The notes under the pieces were generated by a model, which was given only the letters and a program-made list of their open reading frames with translations, did no database searches and was not told the DNA's origin. From an uncultured Bacteroidales bacterium (GTDB taxonomy: Bacteria > Bacteroidota > Bacteroidia > Bacteroidales > F082): a stretch of DNA of 50,352 nucleotides. The translations under genes were made by a program, and so were the position numbers. The DNA is taken from positions 1 through 50,352 of the forward strand of contig ONFO01000029.1 in assembly GCA_900317155.1 (NCBI GenBank), in the 5' to 3' direction. The first letter of the stretch is position 1, and every line of letters begins with the position of its first letter. Below, piece by piece: positions 1 to 50,352 of the stretch.

Positions 1-420
1 GATGGCTCATACCGCACATACTCGACGAATCTGGGGGGATGGTTCGGCACGTTGACGGGAATCACGGTTGGCCAGATGTACAAGATACAGGCCAACACGC
101 CGTGCGACATCAGCCTGACGGGTACTCCGGTCAACCCGTCGGAGTGCCCCATCATCCTCAAGCCAGGATTCACATGGATAGGCTATACACCCAGCGTCAG
201 CCTCAGCGTGAGCGAGGCGATGTCAGGCTATACGCCAACTGCAGGAGACGTGATCAAGTCAAAGAGTGGGAGCTATGCTTCTTACAGCGGCAATCTCGGG
301 AGATGGATCGGCTCCTTGACCTTGGAGCCAGGTAAAGGCTATATATATGAATCTAAAGCTACGGAAAATAAAACCTTGATTTTCTCAAATCCCGCTAAAA
401 GTTTCTATGTGCAACCATGA
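1..420 (+). CDS. C-terminal part of a secreted surface protein (5' end outside window)
   Basis: The frame is open from base 1 to a TGA at 418-420, so only the last 139 residues are present. They contain two copies of a motif common in Bacteroidetes surface proteins: a 'PGFTWIGYTPS' type segment followed by a 'GDVIKSKSG' type segment, and a 'LEPGKGYIYES' ending. The same 'LEPGKGYLYA' motif occurs in the next gene, so the two are probably related and exported. No T9SS sorting domain is visible; the protein ends in VQP shortly after the last repeat. An ATG-less internal start (TTG at 52) is not credible. Function is unknown; a role as adhesin or surface-layer component is inference only. Confidence 0.75.
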   Translation, partial: DGSYRTYSTNLGGWFGTLTGITVGQMYKIQANTPCDISLTGTPVNPSECPIILKPGFTWIGYTPSVSLSVSEAMSGYTPTAGDVIKSKSGSYASYSGNLGRWIGSLTLEPGKGYIYESKATENKTLIFSNPAKSFYVQP

Positions 421-467
421 AATAACTAAAAAACGGGAAAAAAGAATTGTAACAATAGAAAAATCAG

Positions 468-475
468 TATTTTTG
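468..475 (+). promoter_or_regulatory. Bacteroidetes -7 promoter element
   Basis: TATTTTTG matches the TAnnTTTG -7 consensus, with a TTG at 447-449 (18 nt spacing) as a -33 candidate. It would start transcription about 35 nt upstream of the secreted protein at 518. Confidence 0.6.
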
Positions 476-517
476 CACATTTTAATAAAATAAGACAAAT
501 AAAAACATCTAAGTAAA

Positions 518-2104
518 ATGAAGAAATATCTATTTATTCTGATTGTATCCCTGTTTTTCGGCGGATCAGTCTTTGCCCAAGAAACCCATCACTGGACTTG
601 TAACGACAATGATTTCCTGAATAATATGACTGTAGCTTTTTGGGTTACTCTTGATGGCAACTATGTAGGTAATCCAGACATTCAAGTTAATAATTACGAT
701 TATGACATCGAAATAGCCGCTTTTGTTGACGACGATTGTAGAATGTCAACGTTTTTGTTTAGTGTTGCCCCAACATTACCTCTGTACGTCATGAATAGTG
801 TACATTTTTCACCTGCTGGCGAACCTGTCTCTTTTAAGATGTATATCCACAGTACTGGCAAAGAGTATGATATGTGTGATTTTACTACTACTGTCTCTGA
901 AAATGGTTGTGGCTCTGTAGATGACCCAATAATATTGCCGTTCCACACTTATTTTACCAAGGACATTACTCATTACACTGGCACTAGTGACCACTACTAT
1001 CTCATTGCTTCGCCCGTTGGAGAGGTGAGTCCTGAGAATGTGACAGATATGCTTTCACCCAGCTACGACCTCTACTATTACGACCAAACCCAGGAAAAGG
1101 AATGGGTTAACTATAAACTTAATCCTGGAAATACGAATTTGCATCCCGGATTCAGCCTTGAACCTGGTAAAGGCTATCTTTATGCCAACAGTAACGATGT
1201 CACTCTTAAATTCATCGGTGCACCATTCACAGCCACTGAGCCTTTCGAAGTGTCGTTGGTATATGACGCAGGTGCTAATCAAAACACGGATTTGATAGGC
1301 TGGAACCTCGTGGGCAATCCCTTCCCAGTAGATGCATATATCGATAGGGATTTCTTTTATAGGACAAATTTGGAAAATACTGAACTTGAAACTGGAAGTG
1401 GTGCAATTGCACCTATGGAAGGTGTTTTCGTGAGAGCAACAAGTGCTGATGACAACACCTTGAACTTCAGTACTACAGCTCCTTCCAAAAGCGGAGAGCA
1501 ATTGATTATCAACCTTACCCAAAATCGAGGTGTTTCCATCGACCGTGCTATTGTCAGCTTCGACGAAGGCGAAATGTTGCCTAAGTTCATGCTCAACGAA
1601 AACAATACCAAGCTTTATATTCCACAAGGTAACCATGACTATGCAGTAGTGCGCAGCGCTGTCCAAGGTGAACTTCCACTTAACTTCAGTGCCAGCAAGA
1701 ACGGCACCTATACCCTCAGTATCGATACAGAGAACGTGGAGATGAATTACCTCCACCTCATCGACAACATGACGGGCATGGATGTTGACTTGCTCCAGAC
1801 ATCTAGTTATACGTTTGAAGCCAATTTGAACGACTATGAGAGCCGTTTCAAGCTGGTGTTTGCTGCCGCCTGCGAGGATGTAGAGGGTGACAGTGAGTCA
1901 TTCGCCTTTTTCAGCAACGGCAACTGGGTCATCAACAATAATGGCAAAGCCACCCTGCAAGTCATCGACGTCATCGGCCGCATCCTGAGCAGCGAGACCG
2001 TCAACGGCAGCGTCAGCACGACCATCAACGTCGTTCCTGGTGTCTACATGCTCCGCCTCGTCAATGGCGACAATGTGAAAGTCCAGAAGGTGGTGGTGAG
2101 ATGA
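518..2104 (+). CDS. secreted protein with T9SS type A C-terminal sorting domain
   Basis: The protein has 528 residues. Residues 1-20 form a classical signal peptide ending at FAQ. The middle is beta-rich, with a 'LEPGKGYLYANS' motif shared with the upstream gene and a 'GWNLVGNPFP' motif, both frequent in Bacteroidetes surface proteins. The last ~75 residues have the layout of a type IX secretion signal ('VIDVIGRILSSE' followed by 'VPGVYMLRLVNG' and a terminal KVVVR). By family knowledge such proteins cross the inner membrane by Sec and are then exported and anchored by the PorU machinery. The biological role is not recognisable. The start ATG follows a clear -7 element. Confidence 0.85.
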   Translation: MKKYLFILIVSLFFGGSVFAQETHHWTCNDNDFLNNMTVAFWVTLDGNYVGNPDIQVNNYDYDIEIAAFVDDDCRMSTFLFSVAPTLPLYVMNSVHFSPAGEPVSFKMYIHSTGKEYDMCDFTTTVSENGCGSVDDPIILPFHTYFTKDITHYTGTSDHYYLIASPVGEVSPENVTDMLSPSYDLYYYDQTQEKEWVNYKLNPGNTNLHPGFSLEPGKGYLYANSNDVTLKFIGAPFTATEPFEVSLVYDAGANQNTDLIGWNLVGNPFPVDAYIDRDFFYRTNLENTELETGSGAIAPMEGVFVRATSADDNTLNFSTTAPSKSGEQLIINLTQNRGVSIDRAIVSFDEGEMLPKFMLNENNTKLYIPQGNHDYAVVRSAVQGELPLNFSASKNGTYTLSIDTENVEMNYLHLIDNMTGMDVDLLQTSSYTFEANLNDYESRFKLVFAAACEDVEGDSESFAFFSNGNWVINNNGKATLQVIDVIGRILSSETVNGSVSTTINVVPGVYMLRLVNGDNVKVQKVVVR

Positions 2105-2111
2105 TTTGAAG

Positions 2112-2175
2112 CCGTAAGCCATAAGCTGTAAGCTATAAGCTCAGCATCAACCAAGCTTATAGCTTACGGCTTAGG
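2112..2175. repeat. heptamer-based inverted repeat (taagc units)
   Basis: Four tandem heptamers of the form RTAAGCY (2114-2141) are followed, after 12 nt, by their inverted complement (2154-2173). Bases 2122-2141 pair with 2154-2173 almost perfectly (about 20 bp, one G-U). It directly follows the T9SS gene and could end its transcript, but there is no strong U-run, so it looks more like a dispersed palindromic element. Confidence 0.7.
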
Positions 2176-2351
2176 CTGGCCTTTTTGGCAAGGGTCCTGG
2201 GATTTTCCATAAATTTCAAGAGGAACCTTTGTTCCCAGAGCATGCAATGGAAGATGACGTTGATGCTTCGAGTCCTTTAGGTAGTGGCATTGCTGTGCTC
2301 GTGAGCCTTGGTGCAGCCTATGCTGTTGCAAGAAAACGCCGCGAGGAATAA
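2175..2351 (+). pseudogene. remnant of a membrane-anchored C-terminus
   Basis: The frame from 2175 to the TAA at 2349-2351 reads as a tail with acidic residues, then PLGSG, a ~15-residue hydrophobic stretch (IAVLVSLGAAYAVA) and RKRREE. This motif + membrane helix + basic tail resembles the C-terminal end of many larger Bacteroidetes surface proteins. An in-frame stop at 2172 and the palindrome just upstream suggest the body of the gene has been lost. The only internal ATG (2247) would give a 34-residue peptide, so a tiny real gene cannot be excluded. Confidence 0.4.
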
Positions 2352-2539
2352 TATAAAGAATAGAAGCTGGCTTGCTTTTTTTGGTAAGCTACCTTTGTCG
2401 AAGATTTTGAAGATATGGCCACTTGATTCGAAAGGTGGGATGCCATTGTCTTCAAAATCTTTGTTTATTAATACTATGCATTTCATAAATAACCCCCAAA
2501 AATAGTAAAGATATTTACTATCTACTTATTTACTTTTTG

Positions 2540-2547
2540 TATTTTTG
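2540..2547 (+). promoter_or_regulatory. Bacteroidetes -7 promoter element
   Basis: TATTTTTG, 29 nt upstream of the cysteate synthase ATG. Apart from this element, nothing else is recognised between 2352 and 2575, which is AT-rich. Confidence 0.55.
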
Positions 2548-2575
2548 CGCCATAATAGGATAATACAAATAGAAA

Positions 2576-3871
2576 ATGATTTTCACCGAGACAAAATATC
2601 AGCTGCAGACTGTAGCAACTGGACGGGTCTTTGAGGACGAAGGTTGGACTCTGGACGACAAGGAATGTCCCACACCGAGCATGGTGCGTCCCATCTATGA
2701 GAAGAAACAACTTGAAGTGAAGGAAGGCGCCTGCTTGGGCTTGTACCGCTATGCCGATTGGTTGCCCATCAAGACCATGCTGAAAAAGCCTACCGAGCCT
2801 ATCACTTATAAGAGCGAAAGCCTAGCAGCAAAACTGGGGCTGCGTAACCTCTATATCACTTTCAATGGTTGGTGGCCCGAGCGTAACGTCCACATGACCA
2901 CTTGCTCCTTCAAGGAGATGGAGGCTTATTCGGTGTGTGCTCGTTTGGGTGACGACTTAAAAGACCAGGTGCTGGTGGTGGCTTCGGCAGGCAACACAGC
3001 CCGCGCTTTCGCTAAGGTGTGCTCCGACAACAATATCAAGCTGTTGCTTTGTGTACCTCAGGACAACATCAAGGCCTTGTGGTTCGACAAGCCTCTGAAT
3101 CCTTGCGTGAAACTCATCACAACCGAGTCGGGTAGCGACTATTTCGATGCCATCAACCTCTCGAATGTGGTCTGTGAGATGGAAGGCTATCTCGCCGAGG
3201 GTGGCGCCAAGAACATCGCCCGTCGCGATGGCATGAGTACCACGATGATGTCGGCAACGACCTTCATCGGTCGCACGCCCGATTTCTATTTCCAGGCTGT
3301 GGGTAGCGGCACGGGTGCCATCGCCGCTTGGGAAGCCAACCTGCGCTTCATCGGCGACGGTCGCTTTGGCTCGAACAAAGCCCGTCTGATCGTCTCGCAA
3401 AACAAGCCTTTTGTCCCCATGTACGACGCATGGCGTGCCAACTCGCGTGCCCTGTTGCCCTACGATGCCGACCAGGCCCGCAAAGATGCCGCTGAAATCT
3501 GCGCTCCAGTACTCTCCAACCGTAAACCGCCTTACAGCCTTGCCGGAGGATTATACGATGCATTGAAAGACACCAACGGTGATATCCTCGCCGTCAGCAA
3601 CACCGAAGCCGACGCTGCAAAGGCTTTGTTTGAGCAAACCGAAGGTATCGACATCTACCATGCCGCCGCTGTGGCCACGGCTTCTTTGCAGCAGGCTATA
3701 GAGCGCGACATGGTGAAGCCCGATGACGTGATTATGCTCAACATTACAGGCGGTGGCGAGCGACGCTTCCTTGCCGAGCATGAGATTTACCTTCTGGAGC
3801 CCTCGCATGTCTTCAAGATTGGTTTCACAAAAACTGAGGTGGAAGGTGTGTTGGCTGGGGTGAAGTATTAA
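2576..3871 (+). CDS. cysteate synthase family, PLP-dependent enzyme
   Basis: The 431-residue protein belongs to the PLP fold-type II superfamily (threonine synthase-like). Visible features are the PLP-lysine candidate K113 in TTCSFKEM, the substrate loop ASAGNTARAF (136-145) and the phosphate-binding GSGTGA (243-248). N-terminal wording such as SASGRxFEDxGW and 'ITFNGWWPE' matches the Bacteroidetes branch annotated as cysteate synthase, which converts O-phosphoserine and sulfite to L-cysteate. In Bacteroidota, cysteate is the head group precursor of sulfonolipids (capnoids/sulfobacins). The acyltransferase that would use cysteate is not in the window. The gene stands alone between its own promoter and a convergent hemW. 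A threonine synthase role is less likely because of the specific N-terminal region. Confidence 0.8.
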   Translation: MIFTETKYQLQTVATGRVFEDEGWTLDDKECPTPSMVRPIYEKKQLEVKEGACLGLYRYADWLPIKTMLKKPTEPITYKSESLAAKLGLRNLYITFNGWWPERNVHMTTCSFKEMEAYSVCARLGDDLKDQVLVVASAGNTARAFAKVCSDNNIKLLLCVPQDNIKALWFDKPLNPCVKLITTESGSDYFDAINLSNVVCEMEGYLAEGGAKNIARRDGMSTTMMSATTFIGRTPDFYFQAVGSGTGAIAAWEANLRFIGDGRFGSNKARLIVSQNKPFVPMYDAWRANSRALLPYDADQARKDAAEICAPVLSNRKPPYSLAGGLYDALKDTNGDILAVSNTEADAAKALFEQTEGIDIYHAAAVATASLQQAIERDMVKPDDVIMLNITGGGERRFLAEHEIYLLEPSHVFKIGFTKTEVEGVLAGVKY

Positions 3872-3907
3872 TTTAAGGAACCCCACACTTCCTTCCCGTA
3901 GACCCCT

Positions 3908-3954
3908 ATATCTGCCATGCGGCAGATATGGGTCTCCCATATTTGAGATATGGG
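3908..3954. terminator. two hairpins between convergent genes
   Basis: ATATCTGCC (3908-3916) pairs perfectly with GGCAGATAT (3921-3929) around a 4-nt loop; CCCATAT (3937-3943) then pairs with ATATGGG (3949-3955). They lie between the convergent cysteate synthase and hemW genes and probably end transcription in one or both directions, although the flanking T-tracts are short. Confidence 0.5.
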
Positions 3955-3975
3955 TTTCCCGAAAAAATAAGGTAC

Positions 3976-5121
3976 CTAGTTTTTTTCCCAGAACAATTCC
4001 TCTGCTATACCGTCGGCGAAGAGCATCTGCTGGTCGGTGAGGTAGAGGAATTCGCGTGTCTTTGAAAGCCGGCCTTCGGCTATCAAAGGTTGGGCGTGTT
4101 GTTCGCAATAGGTGGAGAAACGTTCGCTCATCTCGCGTTTCATCCATTTCAAGTCGATGCCCCAATGGGTGCGCAGGCGTAGCATGACGTACTCGTCGTA
4201 GTGTTGTTCAGGGGAAAGGATTTCTTTTTCTATTTCTATGGCGGACCCTTCGACAGGCTTTGGGACACTTACACAATATTTTTCTACACTAGACACATTC
4301 CATTGCCGAGAGTTTCCGTCAAAAGAATGCGCCGAAGGCCCGAAGCCTATGTAAGGCGTCCCAAACCAGTAGCTGGCGTTATGCTTCGAATGCATGCCAA
4401 GTTGGCAGAAGTTGGAAATCTCGTAATGCAGATAACCATTTTCGGCGGCACGTTGGCAGAGGATTTCATAGTCGCGCAGGGCATCCTCCTCGTTGACAGG
4501 TTGTACTTTTCCTAGTTCAATCTGTTTGGTCAAAATGGCATTAGGCTCCAAGGTGAGCGCGTAGGCTGAGAGGTGGGGGAGACCATAGGCAAGGAAAATG
4601 TCCAAATTCTTGTTCCATTGCTCGGCGTTGGAGGAGGGGAGGCCATAGATGAGGTCGATGCTGATGTTCTCGAAGCCAGCTTGTTTGGCCCAGTCTAGGC
4701 ATCGCAGGGCATGATGCGAGTCGTGGCGACGGCTCAGATACTTCAAGTCGTTGTCGAAAAAGCTCTGAATACCGATGCTGAGGCGGTTGACCCCGAGTTG
4801 TCGTAAACCTTCTAGGTATTCCAACGACAGCGTGTCGGGATTGGCCTCAAGGGTGATTTCGGCATTAGAGGCTACTGGATAATGCGCATTAATAAGGTGT
4901 AGCAACCCGCCGATTTCCTTTAGGGAAAGCAGCGAAGGCGTGCCGCCACCGAAATAAATCGTGTTGACGGCATCGCCTTGCAAATAATCTTTCCGCGCTA
5001 CAATCTCAGCCTTCAATGTCTCCAAAAACCTGTCTTTCAGCTTCAAGGAAGGCAGCGAATAGAACCCGCAATAGGCGCATTTCGAGTTGCAGAAAGGAAT
5101 ATGGACGTATATACCAGCCAT
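3976..5121 (-). CDS. hemW: HemW-like radical SAM haem chaperone
   Basis: The 381-residue protein opens with GIYVHIPFC and a radical SAM cluster motif CxxxCxxC (C11, C15, C18), followed by 'YFGGGTPSLL'. It lacks the fourth cysteine after the cluster (it reads CGFYS), which separates HemW from the oxygen-independent coproporphyrinogen oxidase HemN. By family knowledge HemW binds haem and a 4Fe-4S cluster and delivers haem to respiratory proteins. The ATG at 5119-5121 is chosen because the longer frame starts with TTG inside the previous gene. It begins one base after the stop of the FG-GAP gene, so the two may be co-transcribed. Residues encoded near 4240-4275 read SVPKPVEGS, which looks like a dispersed-repeat insertion (see findings). 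Confidence 0.87.
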   Translation of the reverse strand: MAGIYVHIPFCNSKCAYCGFYSLPSLKLKDRFLETLKAEIVARKDYLQGDAVNTIYFGGGTPSLLSLKEIGGLLHLINAHYPVASNAEITLEANPDTLSLEYLEGLRQLGVNRLSIGIQSFFDNDLKYLSRRHDSHHALRCLDWAKQAGFENISIDLIYGLPSSNAEQWNKNLDIFLAYGLPHLSAYALTLEPNAILTKQIELGKVQPVNEEDALRDYEILCQRAAENGYLHYEISNFCQLGMHSKHNASYWFGTPYIGFGPSAHSFDGNSRQWNVSSVEKYCVSVPKPVEGSAIEIEKEILSPEQHYDEYVMLRLRTHWGIDLKWMKREMSERFSTYCEQHAQPLIAEGRLSKTREFLYLTDQQMLFADGIAEELFWEKN

Positions 5122-5122
5122 C

Positions 5123-7099
5123 TTACTTTTCAACGACCAGTTTCACGGTCTTTTCTCCGTCATTGGTTTTGAGACGCACGAAATAGATGCCGTTTTGCAG
5201 GCGGCTGATGTCAATAGCCTCATAGTTTTCACCGATGCGCAGCACACTTTGGCCCATGATGTTGAACACCTCAACTTTCAGGATGCCCTTGCCTTCAACA
5301 CGGAGTATGTCTTTTGCGGGATTTGGGTAGATACAACTTTGTCCCCAATGCTCGTCGACTCCATCGGGAATCCACATTGCTTCAATGGTTTCACTCATCG
5401 CCTCACATTCGTCGCTATACACGGCGTTGATATAATAAAGGTGGGTCTCGTAAGCATCTCCGAAGTCATCGTCGTCAAAATACGTATAGTCAGCGGGAAG
5501 CGTAGCTACCAGCTCATTGTCTCGATAAACCTGGAGCGCTATCAAGTCGCCCGTAGAGGTTTCCGAAGGAAGGTCCCAAAACAATCCAATATAGAAATAA
5601 TCACCGCCTGTTTCCCATGTTAGGTTTTCAATAGGATAACATTGAACCAGAACGGTTTCTTCATGAATCCACCCTATGCGGTCGTTGCTACCTTTGTAGG
5701 TGCCATAGACCAGGTTGTCAACAGGTTGGTTTAGTGCGTAGGCGGTCACATACACAGGGTCATCGGGTGAGAAGTTCTGAACGTAGGTCAAGGTGACAAT
5801 TTCCAAGTTGCCGTCGCCGTCAATATCGCCGAAGTTGGCACCATTCATATAGGAGAGACCTTGCGGGCGGAGCGGGAAGCCTTCGGTGATTTCCGTGCCG
5901 TCCATCTCCCAAGCGCGGATGTAGCCTTCGTTTTCGTCCATCAGGTTGAAGTCGGTGATGATTTCGTTTTCGCCGTCGCCGTCGATGTCGGCCACAGAGA
6001 CAAAGCCTTCAACACCTGAGGTCAGGTTGAGCGGGAATCCAGGAGCCACGTTGCCGCCGATGTCGTATTGGTAGAACACGTTGCCCTCGCCAGAGACGCC
6101 CATGAAGATGGCGTATTGGTCACCATTTTTGGCTACCGTGGGGGCGGAGTAGGTCCAATAGGAGACGGGTTTGGGCCATCCTGTACGGTATTCGCCCGTG
6201 CGGGCATCGCGTACGTAATGGTTCGGGTTGTCGCCGTGGCAGGCTCCTACGAGGCTCCAGTTACCATCGTCTTCGAAGTCGACCACGAGCGGCGATTGGT
6301 AGGAATATTTGTAGGCTTCATTGCTTTCCACCGTATAGAGCAGCTCGCCCGTGTGGCTGATGCAATACAAAGCGGAGGTCGTGGAGGCGAAAATCTCAAG
6401 AGAGCCGTCGTTGTCGATGTCGGCCACGGTAGGCGTGAAAGCAGGTGTTGAGGGTAGCTCGAAGGGGAAGCCTTCCATCTCCTCGCCTTGCAGGTTCCAC
6501 ACATGAACTCCAGCTGAGATGTTGGCCGAGGCTTTGCCACGACCACAGAAGATGATTTCCAACTCACTGTCGTTGTTGAGGTCAGCCAAAACGGGCGCGC
6601 AGATGAGCGGATTGTTGTTGGTGACCGTCGAAAACAGGACGTTGCCGTTGGCATCGAAGACATTGAAGCCGCCACGTGCATTGCCGTAGGCCGTGAGGAC
6701 CACGATTTCGAGGATGCCGTCTTTGTTGATATCACCCACGGCAGCAGGATATTGGGCCATGCCTCCGACTAAGGCCTGTGTCCAAAGTACGTTGCCTTGT
6801 CCGTCAATGACGTTAATCTCCTCGTTGTGGCATAGGATGATTTCATCGGCGCCGTCGTTGTTGAGATCGGCCAAAGCCAAGCCTCGCATGGGTTTGTAGG
6901 TGGTGTTGGAGGCAAAGGTTAAAGGAAAACCGGGCATGGGCGTCAGACCGTCGCGGGCTGCTGGAGGCAGCTGTGTCTGTATGGTTTCGGTACGGATTAC
7001 ACCTTCTTCGTCGAGGTAAGCCCGAGTCGCTGGCTGTTGGGCATTAATACTCAACGACAGCGAAAAGAAAGCTAGGAATAGTAGAGATAACTTTTTCAT
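5123..7099 (-). CDS. secreted FG-GAP/VCBS repeat protein with T9SS sorting domain
   Basis: The 658-residue protein has a signal peptide (residues 1-20, ending INAQ). The central part contains at least six FG-GAP/VCBS-type blades with calcium-loop motifs such as LADLNNDGADE, VGDINKDGILE, VADIDNDGSLE and FGDIDGDGNLE, predicting a beta-propeller. A fibronectin-like stretch follows. The last ~75 residues carry a T9SS type A signal (PNPAKDILRVEG ... VFNIMGQSV ... GIYFVRLKT). It is therefore probably exported to the cell surface or medium; the ligand is unknown. It is preceded on its strand by the aquaporin terminator and followed immediately by hemW. Confidence 0.85.
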   Translation of the reverse strand: MKKLSLLFLAFFSLSLSINAQQPATRAYLDEEGVIRTETIQTQLPPAARDGLTPMPGFPLTFASNTTYKPMRGLALADLNNDGADEIILCHNEEINVIDGQGNVLWTQALVGGMAQYPAAVGDINKDGILEIVVLTAYGNARGGFNVFDANGNVLFSTVTNNNPLICAPVLADLNNDSELEIIFCGRGKASANISAGVHVWNLQGEEMEGFPFELPSTPAFTPTVADIDNDGSLEIFASTTSALYCISHTGELLYTVESNEAYKYSYQSPLVVDFEDDGNWSLVGACHGDNPNHYVRDARTGEYRTGWPKPVSYWTYSAPTVAKNGDQYAIFMGVSGEGNVFYQYDIGGNVAPGFPLNLTSGVEGFVSVADIDGDGENEIITDFNLMDENEGYIRAWEMDGTEITEGFPLRPQGLSYMNGANFGDIDGDGNLEIVTLTYVQNFSPDDPVYVTAYALNQPVDNLVYGTYKGSNDRIGWIHEETVLVQCYPIENLTWETGGDYFYIGLFWDLPSETSTGDLIALQVYRDNELVATLPADYTYFDDDDFGDAYETHLYYINAVYSDECEAMSETIEAMWIPDGVDEHWGQSCIYPNPAKDILRVEGKGILKVEVFNIMGQSVLRIGENYEAIDISRLQNGIYFVRLKTNDGEKTVKLVVEK

Positions 7100-7114
7100 G
7101 GTAAATGTGTTTTG

Positions 7115-7166
7115 ATGTAAAAGAAAGGCCGTTTCATTGCCGGTATCACCAGCGAATGAAACGGCC
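7115..7166 (-). terminator. intrinsic terminator of aquaporin gene
   Basis: Arms GGCCGTTTCATT (7127-7138) and AATGAAACGGCC (7155-7166) form a perfect 12-bp stem with a 16-nt loop. Read on the minus strand the stem is followed by TTTCTTTT, fitting rho-independent termination between the aquaporin and the FG-GAP gene. Confidence 0.8.
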
Positions 7167-7192
7167 TGAAATCCTTTAATTAATGATAGTGA

Positions 7193-7918
7193 TTATTTCT
7201 CTTTTTTGCAGCCGCAAAGGCACTTGTAGCAAAGGCCGGCGAGGCAGGCACCGACGAGCGGGGCCACGATGAAGAGCCACACTTGACCCATGGCGCTCCA
7301 ACCGTCGCACTTTGAGAACAAGGCAACGCCGAGTGAACGGGCGGGGTTGACAGAAGTGTTGGTCAGCGGGATGCTGATGAGGTGGATGAGCACCAGGGTG
7401 AGACCGATGGCCAGACCGCCGAACTTGCCGTTGGCGTGGCAGCTGTCGGTGACACCGAGGATGACCATCAGGAACACGAAGGTCAACAGCGCCTCAACGA
7501 GGAAGGCACCGCCAGTGGAGATGGCTTGATAGCCCGTTTCGGGACCGCCGCAAGCCTTCTGGAAAGCTTCACCAAAGCCGTTGGAAGCGAAGACGCCAGT
7601 AGCGCCACCGCCGATGGCATTCCAAATCACGAGGAGCAAAGCACCAGCGATGATACCGCCGATGAACTGGGCAGCCCAATAGCAAAGCATTTCTTTAAGG
7701 CTCATGCGGCCATTGACGAAGACGCCAAAGCTCACGGCAGGGTTCAAGTGAGCACCCGAGATGTGACCGATGCCGTAGGCCATGGCCACTACGGTGAGAC
7801 CGAAAGCGATGGCTACGCCAAGGAAACCGACATGTCCGAAAAGAGCGGTTCCGCAACCGCCAAAGACCAAGACGAATGTGCCGAACAATTCAGCAAAAAA
7901 CTTGTTACTTGTTTTCAT
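7193..7918 (-). CDS. aqpZ: aquaporin Z-type water channel
   Basis: This is a 241-residue MIP-family channel with six membrane helices and the two half-helix signatures, HLNPAVS (NPA at 59-61) and SVNPARS (NPA at 191-193). A histidine in the fifth helix (H179) and the arginine after the second NPA (R194) fit the narrow selectivity filter of water-specific aquaporins rather than glycerol facilitators. The C-terminus is unusually rich in cysteine and lysine (CYKCLCGCKKEK). The gene is single, with its own -7 element at 8004-8011 and a strong terminator. Confidence 0.93.
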   Translation of the reverse strand: MKTSNKFFAELFGTFVLVFGGCGTALFGHVGFLGVAIAFGLTVVAMAYGIGHISGAHLNPAVSFGVFVNGRMSLKEMLCYWAAQFIGGIIAGALLLVIWNAIGGGATGVFASNGFGEAFQKACGGPETGYQAISTGGAFLVEALLTFVFLMVILGVTDSCHANGKFGGLAIGLTLVLIHLISIPLTNTSVNPARSLGVALFSKCDGWSAMGQVWLFIVAPLVGACLAGLCYKCLCGCKKEK

Positions 7919-8003
7919 AACTCTTTAAATTTTAGTTAGTTATTAGTTGATTTAATGATGTTTTACAACTTTGGTTCAATTCTTATAGCCCTTTTCAATA
8001 CCG

Positions 8004-8011
8004 CAAAAATA
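8004..8011 (-). promoter_or_regulatory. -7 promoter element for aqpZ
   Basis: On the minus strand this reads TATTTTTG, giving a leader of about 80 nt before the aqpZ ATG. Confidence 0.55.
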
Positions 8012-8067
8012 CAAAAAACTTATCAGAAAACAATTTTTATTGATTTTTGTGTTTTTGAGTTTTTTTC

Positions 8068-8075
8068 TATCTTTG
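8068..8075 (+). promoter_or_regulatory. -7 promoter element for the efflux operon
   Basis: TATCTTTG with TTTG at 8046-8049 (18 nt spacing) as the -33 element. Transcription would start about 14 nt before the ATG at 8096 and run through the six-gene operon. Confidence 0.65.
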
Positions 8076-8095
8076 CGCTTCTTAAATGTCGAGTT

Positions 8096-9400
8096 ATGAA
8101 GGTGCTAATGAAGATATTGGCCATCGTTTTTATCGCTTTGCTCGCTTCTACAGGTGTGGCGCAAGAGTCCAATTCCTACCGCTTTTCGCTTGAGGATTGC
8201 CTTCGTTTTGCCTTCGCCAACAGTTACGATCGCAAATCGATGGAACTGACTGGCGAGACCTTGGAGACGACCTACGAGCAGTCGAAACAACAGCGTTTGC
8301 CCAACTTGAATGCCTCGGTGGGACAAAACTTTTCTAATAATGAAAACGGCTGGTCCACTTCGGGCAACGTGAGTGTTGGCTCTTCCGTGACGATTTATCA
8401 AGGGGGTAACATCAGCAAAACCATTGAGCAAAACCGCCTCAACATGGAGCGCAATGAGGTGCAGTTGGAACGTTATGACAACCAATTGACGACCCAGATT
8501 TTGCAGGGTTTCCTCACGATTCTCGGCAATCAGGAACTGCTGAAGTATCAGCTTGAAGTGTTGAACACCAGCCGCGAGCAAATGAAGCAAGGCCGTGCGC
8601 GTCACAAAGTGGGTGCCATCCTCGAAAGTGACTTGCTGCTGCTTGAAGCACAATACTATAGCGACTCGAACAATGTGGTCGACACGCGCATTAATATCGA
8701 TAACAACCTGCTGGATTTGAAGGTGTTGCTTTCGATGGACCCAACTGACGTTTTGGAAATCATCTCCCCTGATACGGATAACCTTGACAATTTGATGGCG
8801 TCGTTGCCCGAAGAGGAGGAAGCCGTCAGCCTTGCGTTGGAGTATATGCCCGAGCTGCGCATGAGCGACTACGATATCCGTTTGGCCGAAAAGGGTGTCG
8901 ACTTGGCGCGAGGCAATTACTTCCCGACCATTGCAGCTAATGCCAACGTGGGCATGGGTGTGCTTTCGTTTGACGGCGACGGCAACTCGAAGTGGTACGG
9001 CAAGCCGACCGAGAGTGTGGGCGTCTCGATGAGCATCCCGATCTATAGCCGTGGCCAAACCAAAGCCAACGTGAAGAAAAGTCGTATCGCTTTGGAACAG
9101 GCGCAATTTGATTATGAGCAGTCGGCCCTTACGGTGCGCCAATCGGTGGTGCAGGCCTACCGCAACGTGGTCTCGGCTTTCAATTCCTATAAGGTATCTC
9201 AGGTGAAGGAGAATGCCTATAGTAAGAGTTTTAATGCGTATAATATTCAATATCAATACGGTACAATCACAACGGTGGAATTGCTGCAACAGCAGAACGC
9301 TTACCTGAACGTGTTGAATACCTACATTCAGAACAAGTATTCCCTGGTGATGAAACGTAAGATTTTGGACATTTACATGGGAAAACCGATCGAATTGTGA
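8096..9400 (+). CDS. TolC-family outer membrane efflux channel
   Basis: The protein has 434 residues from the ATG at 8096. A longer open frame exists upstream, but it runs through the promoter. A signal peptide ends near GVAQ. Two similar halves of long amphipathic helices follow, with repeated TolC-type patterns such as 'LNASVGQNFSNN' and 'VSMSIPIYSRGQ', and a C-terminal 'YQYGTITTVELLQQQNAYLN' segment typical of outer membrane efflux proteins. It forms the outer-membrane duct for the adaptor and ABC transporter encoded next. First gene of the operon. Confidence 0.9.
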   Translation: MKVLMKILAIVFIALLASTGVAQESNSYRFSLEDCLRFAFANSYDRKSMELTGETLETTYEQSKQQRLPNLNASVGQNFSNNENGWSTSGNVSVGSSVTIYQGGNISKTIEQNRLNMERNEVQLERYDNQLTTQILQGFLTILGNQELLKYQLEVLNTSREQMKQGRARHKVGAILESDLLLLEAQYYSDSNNVVDTRINIDNNLLDLKVLLSMDPTDVLEIISPDTDNLDNLMASLPEEEEAVSLALEYMPELRMSDYDIRLAEKGVDLARGNYFPTIAANANVGMGVLSFDGDGNSKWYGKPTESVGVSMSIPIYSRGQTKANVKKSRIALEQAQFDYEQSALTVRQSVVQAYRNVVSAFNSYKVSQVKENAYSKSFNAYNIQYQYGTITTVELLQQQNAYLNVLNTYIQNKYSLVMKRKILDIYMGKPIEL

Positions 9401-9457
9401 CTGTAGGGCTGTCACACCGTGGCAGTCGCAAAAAACGAAAATAGATAATTGCGAAAT

Positions 9458-10699
9458 ATGAAAAAGAAAAGAAAAATAGGGCTGATTATCTTAGGCATTA
9501 TCGTCGTGGCTGTTGCTGCGATACTGATTGTAAAAGCCAAGAAATCAGCGAACAAGGAATTGGTTATCCGTACCCATGTGGTTGCGGAGTACACCGTTGA
9601 GAACACGGTCACCGCGACGGGCACCATCGAGCCGGTGGAGACCGTCGAAGTCGGTACGCAAGTGTCGGGTAAGGTGGAAAAAATCTACGTCGATTTCAAC
9701 GATGTGGTGAAGAAAGGTCAGTTGATGGCCGAATTGGACAAGCAGACGCTCAACCAGAGCCTGAGTCGTGCCAAGGCCAGCCTTACCTCTGCCGAGAGCC
9801 AACTCAATTATGCCAAACTCACCTATGAACGTACAAAACAACTTTATGAAGCGAATGCCGCCACGTTGGCAGCCTATCAAGAGGCGCAAAACGCCTACAC
9901 CCAGGCCCAAATGAGCAAACGAAACGCGCAAGCCGCTTACGACCAGGCTATGGTGGATTTGGGCTACGCCGAAATCTACTCGCCCATTGATGGCATCGTC
10001 CTCGACCGTGCCGTGGAAGTGGGCCAGACCGTAGCTGCCTCGTTCAGCACGCCTACCTTGTTCACCTTGGCCAACGACTTGACCAAGATGCAGGTGGAAG
10101 CCGACGTCGACGAAGCCGACATTGGGCAAGTGAAAATGGGACAGCGCGTGACTTTCACTGTCGATGCCTACATGGACGATGTGTTTGAAGGCACCGTCAA
10201 CCAAATCCGCATGAAACCTACCACCACGAGCAACGTGGTGACCTATACCGTCATCATCGATGCCCCCAACCCCGACCAGAAACTCTTCCCCGGCATGACC
10301 GCCAGCGTGACCATCGTCACCGAGGAGCAAACGGGTTTGGCTGTACCCGCTGAGGCGTTCAATTTCACTCCCGATGAGCAGGTGTTGAAGGCTATTCGCA
10401 AAGCCGAAAAGCCCGAAGGACAACGCCCGGAACCACCTAAGATGCAGGAAGGCGAACCCACTGGCGATCATACTGTGGTTTGGCTTAAAAGAGGCGACGA
10501 CATGATGCCACGTCCTGTCAAGACAGGCATGAGCGATGGCGCCTACAAAATCATCGAACAGGGGGTGCAAGCCGGCGACTCAGTGGTGCTTTCGGCGCAG
10601 TTTGTGACGAAGGAGAAGGAAGTGAAGAAAGGTGAGAATCCTTTCATGCCCGGCCCTCCCGGTAGAAACAGAAACAGCAACCAGCAACAGAAAAAATAA
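9458..10699 (+). CDS. MacA/HlyD-type periplasmic adaptor
   Basis: The 413-residue membrane-fusion protein has one N-terminal membrane helix (about residues 6-26), a lipoyl/biotinyl-like half motif (GTQVSGKVEKIYVDFND), a coiled-coil hairpin rich in alanine and glutamine (about 95-165), the second half lipoyl motif (YSPIDGIVLDRAVEVGQTV) and beta-barrel and membrane-proximal domains. This layout is that of adaptors pairing with MacB-type ABC exporters. The ATG at 9458 is preferred over an in-frame TTG at 9449. The C-terminus is low-complexity and basic (RNRNSNQQQKK). Confidence 0.9.
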   Translation: MKKKRKIGLIILGIIVVAVAAILIVKAKKSANKELVIRTHVVAEYTVENTVTATGTIEPVETVEVGTQVSGKVEKIYVDFNDVVKKGQLMAELDKQTLNQSLSRAKASLTSAESQLNYAKLTYERTKQLYEANAATLAAYQEAQNAYTQAQMSKRNAQAAYDQAMVDLGYAEIYSPIDGIVLDRAVEVGQTVAASFSTPTLFTLANDLTKMQVEADVDEADIGQVKMGQRVTFTVDAYMDDVFEGTVNQIRMKPTTTSNVVTYTVIIDAPNPDQKLFPGMTASVTIVTEEQTGLAVPAEAFNFTPDEQVLKAIRKAEKPEGQRPEPPKMQEGEPTGDHTVVWLKRGDDMMPRPVKTGMSDGAYKIIEQGVQAGDSVVLSAQFVTKEKEVKKGENPFMPGPPGRNRNSNQQQKK

Positions 10700-10710
10700 C
10701 GCCTGCTGTC

Positions 10711-11460
10711 ATGAACGAGAAGCAATCCATCATCAAGGTTGAGAACCTCAAGCGGACGTTTGTCGTTGGCAGTGAGGAAGTTCACGCGCTTAAAGGCGTG
10801 TCGTTCGACATTTGTCAAGGCGAGTTCGTGAGCATCATGGGCTCGTCGGGTAGCGGCAAGTCGACCTTGCTCAACATCCTTGGTTGCCTCGACCAACCTA
10901 CTTCGGGCGAGTATTTCATTGATGGCATCTCGGTCAGGGAGAGGAGCAAAAACGAACTGTCTGACATCCGCAACCGAAAGATTGGCTTTGTGTTTCAGTC
11001 CTACAACCTCTTGCCGCGCACTTCGGCATTGGAGAACGTGGAGTTGCCTCTGGTGTATAACCTCGACGTGTCGCACCGCGAGCGTCATGAGCGGGCGCAA
11101 CATGCGTTGGAACTCGTTGGCTTGAAAGACCGCATGGGGCACATGCCCAATCAGCTTTCGGGTGGTCAACAGCAGCGTGTGGCCATTGCCCGAGCCTTGG
11201 TGAACGACCCCGTTATCGTGTTGGCTGACGAAGCCACAGGTAACCTCGACACCCGTACTTCATACGAAATCATGAGCCTCTTCCAAAGCCTTCACGAACA
11301 AGGTAAAACCATTGCCTTTGTGACGCATGAGTCTGATATTTCGGTATTTACAAGTAGAACCATCTTCCTTCGCGACGGTCACATCCTACGTGATGAGTCT
11401 GTGGCGACCAAATCGGCAGCCGAGGCTTTGGCCGCCTTGCCGGTAGACAACGATTATTGA
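10711..11460 (+). CDS. MacB-type ABC transporter ATP-binding protein
   Basis: The 249-residue ATPase carries Walker A GSSGSGKST (44-52), a Q-loop (Q96), the signature LSGGQQQR (149-156) and Walker B VIVLADE (168-174) followed by ATGNLD. It matches the LolD/MacB ATPase group and stands 11 nt after the adaptor and one base before the permease. In E. coli MacB the ATPase and permease are fused; here they are separate, as is common in Bacteroidetes. Confidence 0.92.
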   Translation: MNEKQSIIKVENLKRTFVVGSEEVHALKGVSFDICQGEFVSIMGSSGSGKSTLLNILGCLDQPTSGEYFIDGISVRERSKNELSDIRNRKIGFVFQSYNLLPRTSALENVELPLVYNLDVSHRERHERAQHALELVGLKDRMGHMPNQLSGGQQQRVAIARALVNDPVIVLADEATGNLDTRTSYEIMSLFQSLHEQGKTIAFVTHESDISVFTSRTIFLRDGHILRDESVATKSAAEALAALPVDNDY

Positions 11461-11461
11461 T

Positions 11462-12682
11462 ATGGATATTCTGAACCTCATACGGATTTCGGCTAAAGCC
11501 CTGCTGCGCAACAAGACGCGTTCGGCCCTTTCCATGCTTGGCATCGTCATCGGCATTGCTGCCGTTATCGCTGTGGTTAACTTGGGCGAGGGATTGAAAC
11601 AAAGCACCGCCAATCAGTTATCAGATATGGGCACCAACCTCATCATGGTGATGCGTGCCAACCAAAGGCGTGGCGGCGTCAGCATGGGCTCCAGCAACGT
11701 ACAGTCGCTCAAAGTCAGGGATTGTGAACTGATAGCCAAAGGTGCCAAGAATGTCACTATGGTCAGTCCCGTGGTCAATAGCGGTGGACAGTTGGTGAAC
11801 GGCTCCAAAAACTGGTCGGGAACGGTGTATGGTGGCTCCCCCGACTATCTGGAAATCCGCAAATACGAAATCGCCACGGGTGTCAACTTCACGGAAGAAG
11901 ACGTAAAGAAATATGCCAAGGTCGGCTTGATAGGTCAGACCATCGTGGAAGAGCTGTTCGACGAGGGTGAAGACCCCATCGGCAAGACCATCCGCGTGGG
12001 CAATATGCCTTTCAAGGTCATCGGCACGTTGAAGGAAAGGGGAGAGAATGGTATGGGCATGGACCAGGACGACCTCGTGGTGATGCCTTATTCGACGGTG
12101 CAGAAGCGTATGTTGGGTGTCGATTACATACAGCAAATCGTGTGTTCGGCAGCCTCCGAAGATGTGGCTGAAGCTGCTGTGGAGGAGATTGAAAGTATAT
12201 TACGGGTATCGCACAAAATCCCGGAAGGGGGTGACGATGACTTCGAAGTGCGTACCCAACAGGAGATGCTGGAGATGATGTCGTCGATGACGGGTATGAT
12301 TACCACGGTTTTGGTCGCCATCGCCTTGATTTCTTTGCTGGTAGGCTGTATCGGCATCATGAACATCATGTATGTCACGGTGACGGAGCGTACCAAGGAA
12401 ATAGGTTTGCGCATGTCCATTGGAGCGAAAAACTCCGCCATTCTGTTACAGTTCCTCACCGAGAGTATCATTTTGAGCCTTATTGGCGGCGTGATTGGTC
12501 TGTTGTTGGGCTTGCTGCTGTCCTACGTGGTTTCGCTGGCTATGTCGTTACCTTACGTTGTCAATGTGGGGTGGATGATTATTTCCTTTGTTTCGTGCGC
12601 CATTTTGGGCCTCATCTCAGGCTTCTTCCCCGCCTTGAAGGCCTCGCGCACCGACCCGATTAATGCTTTGAGGTATGAATAA
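11462..12682 (+). CDS. MacB-type ABC transporter permease (FtsX-like)
   Basis: The 406-residue protein has the MacB permease layout: an N-terminal helix (about 17-38) with the sequence ALLRNKTRSALSMLGIVIGI, a large periplasmic domain (about 45-275) and three C-terminal helices containing MNIMYVTVTERTKEIGLR and ending TDPINALRYE. It works with the ATPase, adaptor and TolC channel as a mechanotransmission-type exporter from the periplasm; substrates may be drugs, peptides or siderophore-like molecules. Its last codons overlap the start of the sensor kinase gene. Confidence 0.9.
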   Translation: MDILNLIRISAKALLRNKTRSALSMLGIVIGIAAVIAVVNLGEGLKQSTANQLSDMGTNLIMVMRANQRRGGVSMGSSNVQSLKVRDCELIAKGAKNVTMVSPVVNSGGQLVNGSKNWSGTVYGGSPDYLEIRKYEIATGVNFTEEDVKKYAKVGLIGQTIVEELFDEGEDPIGKTIRVGNMPFKVIGTLKERGENGMGMDQDDLVVMPYSTVQKRMLGVDYIQQIVCSAASEDVAEAAVEEIESILRVSHKIPEGGDDDFEVRTQQEMLEMMSSMTGMITTVLVAIALISLLVGCIGIMNIMYVTVTERTKEIGLRMSIGAKNSAILLQFLTESIILSLIGGVIGLLLGLLLSYVVSLAMSLPYVVNVGWMIISFVSCAILGLISGFFPALKASRTDPINALRYE

Positions 12683-13901
12683 AGTAAATGTTACCATGAA
12701 AAACATTAAATTTACCGAAGTTGACAATTACCTCTCGTTGAAGCGAATTGTTATGATGACACTCGCCATAACGATTGGATATTATTCCTTGTTTGCGCTG
12801 AGCCATTATTTTGGCAGGCCGTCTTTTGCTAATGCAGACGAGCAGGAGGAGTTTGAGCGAGAGAAAGATCATATAGTAGGTCCCAACGAATATGTATTTG
12901 GGACATTTCAAAAAAAATGTCCTGTTTTATTTCAGTCAGATAGATTTCAGCCAGGTTATAAGTTCGAAAAGCCAAGGTTCTCTCTTGTATTGCTTTTTAA
13001 TGTGCCGTTTACATTCCTGATGATTTTTTGTGTTTTTATTTATAATAGAAAAATCATGGGAAAGAGCTTTAGGCGGCATCGTGAAGAATTGATTATAAAC
13101 ATCATAGGTTCGTTGTTGATTTCTGGTGTCTTGAGTTCGATTTGTACGCTTGTCCAGCTGTATATTTGGCCTTATGGCCCTGTTCCCCGTTCGTTGATTG
13201 GATACATCAGCAGAGGCATGTTGGGCGATTTTACCTTGGTGTCCATCGCTTTTATATTCAGTTATTTGCAGCGGTCACTTTATCAGGAGAAGCGAATAGC
13301 AGTCGAGAACGAGATACTTCATGCCGAGAACCTCAACTCGCGCTATGAGACTCTGAAAACCCAGATGGATCCACATTTCCTTTTTAATTCGCTGAATACG
13401 CTGAAAGCGTTGATTGACGTCGATGTCGACAAGGCCGGTGATTTTGTCCACCAATTGTCAACGGTGCTTCGTTACACCTTGAAAAATGAGGAAGTGGTCA
13501 CTTTAGCCCAAGAGTTGGACTGTGTGCGTTCCTATTGTCATATGATGAAGATGCGTTATGGCGACAACCTCCTTTTTGACCATCACATCGATCATGAAAA
13601 ATACGATAACTATAGTGTCCTACCTCTTTCTATACAAGGGCTGATAGAAAACGCCATCAAGCACAATGTTGTCTCCTCGAAACAACCTCTAACGATTAAT
13701 CTTTATACAGATAATGATAGTCATCTGATAATCAGTAATAAAATTCAACCAAAAATAGGAAAAGAAGAAGGAACGGGTATCGGATTGGCCAATCTTTCGG
13801 AGCGATATCGAATAAAATGGAACGAAAATGTTGAAATTTTTGACGACGGAAAGATTTTTAGCGTAACTTTGCCTCTTAAACTAAACGTACAATCACTATG
13901 A
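12675..13901 (+). CDS. LytS-family sensor histidine kinase
   Basis: The 408-residue protein has about four membrane helices (about 24-44, 103-123, 138-162, 183-200) and an extracytoplasmic stretch between the first two. A His_kinase domain follows with the phospho-acceptor H234 in MDPHFLFNSLNTLK and the N-box IENAIKHN (324-331), then HATPase motifs (GTGIGLANLSERY). The start at 12675 overlaps the permease gene by 8 nt; an ATG at 12696 is a possible alternative. It ends with an ATGA overlap to the response regulator. Translational coupling suggests it regulates, or senses the state of, the exporter. Confidence 0.88.
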   Translation: MNKVNVTMKNIKFTEVDNYLSLKRIVMMTLAITIGYYSLFALSHYFGRPSFANADEQEEFEREKDHIVGPNEYVFGTFQKKCPVLFQSDRFQPGYKFEKPRFSLVLLFNVPFTFLMIFCVFIYNRKIMGKSFRRHREELIINIIGSLLISGVLSSICTLVQLYIWPYGPVPRSLIGYISRGMLGDFTLVSIAFIFSYLQRSLYQEKRIAVENEILHAENLNSRYETLKTQMDPHFLFNSLNTLKALIDVDVDKAGDFVHQLSTVLRYTLKNEEVVTLAQELDCVRSYCHMMKMRYGDNLLFDHHIDHEKYDNYSVLPLSIQGLIENAIKHNVVSSKQPLTINLYTDNDSHLIISNKIQPKIGKEEGTGIGLANLSERYRIKWNENVEIFDDGKIFSVTLPLKLNVQSL

Positions 13902-14653
13902 AAGCACTGATAATTGAAGACGAAGTAATGGCTGCGAAGACGCTGAAGAAGCTTCTTCTGGAAGTCAGCCCAGGTGTTGAAATCGTTGGCGTACTTGAAT
14001 CCATTGAAGACAGTGTCGATTGGATTGCCATCCATCCCATGCCTGACCTGATGTTTATGGACATTCATTTGGCCGACGGCTCTTCGTTTGCCATTTTTGA
14101 AAAGGTCAATATCACTTGCCCGGTCATTTTCACCACGGCTTATGATGAGTATGCATTGAAGGCCTTCGAGGTGAATAGTATTGACTACCTGCTGAAACCC
14201 ATCAGCAAGGAAGCTCTGGAACATGCTTTGAACAAGTTTTACAGCCTTTCGGAGAAACGTGTGAATGTCGGCCAGCTCGATAAGCTTATGTCGCAGTTGG
14301 GTGAGAAGAAAAGATACAGAAGCTGTTTCTTGCTTCCTGAGCGTGACAAGCTCGTCCCGGTGCTGGTCAACAGTATCGTGTATATCTTTATCGATGCCAA
14401 GACGGTGAAGATTGTCACGACAAGTGGCAAGGTTTACTACATGAACCATACCTTGGACGATATTATGAGCGAACTTGACCCTTGGGTGTTTTTCCGCGCC
14501 AACCGTCAGTTTATCGTTTCGCGTGATTCCATCAAAGACGTTTCGGTTTGGTTTGGCAACAAGTTGGCCATTAATCTGAACGTTGAGGTGCCTGAGAAAA
14601 TCATCGTCAGCAAGGCTCGTGTGAGCGAGTTTAAAAACTGGTTCACTGATTAA
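13898..14653 (+). CDS. LytTR-family response regulator
   Basis: The 251-residue protein has an N-terminal receiver domain with acidic residues E7, D8, the phospho-acceptor D55 (MFMDIHLAD) and K100 in LLKPIS. A C-terminal LytTR DNA-binding domain (about 145-245) contains FFRANRQFIVS. It is the cognate partner of the LytS-like kinase, sharing the ATGA overlap. No obvious pair of LytTR binding repeats was recognised near 8000-8095. Confidence 0.9.
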   Translation: MKALIIEDEVMAAKTLKKLLLEVSPGVEIVGVLESIEDSVDWIAIHPMPDLMFMDIHLADGSSFAIFEKVNITCPVIFTTAYDEYALKAFEVNSIDYLLKPISKEALEHALNKFYSLSEKRVNVGQLDKLMSQLGEKKRYRSCFLLPERDKLVPVLVNSIVYIFIDAKTVKIVTTSGKVYYMNHTLDDIMSELDPWVFFRANRQFIVSRDSIKDVSVWFGNKLAINLNVEVPEKIIVSKARVSEFKNWFTD

Positions 14654-14730
14654 ATAATTGATTTACAATTGTTTGTATATTATAAGGTAATTTTTTGAAT
14701 AAAAAGTATTGCAGGAATAAAAAAAGGTTG

Positions 14731-14738
14731 TACCTTTG
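14731..14738 (+). promoter_or_regulatory. -7 promoter element for tRNA-Lys
   Basis: TACCTTTG with TTG at 14709-14711 (19 nt spacing), 16 nt upstream of the mature tRNA. Confidence 0.6.
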
Positions 14739-14753
14739 CACCCGCAAAACGAT

Positions 14754-14826
14754 GCTTCCGTAGCTCAGTTGGTAGAGCACCTGACTCTTAATCAGGGTGT
14801 CCAGGGTTCGACCCCCTGCGGGAGTA
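14754..14826 (+). tRNA. tRNA-Lys (CTT)
   Basis: A full cloverleaf is visible: acceptor GCTTCCG with CGGGAGT (two G-U pairs), D-arm GCTCAGTTGGTAGAGC, anticodon stem CCTGA/TCAGG with loop CTCTTAA (anticodon CUU, lysine), and T-arm CAGGG TTCGACC CCCTG. The 3' CCA is not encoded. Confidence 0.93.
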
Positions 14827-14834
14827 CAAGAAAT

Positions 14835-14858
14835 AGCCGCTGTCAAGCGGCTTTTTTT
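14835..14858 (+). terminator. intrinsic terminator after tRNA-Lys
   Basis: AGCCGCT (14835-14841), loop GTCA, AGCGGCT (14846-14852), then seven T. It may also serve the convergent dus gene ending at 14862. Confidence 0.85.
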
Positions 14859-14861
14859 GTG

Positions 14862-15821
14862 TTACATGATGACTTCATGATGCTTGAATATGAGCTCCAC
14901 CTGCTCCTCGTATTCTTTCAATGAGTTGATTTTCTTGATTTTCCGCCAAACGTCTTGTGAGTTGTCGAAACCATTCATCAAATAGGACCATAATTCCTTC
15001 ATCCGTCCCAAGACCTTTGGGCTGCCTCCAGCATGATGCAGTCTGTCTTCATAAAGGTCAATAACATAAGCATGCAAACGTTCGGCTTTTTCGGACATAT
15101 TGCGTGTGTTCCCACGGATCTCTTCTGCCAAAAAAGGATTCGCCAATATACCTCGTCCCAACATGAATTGGTCGACTGGACGCACTGCCTCGTGAATACG
15201 CTCAAAACTATCCACCGAAACGATATCCCCATTATAAACCAAAGGCACATTAATCATAGGTATTAATGTCTTGAAGCACTCCACATCAGCCTCTCCTTTG
15301 TATAGCTGCTTTCCGATGCGAGGGTGGATGATTAATTCGCTCAGCGGAAAGCGATTGAAGATGGGAATGAGGGCATTAATCTCCTCGGGACTGAAATAAC
15401 CCAGCCGACACTTAACGCTGAATCGGATGTCGATGTGCTCGAAGATGGCTTCAAACAGCGCCTCCACCTTGTCGGGGTAGGGTAGAAGACCGCATCCACG
15501 TTTTTTGTTGGCTACCCGTGGAAACGGACACCCCATGTTGAGGTTGATTTCTTTGTAGCCAAATTGTTGGCATTGCTTGGCGAAACGCAAAATCTCTTCT
15601 GCATCGGTGCTGAGAATTTGTGGTGTCAAAGTCTCAACGTCGTTGCAGCGTGGGTCGATTTCCTCGCCTTGCAGGTTCTTTGCGTGGTTTTCTTTATGAA
15701 TGCCCGTGAAAAATGGAGTATAGAACTTGTCAATGCCGCTAAAATGCTTCTTGAACACGTTGCGGAATGGCGCATCTGTGATGCCTTGGAAAGGACCTAA
15801 GGAAAGCAACGGCTGATTCAT
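14862..15821 (-). CDS. dus: tRNA-dihydrouridine synthase
   Basis: The 319-residue FMN-dependent TIM-barrel enzyme begins LSLGPFQGITDAPFR, the usual Dus start. It has the active-site cysteine C98 in NLNMGCP, 'HPRIGKQLYKGEADV' for tRNA uridine binding and GRGILANPFL near the flavin phosphate site. It reduces specific uridines in the tRNA D-loop. Which position it modifies cannot be told from sequence; it is close to the DusC-like group. Its ATG overlaps the lnt stop by 4 nt, so both are one transcript. Confidence 0.9.
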   Translation of the reverse strand: MNQPLLSLGPFQGITDAPFRNVFKKHFSGIDKFYTPFFTGIHKENHAKNLQGEEIDPRCNDVETLTPQILSTDAEEILRFAKQCQQFGYKEINLNMGCPFPRVANKKRGCGLLPYPDKVEALFEAIFEHIDIRFSVKCRLGYFSPEEINALIPIFNRFPLSELIIHPRIGKQLYKGEADVECFKTLIPMINVPLVYNGDIVSVDSFERIHEAVRPVDQFMLGRGILANPFLAEEIRGNTRNMSEKAERLHAYVIDLYEDRLHHAGGSPKVLGRMKELWSYLMNGFDNSQDVWRKIKKINSLKEYEEQVELIFKHHEVIM

Positions 15822-17443
15822 TTCTTCTTTTTCTTGTTCTTGCGGGTGGTCTTGTCGGCTTTTTTGGTTTTGCCTATGCTAAACAGCGACTTGGCTATCC
15901 AATAGATAAGCAGGACAAAGGTCAGATAAACGGCGATGCGGCTGAGATAGTCGCCGTGCTGCGCGTAGAATGTCACCTTGGTGTTGGCTTTCAAGGTTGC
16001 ACGGATGGCGTCGGGCACCCAGTATTGGGTCTGTTGCAGCACGTCGCCGCGTTGGTTGAAAAATCCCGAACGTCCCGTGTTGGCCGATCGTGCAATGCAG
16101 CGTCGGTTTTCGATGGCTCTTAACTTGGAGAACTCGAAGTGTTGCTTATAGCCGGGTGTATCACCCCACCAGCCGTCGTTGGTGATGACGAAAAGCAGGT
16201 CGGCACCTTTCTTGCAGAAGTTAGAGACATATTCGCCGAAAGCCGACTCATAGCAGATGGGCACGCCAACTTTATGGTCGCCGAAAGTCAAAACCCTTGC
16301 TTCAGGGTCGGTTTTTAGGGTGCCGCGCGCTATGCCCATGGTGATGCTGTAGTTCTTCAAGAACCCCATCCATTCGGGGATGGCCTCCACACCTGGCGTG
16401 AGCTGCGATTTGTTGCGATATTGCAAATTAATGGTGTCGATGAGCAGTGCCGAGTTGTGGCAATAGTAAAAATGTTCTCCGTCGCCAATGTCGCGTGCTG
16501 GGAAGTCGTTTTCCATGCCTCGAGGCACAAACTCGTAGGTGGTACCGCCAATCACAAAGGCCATCTGCGGGAATCGTTTAATATAATCGTGAAGGGTGTG
16601 GAGCGCCTTTGCATTATCGATTTCATGCAACCAAATACCCTCCTGTATGGCCGACTCGCTGCTCACCACAAACTTCGTCTTCGGCGTGATTAATGGCAAA
16701 GAAAGATTAATGTTGTTCTGTATGACTTGGTCGTAGAATTGGCTGTCGAACTGTTCGTTCCATGGGTCGCAGTTCTGTTGCACTACGATGACTTCCGTGT
16801 CGGTGCCTTGCTCATCATAATGGTTATACATCCTGGTGCTGATGATGATGGGCAAAAGGAGGATAATGGCCTCGATTCCAATGCAGGCAAAGAGTTTCTT
16901 TGTCTCTTTCGACTTGAAAAACAGGATGATGTTGGTGATTAATATATTGACGGCCAAGATCCAAAGCGTTCCGCCTGCCACACCTGTGTATTCATACCAT
17001 TGTATCCATTCGATACGCGAAGAGAAGGCATTACCCAAATTGAGCCATGGCCATTTGATAGCCCAAAGGTAGGTAAGCTGCTCGAAGGCCATCCAATAGG
17101 GGATGAGGAAAAAGTTGCCCCAGGGGTTGTTGCAACCCTTTTTCTTTGTGAGGTGAAACACATTGAATACGATGGCCATAAATAACGAATTCAGTACCCA
17201 TGCGGCAGTGGCTGCCGGAGTGGCGTTCCAGATCCACCAGGTAGTAACTACATTCCAAATGAGGAAAGTAAGAAACGAGAGCCAGAACAGTTTGCCTTTT
17301 TCACCTTTGGCAAAGCGGTCTTCCAACAATAGCAAGGGAACAAAACCGATGAAAGCGATAGGGGCGATTCCCCAGGTAGGCCATGCAGCCGACAACAATA
17401 AGCCACTGAGCAGGGCTGACAGTATTTTGTGTGATTTCTTCAT
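15818..17443 (-). CDS. lnt: apolipoprotein N-acyltransferase
   Basis: The 541-residue protein has an N-terminal block of about six membrane helices, a carbon-nitrogen hydrolase domain (about 215-490) and a final helix before a lysine-rich tail (RKNKKKKK). The catalytic triad is visible as E263 (SSESAIQEG), K345 (NKSQLTPG) and C397 (VPICYESAFGEYV). Lnt transfers the third acyl chain to the N-terminal cysteine of lipoproteins at the inner membrane. The start at 17443 is chosen because a longer frame would begin at a TTG that lies inside the -7 promoter element. Confidence 0.93.
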   Translation of the reverse strand: MKKSHKILSALLSGLLLSAAWPTWGIAPIAFIGFVPLLLLEDRFAKGEKGKLFWLSFLTFLIWNVVTTWWIWNATPAATAAWVLNSLFMAIVFNVFHLTKKKGCNNPWGNFFLIPYWMAFEQLTYLWAIKWPWLNLGNAFSSRIEWIQWYEYTGVAGGTLWILAVNILITNIILFFKSKETKKLFACIGIEAIILLLPIIISTRMYNHYDEQGTDTEVIVVQQNCDPWNEQFDSQFYDQVIQNNINLSLPLITPKTKFVVSSESAIQEGIWLHEIDNAKALHTLHDYIKRFPQMAFVIGGTTYEFVPRGMENDFPARDIGDGEHFYYCHNSALLIDTINLQYRNKSQLTPGVEAIPEWMGFLKNYSITMGIARGTLKTDPEARVLTFGDHKVGVPICYESAFGEYVSNFCKKGADLLFVITNDGWWGDTPGYKQHFEFSKLRAIENRRCIARSANTGRSGFFNQRGDVLQQTQYWVPDAIRATLKANTKVTFYAQHGDYLSRIAVYLTFVLLIYWIAKSLFSIGKTKKADKTTRKNKKKKK

Positions 17444-17461
17444 TGCATGAATATTAAGCTG

Positions 17462-17469
17462 CAAAAATA
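17462..17469 (-). promoter_or_regulatory. -7 promoter element for lnt-dus
   Basis: Reads TATTTTTG on the minus strand, 18 nt from the lnt ATG. It rules out the TTG inside it as a start. Confidence 0.6.
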
Positions 17470-17560
17470 CGAAAAACCTTTGGGAGCATTCTTCTTTTTC
17501 CGATTATTCAACAAATGTGTCTTTTTTCACTATTTAAATGACGGATTAGAAAAAAAAGCC

Positions 17561-17568
17561 TATTTTTG
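17561..17568 (+). promoter_or_regulatory. -7 promoter element for the peptide-modification operon
   Basis: TATTTTTG, 15 nt upstream of the ATG at 17584. It is back-to-back with the lnt promoter. Confidence 0.6.
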
Positions 17569-17583
17569 CAAAAAATTTGTCCG

Positions 17584-18453
17584 ATGAGAAAAGAATATGA
17601 GGTAGCAGGCCATAGGTTTGCCGTGGTGATGCCTGATAATGAGGTGGCCTGGAATAGTATGGGATCATACAAGCCCTTTGAAGTAGAAGGGGTTTCCGAC
17701 TGTATTTTTACTGCAGAATTAATCGAGGCCATGCCCGACATTACTGAGAAAAAGCGTGTCACCGTCAGTTGTGCTGGCTCCGATCAGGCGCGTATTGAGT
17801 TGTATGAGTATAAGGATGAATGGTTGATGGAGTTGGCTCCTACGATGAATGCGCCTGTCAGGGCATATCTGATTACGGATAAGGCATTCAAAAATGCGCG
17901 ATTCCGTATGTTGGGCTCCATTTGGTTCTCTCTCAACACTGTGATGATGCTGATGTTTGCATTTGCGACGGCTCGCAAAAACACGCTCCTCATGCATGCC
18001 TCAGTGACTGTGAAGGACGGGAAAGGTTATCTTTTCTTGGGCAAAAGCGGCACTGGAAAAAGTACCCACAGCCAGTTGTGGATTAATAATATAGAAGGTT
18101 GTGAATTGTTGAACGACGACAACCCCGTGCTTCGTGTCGGTGATGATGGAGTGGTTCGCGTGTATGGATCTCCTTGGAGCGGCAAGACGCCGTGTTACCG
18201 TAACCTCAATGTTCCGGTTGGTGCCATCGTCTCGCTGCGTCAGGCGAAAGTGAACAAGATTTACCGTCAGTCCATGCCCGAATCCTATGCTTCGGTGTAT
18301 GTTTCTTTCTCTGGCTATCGTTTCATCAAGGAAATGGCTGAAGGACTGCACATCACCAACGCTATGGTGGTAAGTACCGTTCCTTGCTATATGCTTGATT
18401 GCCTGCCGAATGCCGAGGCCGCATTCTTGTGTTACCAAACGGTTTCGAAGTAA
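17584..18453 (+). CDS. HPr-kinase-like (HprK-related) protein
   Basis: The 289-residue protein has a Walker A loop GKSGTGKST (153-161) and a downstream acidic motif LLNDDNP (175-181), as in the P-loop kinase domain of HPr kinase/PEPCK-like enzymes. GSPWSGKTP lies further on. The N-terminal ~130 residues are unlike true HprK and are typical of HprK-related proteins found beside PqqD-like genes. In lasso-peptide clusters such as paeninodin, relatives phosphorylate the precursor peptide. Here it is first in an operon with an S26B peptidase, a PqqD-like protein and a nucleotidyltransferase, so a role in modifying a peptide is inferred. The start avoids a TTG inside the promoter. The stop overlaps the next ATG (TAATG). 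Confidence 0.82.
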   Translation: MRKEYEVAGHRFAVVMPDNEVAWNSMGSYKPFEVEGVSDCIFTAELIEAMPDITEKKRVTVSCAGSDQARIELYEYKDEWLMELAPTMNAPVRAYLITDKAFKNARFRMLGSIWFSLNTVMMLMFAFATARKNTLLMHASVTVKDGKGYLFLGKSGTGKSTHSQLWINNIEGCELLNDDNPVLRVGDDGVVRVYGSPWSGKTPCYRNLNVPVGAIVSLRQAKVNKIYRQSMPESYASVYVSFSGYRFIKEMAEGLHITNAMVVSTVPCYMLDCLPNAEAAFLCYQTVSK

Positions 18454-18893
18454 TGGAAAGAACTATCTCTTATGATGATTCAAATCTGACCCAAGTGCCA
18501 CGTCTGCTGGCAGAAGGCAAGGTGGTCATCTTGAAGAGAGTGAAGGGGATTAGTATGTTGCCTTTTATTCGTGGTGGCGTTGATAGCGTCAAATTGCGCA
18601 AGGTGGAGGGACTGAAAGTGGGTAACATTGTTTTGGCCATTTTTAATGGTAGGCCTCTCGTGCATAGGGTCATTGCCATTGAAGGAAACAGGGTCACGCT
18701 GATGGGTGACGGAAACCTGGAGGGTACAGAACAAGGCGACATCTCGGAGGTATTGGGCATTGTTGATGAAATCATCACCCCATCAGGACGCTGCCGCAAA
18801 CCAGGTAACGGCCGGCTATGGTACAGACTGCTTCCTGTCAGGAAATACTTGCTTAAGGTATATAAAAAGTGGAATAAGTTATTTGTCAAATAA
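18453..18893 (+). CDS. S24/S26-type peptidase with Ser-His dyad
   Basis: The 146-residue protein has the serine motif GISMLPFI (S34) and, ~37 residues later, LVHRVIAIEG (H71) followed by LMGDGN. A histidine instead of the lysine of ordinary signal peptidase I is the hallmark of the S26B (SipW/ER-type) branch. There is no clear N-terminal membrane helix, unlike housekeeping LepB; the C-terminus is basic (LLKVYKKWNKLFVK). Being inside this operon, its likely job is leader removal from, or processing of, the modified peptide. That is inference. Confidence 0.75.
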   Translation: MERTISYDDSNLTQVPRLLAEGKVVILKRVKGISMLPFIRGGVDSVKLRKVEGLKVGNIVLAIFNGRPLVHRVIAIEGNRVTLMGDGNLEGTEQGDISEVLGIVDEIITPSGRCRKPGNGRLWYRLLPVRKYLLKVYKKWNKLFVK

Positions 18894-18910
18894 TTAAAAA
18901 ACAAAATGAG

Positions 18911-19180
18911 ATGAAAACAAAGAAAGGTTATACCCTGCGTCCCTTAGGACAAGAATATATTTTGGTCGCTGAAGGCCTTGATGTGGCTGATGCAACCCGT
19001 ATGATTTCGATGAATGCCACTGCAGCTTTCCTTTGGGAGGAAGTGGAAGGCCGTGATTTTGATGAACAAACTCTGGTTGATTTATTAATTGACAATTGGA
19101 ATGTTTCGCCCGAAACTGCCAAAAAGGATATCGCTGCCCTGCTCAAGTCGTGGAGGAAGGCTGAAGTCATTGTGGATTAA
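18911..19180 (+). CDS. PqqD-family peptide-binding protein (RRE)
   Basis: The 89-residue protein fits the PqqD fold: N-terminal beta strands (YTLRPLGQEYILVAEG), then 'MISMNATAAFLWEEVEG' and a winged-helix half ending in LLKSWRKAEVIVD. The 'N-x-T-A-x-x-L-W' pattern is diagnostic. PqqD-like proteins are RiPP recognition elements that bind the leader of a precursor peptide and present it to modifying enzymes. The size equals stand-alone lasso-peptide B1 proteins. Confidence 0.88.
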   Translation: MKTKKGYTLRPLGQEYILVAEGLDVADATRMISMNATAAFLWEEVEGRDFDEQTLVDLLIDNWNVSPETAKKDIAALLKSWRKAEVIVD

Positions 19181-19220
19181 TTAACAAGGATAATTAATTA
19201 ATAAGGTGGAGGCAAAACGG

Positions 19221-20360
19221 ATGACGAACACCGAAGTTCAATACTTTGCACTGCTGCAGGCAGCCATTTGGGACCGCCCTGTAGCCTATGAGGGTGCAAT
19301 AAATTGGCCTGAAGTCATGCAACTCGCCCAGCATCATGCCACAATCATTTTGTTGTGTGATGTAGCCTCCAGGATGAATGATAGCCGCCAACCTGATATG
19401 GAGATGCTGGAAAAGATGAAGCAATATATGCGATCCAACCTCTTTTTCCATATCAAGTTGAGACAGACCATGCTACAGGCTGTAGCAATGTTACGCAAGC
19501 AGGGCATCGAGCCTGTGTTGCTCAAAGGCTTTAGTTTGGCCGCTCTCTATCCCAATCCTGCCCTCAGACAGTTCGGCGACATTGACCTCTTTGTCGGATT
19601 GGAAAAGTTTCATGAGGCCTGCGCTGTGTTGCGTGCCATGCCTGGTTCCTACAACTGGGGTACGATTCTTGATTCGGGAAGGCACTTCAATATCGAGTTC
19701 GGTGAGTATTCCCTTGAAATCCATCGCGTCAGTTCCGAAGTTCTTGAGGCTGAAGAAAATGCCGTTTATATGGAATTGGAGCGCCAAGGTTTGGTGATTA
19801 ATGCCGAAGAGGTTGAACTTGAAGGTGCCCACCTTCGTGTCCCTTCAAAGGACTTCATGGCGTTTTTCACCTTCTATCATGCTTGGCATCATTTCTTGAC
19901 CACAGGAGTGGGCTGGCGACAACTGTGCGACATAGCCATGGTGCTTCACATCTATCATGGCCAAATTAATGAAGAACAGCTCCGTCGTGGCCTCGAAGGC
20001 ATGCACCTGATGAAGCCTTGGCAGGCTTTCGGAGTTTTGCTGGTGCAGTATCTTGGCTTGCCTGAATCGGAGATGCCTTTCTATACGGCAAAACTGCATC
20101 GCACCCCGCAAAAACTGTATAGTTTTATTATGCGTGAGGGCAATTTTGGACGCCACGAGGATTTCAAAAAGAAACGCCCCAAGAATTACCTGCTGCGTAA
20201 GGCCCATGCTTTTATCTGCATTCTTGTTGATTTCTTTAGGATGTACAAGGTCTTTCCCCAAGTGGCTTTTAGGGAATTGGCTAGTTCCCTGAAGCAAGGT
20301 TTTACAAAAGTTAACCATGATATTATAGGTCATGGAAAAAAAATCTGCAAAAAAAAGTAA
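19221..20360 (+). CDS. nucleotidyltransferase family protein (NTP_transf_5-like)
   Basis: The 379-residue protein has the motif pair 'EPVLLKGFSL' (LKG about 101-103) and 'RQFGDIDLFV' (GDIDL about 119-123), which define the Rv-type nucleotidyltransferase family often encoded beside PqqD-like proteins, HprK-like kinases and lasso-peptide enzymes. The acidic residues of GDIDL would bind the metal. The C-terminal half is helical and ends in basic residues. The ATG at 19221 is preferred over an in-frame GTG at 19206, because a purine-rich GGTGGAGG stretch precedes the ATG at a suitable distance. Last gene of the operon; the target (peptide or carrier) is unknown. Confidence 0.8.
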   Translation: MTNTEVQYFALLQAAIWDRPVAYEGAINWPEVMQLAQHHATIILLCDVASRMNDSRQPDMEMLEKMKQYMRSNLFFHIKLRQTMLQAVAMLRKQGIEPVLLKGFSLAALYPNPALRQFGDIDLFVGLEKFHEACAVLRAMPGSYNWGTILDSGRHFNIEFGEYSLEIHRVSSEVLEAEENAVYMELERQGLVINAEEVELEGAHLRVPSKDFMAFFTFYHAWHHFLTTGVGWRQLCDIAMVLHIYHGQINEEQLRRGLEGMHLMKPWQAFGVLLVQYLGLPESEMPFYTAKLHRTPQKLYSFIMREGNFGRHEDFKKKRPKNYLLRKAHAFICILVDFFRMYKVFPQVAFRELASSLKQGFTKVNHDIIGHGKKICKKK

Positions 20361-20389
20361 TTTTTTTCTTGTATATCAAAAATAAGTGC

Positions 20390-20397
20390 TATTTTTG
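20390..20397 (+). promoter_or_regulatory. -7 promoter element for the small peptide gene
   Basis: TATTTTTG with TTG at 20369-20371 (18 nt spacing). It gives the peptide its own transcript with a leader of about 80 nt, independent of the enzyme operon. Confidence 0.65.
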
Positions 20398-20483
20398 CAG
20401 CGTGAAATCGGATAAAAAAACAACGACAACACATGATAAATTCATCTAAATAACAAATTGTTTCACTAAAATCTAATTAAAAA

Positions 20484-20633
20484 ATGAAAAAAATGAATGT
20501 TTACATGGCTCCTGAAGCCGAAGTGATCGAATTGAACGTGTTCGCCACTGTTCTCAGCAACTCAAACACTGGTGAGATTGGCGGTGACGATCCTACGATT
20601 GACCCCACAGGTTTTAACGGCGAAAAGAAATAA
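20484..20633 (+). CDS. 49-residue candidate precursor peptide
   Basis: The ATG at 20484 and TAA at 20631-20633 enclose a 49-residue peptide. Its first part (residues 1-24) reads MKKMNVYMAPEAEVIELNVF and then ATVL, which is the form of many short Bacteroidetes leader peptides. It includes a Y-x-x-P motif (residues 7-10), the pattern bound by PqqD-like proteins in lasso-peptide leaders. A Gly-Gly (33-34) separates this from an acidic C-terminus, DDPTIDPTGFNGEKK. There is no signal peptide, cysteine or tryptophan. It lies directly after the HprK/S26B/PqqD/nucleotidyltransferase operon and has its own promoter, as expected for an abundant substrate. Substrate status is inference; no macrolactam synthetase or radical SAM maturase gene is present. 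Confidence 0.7.
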   Translation: MKKMNVYMAPEAEVIELNVFATVLSNSNTGEIGGDDPTIDPTGFNGEKK

Positions 20634-20692
20634 TCTTGCCTGACTAACCTGGTAAAAAACTGAATTCAGTACTAATTAAAAAGAATCGAAAA

Positions 20693-21724
20693 ATGAAAAA
20701 AGTTATGAGAATTATGGGCCTGGCTTGCATGGCTGGCCTTCTTGCATGCACCACTTCTTGCAAGAAAAAAGAAAATTCCACTTCTTTGAATCTCACGGTT
20801 CCTGCAATGTCTGTTGTCTCTGTAGACGGTGAAAGAGCTTACATTGATGGCGACTTGCATTTCCAATGGAACGAAGAGGACTACATCTATGTGTACAACC
20901 TCTCCGACACCTATGAAGAGTCAGTTGTGAACTTGTTTGAAAATTCATCGGGTGCTGGTACTACCGCTACCTTCCATGGCAGCGAAATGGGTTCTCGCAA
21001 GTTCTATGGCTACCGTTATTTCTATCCCACCACGATGGTGAGCGGCAATCCTGAAGAGTTGGCCGATGAAAACCGTCAGACTTTCACGGTTGACCCTATT
21101 CAACAATTTGAAGGCTATGAGGCCACAGGTCATCCTGCCAGTGCTGTTGATGTCGACCAAATGGCTATGGCCATCAATACTGATGACCTGCAGGCTTATG
21201 CCCAACTGAAGCACATCTTCGGTATTGCTGACATTCGTCTGAAGACTGCTTCTGGCAAGGACACCAAGGTTCAGAAGATTACCATCACCGACAATGCTTT
21301 CGCTCTGTGGGGCACTGCTTCGCTGAGACTCCACGCTGTTGACATGGATAAGCTCAATGCTCTGATGACTGCCTATAAGACTCAGACTGGCTACGAAGCT
21401 TTGTGGGCTAGCTACGTTATCGGTGAACTCGGTTGGATGCCTGGTGATAACACCGGTAACAACAGCATCGAGATGGACTGCACCATGGGTGATGCCGCTG
21501 GTGTTACTCTTCCTGCTGGTTTCCAACAGTATCAGGACTTCATGTTCCTGCTCCGTCCTCTGGCTCTGAGCGAAGGTTTCACTGTTGATGTTGAATACAC
21601 CACTGGTGGCGTTGCAAAGACCAAGCAAATCACTTCTTGGGGTGCTAATAATCCCAGCAAGCGTTTGTTCGTCAGCGAGCCCGGCGTTATCAAGATGTTC
21701 ACCTGCACGACTTCTCTGCAGTAA
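20693..21724 (+). CDS. lipoprotein of unknown function
   Basis: The 343-residue protein begins with a lipoprotein signal (LLAC at 16-19; a second candidate cysteine at 23) followed by KKK. The rest is beta-rich and resembles fimbrillin-like or carbohydrate-adhesion lipoproteins of Bacteroidales, but no specific family is recognised. It starts 59 nt after the small peptide gene with no terminator or -7 element between, so both are probably one transcript. It could be a surface partner or carrier of the peptide, or unrelated. A strong terminator follows. Confidence 0.75.
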   Translation: MKKVMRIMGLACMAGLLACTTSCKKKENSTSLNLTVPAMSVVSVDGERAYIDGDLHFQWNEEDYIYVYNLSDTYEESVVNLFENSSGAGTTATFHGSEMGSRKFYGYRYFYPTTMVSGNPEELADENRQTFTVDPIQQFEGYEATGHPASAVDVDQMAMAINTDDLQAYAQLKHIFGIADIRLKTASGKDTKVQKITITDNAFALWGTASLRLHAVDMDKLNALMTAYKTQTGYEALWASYVIGELGWMPGDNTGNNSIEMDCTMGDAAGVTLPAGFQQYQDFMFLLRPLALSEGFTVDVEYTTGGVAKTKQITSWGANNPSKRLFVSEPGVIKMFTCTTSLQ

Positions 21725-21743
21725 TTCATTCTTGAAAAATGAA

Positions 21744-21775
21744 AAAAAGCACCTCCCATCGGGGGTGCTTTTTTT
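21744..21775 (+). terminator. intrinsic terminator after lipoprotein
   Basis: GCACCTCC (21749-21756) pairs with GGGGGTGC (21761-21768), followed by seven or more T. It closes the peptide-lipoprotein transcript. Confidence 0.85.
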
Positions 21776-21869
21776 GTGTCTTCTCTGTTGAGGAGGCGCG
21801 AGTTTATGCGTCACTCAATACGAAACAAAAGGCAATAACAATGAACAATAATGGGGACGCAAAGCCAAT

Positions 21870-21899
21870 AAAAAAAGAGACGCATGACCATGCGTCTCT
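21870..21899 (-). terminator. palindromic terminator of tRNA-Phe
   Basis: AGAGACGCATG (21876-21886) and CATGCGTCTCT (21889-21899) are perfect inverted arms. On the minus strand they are followed by a T-run (A-run at 21870-21876), just downstream of tRNA-Phe. The sequence belongs to the same palindrome family as 35048-35077. Confidence 0.75.
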
Positions 21900-21908
21900 A
21901 CGATTTCG

Positions 21909-21981
<73 letters not shown>

Positions 21982-21996
21982 TCCGTTTTGTGGCTG

Positions 21997-22004
21997 CAAA
22001 AATA
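21997..22004 (-). promoter_or_regulatory. -7 promoter element for tRNA-Phe
   Basis: TATTTTTG on the minus strand, 15 nt upstream of the tRNA 5' end. Confidence 0.6.
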
Positions 22005-22183
22005 CGACAAATTTCCTTATTGGCAAGAAAAAATCTTCAAAAAATGAGATTTTTTTATTTTTAAAAATGTTTCTACTTGAAATTCAGATAGATAATATAT
22101 GACGATGATAATTATCACAATAAAAACTTGCGCTTCGAGTTAAAAAATCGGATATTTGCACGCTCTAAACCCTGACATTATAT

Positions 22184-23485
22184 ATGAGAACTTCATTAAT
22201 GAAATACATAATGCTCGTTAGCTTGGCGGTGTTTTTCGGCATTAATGCCTTCGCCCAGGCCGACGTCGATTCGCCTTATTCCTTGTTTGGGGTAGGGCAG
22301 GTGAGAGACAAGTCGATGAACGTCAGGTTGAAGGGTATGGGTGGCGTAGCCAATGCCATGTTTGGTGGAGGCATGATTAATGGAGAGAACCCTGCCGCGT
22401 ATGCCAAAATCGATTCCCTGGCTTTCCTCTTTGATGCCGGGTTCTATTTCAAGACAGCCACCTTCAGTACCTCAAGTCTTTCCGAGAAATCCAACAACGC
22501 TTCTTTCGACTATGTGTCAATGGCCTTTGGCCTGACATCTTGGTGGAAGACGGCCTTGGGTGTGCAGCCCTACAGCACTTCGGGTTATACCATGCTGGTC
22601 AGCAAAGTGGATCCTGAAGTTGGTTCCACGGTCACCCGCTTCAAGGGCAAGGGCGGTCTCAATCAAGCTTTCTGGGGCAATGCCTTCAAGATTGGCAAAC
22701 ATTTTGCTTTGGGTGCCAACGCCTATTATGTGTTTGGCAATACCAAGACCGAAACCTCCCTCTATTTCCCTGACTCTATATATTATATTGGCTCAAGGCG
22801 CAGCCTCGATGTGATGGTTCGCTCCTTCATGTTCGACTACGGCATGCTTTTCAACACCAATTTGTCCAAGGATTTATGTTTGAGTTTGGGTCTTACCTAC
22901 ACCCAGAAAATAAAGCTGAAAGGCGAGCAGACCCTATTCATCCGCTCTTTTGAGGAGGATATGGATACCGAAGTGGAATACATCATTGATACCGTTTATA
23001 GTTCTTCTGGCTCGACCAAGATCACCATGCCCCAGGGCATTGGCTTTGGCGTGGCATTGCAGAATGGTGAAAACTGGGCTCTAGGTGCTGATTTCAACTG
23101 GATGCAATGGTCGAAGTTTGCCCGCGAAGGTGCCAACGATGTGCTGCAGGATGCTTGGTCGGTCTCGGCTGGTGCCGAATTCACGCCGAAGCATACTACC
23201 ATTTCGGGCTATTTCTCGCGCGTCACCTACCGTTTGGGCGGTTTCTACGAGCATGGATTCATCAACCTTGAGGGTAACGACGGCGTGAGCCATAGTATTA
23301 ATAAGGTAGGGGTGACAGTAGGAATGTCGCTACCCTTGCCTAGAACCTTATCGAAGGTCAACATGGCCTTGGAGGTGGGGCAATATGGCACCCGTGAAGG
23401 TGGGCTGATACAAGAGCAATATGCCAAACTGAGTGTGGGCGTTTCGGTGTTCGAGCGCTGGTTCATGAAGCGCAAATACAATTAA
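22184..23485 (+). CDS. outer membrane protein of the envelope locus
   Basis: The 433-residue protein has a signal peptide (to about residue 25, NAFAQ). It begins its mature part DVDSPYSLFGVGQ, with later GLGYTQKIKLKG-like beta strands and 'PQGIGFGVALQ', typical of FadL/OmpP1-like barrels in Bacteroidetes. Aromatic residues alternate in predicted strands to the C-terminus. It is first in a run with a TPR protein, LptC, a CorC-like protein and a SurA/PpiD-like protein, an order conserved in the phylum. A weak -7 element (GATATTTG at 22151-22158) precedes it. An alternative ATG lies at 22199. Substrate unknown. Confidence 0.82.
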   Translation: MRTSLMKYIMLVSLAVFFGINAFAQADVDSPYSLFGVGQVRDKSMNVRLKGMGGVANAMFGGGMINGENPAAYAKIDSLAFLFDAGFYFKTATFSTSSLSEKSNNASFDYVSMAFGLTSWWKTALGVQPYSTSGYTMLVSKVDPEVGSTVTRFKGKGGLNQAFWGNAFKIGKHFALGANAYYVFGNTKTETSLYFPDSIYYIGSRRSLDVMVRSFMFDYGMLFNTNLSKDLCLSLGLTYTQKIKLKGEQTLFIRSFEEDMDTEVEYIIDTVYSSSGSTKITMPQGIGFGVALQNGENWALGADFNWMQWSKFAREGANDVLQDAWSVSAGAEFTPKHTTISGYFSRVTYRLGGFYEHGFINLEGNDGVSHSINKVGVTVGMSLPLPRTLSKVNMALEVGQYGTREGGLIQEQYAKLSVGVSVFERWFMKRKYN

Positions 23486-23559
23486 ACACCTTTTGCTCAT
23501 TTTTTTGGAATGATATTTGAGAAAGCGACAAACAAGTCAAACAATAAAAATAAGACAAA

Positions 23560-25008
23560 ATGAAAATGAAAAGATTTTTGATGATTGCCGTCATGGTTGG
23601 AATGGCAATGAGCGTTTCGGCTCAGGATTCTAAGTATGGTCACGGAGAAGACAGCGTGGCCTGCGTGACCAACCTCTCAATGTACCGCGAGTACTTCAAG
23701 CAATGGGAAGCGGCCAAGTATGCGCCCGAATCCATCAGCATGGAGATGGTCAATGCATGGAGAGAAGTGTTCCTCAAGTGCCCGCGTGCAAGTCAGTTTG
23801 TCTACACGAACGGTGAGAAGATTATGGAATACTTCATCCGTACTAACCCGAAGGACAAGGACGCTTACATCGACACACTCTGCCTGTTGATGGACACAAG
23901 AGCCCAGTATTTCCCGGTTGATCCGAAGACGGGTGCCTCGCAGGTGGCCAACATTATGGGCCGTAAGGGTCTCCTCATCTACACTTATAACAAAAACCGT
24001 TACGAAGAGGCCTACAATGTGTTGAAAGACGCCGTCGCCCTCGACCCCTCGCAGCTGCAAGGTGCCTATATCGACGCCTATTTCAAGGCCACCATCGACA
24101 TGGTGAACAACAACAAGGCCGAAAAGATGACCATCATCAATGTCTATCAGGAACTTTCCGAGGTGCTTGACAACAACATCGGTGCCTTGGCTGAGACCGA
24201 GACGGAACTGCAGACTGCCAAAGAAGAAGCTGAGGCGGCTGGCGATGCTGATGCTGTTGCCGGCTTCGATAAGCAGTTGGAGAAGAACGAGAAGAACATC
24301 AACATCAACAAAGGTGTAAAGAACAACCTCGACAACCTGTTCCAGCCCTTCGCCTCCTGCGAAGACCTGATCAAGGTGTTCAGCGCCAAGATGGCTGAGA
24401 CGCCCGACGACGTGACGCTGCTCAAGCGCATCACTACCATCCTCGATAAGAAGGACTGCACCGACTCGAAACTCTTCTTGGATGCTGCTGTCAAACTCAA
24501 CGAACTGGAACCCAGCCCCGAGGCATCCTACAGCTTAGGTGTCAAGTTCTTCAAGGACAAGAAGTACAGTGATGCTGCCACTTTCTTCGAGCAAGCCACA
24601 AAGACCGAGAACAACGACCGTAAGTATCGTGCCTACCGTAACTTGGGCATGTGCTACCAGAACATGGGTAGCCTCTCCCGCGCTCGCGATATCTTCAGAA
24701 GAGCCGCTCAGGTTGACCCGACCAACGGCGAGCCTTACCTCCTCATCGCCATGCTTTATGCTGAAAGCTCCAAGCAGTTCAGCGGTGAAATCGAAAGCAA
24801 GGCCGTGTTCTGGGCTGCTGTCGACAAGTGCATCAAGGCCAAGTCCATTGATCCTTCCATTAACGACAGGGCCAATAGCTTAATCCGCTCCTACTCGGCT
24901 GCCTTCCCGTCGATGGAGACCATCTTCTTCAACGACTACAGCGAGGGACAGAGCTTCCAGGTGGGTGGTTGGATTGGTGAATCGACCACCATCAGAGCCA
25001 AGAAATAA
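23560..25008 (+). CDS. secreted tetratricopeptide repeat protein
   Basis: The 482-residue protein has a signal peptide (ends SVSAQ). Its C-terminal half has TPR units, for example around ASYSLGVKFFKDKKYSDAA, 'YRNLGMCYQNMGSLSRARD' and NGEPYLLIAMLYAE. A charged, coiled-coil-like stretch (about 205-255, rich in E, K and A) separates it from the N-terminal part. TPR proteins at this locus are thought to scaffold outer-membrane assembly in the periplasm, but no direct function is known. The next gene starts right after its stop codon. Confidence 0.85.
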   Translation: MKMKRFLMIAVMVGMAMSVSAQDSKYGHGEDSVACVTNLSMYREYFKQWEAAKYAPESISMEMVNAWREVFLKCPRASQFVYTNGEKIMEYFIRTNPKDKDAYIDTLCLLMDTRAQYFPVDPKTGASQVANIMGRKGLLIYTYNKNRYEEAYNVLKDAVALDPSQLQGAYIDAYFKATIDMVNNNKAEKMTIINVYQELSEVLDNNIGALAETETELQTAKEEAEAAGDADAVAGFDKQLEKNEKNININKGVKNNLDNLFQPFASCEDLIKVFSAKMAETPDDVTLLKRITTILDKKDCTDSKLFLDAAVKLNELEPSPEASYSLGVKFFKDKKYSDAATFFEQATKTENNDRKYRAYRNLGMCYQNMGSLSRARDIFRRAAQVDPTNGEPYLLIAMLYAESSKQFSGEIESKAVFWAAVDKCIKAKSIDPSINDRANSLIRSYSAAFPSMETIFFNDYSEGQSFQVGGWIGESTTIRAKK

Positions 25009-25569
25009 TTGGAACGCATCCTGAAAATAGGAATCATATTCAACATCACAGCCTTTTTGGCTGTGATGTTGTTTTCGTGTTCAAACCCCGATGCCATTGT
25101 GCAGGCCATGGGATCTGACGACACGTTGTCGGGCATCATAGCTGATAGCGTGGTTTTCTATCGCAGCGACTCGGGCGTGGTTAACCTTGAACTCCGCACG
25201 CCGCGTATGGTGCGCATGGAAAGCAAAGAAGACATTATGGAATTCCCCTTGGGCTTTGATGTGTATATGTACAACAACCGGGAGAAGTCAACGGAACTCC
25301 ACGCCGATTATGGTAAGAGCTATGGAAAAACGGGCTTGATTGAGGCACGAGGGAATGTAATCGTGCAAAACTATGGTAGTAGCGAGACCATGTATTCCGA
25401 CCAGCTTTTCTGGTACCGTGACTCAAAAATGATTTATACCCGTTCGCATGTGAAAATCGTTACCCCCGACAAACAGATTGAAGCTGACAGCTTGGTGGCG
25501 CGTGAGGATTTTTCGGAATACACCATGTATTACGGCAGTGCCGAGCTTGACATCGATGAGGAGGATTGA
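25009..25569 (+). CDS. lptC: LPS export protein LptC (lipoprotein)
   Basis: The 186-residue protein has an N-terminal hydrophobic segment ending in a lipobox-like LFSC (C24). It then has an LptC/OstA-type beta-jellyroll with 'MYNNREKSTELHADYGKSY', 'TGLIEARGNVIVQN' and 'TPDKQIEADSLVARED', the repeating pattern of Lpt proteins bridging the periplasm. Translation apparently starts at TTG, immediately after the TPR stop; the first in-frame ATG lies within the signal segment. It is 3 nt from the CorC-like gene. Confidence 0.83.
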   Translation: MERILKIGIIFNITAFLAVMLFSCSNPDAIVQAMGSDDTLSGIIADSVVFYRSDSGVVNLELRTPRMVRMESKEDIMEFPLGFDVYMYNNREKSTELHADYGKSYGKTGLIEARGNVIVQNYGSSETMYSDQLFWYRDSKMIYTRSHVKIVTPDKQIEADSLVAREDFSEYTMYYGSAELDIDEED

Positions 25570-25572
25570 GCC

Positions 25573-26859
25573 ATGAACAGTTGGATTATTGTTGTCGTCA
25601 CCTTGTTTTTCTCCGCCCTCTGCTCTGGTTTGGAGATTGCCTTCAATAGCATTAATCGGCTTCAACTTGAGGTGGAGTTGACAAAAAAGACATTCTCTGC
25701 CAAGATTATCAGCCTTTTTTTCAAAGACCAGTCGAGGTTTATCACGTCGTTGCTTTTGGGCAATAATATTGCGCTTATCATTTATGGCATGAGCATGGCC
25801 CAACTGCTTGATGATCCCGTGAATCATTGGCTGCAAGCCATTTCGTTGGATAACGATTTCATGGTGTTGCTGGTGAAGACCATTCTAACGACCTTGCTTG
25901 TACTGTTGGTTGGCGAGTTTTTGCCCAAGATGCTGTTTCGTCTCAATCCTAATGGTATCCTTTCGTTTTTTGCTTTACCGACGTTTGTATGCTATTGCCT
26001 GTTTTATCCTCTGACCCTGTTTTACACCTTCATTTCTGAGTTCATCATTCGCCGTGTGCTACGGCAGAACGTGGATAGCGAGGAATACAAGTTCAGCACG
26101 GTTGACTTGAATGATTTCATTGCGGAATATGCCGACCCGACGGAAGCCGACGAGGACATGCAGCAGGAAATACAGTTGTTCCAAAACGTGATGGAATTCC
26201 GCTCGGTGAAGCTGCGCGAGTGTATGGGACCCCGCAACGAAATCGAGTCCGTGAAACTGACCGACAGCATCGAGGCTGTGAAGGCACGATTCGAGGAAAC
26301 CAAGCACTCCAAACTTATCGTGGTTGGCGATAGCATCGACGACATTGTGGGTTATGTGCACCTCAACGATGTGGTACGCGCCATAGCTGGTCACAAGGAG
26401 GTGGTCTTGTCGGATTTGGTGCGTCGCATCGATTTCTTCCCCGAGACCTATACGGCCGACCGTCTGCTGAAACATTTCATCCAAAAACGTCAAGGCATTG
26501 CGGCTGTCGTGGATGAGTTTGGCGGTACCGCTGGGATTGTCACCATGGAGGATGTGGTAGAGGAGATTTTCGGCGAGATTGACGACGAATATGATGTGGA
26601 GGAAGAGGTTGAGAAAGTGGTTGACGACAACACTTTTGTCTTTTCGGCCCGCCTTGAAATCGACTATCTCAACGACATTTACAAACTTGACCTTCCCGTT
26701 TCAGACGATTATGAGACCTTGGCAGGCATGATTCTGCATTATTGTGAGAGCATTCCCGAGCAGGGAGAGGTGCTCGAAATCGGCAATTATAAGATAAAAA
26801 TCCTTAAGGCATCCCATATGAAATTGGATGAAGTGGAATTACAAATTCAAAATAAATAA
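25573..26859 (+). CDS. CorC/HlyC family CNNM-CBS transporter-like protein
   Basis: The 428-residue protein has an N-terminal CNNM membrane domain (about 1-165, three to four helices, starting 'FFSALCSGLEIAFNS'). Two CBS domains follow (about 205-325, with VVDEFGGTAGIVTMEDVVEEI), then a C-terminal CorC/HlyC domain (about 345-425). Such proteins are linked to Mg2+/Co2+ efflux or, in gliding Bacteroidetes, to GldE. It is coupled to lptC. Confidence 0.88.
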   Translation: MNSWIIVVVTLFFSALCSGLEIAFNSINRLQLEVELTKKTFSAKIISLFFKDQSRFITSLLLGNNIALIIYGMSMAQLLDDPVNHWLQAISLDNDFMVLLVKTILTTLLVLLVGEFLPKMLFRLNPNGILSFFALPTFVCYCLFYPLTLFYTFISEFIIRRVLRQNVDSEEYKFSTVDLNDFIAEYADPTEADEDMQQEIQLFQNVMEFRSVKLRECMGPRNEIESVKLTDSIEAVKARFEETKHSKLIVVGDSIDDIVGYVHLNDVVRAIAGHKEVVLSDLVRRIDFFPETYTADRLLKHFIQKRQGIAAVVDEFGGTAGIVTMEDVVEEIFGEIDDEYDVEEEVEKVVDDNTFVFSARLEIDYLNDIYKLDLPVSDDYETLAGMILHYCESIPEQGEVLEIGNYKIKILKASHMKLDEVELQIQNK

Positions 26860-26953
26860 TTGATTTTTAATATTTTATAGAACGAATACACCGAAAATAA
26901 GGCGTTTGAAAAATAAAAATCAAACATTTGTCCCTGCGAGTTGAAATCTTTAC

Positions 26954-26961
26954 TAAATTTG
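26954..26961 (+). promoter_or_regulatory. -7 promoter element for the PpiD-like gene
   Basis: TAAATTTG, 43 nt upstream of the ATG, with TTTG at 26927-26930 as a distant -33 candidate. The gene may therefore be transcribed separately from the LptC-CorC run. Confidence 0.5.
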
Positions 26962-27004
26962 CACGCTCAAAATTGAAGTTTAATAGTAATAGAAAAATAG
27001 AATT

Positions 27005-29128
27005 ATGGCAGCAATTGAAAAAATCAGAAGACGCTCAGGATTGTTGATTGCAATCATCGGTATCGCATTGTTAGCGTTTGTCTTACAAGACCTTTTCCAG
27101 AGTCAGGGAAGAAACACTGGCCCGTCGGTGGCGGTTGTTGATGGCGAAAAGATTTCCATCAGGGACTATGAACAGCTCAAGGAGAAGAATCTTGAAAACA
27201 GAAAGTCTTCAACAAACAACAACAATCTCTCTTCAGCAGAGACCTATAGTGTTTATAATAACACGTTAGAAGAGATGATCAAGGAAAACCTCATGACTAA
27301 AGAGTACGATGCGGCAGGTATCGGCATCACCAGTGAGGAACTTATGGATCAAATGACGGGCGAAAACCCGCATGAATGGATTAAGCAGAGCTTCAGCGAT
27401 GCTAATGGTTTTGACCAGCAGCGCGTGGTTCAATATCTCCAAAACTTGAGCGACCTTCCGGCCGAGTATTACAACCGTTGGATTGATTTCGAGAAGGCTT
27501 TGAAGCAGAATCGTCTGGAGACGAAGTTCGACAACTTGGTGAAGGCTTCCTATTTCCTTCCCACAGCTCTGGCCAAAAAGTATTATGAGAACAAAAACAT
27601 GAAGGCTTCTGCCGATGTCGTCGCTTTGCGTTATACAACTATCCCGGATTCAACGGTGACCGTTACTGATGCCGACAACAGAGCTTTCTATGAGGAGAAT
27701 AAGTACCGTTATGAGACAGATGAAAGACGTGACATTGAATACGTCGTTTTCGAGATTAAACCGTCATTGGAAGACCGTCAGGAAGCCCTGAAGTTTGTGC
27801 AAGACATGAAGCCCGAATTTACCGCTATTGAAAATGTGGTCAGCTTCGTGAATGCCAATTCCGACAAGCGTTACGACAGCACTTGGGTGGGTCGTAAAGA
27901 CGTTCCTGAACAAGTCGAAAAGGCTGTCTTCGACAGTGGCAATGGTGTGGGTTACGTTTATGGACCTTACGAAGACGGAGACGCTTTCAATCTTGTCCGT
28001 ATTGTTGATATGCAGAACCGTCCTGACTCACTTAAGGCCAGCCACATCTTAATTGGCTACAAAGGTGCTTATGGTAGTCAAGATACCATCACTACCAAGG
28101 AGCAAGCCGAAGCCAAAGCCAATGAGTTGCTGGCTCAGCTGAAAGCTGCCAAGAACAACGATGAACTGTTTGCCGAGTTGGCTGCTGAGTACAACACCGA
28201 TGCCACCAAGGAAAAAGGCGGTGACCTCGACTGGTTCCTCGATGGACAGATGGTTCCTGAATTCAATACTTATGTTTTGAATAACCCTGTGGGTACACTG
28301 GGTGTTGTGGAGACGCCTTTTGGTTACCATGTTGTGAAGGTTACGGGTAAGACCGAACCTCAACCCAAGGCTCGTCTTGCTTATCTGACCCATGAAATCA
28401 CCTCGAGCACGAAGACCTACCAAAACATCTATGCCCAAGCTAACAAGTTCGTCACCGATAACAGAACCTACGACCAATTCAATAAAGCTATCGAGGAGCA
28501 AGGTCTCACCAAACGTACCATGCCGAGAATGAACAAGTCGACCTATCAGATTGCTGGTATTGACAACCCGCGTGAGATTGTGCGTTGGGCTTTCGATGAA
28601 AAGACCAAGAAGGGCGATGTTTCCGAGAAGATTTTCGAACTCGACAATATGCTGGTTGTGGCTGCTTTGACAGGTGTCGTCCATGAAGGCTATGCTCCTT
28701 TGGAGGCTATCATCGACCAGGCCAAATACCAGATCCTCAATAAGAAGAAAGGTGAGATTGCTGTGGAGAAGATGAAAGCTTGTGGTAATGATGTCGACAG
28801 AATGATTAAAGAATTGGGTGCTGAGTCCACTACAGTTTCTGATATCTCCATCGACTCGCGTGTGTTAGGCAACTTTGGTGTTGAAGCTGACATTGTTGGT
28901 ACCCTCCTTGGCATGAAAGAAGGTCAGGAGACAGGTCCCATTGCAGGAAACAGCAGTGCTTTCATTATCAAAAATGTGAAATTCACGGCGCCTGCTGAGA
29001 CTACCAATTATTCGGATATTGTCAGAGAGAAGACCAGCCAATTCACTAACAAGGTTGGCGGTGGTGCTGTCTACAACGCATTGAGAAATCAGGCTAAGAT
29101 TAAGGACAACAGAACCGATATCTTCTGA
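27005..29128 (+). CDS. SurA/PpiD-like periplasmic peptidyl-prolyl isomerase
   Basis: The 707-residue protein has one N-terminal membrane helix (about 12-30), then a SurA_N/PpiD chaperone region and a parvulin domain (about 340-445). The parvulin domain contains KASHILIGYKG, 'FAELAAEYNTDATKEKGGDL' and 'VVETPFGYHVVKVTGK'. Long helical segments follow. It should fold outer membrane proteins while anchored to the inner membrane. It is last in the envelope locus and ends at a strong terminator. Confidence 0.9.
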   Translation: MAAIEKIRRRSGLLIAIIGIALLAFVLQDLFQSQGRNTGPSVAVVDGEKISIRDYEQLKEKNLENRKSSTNNNNLSSAETYSVYNNTLEEMIKENLMTKEYDAAGIGITSEELMDQMTGENPHEWIKQSFSDANGFDQQRVVQYLQNLSDLPAEYYNRWIDFEKALKQNRLETKFDNLVKASYFLPTALAKKYYENKNMKASADVVALRYTTIPDSTVTVTDADNRAFYEENKYRYETDERRDIEYVVFEIKPSLEDRQEALKFVQDMKPEFTAIENVVSFVNANSDKRYDSTWVGRKDVPEQVEKAVFDSGNGVGYVYGPYEDGDAFNLVRIVDMQNRPDSLKASHILIGYKGAYGSQDTITTKEQAEAKANELLAQLKAAKNNDELFAELAAEYNTDATKEKGGDLDWFLDGQMVPEFNTYVLNNPVGTLGVVETPFGYHVVKVTGKTEPQPKARLAYLTHEITSSTKTYQNIYAQANKFVTDNRTYDQFNKAIEEQGLTKRTMPRMNKSTYQIAGIDNPREIVRWAFDEKTKKGDVSEKIFELDNMLVVAALTGVVHEGYAPLEAIIDQAKYQILNKKKGEIAVEKMKACGNDVDRMIKELGAESTTVSDISIDSRVLGNFGVEADIVGTLLGMKEGQETGPIAGNSSAFIIKNVKFTAPAETTNYSDIVREKTSQFTNKVGGGAVYNALRNQAKIKDNRTDIF

Positions 29129-29167
29129 TTATAGTAATATACCAGATAAGTTTTTCATGTTAGTTTG

Positions 29168-29199
29168 GTGCGTCTGCTTTGTGCAGGCGCACTTTTTTT
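29168..29199 (+). terminator. intrinsic terminator
   Basis: GTGCGTCTGC (29168-29177) pairs with GCAGGCGCAC (29183-29192), followed by seven T. Confidence 0.85.
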
Positions 29200-29280
29200 G
29201 CCTTAGGCATACTAACCCATCTGTTTTTGCGTTACCAAATACAAAGAGTTACTTTTTTCTTATCATAATAATTAGTTTCA

Positions 29281-30939
29281 ATGAAAAATCTGAAGTACTT
29301 ATTATTTGTCGCAGCCGTGGCATTTGCCATTGTAGGTTGCCGTAAGCCCGTTGATGTTTCTTTTGCTGTAGCCACGCAAGAGATGGAAGCCGCGGGCGGT
29401 TCAGTTGAAGTCGCGCTGAACTCGAATGGCGAATGGACTATCGAGTCCACTGCAGAGTGGCTTACCGTTTCGCCCATGTCGGGCAGTGGCAATGCCACGT
29501 TGACGCTTACTGCCCAAGCCAATGCGACAGAGGATAGCCGTTCGGCACAGATTAAAGCCATTACCAAAGATAATGCGGCGACTATGAACTTGACCCAAAA
29601 TGCGTTGGAATACTATTTAACTGTGTCGCCCAAAGTAATACAATGTGGCAGCAATGGCGGTGAGTATACTGTCTCGGTGTCGTCCAATGTCGATTGGGAA
29701 GTCGGCCTACCTCAGTGGATTTCAAGTACGGTGACTCATGGTTCCGATAATGCGACAGTCACGTTGACGGTCATGCCTATTGACGGTGAGATGGCTGATT
29801 CACGAGAAGCTGACGTGTTTTTCGGAAACAGCAGTTATGGCGATAAAGTCCATGTTATTCAGACTGTCGATCCGATTTTAAGCATTGATGTCAGGCCTAA
29901 AAACCTTGAATTTGTCAGTGCGGGAGAGACCAAGTCAGTCTTCGTTTTTACCGAAGATTCGTGGTCGGCTACAGTTGATGTAGATTGGGTTACGCTGAGC
30001 AAAACAGAAGGACAAGGCAATGGTGAAGTCAGTGTGACTTTAGGAGAGAACCCTGAATATGTCCAGCGCCAGACCACTGTCGTTTTCACTTCGGGTGGTA
30101 ACATGACAGCTATCTTAAGCATCAGTCAGGAAGCCTTGCCTGACCCGCATTTCTTGGAGGTTTCTCCTCTTTCATTCCAGTTTGGAAATGAAGGTGGCGA
30201 ACAGTCCATGACCATCGGATGTGATGATGCCTGGACGATTGATGCAAGTAATGACTGGCTTACCGTTACGCCTATGACGGGAACAGGAAATGCCACTGTC
30301 ACGATAGGGGTTAACCCTAATACATTATTGGAACCCAGAATGGCATACGTTATTGTTAAATCGGGTGATTTGGTTCAGGAAGTGATGGTCAATCAGGCGG
30401 CAGGCGACACACCTCTTTTCGTTGGTTTTGAACCCGACACGTTGTACGTTTCATATTCGGGTGGTATACAGCACTTGGAGTTGACTTCAAACACAACTTG
30501 GCAACTTCAGGCGAGTGAGTGGATTAATCTTTTAAATACTACTACTGGAGAAGGTGATGCCTCGTTCGATATCGTTGTTGACTTCAATGAGAATTCGGAG
30601 GATAGGATTGGCTATGTGAATGCCAAGCACAATGGGCAGATTATGGCTACTATGATAATAGTACAAGAGGGTTGGTACAGCATCCTTGAGGCAAGTCTCA
30701 CGGAAATTGAGGCACGTCCCGAAGGTGGTGAATATGTCATCCAAGTTACGGCAAACCAGTCATGGTCGGTTAATACCACTGAAAACTGGATACATTGTAC
30801 GCCCAATAGTGGCTTCAGCAATGGAGAATTCACTATCACAGTTGATGCGATGGAAGGGGTTCGACCGCGAATGGGTAGAATAAAGTTGGGCGGATCGACT
30901 GGAGACCAGGTAATGATAATGGTGAATCAACATCCATGA
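29281..30939 (+). CDS. lipoprotein with six tandem BACON domains
   Basis: The 552-residue protein has a lipoprotein signal (AIVGC, cysteine at 20). The mature part is almost entirely six repeats of about 85-90 residues. Each runs from a 'GG'-type turn (AAGGSVEV, SNGGEYTV, SAGETKSV, NEGGEQSM, SYSGGIQHL, PEGGEYVI) through a W-x-x-[ED]-x-x-x-W-[LIV] core to a strand ending in NQ or QE. This is the BACON (Bacteroidetes-associated carbohydrate-binding often N-terminal) pattern. Such proteins are cell-surface and bind mucin or glycans; the ligand here is not determined. No enzyme domain is attached. Confidence 0.9.
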   Translation: MKNLKYLLFVAAVAFAIVGCRKPVDVSFAVATQEMEAAGGSVEVALNSNGEWTIESTAEWLTVSPMSGSGNATLTLTAQANATEDSRSAQIKAITKDNAATMNLTQNALEYYLTVSPKVIQCGSNGGEYTVSVSSNVDWEVGLPQWISSTVTHGSDNATVTLTVMPIDGEMADSREADVFFGNSSYGDKVHVIQTVDPILSIDVRPKNLEFVSAGETKSVFVFTEDSWSATVDVDWVTLSKTEGQGNGEVSVTLGENPEYVQRQTTVVFTSGGNMTAILSISQEALPDPHFLEVSPLSFQFGNEGGEQSMTIGCDDAWTIDASNDWLTVTPMTGTGNATVTIGVNPNTLLEPRMAYVIVKSGDLVQEVMVNQAAGDTPLFVGFEPDTLYVSYSGGIQHLELTSNTTWQLQASEWINLLNTTTGEGDASFDIVVDFNENSEDRIGYVNAKHNGQIMATMIIVQEGWYSILEASLTEIEARPEGGEYVIQVTANQSWSVNTTENWIHCTPNSGFSNGEFTITVDAMEGVRPRMGRIKLGGSTGDQVMIMVNQHP

Positions 30940-30975
30940 AAAAAGGGAGCTTATTGCTCCCTTTTTTCATGGATG
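30931..30975. terminator. bidirectional terminator overlapping a stop codon
   Basis: Bases 30931-30950 and 30956-30975 are perfect inverted 20-mers with a 5-nt loop. The stem includes A6 and T6 tracts that act as U-runs in both directions. The TGA stop of the BACON gene (30937-30939) lies inside the left arm. Confidence 0.85.
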
Positions 30976-30992
30976 TATGTAATGATAGAAGT

Positions 30993-32594
30993 TTAGAATC
31001 CCGTACCGAACCAATACCAAAATTTGTTCTCCATCTCTTTCCATGCTTGGCGCGTTGAGGCGGCGAAGTCGGAGGTGTATTGGTTGAGGAGTTCGGTGGC
31101 TTCTTTCTTCTTGCCGTCGGCAATCAAGGCTTGGGCTCTGTCTTCGATGGCGGGGATTTCATCGAAAGCTTTTTGTTCGAAACGGTTGGCCGTGCCAAGT
31201 AGGGTTTGCTTGGTGCGACCCCATTGTACGGTAGCCAGTTTGTTGGCTTTACGATAGTGCCAAATCCAAGCCTCGTCGCGGTAACGCAGTTGGCCGCATT
31301 TGTCGAAGCCTTCAGGCAGGGTAGTGGAGCCGGAGAAAATCGGTATGCGCGGGCTTTGGCCAGGGTTGTCGCAGGCCATCCAGCAAATAGCACCGATTTC
31401 GTCGGGCATCCAGCTGCGGCATTGGATGATATGATGGTAGCTGCTCCATGCCACGGCCACGGTGCGTTGGAAGTTGATGGTGCCAGGTGCCAGATAATTA
31501 ATGGTGTTCATCATTGTGCTACTCACCCAAGGATTGGCTATAGGGCTGATAATGGTGTCGTTGACTACACCGTCATCTGTGCGTTTCTTGCTCACCATTT
31601 TCACGTTGCGTGTCATATCCATATCGGTGCCTTCGTAGGTGCTACGGAAGAGTTCCATCACCTTGCGGACGTCGACGTTCTCATCGGGCTTCACCGAGAA
31701 GGGCAGTTCAGGCATGTCGCGGTTGAGGTTCAAAGAAGGAGCCAGTTGGCTGAGGATAAAGAACTCGCGGTCGCTGTAGTTCTTGCCGCCGCCGTAGGAA
31801 GCGCGGAAGGCTTTCCAGAAGATGAAGTCGCCTTGTCCGTCCCAAAGGCCATATTTCTTTGCTACGGCTTCGCAGTTGTCGGAGCAATAAAAGTCCTTGC
31901 TCTTGCGCTCGAGTTTACCGATACGTGCGATATTGGCGCTGACACCTACTTCGTCGTCGGGAATGCGCTTGGCTGCCCAAACACCGCCGATTTTGTCGGG
32001 GCCTTCTCCGAGGATTTCCATCTGCCAGACTTCGTTCTTGTCGGCAATGGTGATGCACTCGCCGCCATCGCCGTAGCCGTATTCTTTTACCAGTTTGCCG
32101 ATGAGTTGGATGGCGTCGCGGGCATTGTCGCAACGCATCAAAGCCACGCGTTCGAGTTCTTCAATCATGAACATGCCTTTGTTGTTCACTAAAGTGTCGG
32201 GACCCGAGAAGGTGGTTTCGCCGATGGCCAGTTGTTTTTCATTGAGGCAGGGATAGGCCGTGTTGAGGTAGGCATAAGTGTGTGCTACCTGTGGGATTTC
32301 TCCAGCCAATTCCACGTTGCGGTTGTCGAAGGGGTCTTCGGTGTGCATAGTGCCTTTGTAGACTTTGTACATCTCGCCTTTTTCGTGGTCGGCGGCGGCT
32401 TCCCAACGCATCCAGGTGCGGTAGCGTCCATCGCAGGTGTGGGAGGTGATGACAGAGCCGTCGGTAGAGGCTTTCTTGCCCACCATGATGCTGGTGCAGT
32501 TGGCACCGACGCGTTGTTCGTTTTCGTCTTGAGCCATCGTGTTTAGGCCGATGAGCAGAAGAGCAGAAAGAAATAATGTTTTGAATTTAAGCAT
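30993..32594 (-). CDS. secreted C69-family dipeptidase
   Basis: The 533-residue protein has a signal peptide (ends NTMAQ) and a mature N-terminus leading to GANCTSIMVGKKASTDGS. C33 is the N-terminal nucleophile of family C69 (PepD), which releases dipeptides and is autoprocessed to expose the cysteine. WMRWEAAADHEKGE and 'ITIADKNEVWQMEILGEG' are also typical. Secretion places it in the periplasm or outside, fitting protein fermentation. It is 20 nt downstream of the T9SS gene on the same strand. Confidence 0.9.
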   Translation of the reverse strand: MLKFKTLFLSALLLIGLNTMAQDENEQRVGANCTSIMVGKKASTDGSVITSHTCDGRYRTWMRWEAAADHEKGEMYKVYKGTMHTEDPFDNRNVELAGEIPQVAHTYAYLNTAYPCLNEKQLAIGETTFSGPDTLVNNKGMFMIEELERVALMRCDNARDAIQLIGKLVKEYGYGDGGECITIADKNEVWQMEILGEGPDKIGGVWAAKRIPDDEVGVSANIARIGKLERKSKDFYCSDNCEAVAKKYGLWDGQGDFIFWKAFRASYGGGKNYSDREFFILSQLAPSLNLNRDMPELPFSVKPDENVDVRKVMELFRSTYEGTDMDMTRNVKMVSKKRTDDGVVNDTIISPIANPWVSSTMMNTINYLAPGTINFQRTVAVAWSSYHHIIQCRSWMPDEIGAICWMACDNPGQSPRIPIFSGSTTLPEGFDKCGQLRYRDEAWIWHYRKANKLATVQWGRTKQTLLGTANRFEQKAFDEIPAIEDRAQALIADGKKKEATELLNQYTSDFAASTRQAWKEMENKFWYWFGTGF

Positions 32595-32614
32595 ATTGAA
32601 TCGATTTGTGTTGA

Positions 32615-33712
32615 TTACTTTTTGATGATAGTTTGCTTTTTCGAACCGCTTTCGGTAGCAAGCAAAATGACATAAGTTCCAGCTTGAAGCCCTCTCAAAT
32701 CGAGTTGTTGTTTATTGCCGTAGGTAAAAATGCTATTGAGTATTCTGCCAGTCATGTCATACAAGGTCACTTGTTGAAGGCCTTCTGCTTCAATGGTCAC
32801 GAAATCGGTGGCTGGATTGGGGAATACGCTGATTATTGGCGTTTTGTTTTCAGATAGCGCGGTTGGGTCAAGTGGTGTTACCCAGAAGGTGACCATGGCC
32901 GTGTTGCATCCGCAGGGGATGGTCATTATGATGTCTAGCCATGTCACCGTGCCGGGCTCGGTTTCGGGGCGTAGGGTGGCGTAGGTTGTCACTTCGACGG
33001 TTTCGTCAGGTTGTACGGGGAAGGTCATGCCACTGACGCCGTTGACATAAGTGCTGAAATTGGTGAAATACTCGTTGGAAGGATGAGCGGTGATGTCAAG
33101 CGGGTCGTAGCCCGTGTTGTGGACGCGGTAGCGGAAGGTGGCCTGCGAGCCAGGGTACAAGACCGTGTCGCCGGTGATGGGTTCGGCCTCAAAGTCGTAT
33201 TGTAGTACCATGTCGATTTGGATGTCGTCGATGGTGAGGTAGGTAGCGCCTTGAGCTGCAATGGCGCGGATGCCGACATATTCGCAGTCCTCAGGGATGG
33301 AATTGATGTATGATGATACCTTTTCGTAAGTGTCACCATTGATGGTCGCAGAGAGGAGTTGCGTGTGCATGCTGTTGGGATCAGGTGTTTTGCCTGTCCA
33401 GAATTCGAGTTGGAACTCGCCATCCGAAATGGCCCAGCAGGTGAAGCGGTAATGCATGCTTGTAATCAGGTAGAGCGGCATATACATCCACGATTCGTCT
33501 GCGTTTGAAAATGCATACCAGTTGCCCGAATGCGGAATGCGGTTGTGGTCTTTTTCCAGATAACCGCAAAGCCATGAGTTGTTTTCACAAATCCAACCAG
33601 TGGGCTTTTCGAAGTCGTGGTTGGCATATTCGAAGCTTTCGATAAGGATGCTGTCGGCGAAGGCCTGGTTGGCAAGAAAGGCTACCAATAGGGTAAAAAA
33701 GAGTTTTCTCAT
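32615..33712 (-). CDS. secreted protein with T9SS sorting domain
   Basis: The 365-residue protein has a signal peptide (ends NQAFA). The N-terminal ~150 residues look like a concanavalin/choice-of-anchor-type jellyroll (ESFEYANHDFEKPTGW, SGNWYAFSNADESW). An Ig-like domain and a T9SS type A tail (VFPNPATDFVTIEAEG ... LYDMTGRILNS ... GTYVILLATE) follow. The start at 33712 is taken because the longer frame runs through the -7 element at 33730-33737. Exact function is unknown. Confidence 0.82.
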   Translation of the reverse strand: MRKLFFTLLVAFLANQAFADSILIESFEYANHDFEKPTGWICENNSWLCGYLEKDHNRIPHSGNWYAFSNADESWMYMPLYLITSMHYRFTCWAISDGEFQLEFWTGKTPDPNSMHTQLLSATINGDTYEKVSSYINSIPEDCEYVGIRAIAAQGATYLTIDDIQIDMVLQYDFEAEPITGDTVLYPGSQATFRYRVHNTGYDPLDITAHPSNEYFTNFSTYVNGVSGMTFPVQPDETVEVTTYATLRPETEPGTVTWLDIIMTIPCGCNTAMVTFWVTPLDPTALSENKTPIISVFPNPATDFVTIEAEGLQQVTLYDMTGRILNSIFTYGNKQQLDLRGLQAGTYVILLATESGSKKQTIIKK

Positions 33713-33729
33713 TTGCTTGTAAATTTGGG

Positions 33730-33737
33730 CAAAAATA
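33730..33737 (-). promoter_or_regulatory. -7 promoter element
   Basis: TATTTTTG on the minus strand, 17 nt upstream of the ATG at 33712. Its position supports that start and separates this gene from ccsA. Confidence 0.6.
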
Positions 33738-33747
33738 GAGAAAAAAC

Positions 33748-34920
33748 TCAATTGTAGGCATGAATTCCACCCAAAATCAAATTGACACCAAAATAGGTGA
33801 TGACGACACTCAAGAAGGCGAGGATGCCATAGATATGGAAAAACATAGGTTTCTGGAAGGATTTCCAAAGCTTTTCATGCAATGGTGCAGCATAGATAAG
33901 CAGGGTGATGAGTGCCCAGACTTCCTTCGGGTCCCACGACCAATAGTTGCCCCACGAGACGTTGGCCCACACAGCCCCGATGAAGATGCCGATAGCGAGC
34001 AAAGCCACGGCAGGGTAGAGCATCGCCGTGCTAAGTTTTTTCAATCGCTCCATACGAACTTTGTCTTTCGGCTTGATGAGGGCAATGATTCCGACTACCA
34101 GAATGCCCAGCAACAAAGCGTAAGCGGTGACGATGGTCGAGATGTGGAAACTGAAGAAAGGCGAGCGCAGCACTGGCAGCAGAGGATGGGTGAGCATCCT
34201 AATGTAGAGCACCACCATCAAAACTACAAGTACCGCAAGCCATGACCAGGTGACGACACGGAAAGTTTTCCGTCGTTCGATAAGAATAGCCACCAAGGCC
34301 GCGAAGAGCAGTGCATAGCCCGCGTATGTTACCCCGATACCCCAGGGATCGCGGGCGACGTCGAGGATGGAGTTGCCTTGCTCGTCGTAGTCGCTTTGGT
34401 AGAAACGGTAATGTTTGTGCCTCAAGATGTTGTTCATCGAGATGACAATATCCTCTTGTGTGTTGCCGTCTTTGAGTTGGAGATAGCTCACATAGTCCTT
34501 CGGCTTGTTGCTGTCGGGATATTTCTCTATCTCGAAACGGTCCAAGGTAAGGCTGAAGGGCAGCGCTTCTTTAGTGATTTCGCCTTTGTCTTGGATGAAA
34601 AAATGGCTATTGGGGCGATTGGGCTCAAGCTTCATCCTGCCGTGTTGACTCGTAAGCATGGTGAGCAGGGCACCCAAAAGGATGAGCAGGATGGACAGGT
34701 GCAAGGTGCAAACCGCCATCCGTTTCCACAAACGGCATTTCACCGCCATAAAGGCCAAAAGGCCAGCCAACAAAGCCCATAGTCCTACGAACCACCATGC
34801 GGAATAGACATGGATAAGGGCAAACTCCGAGCCGTGTAGTTTCTCGACGATGGTGCCTGCGGCGAGGACGGCGATGAGTATGATGACTAAGACAGATGTT
34901 ATGTGACGGAGGTACTTCAT
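33748..34920 (-). CDS. CcsBA-like cytochrome c biogenesis protein (short fusion)
   Basis: The 390-residue protein has about eight membrane helices. The first ~200 residues resemble a shortened ResB/CcsB part (two to three helices and a soluble loop with 'FSLTLDRFEIEKYPDSN'). The rest is CcsA-type with the haem-handling tryptophan-rich motif WGNYWSWDPKEVW (323-335) and conserved histidines (H259, H354). The protein would carry and attach haem to apocytochrome c in the periplasm. It is shorter than the usual Bacteroidetes CcsBA (often over 700 residues), so the ResB part is much reduced. The neighbouring di-haem protein is a likely client. Confidence 0.82.
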   Translation of the reverse strand: MKYLRHITSVLVIILIAVLAAGTIVEKLHGSEFALIHVYSAWWFVGLWALLAGLLAFMAVKCRLWKRMAVCTLHLSILLILLGALLTMLTSQHGRMKLEPNRPNSHFFIQDKGEITKEALPFSLTLDRFEIEKYPDSNKPKDYVSYLQLKDGNTQEDIVISMNNILRHKHYRFYQSDYDEQGNSILDVARDPWGIGVTYAGYALLFAALVAILIERRKTFRVVTWSWLAVLVVLMVVLYIRMLTHPLLPVLRSPFFSFHISTIVTAYALLLGILVVGIIALIKPKDKVRMERLKKLSTAMLYPAVALLAIGIFIGAVWANVSWGNYWSWDPKEVWALITLLIYAAPLHEKLWKSFQKPMFFHIYGILAFLSVVITYFGVNLILGGIHAYN

Positions 34921-34977
34921 AGGTGTTATGAGTATTTAGGAGAATTACGTTGCAAATATCCGATATTTTACCAAAAC

Positions 34978-35007
34978 GCAAAAATCCCCAAATTTGGGGA
35001 TTTTTGC
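34978..35007. terminator. perfect 30-bp palindrome, likely terminator
   Basis: The sequence GCAAAAATCCCCAAA is followed by its exact complement. It lies downstream of the di-haem gene (minus strand) and upstream of ccsA. With A/T tracts at both ends of the stem it can act as a terminator in either direction. Confidence 0.6.
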
Positions 35008-35047
35008 TTGAACCATTCCTTATTGTTTGTGATTGTTGTTTCGTGCC

Positions 35048-35077
35048 TGTAGAGACGCGTCATGGCACGTCTCTACA
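35048..35077. repeat. TAGAGACGC palindromic repeat
   Basis: TGTAGAGACG and CGTCTCTACA arms surround a CATGG core. The arms and core match the palindrome at 21876-21899, so this is a dispersed REP-like family in this genome. It lies just after the di-haem gene stop. Confidence 0.65.
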
Positions 35078-35085
35078 AGTGTTGG

Positions 35086-36681
35086 TTAAATCGCGTCAAT
35101 GAATTTCACGACGGCATCGCGGTCTTCCTTGGACAGCTCGCGGAATTTCTCCACCGAGCGGCGGGCATCGCTTTGGGCGTTGCCGTGCCACATGATGGCC
35201 TCGATGACGGTTTGTGCGCGGCAGTCGTGCAAACGGTCGCTGCGACCGGTGCATCTGGCACTTAAGCCACGACCCCAGAGCGGGGTGGTGCGGCACCAAC
35301 CTGTGCGAATGTCGTTCTCCATGTGGAGCTTGTGCTGGATGTAGTCGCTATAAGGCCAAATTTTCTGGTTGGGATAGCGTGGCAGGCGAGCGTCACCGTC
35401 AGCGAAGAAGCCAGTCGGGTCGGCGAACATGTCGTCGCCGGTCTTCCATGACGGACGGTGGCAGTAGGCACAACCCATTTGGTTGAAGAGTTCTTTGCCG
35501 TGTTGCACTTCGGGGTCGTCCATGTTACGGGCGGCAGGCACGGCCAGGCCACGGTGCCACACCATGAAGTTGACATAGTCCTCGTCCTTCATCTCGGGCA
35601 CTTTCAGCGATTCGGGGATTTGGTCGTTCATCATCAGGTAGTTGTAGATGTCGGTCTCCACATTGCCCGTGAGGTTGTACTGCGGGAAGTAGTTGTAGAA
35701 CTCAGCCTGTACGTCGGGGTCTTGCGACGCCTTGGTGGCGTAGGCAGCGGTCATGTAATGACCCATCTTGGTGCGGTGCGTCACGTTGGTGATGTTCCAG
35801 ATGGCGTTGGCGCCGGGGGCATCCTGCAAAGGACCACGCGTGAGTGCGTAGGTGTACTTCTTGGGATGGGTGGTGTTGCCATAATAACCCGTAGGGGCGA
35901 AGTCAGAGCCGGCCCACATCGCGGGATTGAGACCATTTTGCATGTAGCCGTCATTGTATTCCTTTTGGTACTGCGCTCTCAGCGAGTCGTCGGGGATGGC
36001 ATCGATTAAGCCAGTGCCGTAGATGCCGATGGTCGATTCGAGACGGCAGACAAAATCGCTGTAGGGGATGGGTTGGCCTCCCACTTCGAGCGGTACATAG
36101 AAAGCCTCCTCGGGGATGTAGACCTCAGGATAGGTAAGGCTGTAGGTCTCACCATCAGGGAACTTGTTGCCCCACTCGTCGGTGTAGCTCAGCCAGTTGA
36201 TTTGGATTTGAGTTTCATCCAAGGGTGCCTTGAAGGGCGCGACTGCCTTGGTTTGAGGCATGCCCGTGTAAGAACTCAGGTAAGTGTCGTTCTTGTCGGT
36301 GAACACGAGCAGGTAGCCATTGCCCCAGTCGTCGGCGCGATAGCGGTTCATGCGCATTCCGTGACCATAGCCGGGATGGCAAGCGATACAGCTGCTACGG
36401 ATATAAAGAGGACCAAGGCCGTTGAAAGGCTCGTTGCTTTGTGTGTAGGTGCGCTCAAAGAAATACTCGCCGTACTTGAAGGCAGTACCCAAGCCAGCCT
36501 TTTCGACGGCAGGGGTGGGATCTTCATAGGCGGATTGGGAACTGTTGAAGGTGGTGCCCAGTTCGCCGCCGGCGTAGGTCTCTTCACTGATGACCTCGGG
36601 GATGGGGTCTTTAGGGTTACAGGCGGCCAAAGCCATGAGGCCTGCAAGGGCATAGATGCTTAAATGTTTGTAGTTCATCAT
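35086..36681 (-). CDS. di-haem oxidoreductase family lipoprotein
   Basis: The 531-residue protein has a lipobox LAAC (C21). Two haem c attachment motifs are visible, CIACH (98-102) and CAYCH (404-408), with candidate axial ligands elsewhere (MVWHRGLAVPAAR). It matches the DHOR (thiol oxidoreductase, DUF1111-like) family that is regularly encoded beside imelysin genes. The role is thought to be redox handling of iron at the cell surface or in the periplasm. The start at MMNYKHL is chosen because the longer frame lacks a credible start. It is 20 nt after the imelysin gene, in the porin-imelysin-DHOR operon. Confidence 0.87.
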   Translation of the reverse strand: MMNYKHLSIYALAGLMALAACNPKDPIPEVISEETYAGGELGTTFNSSQSAYEDPTPAVEKAGLGTAFKYGEYFFERTYTQSNEPFNGLGPLYIRSSCIACHPGYGHGMRMNRYRADDWGNGYLLVFTDKNDTYLSSYTGMPQTKAVAPFKAPLDETQIQINWLSYTDEWGNKFPDGETYSLTYPEVYIPEEAFYVPLEVGGQPIPYSDFVCRLESTIGIYGTGLIDAIPDDSLRAQYQKEYNDGYMQNGLNPAMWAGSDFAPTGYYGNTTHPKKYTYALTRGPLQDAPGANAIWNITNVTHRTKMGHYMTAAYATKASQDPDVQAEFYNYFPQYNLTGNVETDIYNYLMMNDQIPESLKVPEMKDEDYVNFMVWHRGLAVPAARNMDDPEVQHGKELFNQMGCAYCHRPSWKTGDDMFADPTGFFADGDARLPRYPNQKIWPYSDYIQHKLHMENDIRTGWCRTTPLWGRGLSARCTGRSDRLHDCRAQTVIEAIMWHGNAQSDARRSVEKFRELSKEDRDAVVKFIDAI

Positions 36682-36700
36682 GATATTTGGGTTTATTGGA

Positions 36701-37873
36701 TTACTTTCTATCAATCTTTCCAAACTCAGCCTTCACCTCGGCCATCACGTCGGAGAGGTTTTGGCAGGCTTCCATGGCCTCACCAGCGCTGGCGTCGGCA
36801 TAGTACTGTACGAAAGGAGCCTTCATAGCTTGAATCTTCTTCATGGCGTTGTCGATGGCATTCATGGCCTTCGTGTCAAGTTCCTTGTTGTTGTCCTTGA
36901 TATAGGTGTGCAGCGAGAGGGCTTCGTCGCGTTGGCTTTCCATGCCGCCCATGTAGGCGTTCTTGATGCTGGTGATGTTGTCGTAGAAGTCGGTGATGGA
37001 CTTCTGGCTGTAGGGTGACTCCACATAGGTCACGTCTTCACCTGTGTGGCACTTGCCGATTTTGGAAGTACCCACCTCATCGGCGATGTCGATGCATCCG
37101 TCAGCGATGGCTTCGAGGGCGTTGGTGAAGGTGGCGAAGGTGCTACCGGCTTGACCTGCTTGGGTCATGTTCTCGCCGTAAGTGTTGGCGCCTCCGTTGA
37201 CGGTGGTGTTGAACTCAAGTTCTTCCATCAGGTCTTTGTGGGCTTGCGGTGCGTTGGGGTTCCAGCTCACTTCGAGTTGGAAGCAGCGGTTGCGCAGGTC
37301 GCGCGACACGGCGACGATGTAGGTCATCATGTCGTCGGTGATCTCATTCACATTGCGTGGCTGGCCTTCACGGAAGAGGATGAACTCGATGCCATGGAAG
37401 CCAAGTAGGGCGTTGCCAAGCTGTTCACCGGCTACCATGCCGTCTTCATCAGTGGCGAGGGCGGCAATCATGTTGGGGCTGGCCATCAGGTTATTGAAGG
37501 CGTCTTCGTCGAGCGGCCATGAGTCGATGTGCGGGTCGATGCCGAAGTCAGAGGCGGCGCCGAAGAGGAAAGCCTCGCTCATTTCCCACCATTTACGGGC
37601 TTCAAGGAAGGTGACCGTGGCGGCATTCACGTTGGCTTGGGTCTTGTTGGCCTTCAAGGCTTCGAGGTTCTCCACCAAAGCGTCTGTCTTTTCAGCCAAG
37701 CTGGCATAGGTGGGATACACCGTGTGGTTGAGGTACTGTTTGACGATGGCCTCTTTTTGGGCCTTGTTGGCTTCCTCAGTGTTGGTTTGAGGATCTTTTT
37801 TGCAGGAGCTGAAGTTCACTGCGAGCAGGAGGGATGCAGCAACTATAGCTGCGGATTTGAATAAATGCTTCAT
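36701..37873 (-). CDS. imelysin-family lipoprotein
   Basis: The 390-residue helical protein has a lipobox (FSSC, C24) and the family-defining GxHxxE motif in LLGFHGIEFILF (H160, E163). Imelysin-like proteins (EfeO/IrpA group) are linked to iron uptake rather than peptidase activity. It lies between a porin and a di-haem oxidoreductase, all in one direction with small gaps, which supports an iron system. No Fur-box could be identified. Confidence 0.9.
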   Translation of the reverse strand: MKHLFKSAAIVAASLLLAVNFSSCKKDPQTNTEEANKAQKEAIVKQYLNHTVYPTYASLAEKTDALVENLEALKANKTQANVNAATVTFLEARKWWEMSEAFLFGAASDFGIDPHIDSWPLDEDAFNNLMASPNMIAALATDEDGMVAGEQLGNALLGFHGIEFILFREGQPRNVNEITDDMMTYIVAVSRDLRNRCFQLEVSWNPNAPQAHKDLMEELEFNTTVNGGANTYGENMTQAGQAGSTFATFTNALEAIADGCIDIADEVGTSKIGKCHTGEDVTYVESPYSQKSITDFYDNITSIKNAYMGGMESQRDEALSLHTYIKDNNKELDTKAMNAIDNAMKKIQAMKAPFVQYYADASAGEAMEACQNLSDVMAEVKAEFGKIDRK

Positions 37874-37895
37874 TTGATTATGTGTTTAATTAAGA

Positions 37896-39191
37896 TTATT
37901 TCGTAAAGAATCCACTATATGCCACGCCCAACGAGAACATCGGTTCATCGTTGTACTGCTCCTTCAGGAAGCGTTTGGCATATTCCGCCTTGATGACGAC
38001 CTGCTTGATGGGATAGTAGTTCACACCGAGGGTCATCACGTGGCGGTCGGTCCATTGGTAGTCGGTGAGGGCGCTGGCGGTGGGGATATAGGTGTCATAG
38101 TAATCGTAGCGGCCAAAGACATAGAGCTTTTGGTCGCCGGTGTTGTGCATCGGATGCATGATGTCGTAGGCAATCTCACCGCCATAGGCGATGGCTTTCT
38201 CTCCGACCAAGGAGCGCGGATAGGGCGAGAAGCTTTGGTGGTTCTGGTTCTTGTTCCACGACGAGATGAGGTTGGCGTCGCTGAGGTAACCATAGTCGAA
38301 GTTGCCGCGCACCACGAGGCCGTGGCCTTTGTAGTCGAACTCGGCCGTGCCGATGACAACGGTGCCTTTCACATCTTTGTATTGGCTGGTCTCGCTGAAC
38401 TCGTTGGTGACGATGTCATTATTAAAGGTGTTGCCGATGTAACCGCTCACGCCGAGATGCAGGTTTTTAATGCTGTAATTGTCGATGCGCAAGGCACCTG
38501 CCAGGTTGTTTGCCACTCGGAACTCATAGCCCGAGGCGGAGCCATTCTTCACCCAGTTGGCATTGTTGAACATGTTGGAGTTCAAGGCGGGGATGACCAT
38601 GGCCTCGTAGCGCCAGTCGCCGAGCTTACCCCACAGGCTGATGCCTGTCTCGTGCCAGGTGCAAGGCAGGATGTTGAATTCGCCTTCGGGGCGGTAGCAG
38701 GTGAAGAATTCGGTGGGCAGGTGGGCGTTGTTGGTCTGTCCAACGGGCACCACGATGTGTCCCATGCGGATGTTGAAGCCCTTGCCGAATGACTTTTGCA
38801 GCCAGAATTGTTCCAAAGCCACCTCGCCGCCGCGTTCGATTTCATGTTCGAATTCGCCGGTCTCTTCGGCCTCGATTTCCACGGCTACTTCGCTGCCACC
38901 ATGTTCAAACTCGATTTCTGAACCCATGCTCCAGCCTTTGCCGAAGTCATAGCCTAAGTTGATGACCACATGGGGCAAGTCAATTCGACCATGGCCTTTG
39001 GCATCTTTGTACCGCTCTGCATGGGAATAGCGGAACATATTGTCGCTATAGAAGTTGCGGGTGTAGACGGCCTCACCGTAACCGCCAATGGTCAAGCGAG
39101 GCTTTGTAGTGATGGAATCTTGGGCCTGCAAAGAGCTGACACACAATGTCAAAGCTAATGCAGCGCATTTTGCAATCGTTTTCAGTTTCAT
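37896..39191 (-). CDS. phosphate-selective porin-like outer membrane protein
   Basis: The 431-residue protein has a signal peptide (ends SLQAQ). Beta strands alternate throughout, including RLTIGGYGEAVYTRNF, RMGHIVVPVGQTNN and 'AEYAKRFL', ending in GVAYSGFFTK with a C-terminal aromatic residue pattern. It resembles the OprO/OprP-like porin group often preceding imelysin genes. An acidic stretch (about 100-120: EVAVEIEAEETGEFEHEIE) in a predicted loop might bind cations. First gene of the operon with imelysin and DHOR. Confidence 0.82.
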   Translation of the reverse strand: MKLKTIAKCAALALTLCVSSLQAQDSITTKPRLTIGGYGEAVYTRNFYSDNMFRYSHAERYKDAKGHGRIDLPHVVINLGYDFGKGWSMGSEIEFEHGGSEVAVEIEAEETGEFEHEIERGGEVALEQFWLQKSFGKGFNIRMGHIVVPVGQTNNAHLPTEFFTCYRPEGEFNILPCTWHETGISLWGKLGDWRYEAMVIPALNSNMFNNANWVKNGSASGYEFRVANNLAGALRIDNYSIKNLHLGVSGYIGNTFNNDIVTNEFSETSQYKDVKGTVVIGTAEFDYKGHGLVVRGNFDYGYLSDANLISSWNKNQNHQSFSPYPRSLVGEKAIAYGGEIAYDIMHPMHNTGDQKLYVFGRYDYYDTYIPTASALTDYQWTDRHVMTLGVNYYPIKQVVIKAEYAKRFLKEQYNDEPMFSLGVAYSGFFTK

Positions 39192-39253
39192 AGTTGGATA
39201 CTATTCGTTCAAAATCGATTGCAAAGCTCTTGGTTTTGTCCTCGCAGTCCAAT

Positions 39254-39268
39254 CCCCAAAAATTGGGG
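39254..39268. repeat. CCCCAAAAATTGGGG inverted repeat
   Basis: A short palindrome close to the core of the one at 34978-35007. It lies in the divergent region between the porin gene and the B12 riboswitch. No function is apparent. Confidence 0.4.
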
Positions 39269-39324
39269 TTTTTGAATGTTTGGTTAGTAATAAATGAGGA
39301 TGCTCCAGATTGAAGAAAATGTCG

Positions 39325-39332
39325 TATCTTTG
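39325..39332 (+). promoter_or_regulatory. -7 promoter element for the B12-riboswitch transcript
   Basis: TATCTTTG, a few nt upstream of the first riboswitch bases. Confidence 0.6.
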
Positions 39333-39336
39333 CATC

Positions 39337-39500
39337 ATGTTTGGCCAAGGGAATGCCGTGTAAGTCGGCAACAGTGCCCGCTGCTGTAAGTCCGTGTAAG
39401 GCCTGTCAAACAAAGCCACTGTCTGGCTCATCCAGATGGGAAGGCGACAGGTTCGGGCGAGTCAGAAGACCTGCCAAACCAAGAGTTCAATTGCAAGCCT
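39337..39500 (+). promoter_or_regulatory. cobalamin riboswitch
   Basis: The conserved landmarks appear in order: AGGGAATGCCGTGTAAGTC, then GTGCCCGCTGCTGTAAG, GCCACTG, GGGAAGGCGACAGG and GAGTCAGAAGACCTGCC. This is the B12-box layout. About 90 nt with further hairpins, probably the expression platform, lies between it and the ATG at 39593. It should repress the secreted protein gene when cobalamin is plentiful. Confidence 0.92.
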
Positions 39501-39592
39501 TCGGGAACAAGGGCGACGCTAAGCGCGGCAATTAGCATAGCTGCTTGCGATGGTCTTGCATTATTCGTTTAATGCATTAAAACAAATAAGTT

Positions 39593-41424
39593 ATGCGAAA
39601 GCTTTTATCTTTAACCCTCGCGCTTTTTTTGGCTGCTTGGGCTTTTGCTCAGGATCCGGCCACTTTCGAAGACGTCCAACTCGGCAGTAATGGTATTTGG
39701 CAACCCCCTATTGGATCCAATGAAATGTCCAGCGGCGGCTGGCTCTTCACCAATAATACACAAAACGGCTATTGGGGCGGTTTTACGGCCTCCAACCGCA
39801 CGGATTTGAACCAATCCGGTATGAATGCCCAGTATACTGCGGCTGCAGGCTGTGGCTATGATGGCTCTACCCAATATGCCGTGGCATATACCATGGGTGT
39901 GCAGACGGATGTCTATGCCGCCGATGGACAATTACATACCGTCACAGGCTGCTATGTCACCAACAATCTTTGGACATATCAGGACATTCTTCAAGGTGGG
40001 TATGGCGAGCTACCCTACGGAGGATCTACAGGCAACGACCCCGACTGGTTCAAGGTGACGGCGACAGGTAAGAATGCCAGTGGACAGACTGTGGGCACAT
40101 TGGATTTCTACCTCGCTGACTATCGCTTTTCCAACAATGAGGAAGACTATGTCCTGAATACTTGGGAATGGTTCGACCTCAGCCCCTTGGGTGATGTGGC
40201 CACCATTTCCTTTAGCCTTTCGTCATCAAGAGGCAGTGGCTACAACATGATTACGCCGGCCTATTTCTGCATGGACAACTTTAATGGTGGTGGTGCTGCT
40301 CCCGATCTTCCTCCATATATCGTCAACCCCGTTTCTGACGTGGTCTTTAACGAGTACCCGCAGACGCAGCAAGTCAACCTTGACGGTGTGGCCACCGACC
40401 CCGACGATCCAGATGCATCGTCAACAATTCGAATCCCTCTGCCTTGACAGCCACGATGAGCGGCAAGATCTTGGTCATGACGCGTCAGAACGCCAACCAG
40501 GCCACTGCTGACCTCACTATGCGCGCCACTAGCGATGGACAATATGTCAACTTCACTGTGCATGTCATCCTCAACGCCGTCATTGACGAGCCGCCCTATA
40601 TCGTCAACCCCGTTTCTGACGTGGTCTTTAACGAGTACCCGCAGACGCAGCAAGTCAACCTTGACGGTGTGGCCACCGACCCCGACGATCCAGATAACAT
40701 CGTCTATAGCATCGTCAGCAACTCGAATCCATCTGCCTTGACGGCCACGATGAGCGGCAAGATTTTGGTCATGACGCGTCAGAACGCCAACCAAGCCACT
40801 GTCGACCTCACCATGCGCGCCACCAGCGACGGACAATATGTCAACTTCAATGTTCATGTCATCATCAACGCCGTCATCGACGAGCCGCCTTACGTCGTCA
40901 CTCCAGTTCCGGATGTGGTGATGGATGAGTTCCCCAAGCTAGTGTATATCGACTTCAACGGTGTGGCTACCGACCCCGATGACCCAGACGAGTTGATTGA
41001 ATACACCATGCTGTCCAACTCCAACGAGTCGGCGGTTTCAGCCACCATGAACGGCAGGATTCTGATGCTTGAACGCTTGACCGCAGAACAAGCCGAGTCT
41101 GAAATTGCCATGCGTGCCACCAGCGATGGACAATATGTGGATTTTAACTTCCGCGTGATTATGAACGAAGTGGAGGGAGTGGAAGAAAACCATTATGGTC
41201 TCATAGCTTATCCAAATCCCACTGATGGCCAGTTGACACTGACTATAGAGGGTGCTTCTGGTTTTGATTATCATGTCTTTAGCCTTATGGGGCAAAGCAT
41301 CATGAAAGGTAAAGTCACTGGCAACGAAACCACCTTTGATTTAGGTCACTTGAATAAAGGTGTCTATTACATCTCCATTGAATGGAATGGTAATAGACTG
41401 ATAAAAAAAGTGATAGTGAAATAA
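39593..41424 (+). pseudogene. B12-regulated DUF4465-like secreted protein, frameshifted
   Basis: The frame from 39593 starts with a signal peptide (ends AWAFAQ). It continues through a DUF4465-like jellyroll (about 20-225, with SSGGWLFTNNTQNGYWGGF and DFYLADYRFSNNEEDYVL) into the first of three ~98-residue repeats ('PPYIVNPVSDVVFNEYPQTQ'), then ends early at 40447. The coding continues in another frame from about 40444 through repeats 2 and 3 to a T9SS type A tail ending at 41424. Repeat 1 is 281 nt and repeats 2-3 are 294 nt; the missing 13 nt (compare 40411-40412 with 40693-40705) explain the shift. DUF4465 proteins under B12 control are associated with cobalamin uptake at the surface. The lesion may be real, phase-variable or an assembly error. 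Confidence 0.8.
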
Positions 41425-41459
41425 GGAAAGTACATCATAGATGGTTTTTTGAGTGTGAG

Positions 41460-41490
41460 GAAGCGGCTTCTTTTGGGGTCGCTTCTTCTT
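41460..41490 (+). terminator. intrinsic terminator of the B12-regulated gene
   Basis: GAAGCGGC (41460-41467) pairs with GTCGCTTC (41478-41485) with one G-U, followed by a T-rich tract. Confidence 0.6.
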
Positions 41491-41501
41491 TTGAGTGCTA
41501 C

Positions 41502-41534
41502 AAAAAAACCGATGACAACTTTTGCTGTCATCGG
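41502..41534 (-). terminator. intrinsic terminator of marC
   Basis: CCGATGACA (41509-41517) and TGTCATCGG (41526-41534) pair perfectly; on the minus strand a run of seven T follows. Confidence 0.8.
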
Positions 41535-41594
41535 CGTAACAATATGATAGAAAAAATATCTTTATTTTGTTTCTTATTAGAGCGTCGAAATGGA

Positions 41595-42191
41595 TTATTT
41601 TGGCACACTTGCAATGATCACCGAAATATTGTGCACGAACATGTTCACGGCGATGGCTAACAAGATGACACCGAAAAACTTGCGCAGGATGAAAATCAGG
41701 TTTTCGCCCAAGAGTTTCTGGATTCTGTCGAGTTGGCTGATAACGATGTAGTCCAACAAGATATTGAGCAACAGCGCGATGATGATGTTGACAACGGCAT
41801 AGTCGGCACGAAGTGAGAGCAAGGCCGTCAGTGCACCAGGACCTGCAATTAACGGAAAGGCGATAGGCACGATGCTGGCACCACTCTTTCCGCCTTCGTT
41901 CTTGATGATTTCGCGACCGAGAATCATTTCCACCGCCAAGATGAACAACACGAACGAGCCTGCCACAGCAAAGGAAGCCGTATCGATGCCAAATAGCTTC
42001 AGCAAAGCGTCACCAGCGAAGAAGAACGCTAAAAACAACCCCAAAGCCGTCAAACAGGCCTGTCCCGCCTTGATGGTCTTGTTTTGTTCCTTCATGCTCA
42101 CGAAAATGGGAATGGAGCCGAAGATGTCGATGATAGCGGCCATGACGATGAACGCGCTGAAGATTTCTACAAAGTTGATGCTACTGAACAT
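41595..42191 (-). CDS. MarC-family integral membrane protein
   Basis: The 198-residue protein has about six membrane helices with the family's 'IDIFGSIPIFVSM', 'SFVLFILAVEMILG' and 'SIVPIAFPLIAGPGALTALL' motifs. MarC proteins were once linked to antibiotic resistance, but their role is still unclear. Monocistronic, with its own -7 element and terminator. Confidence 0.9.
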   Translation of the reverse strand: MFSSINFVEIFSAFIVMAAIIDIFGSIPIFVSMKEQNKTIKAGQACLTALGLFLAFFFAGDALLKLFGIDTASFAVAGSFVLFILAVEMILGREIIKNEGGKSGASIVPIAFPLIAGPGALTALLSLRADYAVVNIIIALLLNILLDYIVISQLDRIQKLLGENLIFILRKFFGVILLAIAVNMFVHNISVIIASVPK

Positions 42192-42210
42192 GGTGTTTTG
42201 TTTTGATTAG

Positions 42211-42297
42211 GAGCTACGAATTGCACAAAATCGGAGATTCAATGATAATGCATAATATTTCGTGCAAAATTAGAAATTATCGCGCAATTCGTAGCTC
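42211..42297. repeat. 14-bp inverted repeat bracketing the marC promoter
   Basis: GAGCTACGAATTGC (42211-42224) and GCAATTCGTAGCTC (42284-42297) are exact inverted copies separated by 59 nt that contain the marC -7 element. One arm would be in the marC 5' UTR. Confidence 0.7.
42265..42272 (-). promoter_or_regulatory. -7 promoter element for marC
   Basis: TAATTTTG on the minus strand, giving a leader of about 65 nt. Confidence 0.55.
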
Positions 42298-42302
42298 ATT
42301 AA

Positions 42303-43619
42303 TCACACAATATTATTCCACAAATAGTGAAAATGCGGTCCAAATCGCTTGAAGGCGGCCTCGTCCAGCTGCTCCTGGAACTGCGGATGCGCTACCGAAA
42401 TGATGAGTTTGGCCCTTTCCTGCAAAGAGCGTCCGTAGAGGTTCACAGCACCATATTCCGTGACGAACCAATGGATATGGTTACGCGTAGTGACAGCACC
42501 CGAACCCAAGTCCAAGGCTGGCACAATCTTGTTGATGCCTTTGCGCGTGGTGGAGGGCATGGCGATGATGGCCTTGCCGCCTTTGGCACGCGAGGAACCG
42601 TAGACATAGTCAATCTGGCCACCAACACCTGAGTAAATGCGTTCACCCAATGAGTCGGCGCACACCTGTCCCGAGAGGTCAATCTGGATGCCCGAGTTGA
42701 TGGAGGTCATCTTGGGTTGCTGCGCGATGATGAAGGGGTCGTTGGTGTACTCCACGTCCATCAACAGCACCTCGTGGTTGCCGTCGATGAAGTTGTAGAT
42801 TTTTTGCGAGCCCATCACGAAGGTGGAGACAATCTTGCCCTTGTTGAGCTTCTTGTTGTTGCCCGTGATGACGCCTTCCTTCACCAATGGCAGAATGCCA
42901 TCGCTGAACATTTCAGTGTGGATGCCGATGTCTTTGTGGTTGTGGAGGCACGAAAGAATGGCATTGGGTATGGAACCGATACCCATCTGGAGGCAAGCAC
43001 CATCTTCGATGAGCTCGGCACAATAACGTCCGATGGTCTTTTCCACTTCGTTGGGTTCGGGCATGTCGACGGTGAGTAGGGGAGTGTCGTCTTCGACAAA
43101 GACATTGATTCTGCTGATGTGGACCAAGGCATCGCCGAAAGTGCGGGGTACATGCTTGTTGACCACTGCGATGACAAACTCGGCACTCTCCATGGCGGCC
43201 AAAGTGGCGTCGACCGACGAGCCTAACGACACATAACCGAACTTGTCGGGCGGGCACACCTGAATCATGGCCACGTTGCACTTGATGTAACGCTCGCGAT
43301 AGAGTTTCGAGGTCTCGCCGAGGAATACGGGGATATAATCGGCCAAGCCTTTTTGCACGCTCTCACGCACGTTGGCGCCCACGAAGAAGGCATTGTGCTG
43401 GAAGATGCCCTCAAATTCGGGGTTGACGTAAGGCGCGGCGCCTTCGGTGTGCAGGTGATGGATGTAGACGTTCTTCAACTCGCCCGCGCGACCTCTGTCG
43501 CACAAGGCTTTGACCAGACATTGCGGCACATTCGACACCGAGCTGATGTGGACATGGTCGCCCGATTTAATGACTTTTACGGCTTCCTCAGCCGTGACTG
43601 CATGATATTGTTTCTTCAT
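42303..43619 (-). CDS. acetyl-CoA hydrolase/4-hydroxybutyrate CoA-transferase family protein
   Basis: The 438-residue protein has two class I CoA-transferase domains. The candidate catalytic glutamate is E236 in GIHTEMFSDG, and GSGVGGQIDYVYG-like residues lie near 350 (GVGGQIDYV). Family members move CoA between acyl groups such as acetyl-, butyryl-, succinyl- or 4-hydroxybutyryl-CoA; the substrate cannot be fixed from sequence. No -7 element is visible between its ATG and the terminator at 43645-43680, so it may depend on read-through from the upstream B12-riboswitch transcript. Methylmalonyl-CoA pathway genes lie about 5 kb away, so succinate/propionate CoA exchange is a reasonable guess. 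Confidence 0.87.
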   Translation of the reverse strand: MKKQYHAVTAEEAVKVIKSGDHVHISSVSNVPQCLVKALCDRGRAGELKNVYIHHLHTEGAAPYVNPEFEGIFQHNAFFVGANVRESVQKGLADYIPVFLGETSKLYRERYIKCNVAMIQVCPPDKFGYVSLGSSVDATLAAMESAEFVIAVVNKHVPRTFGDALVHISRINVFVEDDTPLLTVDMPEPNEVEKTIGRYCAELIEDGACLQMGIGSIPNAILSCLHNHKDIGIHTEMFSDGILPLVKEGVITGNNKKLNKGKIVSTFVMGSQKIYNFIDGNHEVLLMDVEYTNDPFIIAQQPKMTSINSGIQIDLSGQVCADSLGERIYSGVGGQIDYVYGSSRAKGGKAIIAMPSTTRKGINKIVPALDLGSGAVTTRNHIHWFVTEYGAVNLYGRSLQERAKLIISVAHPQFQEQLDEAAFKRFGPHFHYLWNNIV

Positions 43620-43644
43620 TTCTCACGAACTTTTGTTTCCTAAA

Positions 43645-43680
43645 GCAAAAAAGCCGGTGACAGCCGGAACTGTCACCGGC
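43645..43680 (-). terminator. strong intrinsic terminator downstream of the minus-strand riboswitch
   Basis: GCCGGTGACAG (43653-43663) and CTGTCACCGGC (43670-43680) form an 11-bp stem; on the minus strand it is followed by six T. It ends the riboswitch transcript before the CoA-transferase ATG. Confidence 0.85.
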
Positions 43681-43879
43681 AACAACATGTAATAAAAAAG
43701 AGTTTTAGTTATTCATAATGCATCGGAAATGCATAAAACAATTTCTATTGGTTTGACAATGCGTTCATTACCTCAAAACCTCTGGAAAAATGTTGGAATA
43801 CCTAAAATGAAGATAGTACCCAGCCATGGGGCATACCTTGTTATAAATAGAATCCAAGCTCCAATTCCCGGAAGCCTTG
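43681..43879 (-). ncRNA. riboswitch-controlled region without a gene
   Basis: These ~200 nt on the minus strand follow the cobalamin aptamer and end at a strong terminator. The longest ATG-started frame is 19 codons (MAGYYLHFRYSNIFPEVLR), overlapping others of 10 or fewer. No known family was recognised. It may be a small RNA, a long expression platform for the CoA-transferase, or the scar of a lost gene. Confidence 0.4.
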
Positions 43880-44050
43880 TTTCGCGACTTGAGGCAGGTC
43901 TTCTGACTGAGGTCTTTTCTTGCCGCCTTCCCGAAAGACAAGGCTTTCAGTGACGTCATGGCAAGCGTTGTAACCAACACAGCAGCGGGAACTGTCCGGG
44001 ATTCACACCCGATTCCCTATTGAGTCCAAAAGGGACACCACAAATCGGCT
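43880..44050 (-). promoter_or_regulatory. cobalamin riboswitch (minus strand)
   Basis: Read on the minus strand it has TAGGGAATCGGGTGTGAATC, CAGTTCCCGCTGCTGT, TTCGGGAAGGCGGCAAG and 'AGTCAGAAGACCTGCC', all cobalamin aptamer landmarks in order. GCCGATTTG at the 5' end and CAAGTCGC at the 3' end fit a closing P1 stem. Confidence 0.9.
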
Positions 44051-44051
44051 G

Positions 44052-44059
44052 CAAAAGTA
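44052..44059 (-). promoter_or_regulatory. -7 promoter element for the minus-strand riboswitch
   Basis: TACTTTTG on the minus strand, right before the riboswitch 5' end. Confidence 0.6.
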
Positions 44060-44142
44060 CGGAAAAAATCCTATGGGTAACATTTATTATTGGGAAGTAA
44101 GAAAAATCTCTTCGATATGTCTTCTGTTTCCCAAAAAAACCG

Positions 44143-44150
44143 TAATTTTG
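44143..44150 (+). promoter_or_regulatory. -7 promoter element for tryptophanase
   Basis: TAATTTTG; it predicts an unusually long leader of about 280 nt before the ATG at 44437. Confidence 0.55.
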
Positions 44151-44184
44151 AAGCGTTTTTTGAAAGCACCTTATTATTATATTA

Positions 44185-44244
44185 ATGCCTCACATTTTTG
44201 GTAATATGGTTTACTTGAACATCAAGGAACGTGATCGTTTCTGA
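44185..44244 (+). CDS. possible 19-residue leader peptide of tnaA
   Basis: An ATG about 28 nt after the predicted transcription start opens the frame MPHIFGNMVYLNIKERDRF, which stops at TGA inside a hairpin (44241-44255). Unlike E. coli TnaC it has no tryptophan. It may be a regulatory upstream frame or chance. Confidence 0.35.
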   Translation: MPHIFGNMVYLNIKERDRF

Positions 44245-44335
44245 GAGATTCTCAGACGAGGAATATCGGTTTGCCATTGTGTCATAGGCGACGGCCTATG
44301 GCATCTTATAACCTCCTAATTTTTCCTGCCGTCGC
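44241..44335 (+). promoter_or_regulatory. structured leader with competing hairpins
   Basis: Three pairings are visible: CTGAGA/TCTCAG (44241-44255), CATAGGC/GCCTATG (44283-44300) and GCGACGGC (44288-44295) with GCCGTCGC (44328-44335). The last two share bases and cannot form together, as in attenuators. There is no long U-run after either, so translation or processing control is as possible as termination. Confidence 0.45.
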
Positions 44336-44436
44336 TTTCAAACACAACCACTTTATTCATTCTCCACAGGGGAACTTTCAACACAAATCTAATAATTTTA
44401 AATCATTAAATATTAAATCTTTAAATCAATTGAATT

Positions 44437-45813
44437 ATGGAATTACCATTTGCAGAAGCTTGGAAAATCAAGATGGTTGAACCCATTAAGAAATCCACCC
44501 GCGAACAACGCGAAAAATGGCTCAATGAAGCCCACCAAAATGTCTTCATGCTGAAGAGTGACTATGTTTACATCGACCTGCTGACCGACTCGGGTACAGG
44601 TGCCCAAAGTGACCGTCAATGGGCAGCGATGATGATGGGTGACGAGAGCTACGGCGGCGCCCGTTCGTTCTATCACATGAAGGACACCATCACTGAACTC
44701 ACTGGCTTTGAGTACGTCATCCCTACCCACCAAGGCCGTGCAGCTGAGAACGTGCTGTTCTCTTACCTCGTAAAACCTGGTATGGTCGTTCCTGGCAACG
44801 CCCACTTCGACACTACCAAGGGCCACATCGAGAGCCGTAAGGCCTTTGCCATTGACGTTACCGTACCTGAGGCTTACGACACCCAGCTTGAAGTTCCCTT
44901 CAAGGGCAACGTCAGCCTCGAAAAGCTTGAAAAGGTGCTGAAAGAGAACAAAGGTAATGTGCCTTTCATGGTCCTTACCGTGACGAACAACACCGTTGGT
45001 GGTCAGCCTGTCAGCATGCAGAACATCCGCGAGACTTGCGAGCTCTGCCACAAATACGGCGTGCCGGTCAACATCGACAGCGCTCGTTTCATTGAGAATG
45101 CTTATTTCATCAAAACGCGCGAAAAGGGTTATGAGAACAAGACCCTCCGCGAGATCGCCCTTGAGATGTTCAGCTATGCTGACTCAATGACAATGTCTGC
45201 CAAGAAGGACGGCCTTGTCAACATGGGTGGCTTTATTGCTACTAACAAGAAGGATTGGTACGAAGGTGCCAAGTTGTTCTGCATTCCCTTCGAGGGCTTC
45301 TTGACCTATGGCGGTATGAACGGCCGCGACATGGACGCTCTGGCTGTTGGTTTGAAAGAAAACATCGAATTCGACATGGTTGAGACCCGCATCAAGCAAG
45401 TGCACTACCTTGCTGCTAAACTTGATGAGTACGGCATTCCTTACCAGCGTCCTGCTGGTGGTCACGCCATCTTCGTTGATGCCGACAAGGTGTTGACTCA
45501 AATTCCAAAGGAAGAGTTCCCGGCTCAAACGTTGACCTGCGAGCTTTACCTTGAAGCTGGCATCCGTGCTTGCGAAATTGGTTATGTTTTGGCCGACCGT
45601 GACCCTGTCACACGCCAGAACCGCTTCGGTGGCAACGACTTCGTGCGTCTCTGCATCCCGCGCCGTGTTTACACCAACAACCACATGGACGTGATTGCTG
45701 CAGCCTTGAAGAATGTGTACGACCGTCGCGACAGCATCAAGCGCGGTCTCGAAATCACTTGGGAAGCCGAGCTGATGCGCCACTTTACCTGCCAGTTCAA
45801 GAGATTGGGTTGA
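44437..45813 (+). CDS. tnaA: tryptophanase
   Basis: The 458-residue beta-eliminating lyase has 'YIDLLTDSGTGAQSDRQWA', PTHQGRAAENVLFS, MDSARF-like 'NIDSARFIENAYFIK' and the PLP lysine in MSAKKDGL (K256/K257). It is close to both tryptophanase and tyrosine phenol-lyase. The segments 'CELYLEAGIRACEIG' and 'GGHAIFVDAD' follow tryptophanase; an isoleucine stands where the tyrosine-lyase group has its tyrosine-binding arginine. It would convert tryptophan to indole, pyruvate and ammonia. Monocistronic with a long leader and strong terminator. Tyrosine phenol-lyase is the main alternative. Confidence 0.85.
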   Translation: MELPFAEAWKIKMVEPIKKSTREQREKWLNEAHQNVFMLKSDYVYIDLLTDSGTGAQSDRQWAAMMMGDESYGGARSFYHMKDTITELTGFEYVIPTHQGRAAENVLFSYLVKPGMVVPGNAHFDTTKGHIESRKAFAIDVTVPEAYDTQLEVPFKGNVSLEKLEKVLKENKGNVPFMVLTVTNNTVGGQPVSMQNIRETCELCHKYGVPVNIDSARFIENAYFIKTREKGYENKTLREIALEMFSYADSMTMSAKKDGLVNMGGFIATNKKDWYEGAKLFCIPFEGFLTYGGMNGRDMDALAVGLKENIEFDMVETRIKQVHYLAAKLDEYGIPYQRPAGGHAIFVDADKVLTQIPKEEFPAQTLTCELYLEAGIRACEIGYVLADRDPVTRQNRFGGNDFVRLCIPRRVYTNNHMDVIAAALKNVYDRRDSIKRGLEITWEAELMRHFTCQFKRLG

Positions 45814-45834
45814 TTGCTGATTCAATACACTTTC

Positions 45835-45869
45835 GGGAAAGCCTGATCAATCAGGCTTTTCCGTTTTTT
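45835..45869 (+). terminator. intrinsic terminator of tnaA
   Basis: GGAAAGCCTGA and TCAGGCTTTTCC pair around TCAA (45836-45862), followed by six T. Confidence 0.85.
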
Positions 45870-45920
45870 GTACTGCTGCTTCGCTTCTTAGCTTTATTGC
45901 TTTTGCCTTGATTGTTTTTC

Positions 45921-45928
45921 TACCTTTG
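45921..45928 (+). promoter_or_regulatory. -7 promoter element for the O-acetylation pair
   Basis: TACCTTTG, 20 nt before the ATG at 45949. It overlaps the GTG (45928) that a longer frame would need. Confidence 0.6.
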
Positions 45929-45948
45929 TGTCTATAAAACATGAAGTT

Positions 45949-47397
45949 ATGTTATTCAATTCCATCCAATTCGCGATATTCCTTCCGATAGTATTTCTTC
46001 TCTATTGGTTTGTTTTCGATCGCTTCATCAGCAAGTCGGAGCACCAGTTGAGGTTGCAGAATGCTTTCGTGGTGGTGGCGAGTTATGTGTTCTACGGTTG
46101 GTGGGACTGGCGTTTTTTGTTGCTCATAGCCTTTACTTCGTTCTGCTCATGGGGTAGCGGATTGCTTATTGGGAAAGCTGAATCGAATAAAAAAGCCAAG
46201 ACTTGGATGTGGCTCAACATCATCCTAAATTTGGGCATTTTGGCTACATTCAAGTATTACGACTTTTTCGTCACCGAGTTTGGGCAATTATTCCATATTT
46301 CCACTGATGGTTTGTTGTTGAAGGTGATACTTCCCGTAGGCATCTCGTTCTACACCTTCCAAGCCCTAAGTTATTCCATCGATGTCTATCGTGGCAAGAT
46401 AGAGCCTACGACTGACATTATTGCTTTTTTTGCTTTTATTTCGTTCTTCCCGCAACTGGTGGCAGGCCCTATCGAGCGGGCAACCAACCTCTTGCCTCAG
46501 TTCCTAAAGAAAAGGGAGTTCGATTACGACACCGCCGTTGACGGAATGCGTCAAATCCTATGGGGCTTATTTAAAAAGATAGTGGTGGCGGACAATTGTG
46601 CCGTGTATGTGGATCAAGTTTTCTCGAATTACACGAACGAAAGCGGAAGCACCTTGCTTCTTGCTGCCATCTTCTTCACCTTCCAGATATATGGCGATTT
46701 TTCTGGCTATTCCGACATTGCCATTGGCACGGCCAAGTTGTTCGGTATAAAACTGATGCGAAACTTCAATGTGCCGTATTTCAGCCGCGATATTGCGGAG
46801 TTCTGGCGCAGGTGGCACATCAGTCTGACGACATGGTTTAGGGATTACGTCTATATTCCGTTGGGTGGTAGCCGAGTAAGTAAAGCAAAGGTAATTAGGA
46901 ATACTTTCATCATTTTTCTCGTTAGTGGTTTATGGCATGGTGCCAATTGGACCTTCATCGTTTGGGGGGCATATCATGCTTTGCTTTTTCTACCTTTGAT
47001 CCTTACGGGCAAGAATAGGAAATACACGAACCAGGTAGCTGAAGGTCGCATCTTGCCGACTTTAAAGGAATTAGGCCAGATGCTTTTGACTTTCTTTTTG
47101 TCGGTATTTGGATGGGTTATTTTTAGGTCGGAGAACATTGAACAGGCTTGGGAGTATGTTTGCAGAGTGTGCAATGAAAGTGTATTTACAATTCCTGAAG
47201 CAAAAGAGAATTCTGCACTTTTTATGAATATAATTGTTTTAATGGTTGTGGAGTGGTTACAAAGAGGGAAACCTCATGTATTGGATATTAGTTCTATAAA
47301 GAAAGGATATTTAAGATGGATGGTCTATTTTGGATTATTGTTTTTCCTTTTTGCCTTTGGTGGCAATGCAACTAATTTTATCTATTTTCAATTCTAA
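45949..47397 (+). CDS. MBOAT-family O-acyltransferase (AlgI/DltB-like)
   Basis: The 482-residue protein has about eleven membrane helices. It contains the MBOAT signatures VGISFYTFQALSYSIDVY, 'FPQLVAGPIERA', 'GDFSGYSDIAIGTAKLFG', RRWHISLTTWFRDYVY (H290) and the active-site histidine H330 in LWHGANWTF. Such proteins move acyl groups across the membrane to acetylate polysaccharides, usually with an SGNH partner, encoded here 4 nt downstream. The last ~80 codons are AT-rich compared with the first part. The acetylated polymer is unknown. Confidence 0.92.
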   Translation: MLFNSIQFAIFLPIVFLLYWFVFDRFISKSEHQLRLQNAFVVVASYVFYGWWDWRFLLLIAFTSFCSWGSGLLIGKAESNKKAKTWMWLNIILNLGILATFKYYDFFVTEFGQLFHISTDGLLLKVILPVGISFYTFQALSYSIDVYRGKIEPTTDIIAFFAFISFFPQLVAGPIERATNLLPQFLKKREFDYDTAVDGMRQILWGLFKKIVVADNCAVYVDQVFSNYTNESGSTLLLAAIFFTFQIYGDFSGYSDIAIGTAKLFGIKLMRNFNVPYFSRDIAEFWRRWHISLTTWFRDYVYIPLGGSRVSKAKVIRNTFIIFLVSGLWHGANWTFIVWGAYHALLFLPLILTGKNRKYTNQVAEGRILPTLKELGQMLLTFFLSVFGWVIFRSENIEQAWEYVCRVCNESVFTIPEAKENSALFMNIIVLMVVEWLQRGKPHVLDISSIKKGYLRWMVYFGLLFFLFAFGGNATNFIYFQF

Positions 47398-47400
47398 GTC

Positions 47401-48351
47401 ATGCAAAGGTTTATCAGAAAAGGTTTGGTGTTTGCACTATTGGTATTACTATTAGCAATTGCTTTGGACGCAATGCTTAGTTTTGGACTGTTAAAGACGG
47501 ATTGCTATAGATATCAGACATTTAGAGATATCCTCAAAGGCAACATGAAATATGATGTGCTGTTTATGGGTAATTCAAGAGGCTTTTCGCATTTCAACCC
47601 GAGAATCATTGATTCGATTTGTCATGTAAATTCTTACGGTCTGGGTTTGGGTGGCTATCCAATCAATGCACAAATTGCGGAATATCATTGTTACAAAAAG
47701 CATAATGCCACGCCAAAGTTAATCGTACAGCAAGTGGATTTTATAACAGTCAAAATTATGCAAGATATTAGGCATCAACATGATTCTGATCGTTTTTTCC
47801 CGATGGTTTATGATAGGACTATGCGTAAGGAATTAAGAGATTTGGGGTATGGTTTCATGGAATTGTTTTGCCCTTTGTATAGATACAATGGCTATCAAAG
47901 TGTTATCAAGGATGGCTTACTTGAATTTATTGGAGTTAGACATAATGTGGAGAGGCCTGCATACAAAGGTTTCAGTCCTGAGAAAGGCACATGGGATGGA
48001 AAATATGCAGCCGCAATGGACTCAATTACAGTTGTTTTCGATAAAGGTGCAGTTATGTTGTTTGAGAATTATCTCGCTGAATGCAAAAAAGATGGAGTAT
48101 ATGTTTTATTGGTCAATTCGCCTGTTTATGCACCGACTACGAAAAAAGTGAAGAATATGGACGAAGTAAATCACTATTTTGAAAATGTTGCACAACGATT
48201 TGGGTTCAAATACTTGAATTACACAGAGAACTATGATCTGTGTAACAGCACGGCAAATTTCTGCGTGTCAGTCCATCTCAATCCCAAAGCAACGGATAGG
48301 TTTACAACGGATTTTGCACATGACCTTGATTCGATAGGTGTATTATTCTAG
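47401..48351 (+). CDS. SGNH/DltD-like partner of the MBOAT protein
   Basis: The 316-residue protein has an N-terminal membrane anchor (about 8-30) and an extracytoplasmic domain. The motif VLFMGNSRGFSHF places a serine in the SGNH/GDSL block I position (S59), and 'CVSVHLNPKATDRF' near the end fits the block V histidine. Such proteins complete acetyl transfer in the periplasm. Similarity is weak apart from these motifs. The gene is clearly more AT-rich than its neighbours, which suggests recent transfer or surface-gene variation. Confidence 0.75.
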   Translation: MQRFIRKGLVFALLVLLLAIALDAMLSFGLLKTDCYRYQTFRDILKGNMKYDVLFMGNSRGFSHFNPRIIDSICHVNSYGLGLGGYPINAQIAEYHCYKKHNATPKLIVQQVDFITVKIMQDIRHQHDSDRFFPMVYDRTMRKELRDLGYGFMELFCPLYRYNGYQSVIKDGLLEFIGVRHNVERPAYKGFSPEKGTWDGKYAAAMDSITVVFDKGAVMLFENYLAECKKDGVYVLLVNSPVYAPTTKKVKNMDEVNHYFENVAQRFGFKYLNYTENYDLCNSTANFCVSVHLNPKATDRFTTDFAHDLDSIGVLF

Positions 48352-48423
48352 GTGAGTTTTCTTTGTTGATATTCTTGTTTAAAAAAGCGCAACATTTCCG
48401 TTTGAAAACAAAGGATTTTATTA

Positions 48424-48431
48424 TACCTTTG
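48424..48431 (+). promoter_or_regulatory. -7 promoter element for the methylmalonyl-CoA genes
   Basis: TACCTTTG with TTTG at 48401-48404 (19 nt spacing), about 40 nt upstream of the epimerase ATG. Confidence 0.65.
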
Positions 48432-48472
48432 CACCGTGAATTCACCAAATATTAATTTATTCGAATTAAGAT

Positions 48473-48889
48473 ATGCAACCATCTCACATTGAACACATTG
48501 GAATCGCCGTCACAAGCTTGGACGAGTCCATTCCTTTCTTTGAAAAATTGCTTGGCACCAAGTGCTATGCCATCGAAGAAGTCGCCGACCAGAAAGTGAA
48601 AACCGCTTTCTTGCGCTGCGGACAGACCAAAATTGAGCTTTTGGAGCCCACCAGCCCCGAAAGCACCATCGCCAAGTTCATCGAGAACAACAACGGTCGC
48701 GGTGGTATGCACCACATCGCTTTTGCCGTGGAGAACATCGAAGGCCACCTCGAAGAGGCCAAGGAACTGGGCATCCGCCTCATCGATCAGACCCCGCGTG
48801 GCGGTGCCGAAGGCCTGAGCATCGCTTTCCTGCATCCGAAATCAACCTTCGGCGTGTTGACCGAACTGTGTGAAAACAAGAACAAATAA
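48473..48889 (+). CDS. mce: methylmalonyl-CoA epimerase
   Basis: The 138-residue vicinal-oxygen-chelate protein starts [13 protein letters not shown], with metal-binding H8, '[14 protein letters not shown]' (second histidine) and a C-terminal glutamate in GVLTELCE. It interconverts the S and R forms of methylmalonyl-CoA between the carboxyltransferase and the B12-dependent mutase. It is 14 nt before the carboxyltransferase gene, so the two form an operon. Confidence 0.95.
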
Positions 48890-48903
48890 AAACACATATA
48901 ACC

Positions 48904-50352
48904 ATGTTAATTGAACAGAAAATCCAGGAATTGCTGGAGAAGCGTGGTGAGGCACGTCTTGGTGGCGGCCAAAAGCGCATCGATTCCCAGCATGCCAAAG
49001 GCAAGATGACGGCTCGCGAACGCATTGCTCTCCTCTTGGACGAAGGCAGCTTCGAAGAGACTGACATGTTTGTGACCCATCGCACCGTCGATTTCGGTCT
49101 CGACAAGCAACAGTACCTCGGCGACGGCGTTGTTACTGGTCACGGCACCATCGACGGTCGCGTCGTCTATGTCTATGCTCAAGATTTCACCGTGTTTGGC
49201 GGTGCCTTGAGTGAGACCATGTCCCTCAAGATTTGCAAGGTGATGGACCAAGCCATGAAGGTTGGCGCTCCCGTCATCGGCATCTGCGACTCGGGCGGTG
49301 CCCGTATCCAGGAAGGCTCACGTTCCCTCGCTGGCTACGCTGAGATCTTCCAACGCAACATCAACGCTTCGGGTGTCATCCCGCAGATTTCAGCCATCTT
49401 CGGTCCCTGCGCCGGCGGCGCCGTGTATTCTCCAGCCCTTACCGACTTCATCATTATGACCAATGCGGGTAGCTACATGTTCCTCACTGGCCCGAAAGTC
49501 GTGAAGACCGTTATTGGTGAAGACGTCAGCACCGACGACCTCGGTGGCGCTCGCATCCACAGCCAGAAGTCGGGCGTGGCCCACTTCGCTGTCGAGAACG
49601 AAGAGGAGGGCCTCAGCCTCATTCGTCGCTTGATGTCGTTCATCCCGCAGAACAACATGGAGAACGCTCCGCTCGTGGAATGCAACGACCCCATCGACCG
49701 TATGGAGGATGCCCTGAACCAGATTATTCCTGACAACCCGAACAAGCCTTACAACGTTGGCGACATCATCACTGCTATCGTTGACAACGGCGACTTCCTC
49801 GAAATCCATAAGAACTACGCCAAGAACATCATCGTCGGCTTCGCCCGCTTCGATGGCATGTCGGTCGGTATCGTGGCTAACAATCCGGCCTTCTTCGCTG
49901 GTGTGTTGGACTGCGACGCTTCCCGTAAGGGCGCTCGTTTCGTCCGTTTCTGCGACGCCTTCAACATTCCGATCGTGACCTTGGTCGACGTCCCTGGCTT
50001 CTTGCCTGGTACAGGTCAAGAGTACAACGGTATCATCGTCCACGGTGCTAAATTGCTCTATGCTTACGGCGAATCCACCGTGCCGAAGGTGACTGTCACC
50101 TTGCGTAAGTCCTACGGTGGTTCCCACCTCGTGATGGGCTGCAAGCAGCTCCGCAACGATGTCAACTACGCTTGGCCATCGGCTGAAATCGCCGTCATGG
50201 GTGCCAGCGGTGCTGTTGAAGTGCTTGATGGCAAGAAGATTGCCGAAATCACCAACCCCGAAGAGCGCGCCGAGTTCGTTGCCAAGAAGGTGGATGAATA
50301 CACCAAGAAGTTCGCCAACCCGTACGAGGCTGCCAAGTTCGGTTACATCGAC
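48904..50352 (+). CDS. acyl-CoA carboxylase carboxyltransferase subunit (3' end outside window)
   Basis: 483 codons are open to the window edge, starting at ATG 48904. The protein shows the two crotonase-type halves of propionyl-CoA carboxylase beta/methylmalonyl-CoA decarboxylase alpha: '[17 protein letters not shown]', '[19 protein letters not shown]', '[13 protein letters not shown]', '[20 protein letters not shown]' and [13 protein letters not shown]. In Bacteroidales it usually works with biotin carrier and decarboxylase subunits, pumping sodium while releasing propionyl-CoA. The direction of the reaction cannot be told from this gene alone. Usual length is about 510-520 residues, so roughly 30 are missing. 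Confidence 0.93.

Follow-up and report, generated by a model that had tools for sequence, protein, structure and literature searches.

A probable Bacteroidota counterpart of the linear polyphosphorylated peptide pathway, with precursor genes dispersed beside genes for exported proteins

The locus lies in a 50,352-nucleotide stretch of DNA from an uncultured Bacteroidales bacterium, referred to here as the window. On the forward strand, a -7 promoter box (TATTTTTG, 17561..17568, read from the sequence) precedes genes for a kinase of predicted HprK/PEPCK fold (289 aa, 17584..18453), an S26-like peptidase of the S24/S26 superfamily (146 aa, 18453..18893), a PqqD-like discrete RRE (89 aa, 18911..19180; PF05402, E=1.7e-14), and an NTP_transf_5 protein (384 aa from GTG, 19206..20360; Pfam E=2e-40). 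Several relatives of the latter begin near the ATG at 19221 rather than at the GTG. A second -7 box (TATTTTTG, 20390..20397) is followed by the gene for a 49-aa precursor peptide (20484..20633) and that of its partner, a fast-evolving fimbrillin-like lipoprotein assigned by structure match (20693..21724). A terminator-like hairpin was predicted 3' of the lipoprotein gene (21742..21775), one of seven in the stretch compared with 4.6 expected. All six genes named in the first-pass annotation, including its operon of HprK-like kinase, S26-type peptidase, PqqD-like protein, and NTP_transf_5, were found in place. In all 18 loci that make up the close ortholog group, a TAT[CT]TTTG box was conserved before the kinase gene. 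A TA[TC]TTTTG box likewise lay 73-94 nt 5' of the peptide start codon in every one of these loci, which agrees with the proposal that the peptide has its own -7 promoter. PADLOC gave no match for five of the proteins, and a role in anti-phage defense was dropped on this ground.

The kinase matched Pfam PEPCK_ATP at 3.6e-5, under the curated cut-off. Its structure model (pLDDT 94.7) matched PEPCK (best 7.6e-7) and HprK/P (best 9.6e-5); the TM-scores by query were low, at 0.24-0.48. His138, Lys159, Asp178, and Asp179 were invariant in alignments of 11 and 35 rows, and we infer that they are the His-Lys-Asp-Asp residues of the lasso-peptide kinases (PMC9266682). The peptidase matched Pfam Peptidase_S24 at 1.8e-4, under the curated cut-off, and its closest solved relatives were LexA (0.0026) and SEC11A (0.0069). 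Ser34, His71, Asp86, and Glu93 were invariant over 13 rows, and the protein is judged from its sequence to be a likely Ser-His leader peptidase. In the PqqD-like RRE, Asn35 and Asp73 were invariant (11 rows). Its best solved relative was the lasso RRE TfuB1 (6jx3, E=0.0035), which has the same Asn and Asp. The two residues presumably correspond to the Asn and Asp that hold the leader Pro and Tyr in LppB, the RRE of the linear polyphosphorylated peptide (LPP) pathway of Bacillota (PMC13381572). In the NTP_transf_5 protein, G124-D125-x-D127 was invariant. Within the stretch examined around each of 80 kinase relatives, an ABC gene was present in 51 and an NTP gene in 16. The window locus itself contained no ABC exporter, and the best match in its own genome was only 28% identical.

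Intact positional orthologues of the 49-aa ORF, 37-47 aa in length, were present in all 17 other close-group loci (L050-L066), and the ORF is therefore more than a chance reading frame. In 18 of 18 close-group loci, the peptide lay between the NTP gene and the lipoprotein gene with an open frame, and the YxxP leader and the promoter box were kept, in line with the original description of a 49-residue peptide with a Y-x-x-P leader. The window peptide consists of a leader of approximately residues 1-24 and a core of approximately residues 25-49, with Ser25 and Ser27 at +18 and +20 from Tyr7. The leader was conserved (pN/pS = 0.31; 12 codons, 18 sequences) and the core hypervariable, a sharp example of the joining of the two. 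A wider set of 96 peptides was compiled for which YxxP was required, so that Tyr and Pro are fixed by selection of the set, and from which dispersed peptides with a profile E>0.05 and the truncated L269 peptide were excluded. Ser occurred at +18 to +20 after the Tyr in 80 of the 96, compared with 4-24 for non-overlapping three-residue windows; nine of the 16 peptides that had none were from the window's own ortholog group. An [ILVFM][ACMLTSGV]x[SGA] block was found at +16 in 72 peptides, at +17 in 28, and at +15 in 13, with six or fewer at any other offset from +8 to +29. The [ILF][AMLC]xS block may be a signal-peptidase (-3,-1) cleavage site. In the LPP precursor, however, the phosphorylated Ser occupies position 3 of the core, which places cleavage two residues before it (PMC13381572). 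No core residue past the Ser was strongly conserved, and 88 of the 96 cores were net negative. The Gly-Gly singled out in the first-pass annotation did not hold up as a feature: at that column it was common to only four of 19 aligned peptides and lay within the variable core. It is therefore not a double-glycine leader site, and processing of that type was rejected. A Pfam/NCBIfam scan of 30 peptide members gave no convincing match; one peptide had a weak hit to NCBIfam lasso_cyano (0.004).

The kinase and the peptide were strongly linked in their occurrence. With the peptide profile A7, which was built partly from kinase-adjacent peptides and from the genomes searched, the 149 genomes of the family sample comprised 21 with both, 2 with the peptide only, 2 with the kinase only, and 124 with neither (p=3e-21). 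The corresponding numbers in the order sample were 15, 3, 23, and 254 (p=1.7e-12) and, after grouping by taxonomic family, [[12,2],[14,92]] (p=6e-8). When the window peptide alone was used as query, all 14 matching genomes (E<=0.1) had the kinase. Thirty order-level kinase loci, including that of the window, were inspected with 1.5-kb flanks, and in five (L204, L207, L209, L212, and L214) the peptide lay between PqqD and kinase in the order PqqD-peptide-kinase-S26. In a record of the gut species Phocaeicola massiliensis (OY725995), peptide, lipoprotein, PqqD, NTP, ABC, kinase, and S26 genes occur in one stretch. The six other kinase loci examined from the family (L067-L072) were divergent; the peptide directly precedes the kinase in L069, and no peptide was seen near the kinase in the other five, of which L068 is cut by the contig end.

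A kinase without a peptide at E<=0.01 was found in two genomes of the family sample, G093 (0.025) and G117. Five of the 23 kinase-only genomes of the order sample had strong kinases, and for part of the 23 the profile overlooked a peptide located within the operon (L207-L209, L212, and L214). Peptide profile matches with no detectable kinase came from G098, G148, G438, G385, and G313, and for the last no YxxP ORF was seen in L299. G385 and G438 are 65% and 89% complete, respectively, and in G098 the contig ends inside an NTP homologue that adjoins its peptides. Counting of bare YxxP motifs in small ORFs near the kinases of 80 loci showed no enrichment (46, compared with 32-104 for seven control motifs), and the analysis therefore relied on profile searches and position alone. 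A plasmid collection yielded three distant kinases and no peptide by tblastn. Two of the three kinase regions were read: the peptide is present in that of the Phocaeicola record, and none was seen in that of a Prevotella.

The first-pass annotation had asked whether the peptide always sits beside HprK-like and PqqD-like genes, with homologues far from such operons and lacking a PqqD partner counting against its role. It does not always do so: up to 19 precursor genes were found in one genome and many copies are dispersed. The objection thus applies in part, although most such genomes carry the kinase elsewhere. Dispersed precursors mostly adjoin genes for exported proteins (15 of 18 in a count that leaves out G098 and G148), and the peptide can come before or after its partner. 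In the window genus the partners are fimbrillin-like lipoproteins. A second relative in the window's own genome (G000:C5:386-505, profile E=9.3e-4) lies beside a BspA-type LRR protein. Among 52 partners scanned, BspA LRR, Big_2, cohesin, dockerin, fn3, and InlB-like repeats were each found in 2-5. The model of the window lipoprotein gave 3t2l as best match (E=1.7e-8, TM 0.41) and shares a predicted fold with the Bacteroides fimbrillin-like cell adhesion lipoproteins (3t2l, 3ufi, and 4h40). It differs from these in being paired with an LPP-like precursor and in a sequence too distant for Pfam; Mfa_like_1 was matched by one of 17 lipoprotein members, at 0.014.

The closest known system is the lpp cluster of Paenibacillus alginolyticus, whose linear polyphosphorylated product, carrying a polyphosphorylated Ser at +18, was shown experimentally together with the biochemistry of LppA, LppK, LppB, and LppS (Nat Commun 2026; PMC13381572). 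Both systems combine a YxxP leader with a variable C terminus, an HprK-like kinase (LppK in LPP), a discrete RRE (LppB), and an NTP transferase (LppN). LPP has no cyclase, and none was seen among the commonest neighbor families in the Bacteroidota system. The signal-peptidase-like Ser leader peptidase LppS, Ser-His(-Asp), has its equivalent in the predicted Ser-His peptidase of the window, and the phospho-Ser at +18 in the Ser at +18 to +20. The LPP leader consensus YxxPxVLxHQxIxFETxxS is matched in YxxP and Ser (80 of 96) and not in HQ or FET. LPP includes an MsbA-like exporter, LppD; an ABC exporter accompanies 51 of 80 relatives, and none was found for the window lineage. The Bacteroidota system also differs in phylum, in precursors that often lie outside the operon at up to 19 per genome, and in their usual pairing with an exported protein. 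The authors of the LPP study describe the family as confined to Bacillota and state that its biological function is not known (PMC13381572). A literature search over titles and passages returned no description of an LPP-like system in Bacteroidota, and in the parts available of a Bacteroidales RiPP mining paper (PMC10352776) PqqD appears once, in the reference list. This kind of system is already published from another phylum, and what is new is the occurrence of LPP-like systems in Bacteroidota, with many precursors and exported-protein partners.

We consider the window locus to be, quite probably, the Bacteroidota counterpart of the LPP pathway. The earlier proposal, in which a PqqD/HprK-like kinase pathway acts on the peptide and no lasso cyclization takes place, gains support from the co-occurrence, the PqqD-peptide-kinase order, the leader anatomy, and the absence of PF13471 from the window's own genome. 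By analogy with LppA, LppK, LppB, and LppS, the PqqD-like RRE would bind the Tyr-x-x-Pro leader and present the precursor to the kinase, which would phosphorylate a Ser near the core start, either Ser25 or Ser27 in the window peptide. Leader removal would then fall to the S26-like Ser-His peptidase. As a guess, the NTP_transf_5 protein attaches another moiety to the phosphate. The nucleotidylation suggested in the first-pass annotation stays conjectural; deletion of lppN caused no detectable change (PMC13381572). The acidic core of approximately 25 residues might leave the cell through some exporter in the window lineage and act at the surface with the neighboring fimbrillin-like lipoprotein, both of which are guesses.

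Core and lipoprotein were both fast-changing. The lipoprotein gene had a dS of 1.53, compared with 0.04-0.40 for the other genes, and in the pair L059/L060 a divergent block runs from the leader/core border to the end of the lipoprotein gene. A more speculative possibility is that the pathway has become a general surface-specificity device. One operon would serve many dispersed precursors, each coupled to a separate adhesin or fimbrillin-like lipoprotein, and every phosphorylated core would diversify in step with its partner, whether the two act as ligand and receptor or mark a surface fiber for kin recognition. The gene set, together with the exported proteins beside most examined precursors, is a strong hint as to where LPP-like peptides act, names candidate pairs, and points to what a class of small Bacteroidales ORFs may do, of which the 30 members scanned had no convincing Pfam/NCBIfam match. 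It is also possible, and compatible with the LPP-like explanation, that function depends on the leader and the phospho-Ser alone, the rest of the core drifting under relaxed constraint. The lack of a strongly conserved core residue past the Ser is consistent with drift, as are the pair L065/L066, where the non-coding spacer has diverged as well (34/50 aligned), and the pair L050/L051, where the NTP protein (77%) has diverged beyond the lipoprotein (90%). In L050/L051, however, the core differs, including a two-codon length change, next to a non-coding spacer that is identical at 51/51 positions, and the frames are open in all 18 loci.

An unlikely alternative is that the operon enzymes act on a different carrier and that the peptide belongs functionally to the neighboring surface protein, for instance as a small regulator or chaperone-like partner, the co-occurrence reflecting shared habitat or ancestry. 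The many copies far from the operon, mostly adjoining an exported-protein gene, would fit such a role. It would not explain the peptide between PqqD and kinase in the five order-level loci, the linkage within a single family, the conservation in the leader instead of the core, or the position of the peptide on either side of the exported protein, and discrete RREs are known to bind YxxP (PMC10368454, PMC13381572).

The L059/L060 block and the elevated dS would also be expected if the core were a bacteriocin and the lipoprotein, varying along with it, gave the producer immunity. Nearly all cores are acidic, however, in contrast to the basic character usual for membrane-active peptides; up to 19 copies per genome also speak against a toxin. 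Because the partners elsewhere match adhesin-like families, unlike immunity proteins, this reading was lowered and we regard it as distinctly improbable. A lasso cluster with a lost or distant cyclase is highly improbable: phosphorylated lasso clusters likewise combine an RRE, a YxxP leader, a kinase, and an NTP protein (PMC9266682, PMC10368454, PMC7533575) and one peptide weakly matched lasso_cyano, but the leader peptidase B2 (PF13471) is absent from the window's own genome, no Asn synthetase or PF13471 was among the 25 commonest of 105 families in 91 neighboring ORFs, and by eye the cores had no fixed Gly1 and acidic ring residue. The paeninodin-, pseudomycoidin-, and Bsf-type phosphorylated lasso peptides do share the HprK-like His-Lys-Asp-Asp kinase, PqqD-like B1, nucleotidyltransferase N, and Y/WxxP leader with the window; they differ in that the window has a Ser-His peptidase in place of the B2 protease, and the paeninodin phosphosite is a C-terminal Ser, unlike the site proposed here (PMC9266682, PMC10368454).

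Other cassettes were compared as well. The exosortase-associated HprK_rel_A (TIGR04352) is an HprK-related kinase with PqqD-like and nucleotidyltransferase neighbors. The window kinase reached 24.8 bits against this NCBIfam model (cut-off 200), and exosortase PF09721 was absent from its own genome. For the SynChlorMet cassette, ScmC (25.1/125 bits) and ScmD (14.5/100 bits) both scored under the cut-off. Polysaccharide genes flank some LPP clusters and likewise some of the relatives (L288, L291, L294, and L331).

All six genes that the first-pass annotation had placed in the locus were present, running in one direction on the forward strand. From the sequence, an operon promoter with a -7 box TATTTTTG was located at 17561 (+), followed by genes for a kinase (17584-18453), an S26-like peptidase (18453-18893), a PqqD-like protein (18911-19180) and an NTP_transf_5 protein (19206-20360), the last two clear by Pfam. 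A 49-residue peptide (20484-20633, +) with its own -7 box TATTTTTG at 20390 (+) is followed by a lipoprotein gene (20693-21724, +) and a terminator-like hairpin. The region lies between tRNA-Lys (14754-14827, +) upstream and tRNA-Phe (21908-21981, -) beyond the lipoprotein. Pfam matches of the kinase and the peptidase were weak. The kinase model (35 sequences, pLDDT 94.7) matched ATP-dependent PEPCK and HprK/P, and the invariant residues His138, Lys159, Asp178 and Asp179 were taken as the His-Lys-Asp-Asp motif of lasso kinases, as described in the available text of PMC9266682. In the peptidase, Ser34 and His71 were kept in 13 of 13 sequences. The lipoprotein model (17 sequences, pLDDT 76.5) matched Bacteroides fimbrillin-like adhesion proteins.

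The kinase occurs in 23 of 149 family genomes, the window genome counted, and 23 family kinase loci out of 22 genomes were read besides the window. In the window and all 17 loci of the close group, a peptide of 37-49 residues occupies the identical place with the lipoprotein next, and the promoter box of its gene is kept (18/18). Among the six divergent loci, L069 has a peptide immediately 5' of the kinase, and none was found nearby in the other five. Genome G120 holds two kinase loci, L069 and L072; one has a peptide with the Tyr-x-x-Pro (YxxP) leader motif directly 5' of the kinase, and the other has PqqD, kinase and S26 genes with no peptide seen nearby. The leader, with a pN/pS of 0.31, is under protein-level constraint.

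Linkage was assessed at E≤0.01 with a profile from 30 peptides (A7), which is partly circular, including peptides first found beside kinases, family-sample rows and seven order-sample rows. Of the 149 family genomes it matched 23, and 21 of these belong to the 23 that have the kinase (p=3e-21). Among 295 genomes at order level, 38 had the kinase, 18 the peptide and 15 both (p=1.7e-12); counted per family (120 families, taken from the highest label), the 26 kinase families included 12 of the 14 with the peptide (p=6e-8). Less circular queries gave 14/14 matched genomes with the kinase for the window peptide alone (E≤0.1) and, in the order sample, 8/11 for the narrower profile A1 (p=5e-6). Because the genomes share kinship, all p values are guides only. 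Peptide matches lacking a kinase occurred in G098, G148, G438, G385 and G313, where a second kinase profile also found none. Both G098 peptides lie on one contig of 4 kb, whose end falls within an NTP homologue; at this locus (L310, G098:C69), two near-identical leaders with differing cores each stand 3' of a larger ORF, before the cut homologue. Conversely, 23 order-level genomes had the kinase and no peptide at E≤0.01, five of them with a kinase at E<1e-25. The proposal that the peptide always sits beside HprK-like/PqqD-like genes is not supported: many copies are dispersed, although most of the genomes with such copies have the kinase elsewhere.

Ninety-six peptides were collected, with YxxP as entry condition, and aligned on its Tyr. 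The stretch from +6 to +10 mostly reads E-V-[IV]-E-[ILV], and [ILVFM][ACMLTSGV]x[SGA] follows at +16 in 72. Ser was found within +18 to +20 in 80 peptides, compared with 4-24 in non-overlapping windows. Of the 16 peptides lacking it, nine come from the ortholog group of the window, a hint that the site may have shifted in this group. Cores extend 10-42 residues past +20, are net negative in 88/96 and contain Cys in 2/96.

The chemistry is of a known kind, published for Bacillota. In the linear polyphosphorylated peptides (LPP), as the available text of PMC13381572 describes, the RRE LppB binds the YxxP leader, and the kinase LppK adds up to four phosphates to core Ser3, 18 residues past the Tyr by the paper's numbering. 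The signal-peptidase-like LppS (Ser29, His68, Asp93) removes the leader, aided by LppB; LppD is the exporter, and LppN, an NTP transferase, had no visible effect. Compared with that account, each window enzyme has a counterpart and the exporter is the sole part missing. Asn35 and Asp73 of the PqqD-like protein seem, via an alignment with TfuB1, to match the Asn/Asp of LppB that hold the Pro and Tyr. By analogy with this pathway we infer that the locus is LPP-like. Phosphorylation would then occur at Ser25 or Ser27, the leader would be cut off at about residues 22-24, and an acidic phosphopeptide would be released. The same text calls LPP restricted to Bacillota; in the portions of the literature covered by our search, no account was found of a Bacteroidota branch, dispersed multi-copy precursors, surface-protein coupling or joint divergence.

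Scanning named genomes with a kinase profile confirmed at least 581 relatives. The best 80 loci, almost all with Bacteroidales, Bacteroidia or a subgroup of these in the title, had beside the kinase an S26-like gene in 71, a PqqD-like gene in 70, an ABC exporter in 51 and an NTP gene in 16, counted in the stretch around the kinase only, with several loci cut by contig ends. The narrow peptide profile (E≤0.1) matched in 14 of the 80, part of them checked. Among 30 order-level loci, the window's included, five (L204, L207, L209, L212, L214) show the order PqqD, peptide, kinase, S26, and L191 and L208 also have a peptide immediately 5' of the kinase; those of L208 and L214 were recognised by motif, not by profile. 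In the Phocaeicola massiliensis record OY725995 the order is peptide, lipoprotein, PqqD, NTP, ABC, kinase, S26. Polysaccharide-export, chain-length or glycosyltransferase genes adjoin the kinase operon in L288, L291, L294 and L331, as is reported for LPP in Bacilli. A phylum-level draw of 296 genomes gave kinase matches in 10. Outside the class, the relatives in L332 and L334 both have PqqD-like and S26-like genes, and four others have frames of ~660-680 residues, suggesting fused proteins.

In four close pairs, leader plus 120 nt upstream are 96-100% identical and the core has been rewritten; in two of the pairs it also changed in length, the net change being in frame. Across these few pairs, lipoproteins are 60-90% identical and other genes mostly 90-100%. 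The pair L050/L051 is an exception, its NTP (77%) and S26 (87%) identities lying below the lipoprotein's 90%, which weighs against any special status of the lipoprotein. In L059/L060 divergence begins at the leader/core border and stops with the end of the lipoprotein gene, and the lipoprotein dS is 1.53 versus 0.04-0.40 for other genes; these borders and the dS point to exchange of a core-lipoprotein segment. In L050/L051 the spacer is identical and only the core next to it has been rewritten. With so few pairs, relaxed constraint is a less likely but possible cause of the divergence.

Profile matches per genome (E≤0.5) reached 19 in G258, all seen as ORFs, and 12, 6, 6 and 5 in others. A same-strand gene lies within 250 nt downstream of 31 of 57 peptides examined. 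By a crude rule, 24 of these 31 genes carry a signal sequence (19 of lipoprotein type), compared with 30 of the 211 remaining genes of those stretches; among upstream neighbours, 16 of 33 carry one. Scanning of 52 partners gave recurrent surface-protein families of 1-5 members each (BspA LRR, InlB-like repeats, Big_2, cohesin, dockerin, fn3, BACON, fimbrillin, C10 peptidase); the neighbour in L285 differs, being a cytoplasmic-type ATPase. In the window's genus, 15 of 18 loci chosen among dispersed matches have the peptide immediately 5' of a member of the window-type lipoprotein family. The repeated unit is peptide plus surface protein, and the enzymes would therefore have to act in trans. The window's own genome has a second YxxP peptide (L261, G000:C5:386-505), adjoining a 1247-residue BspA-type leucine-rich repeat protein.
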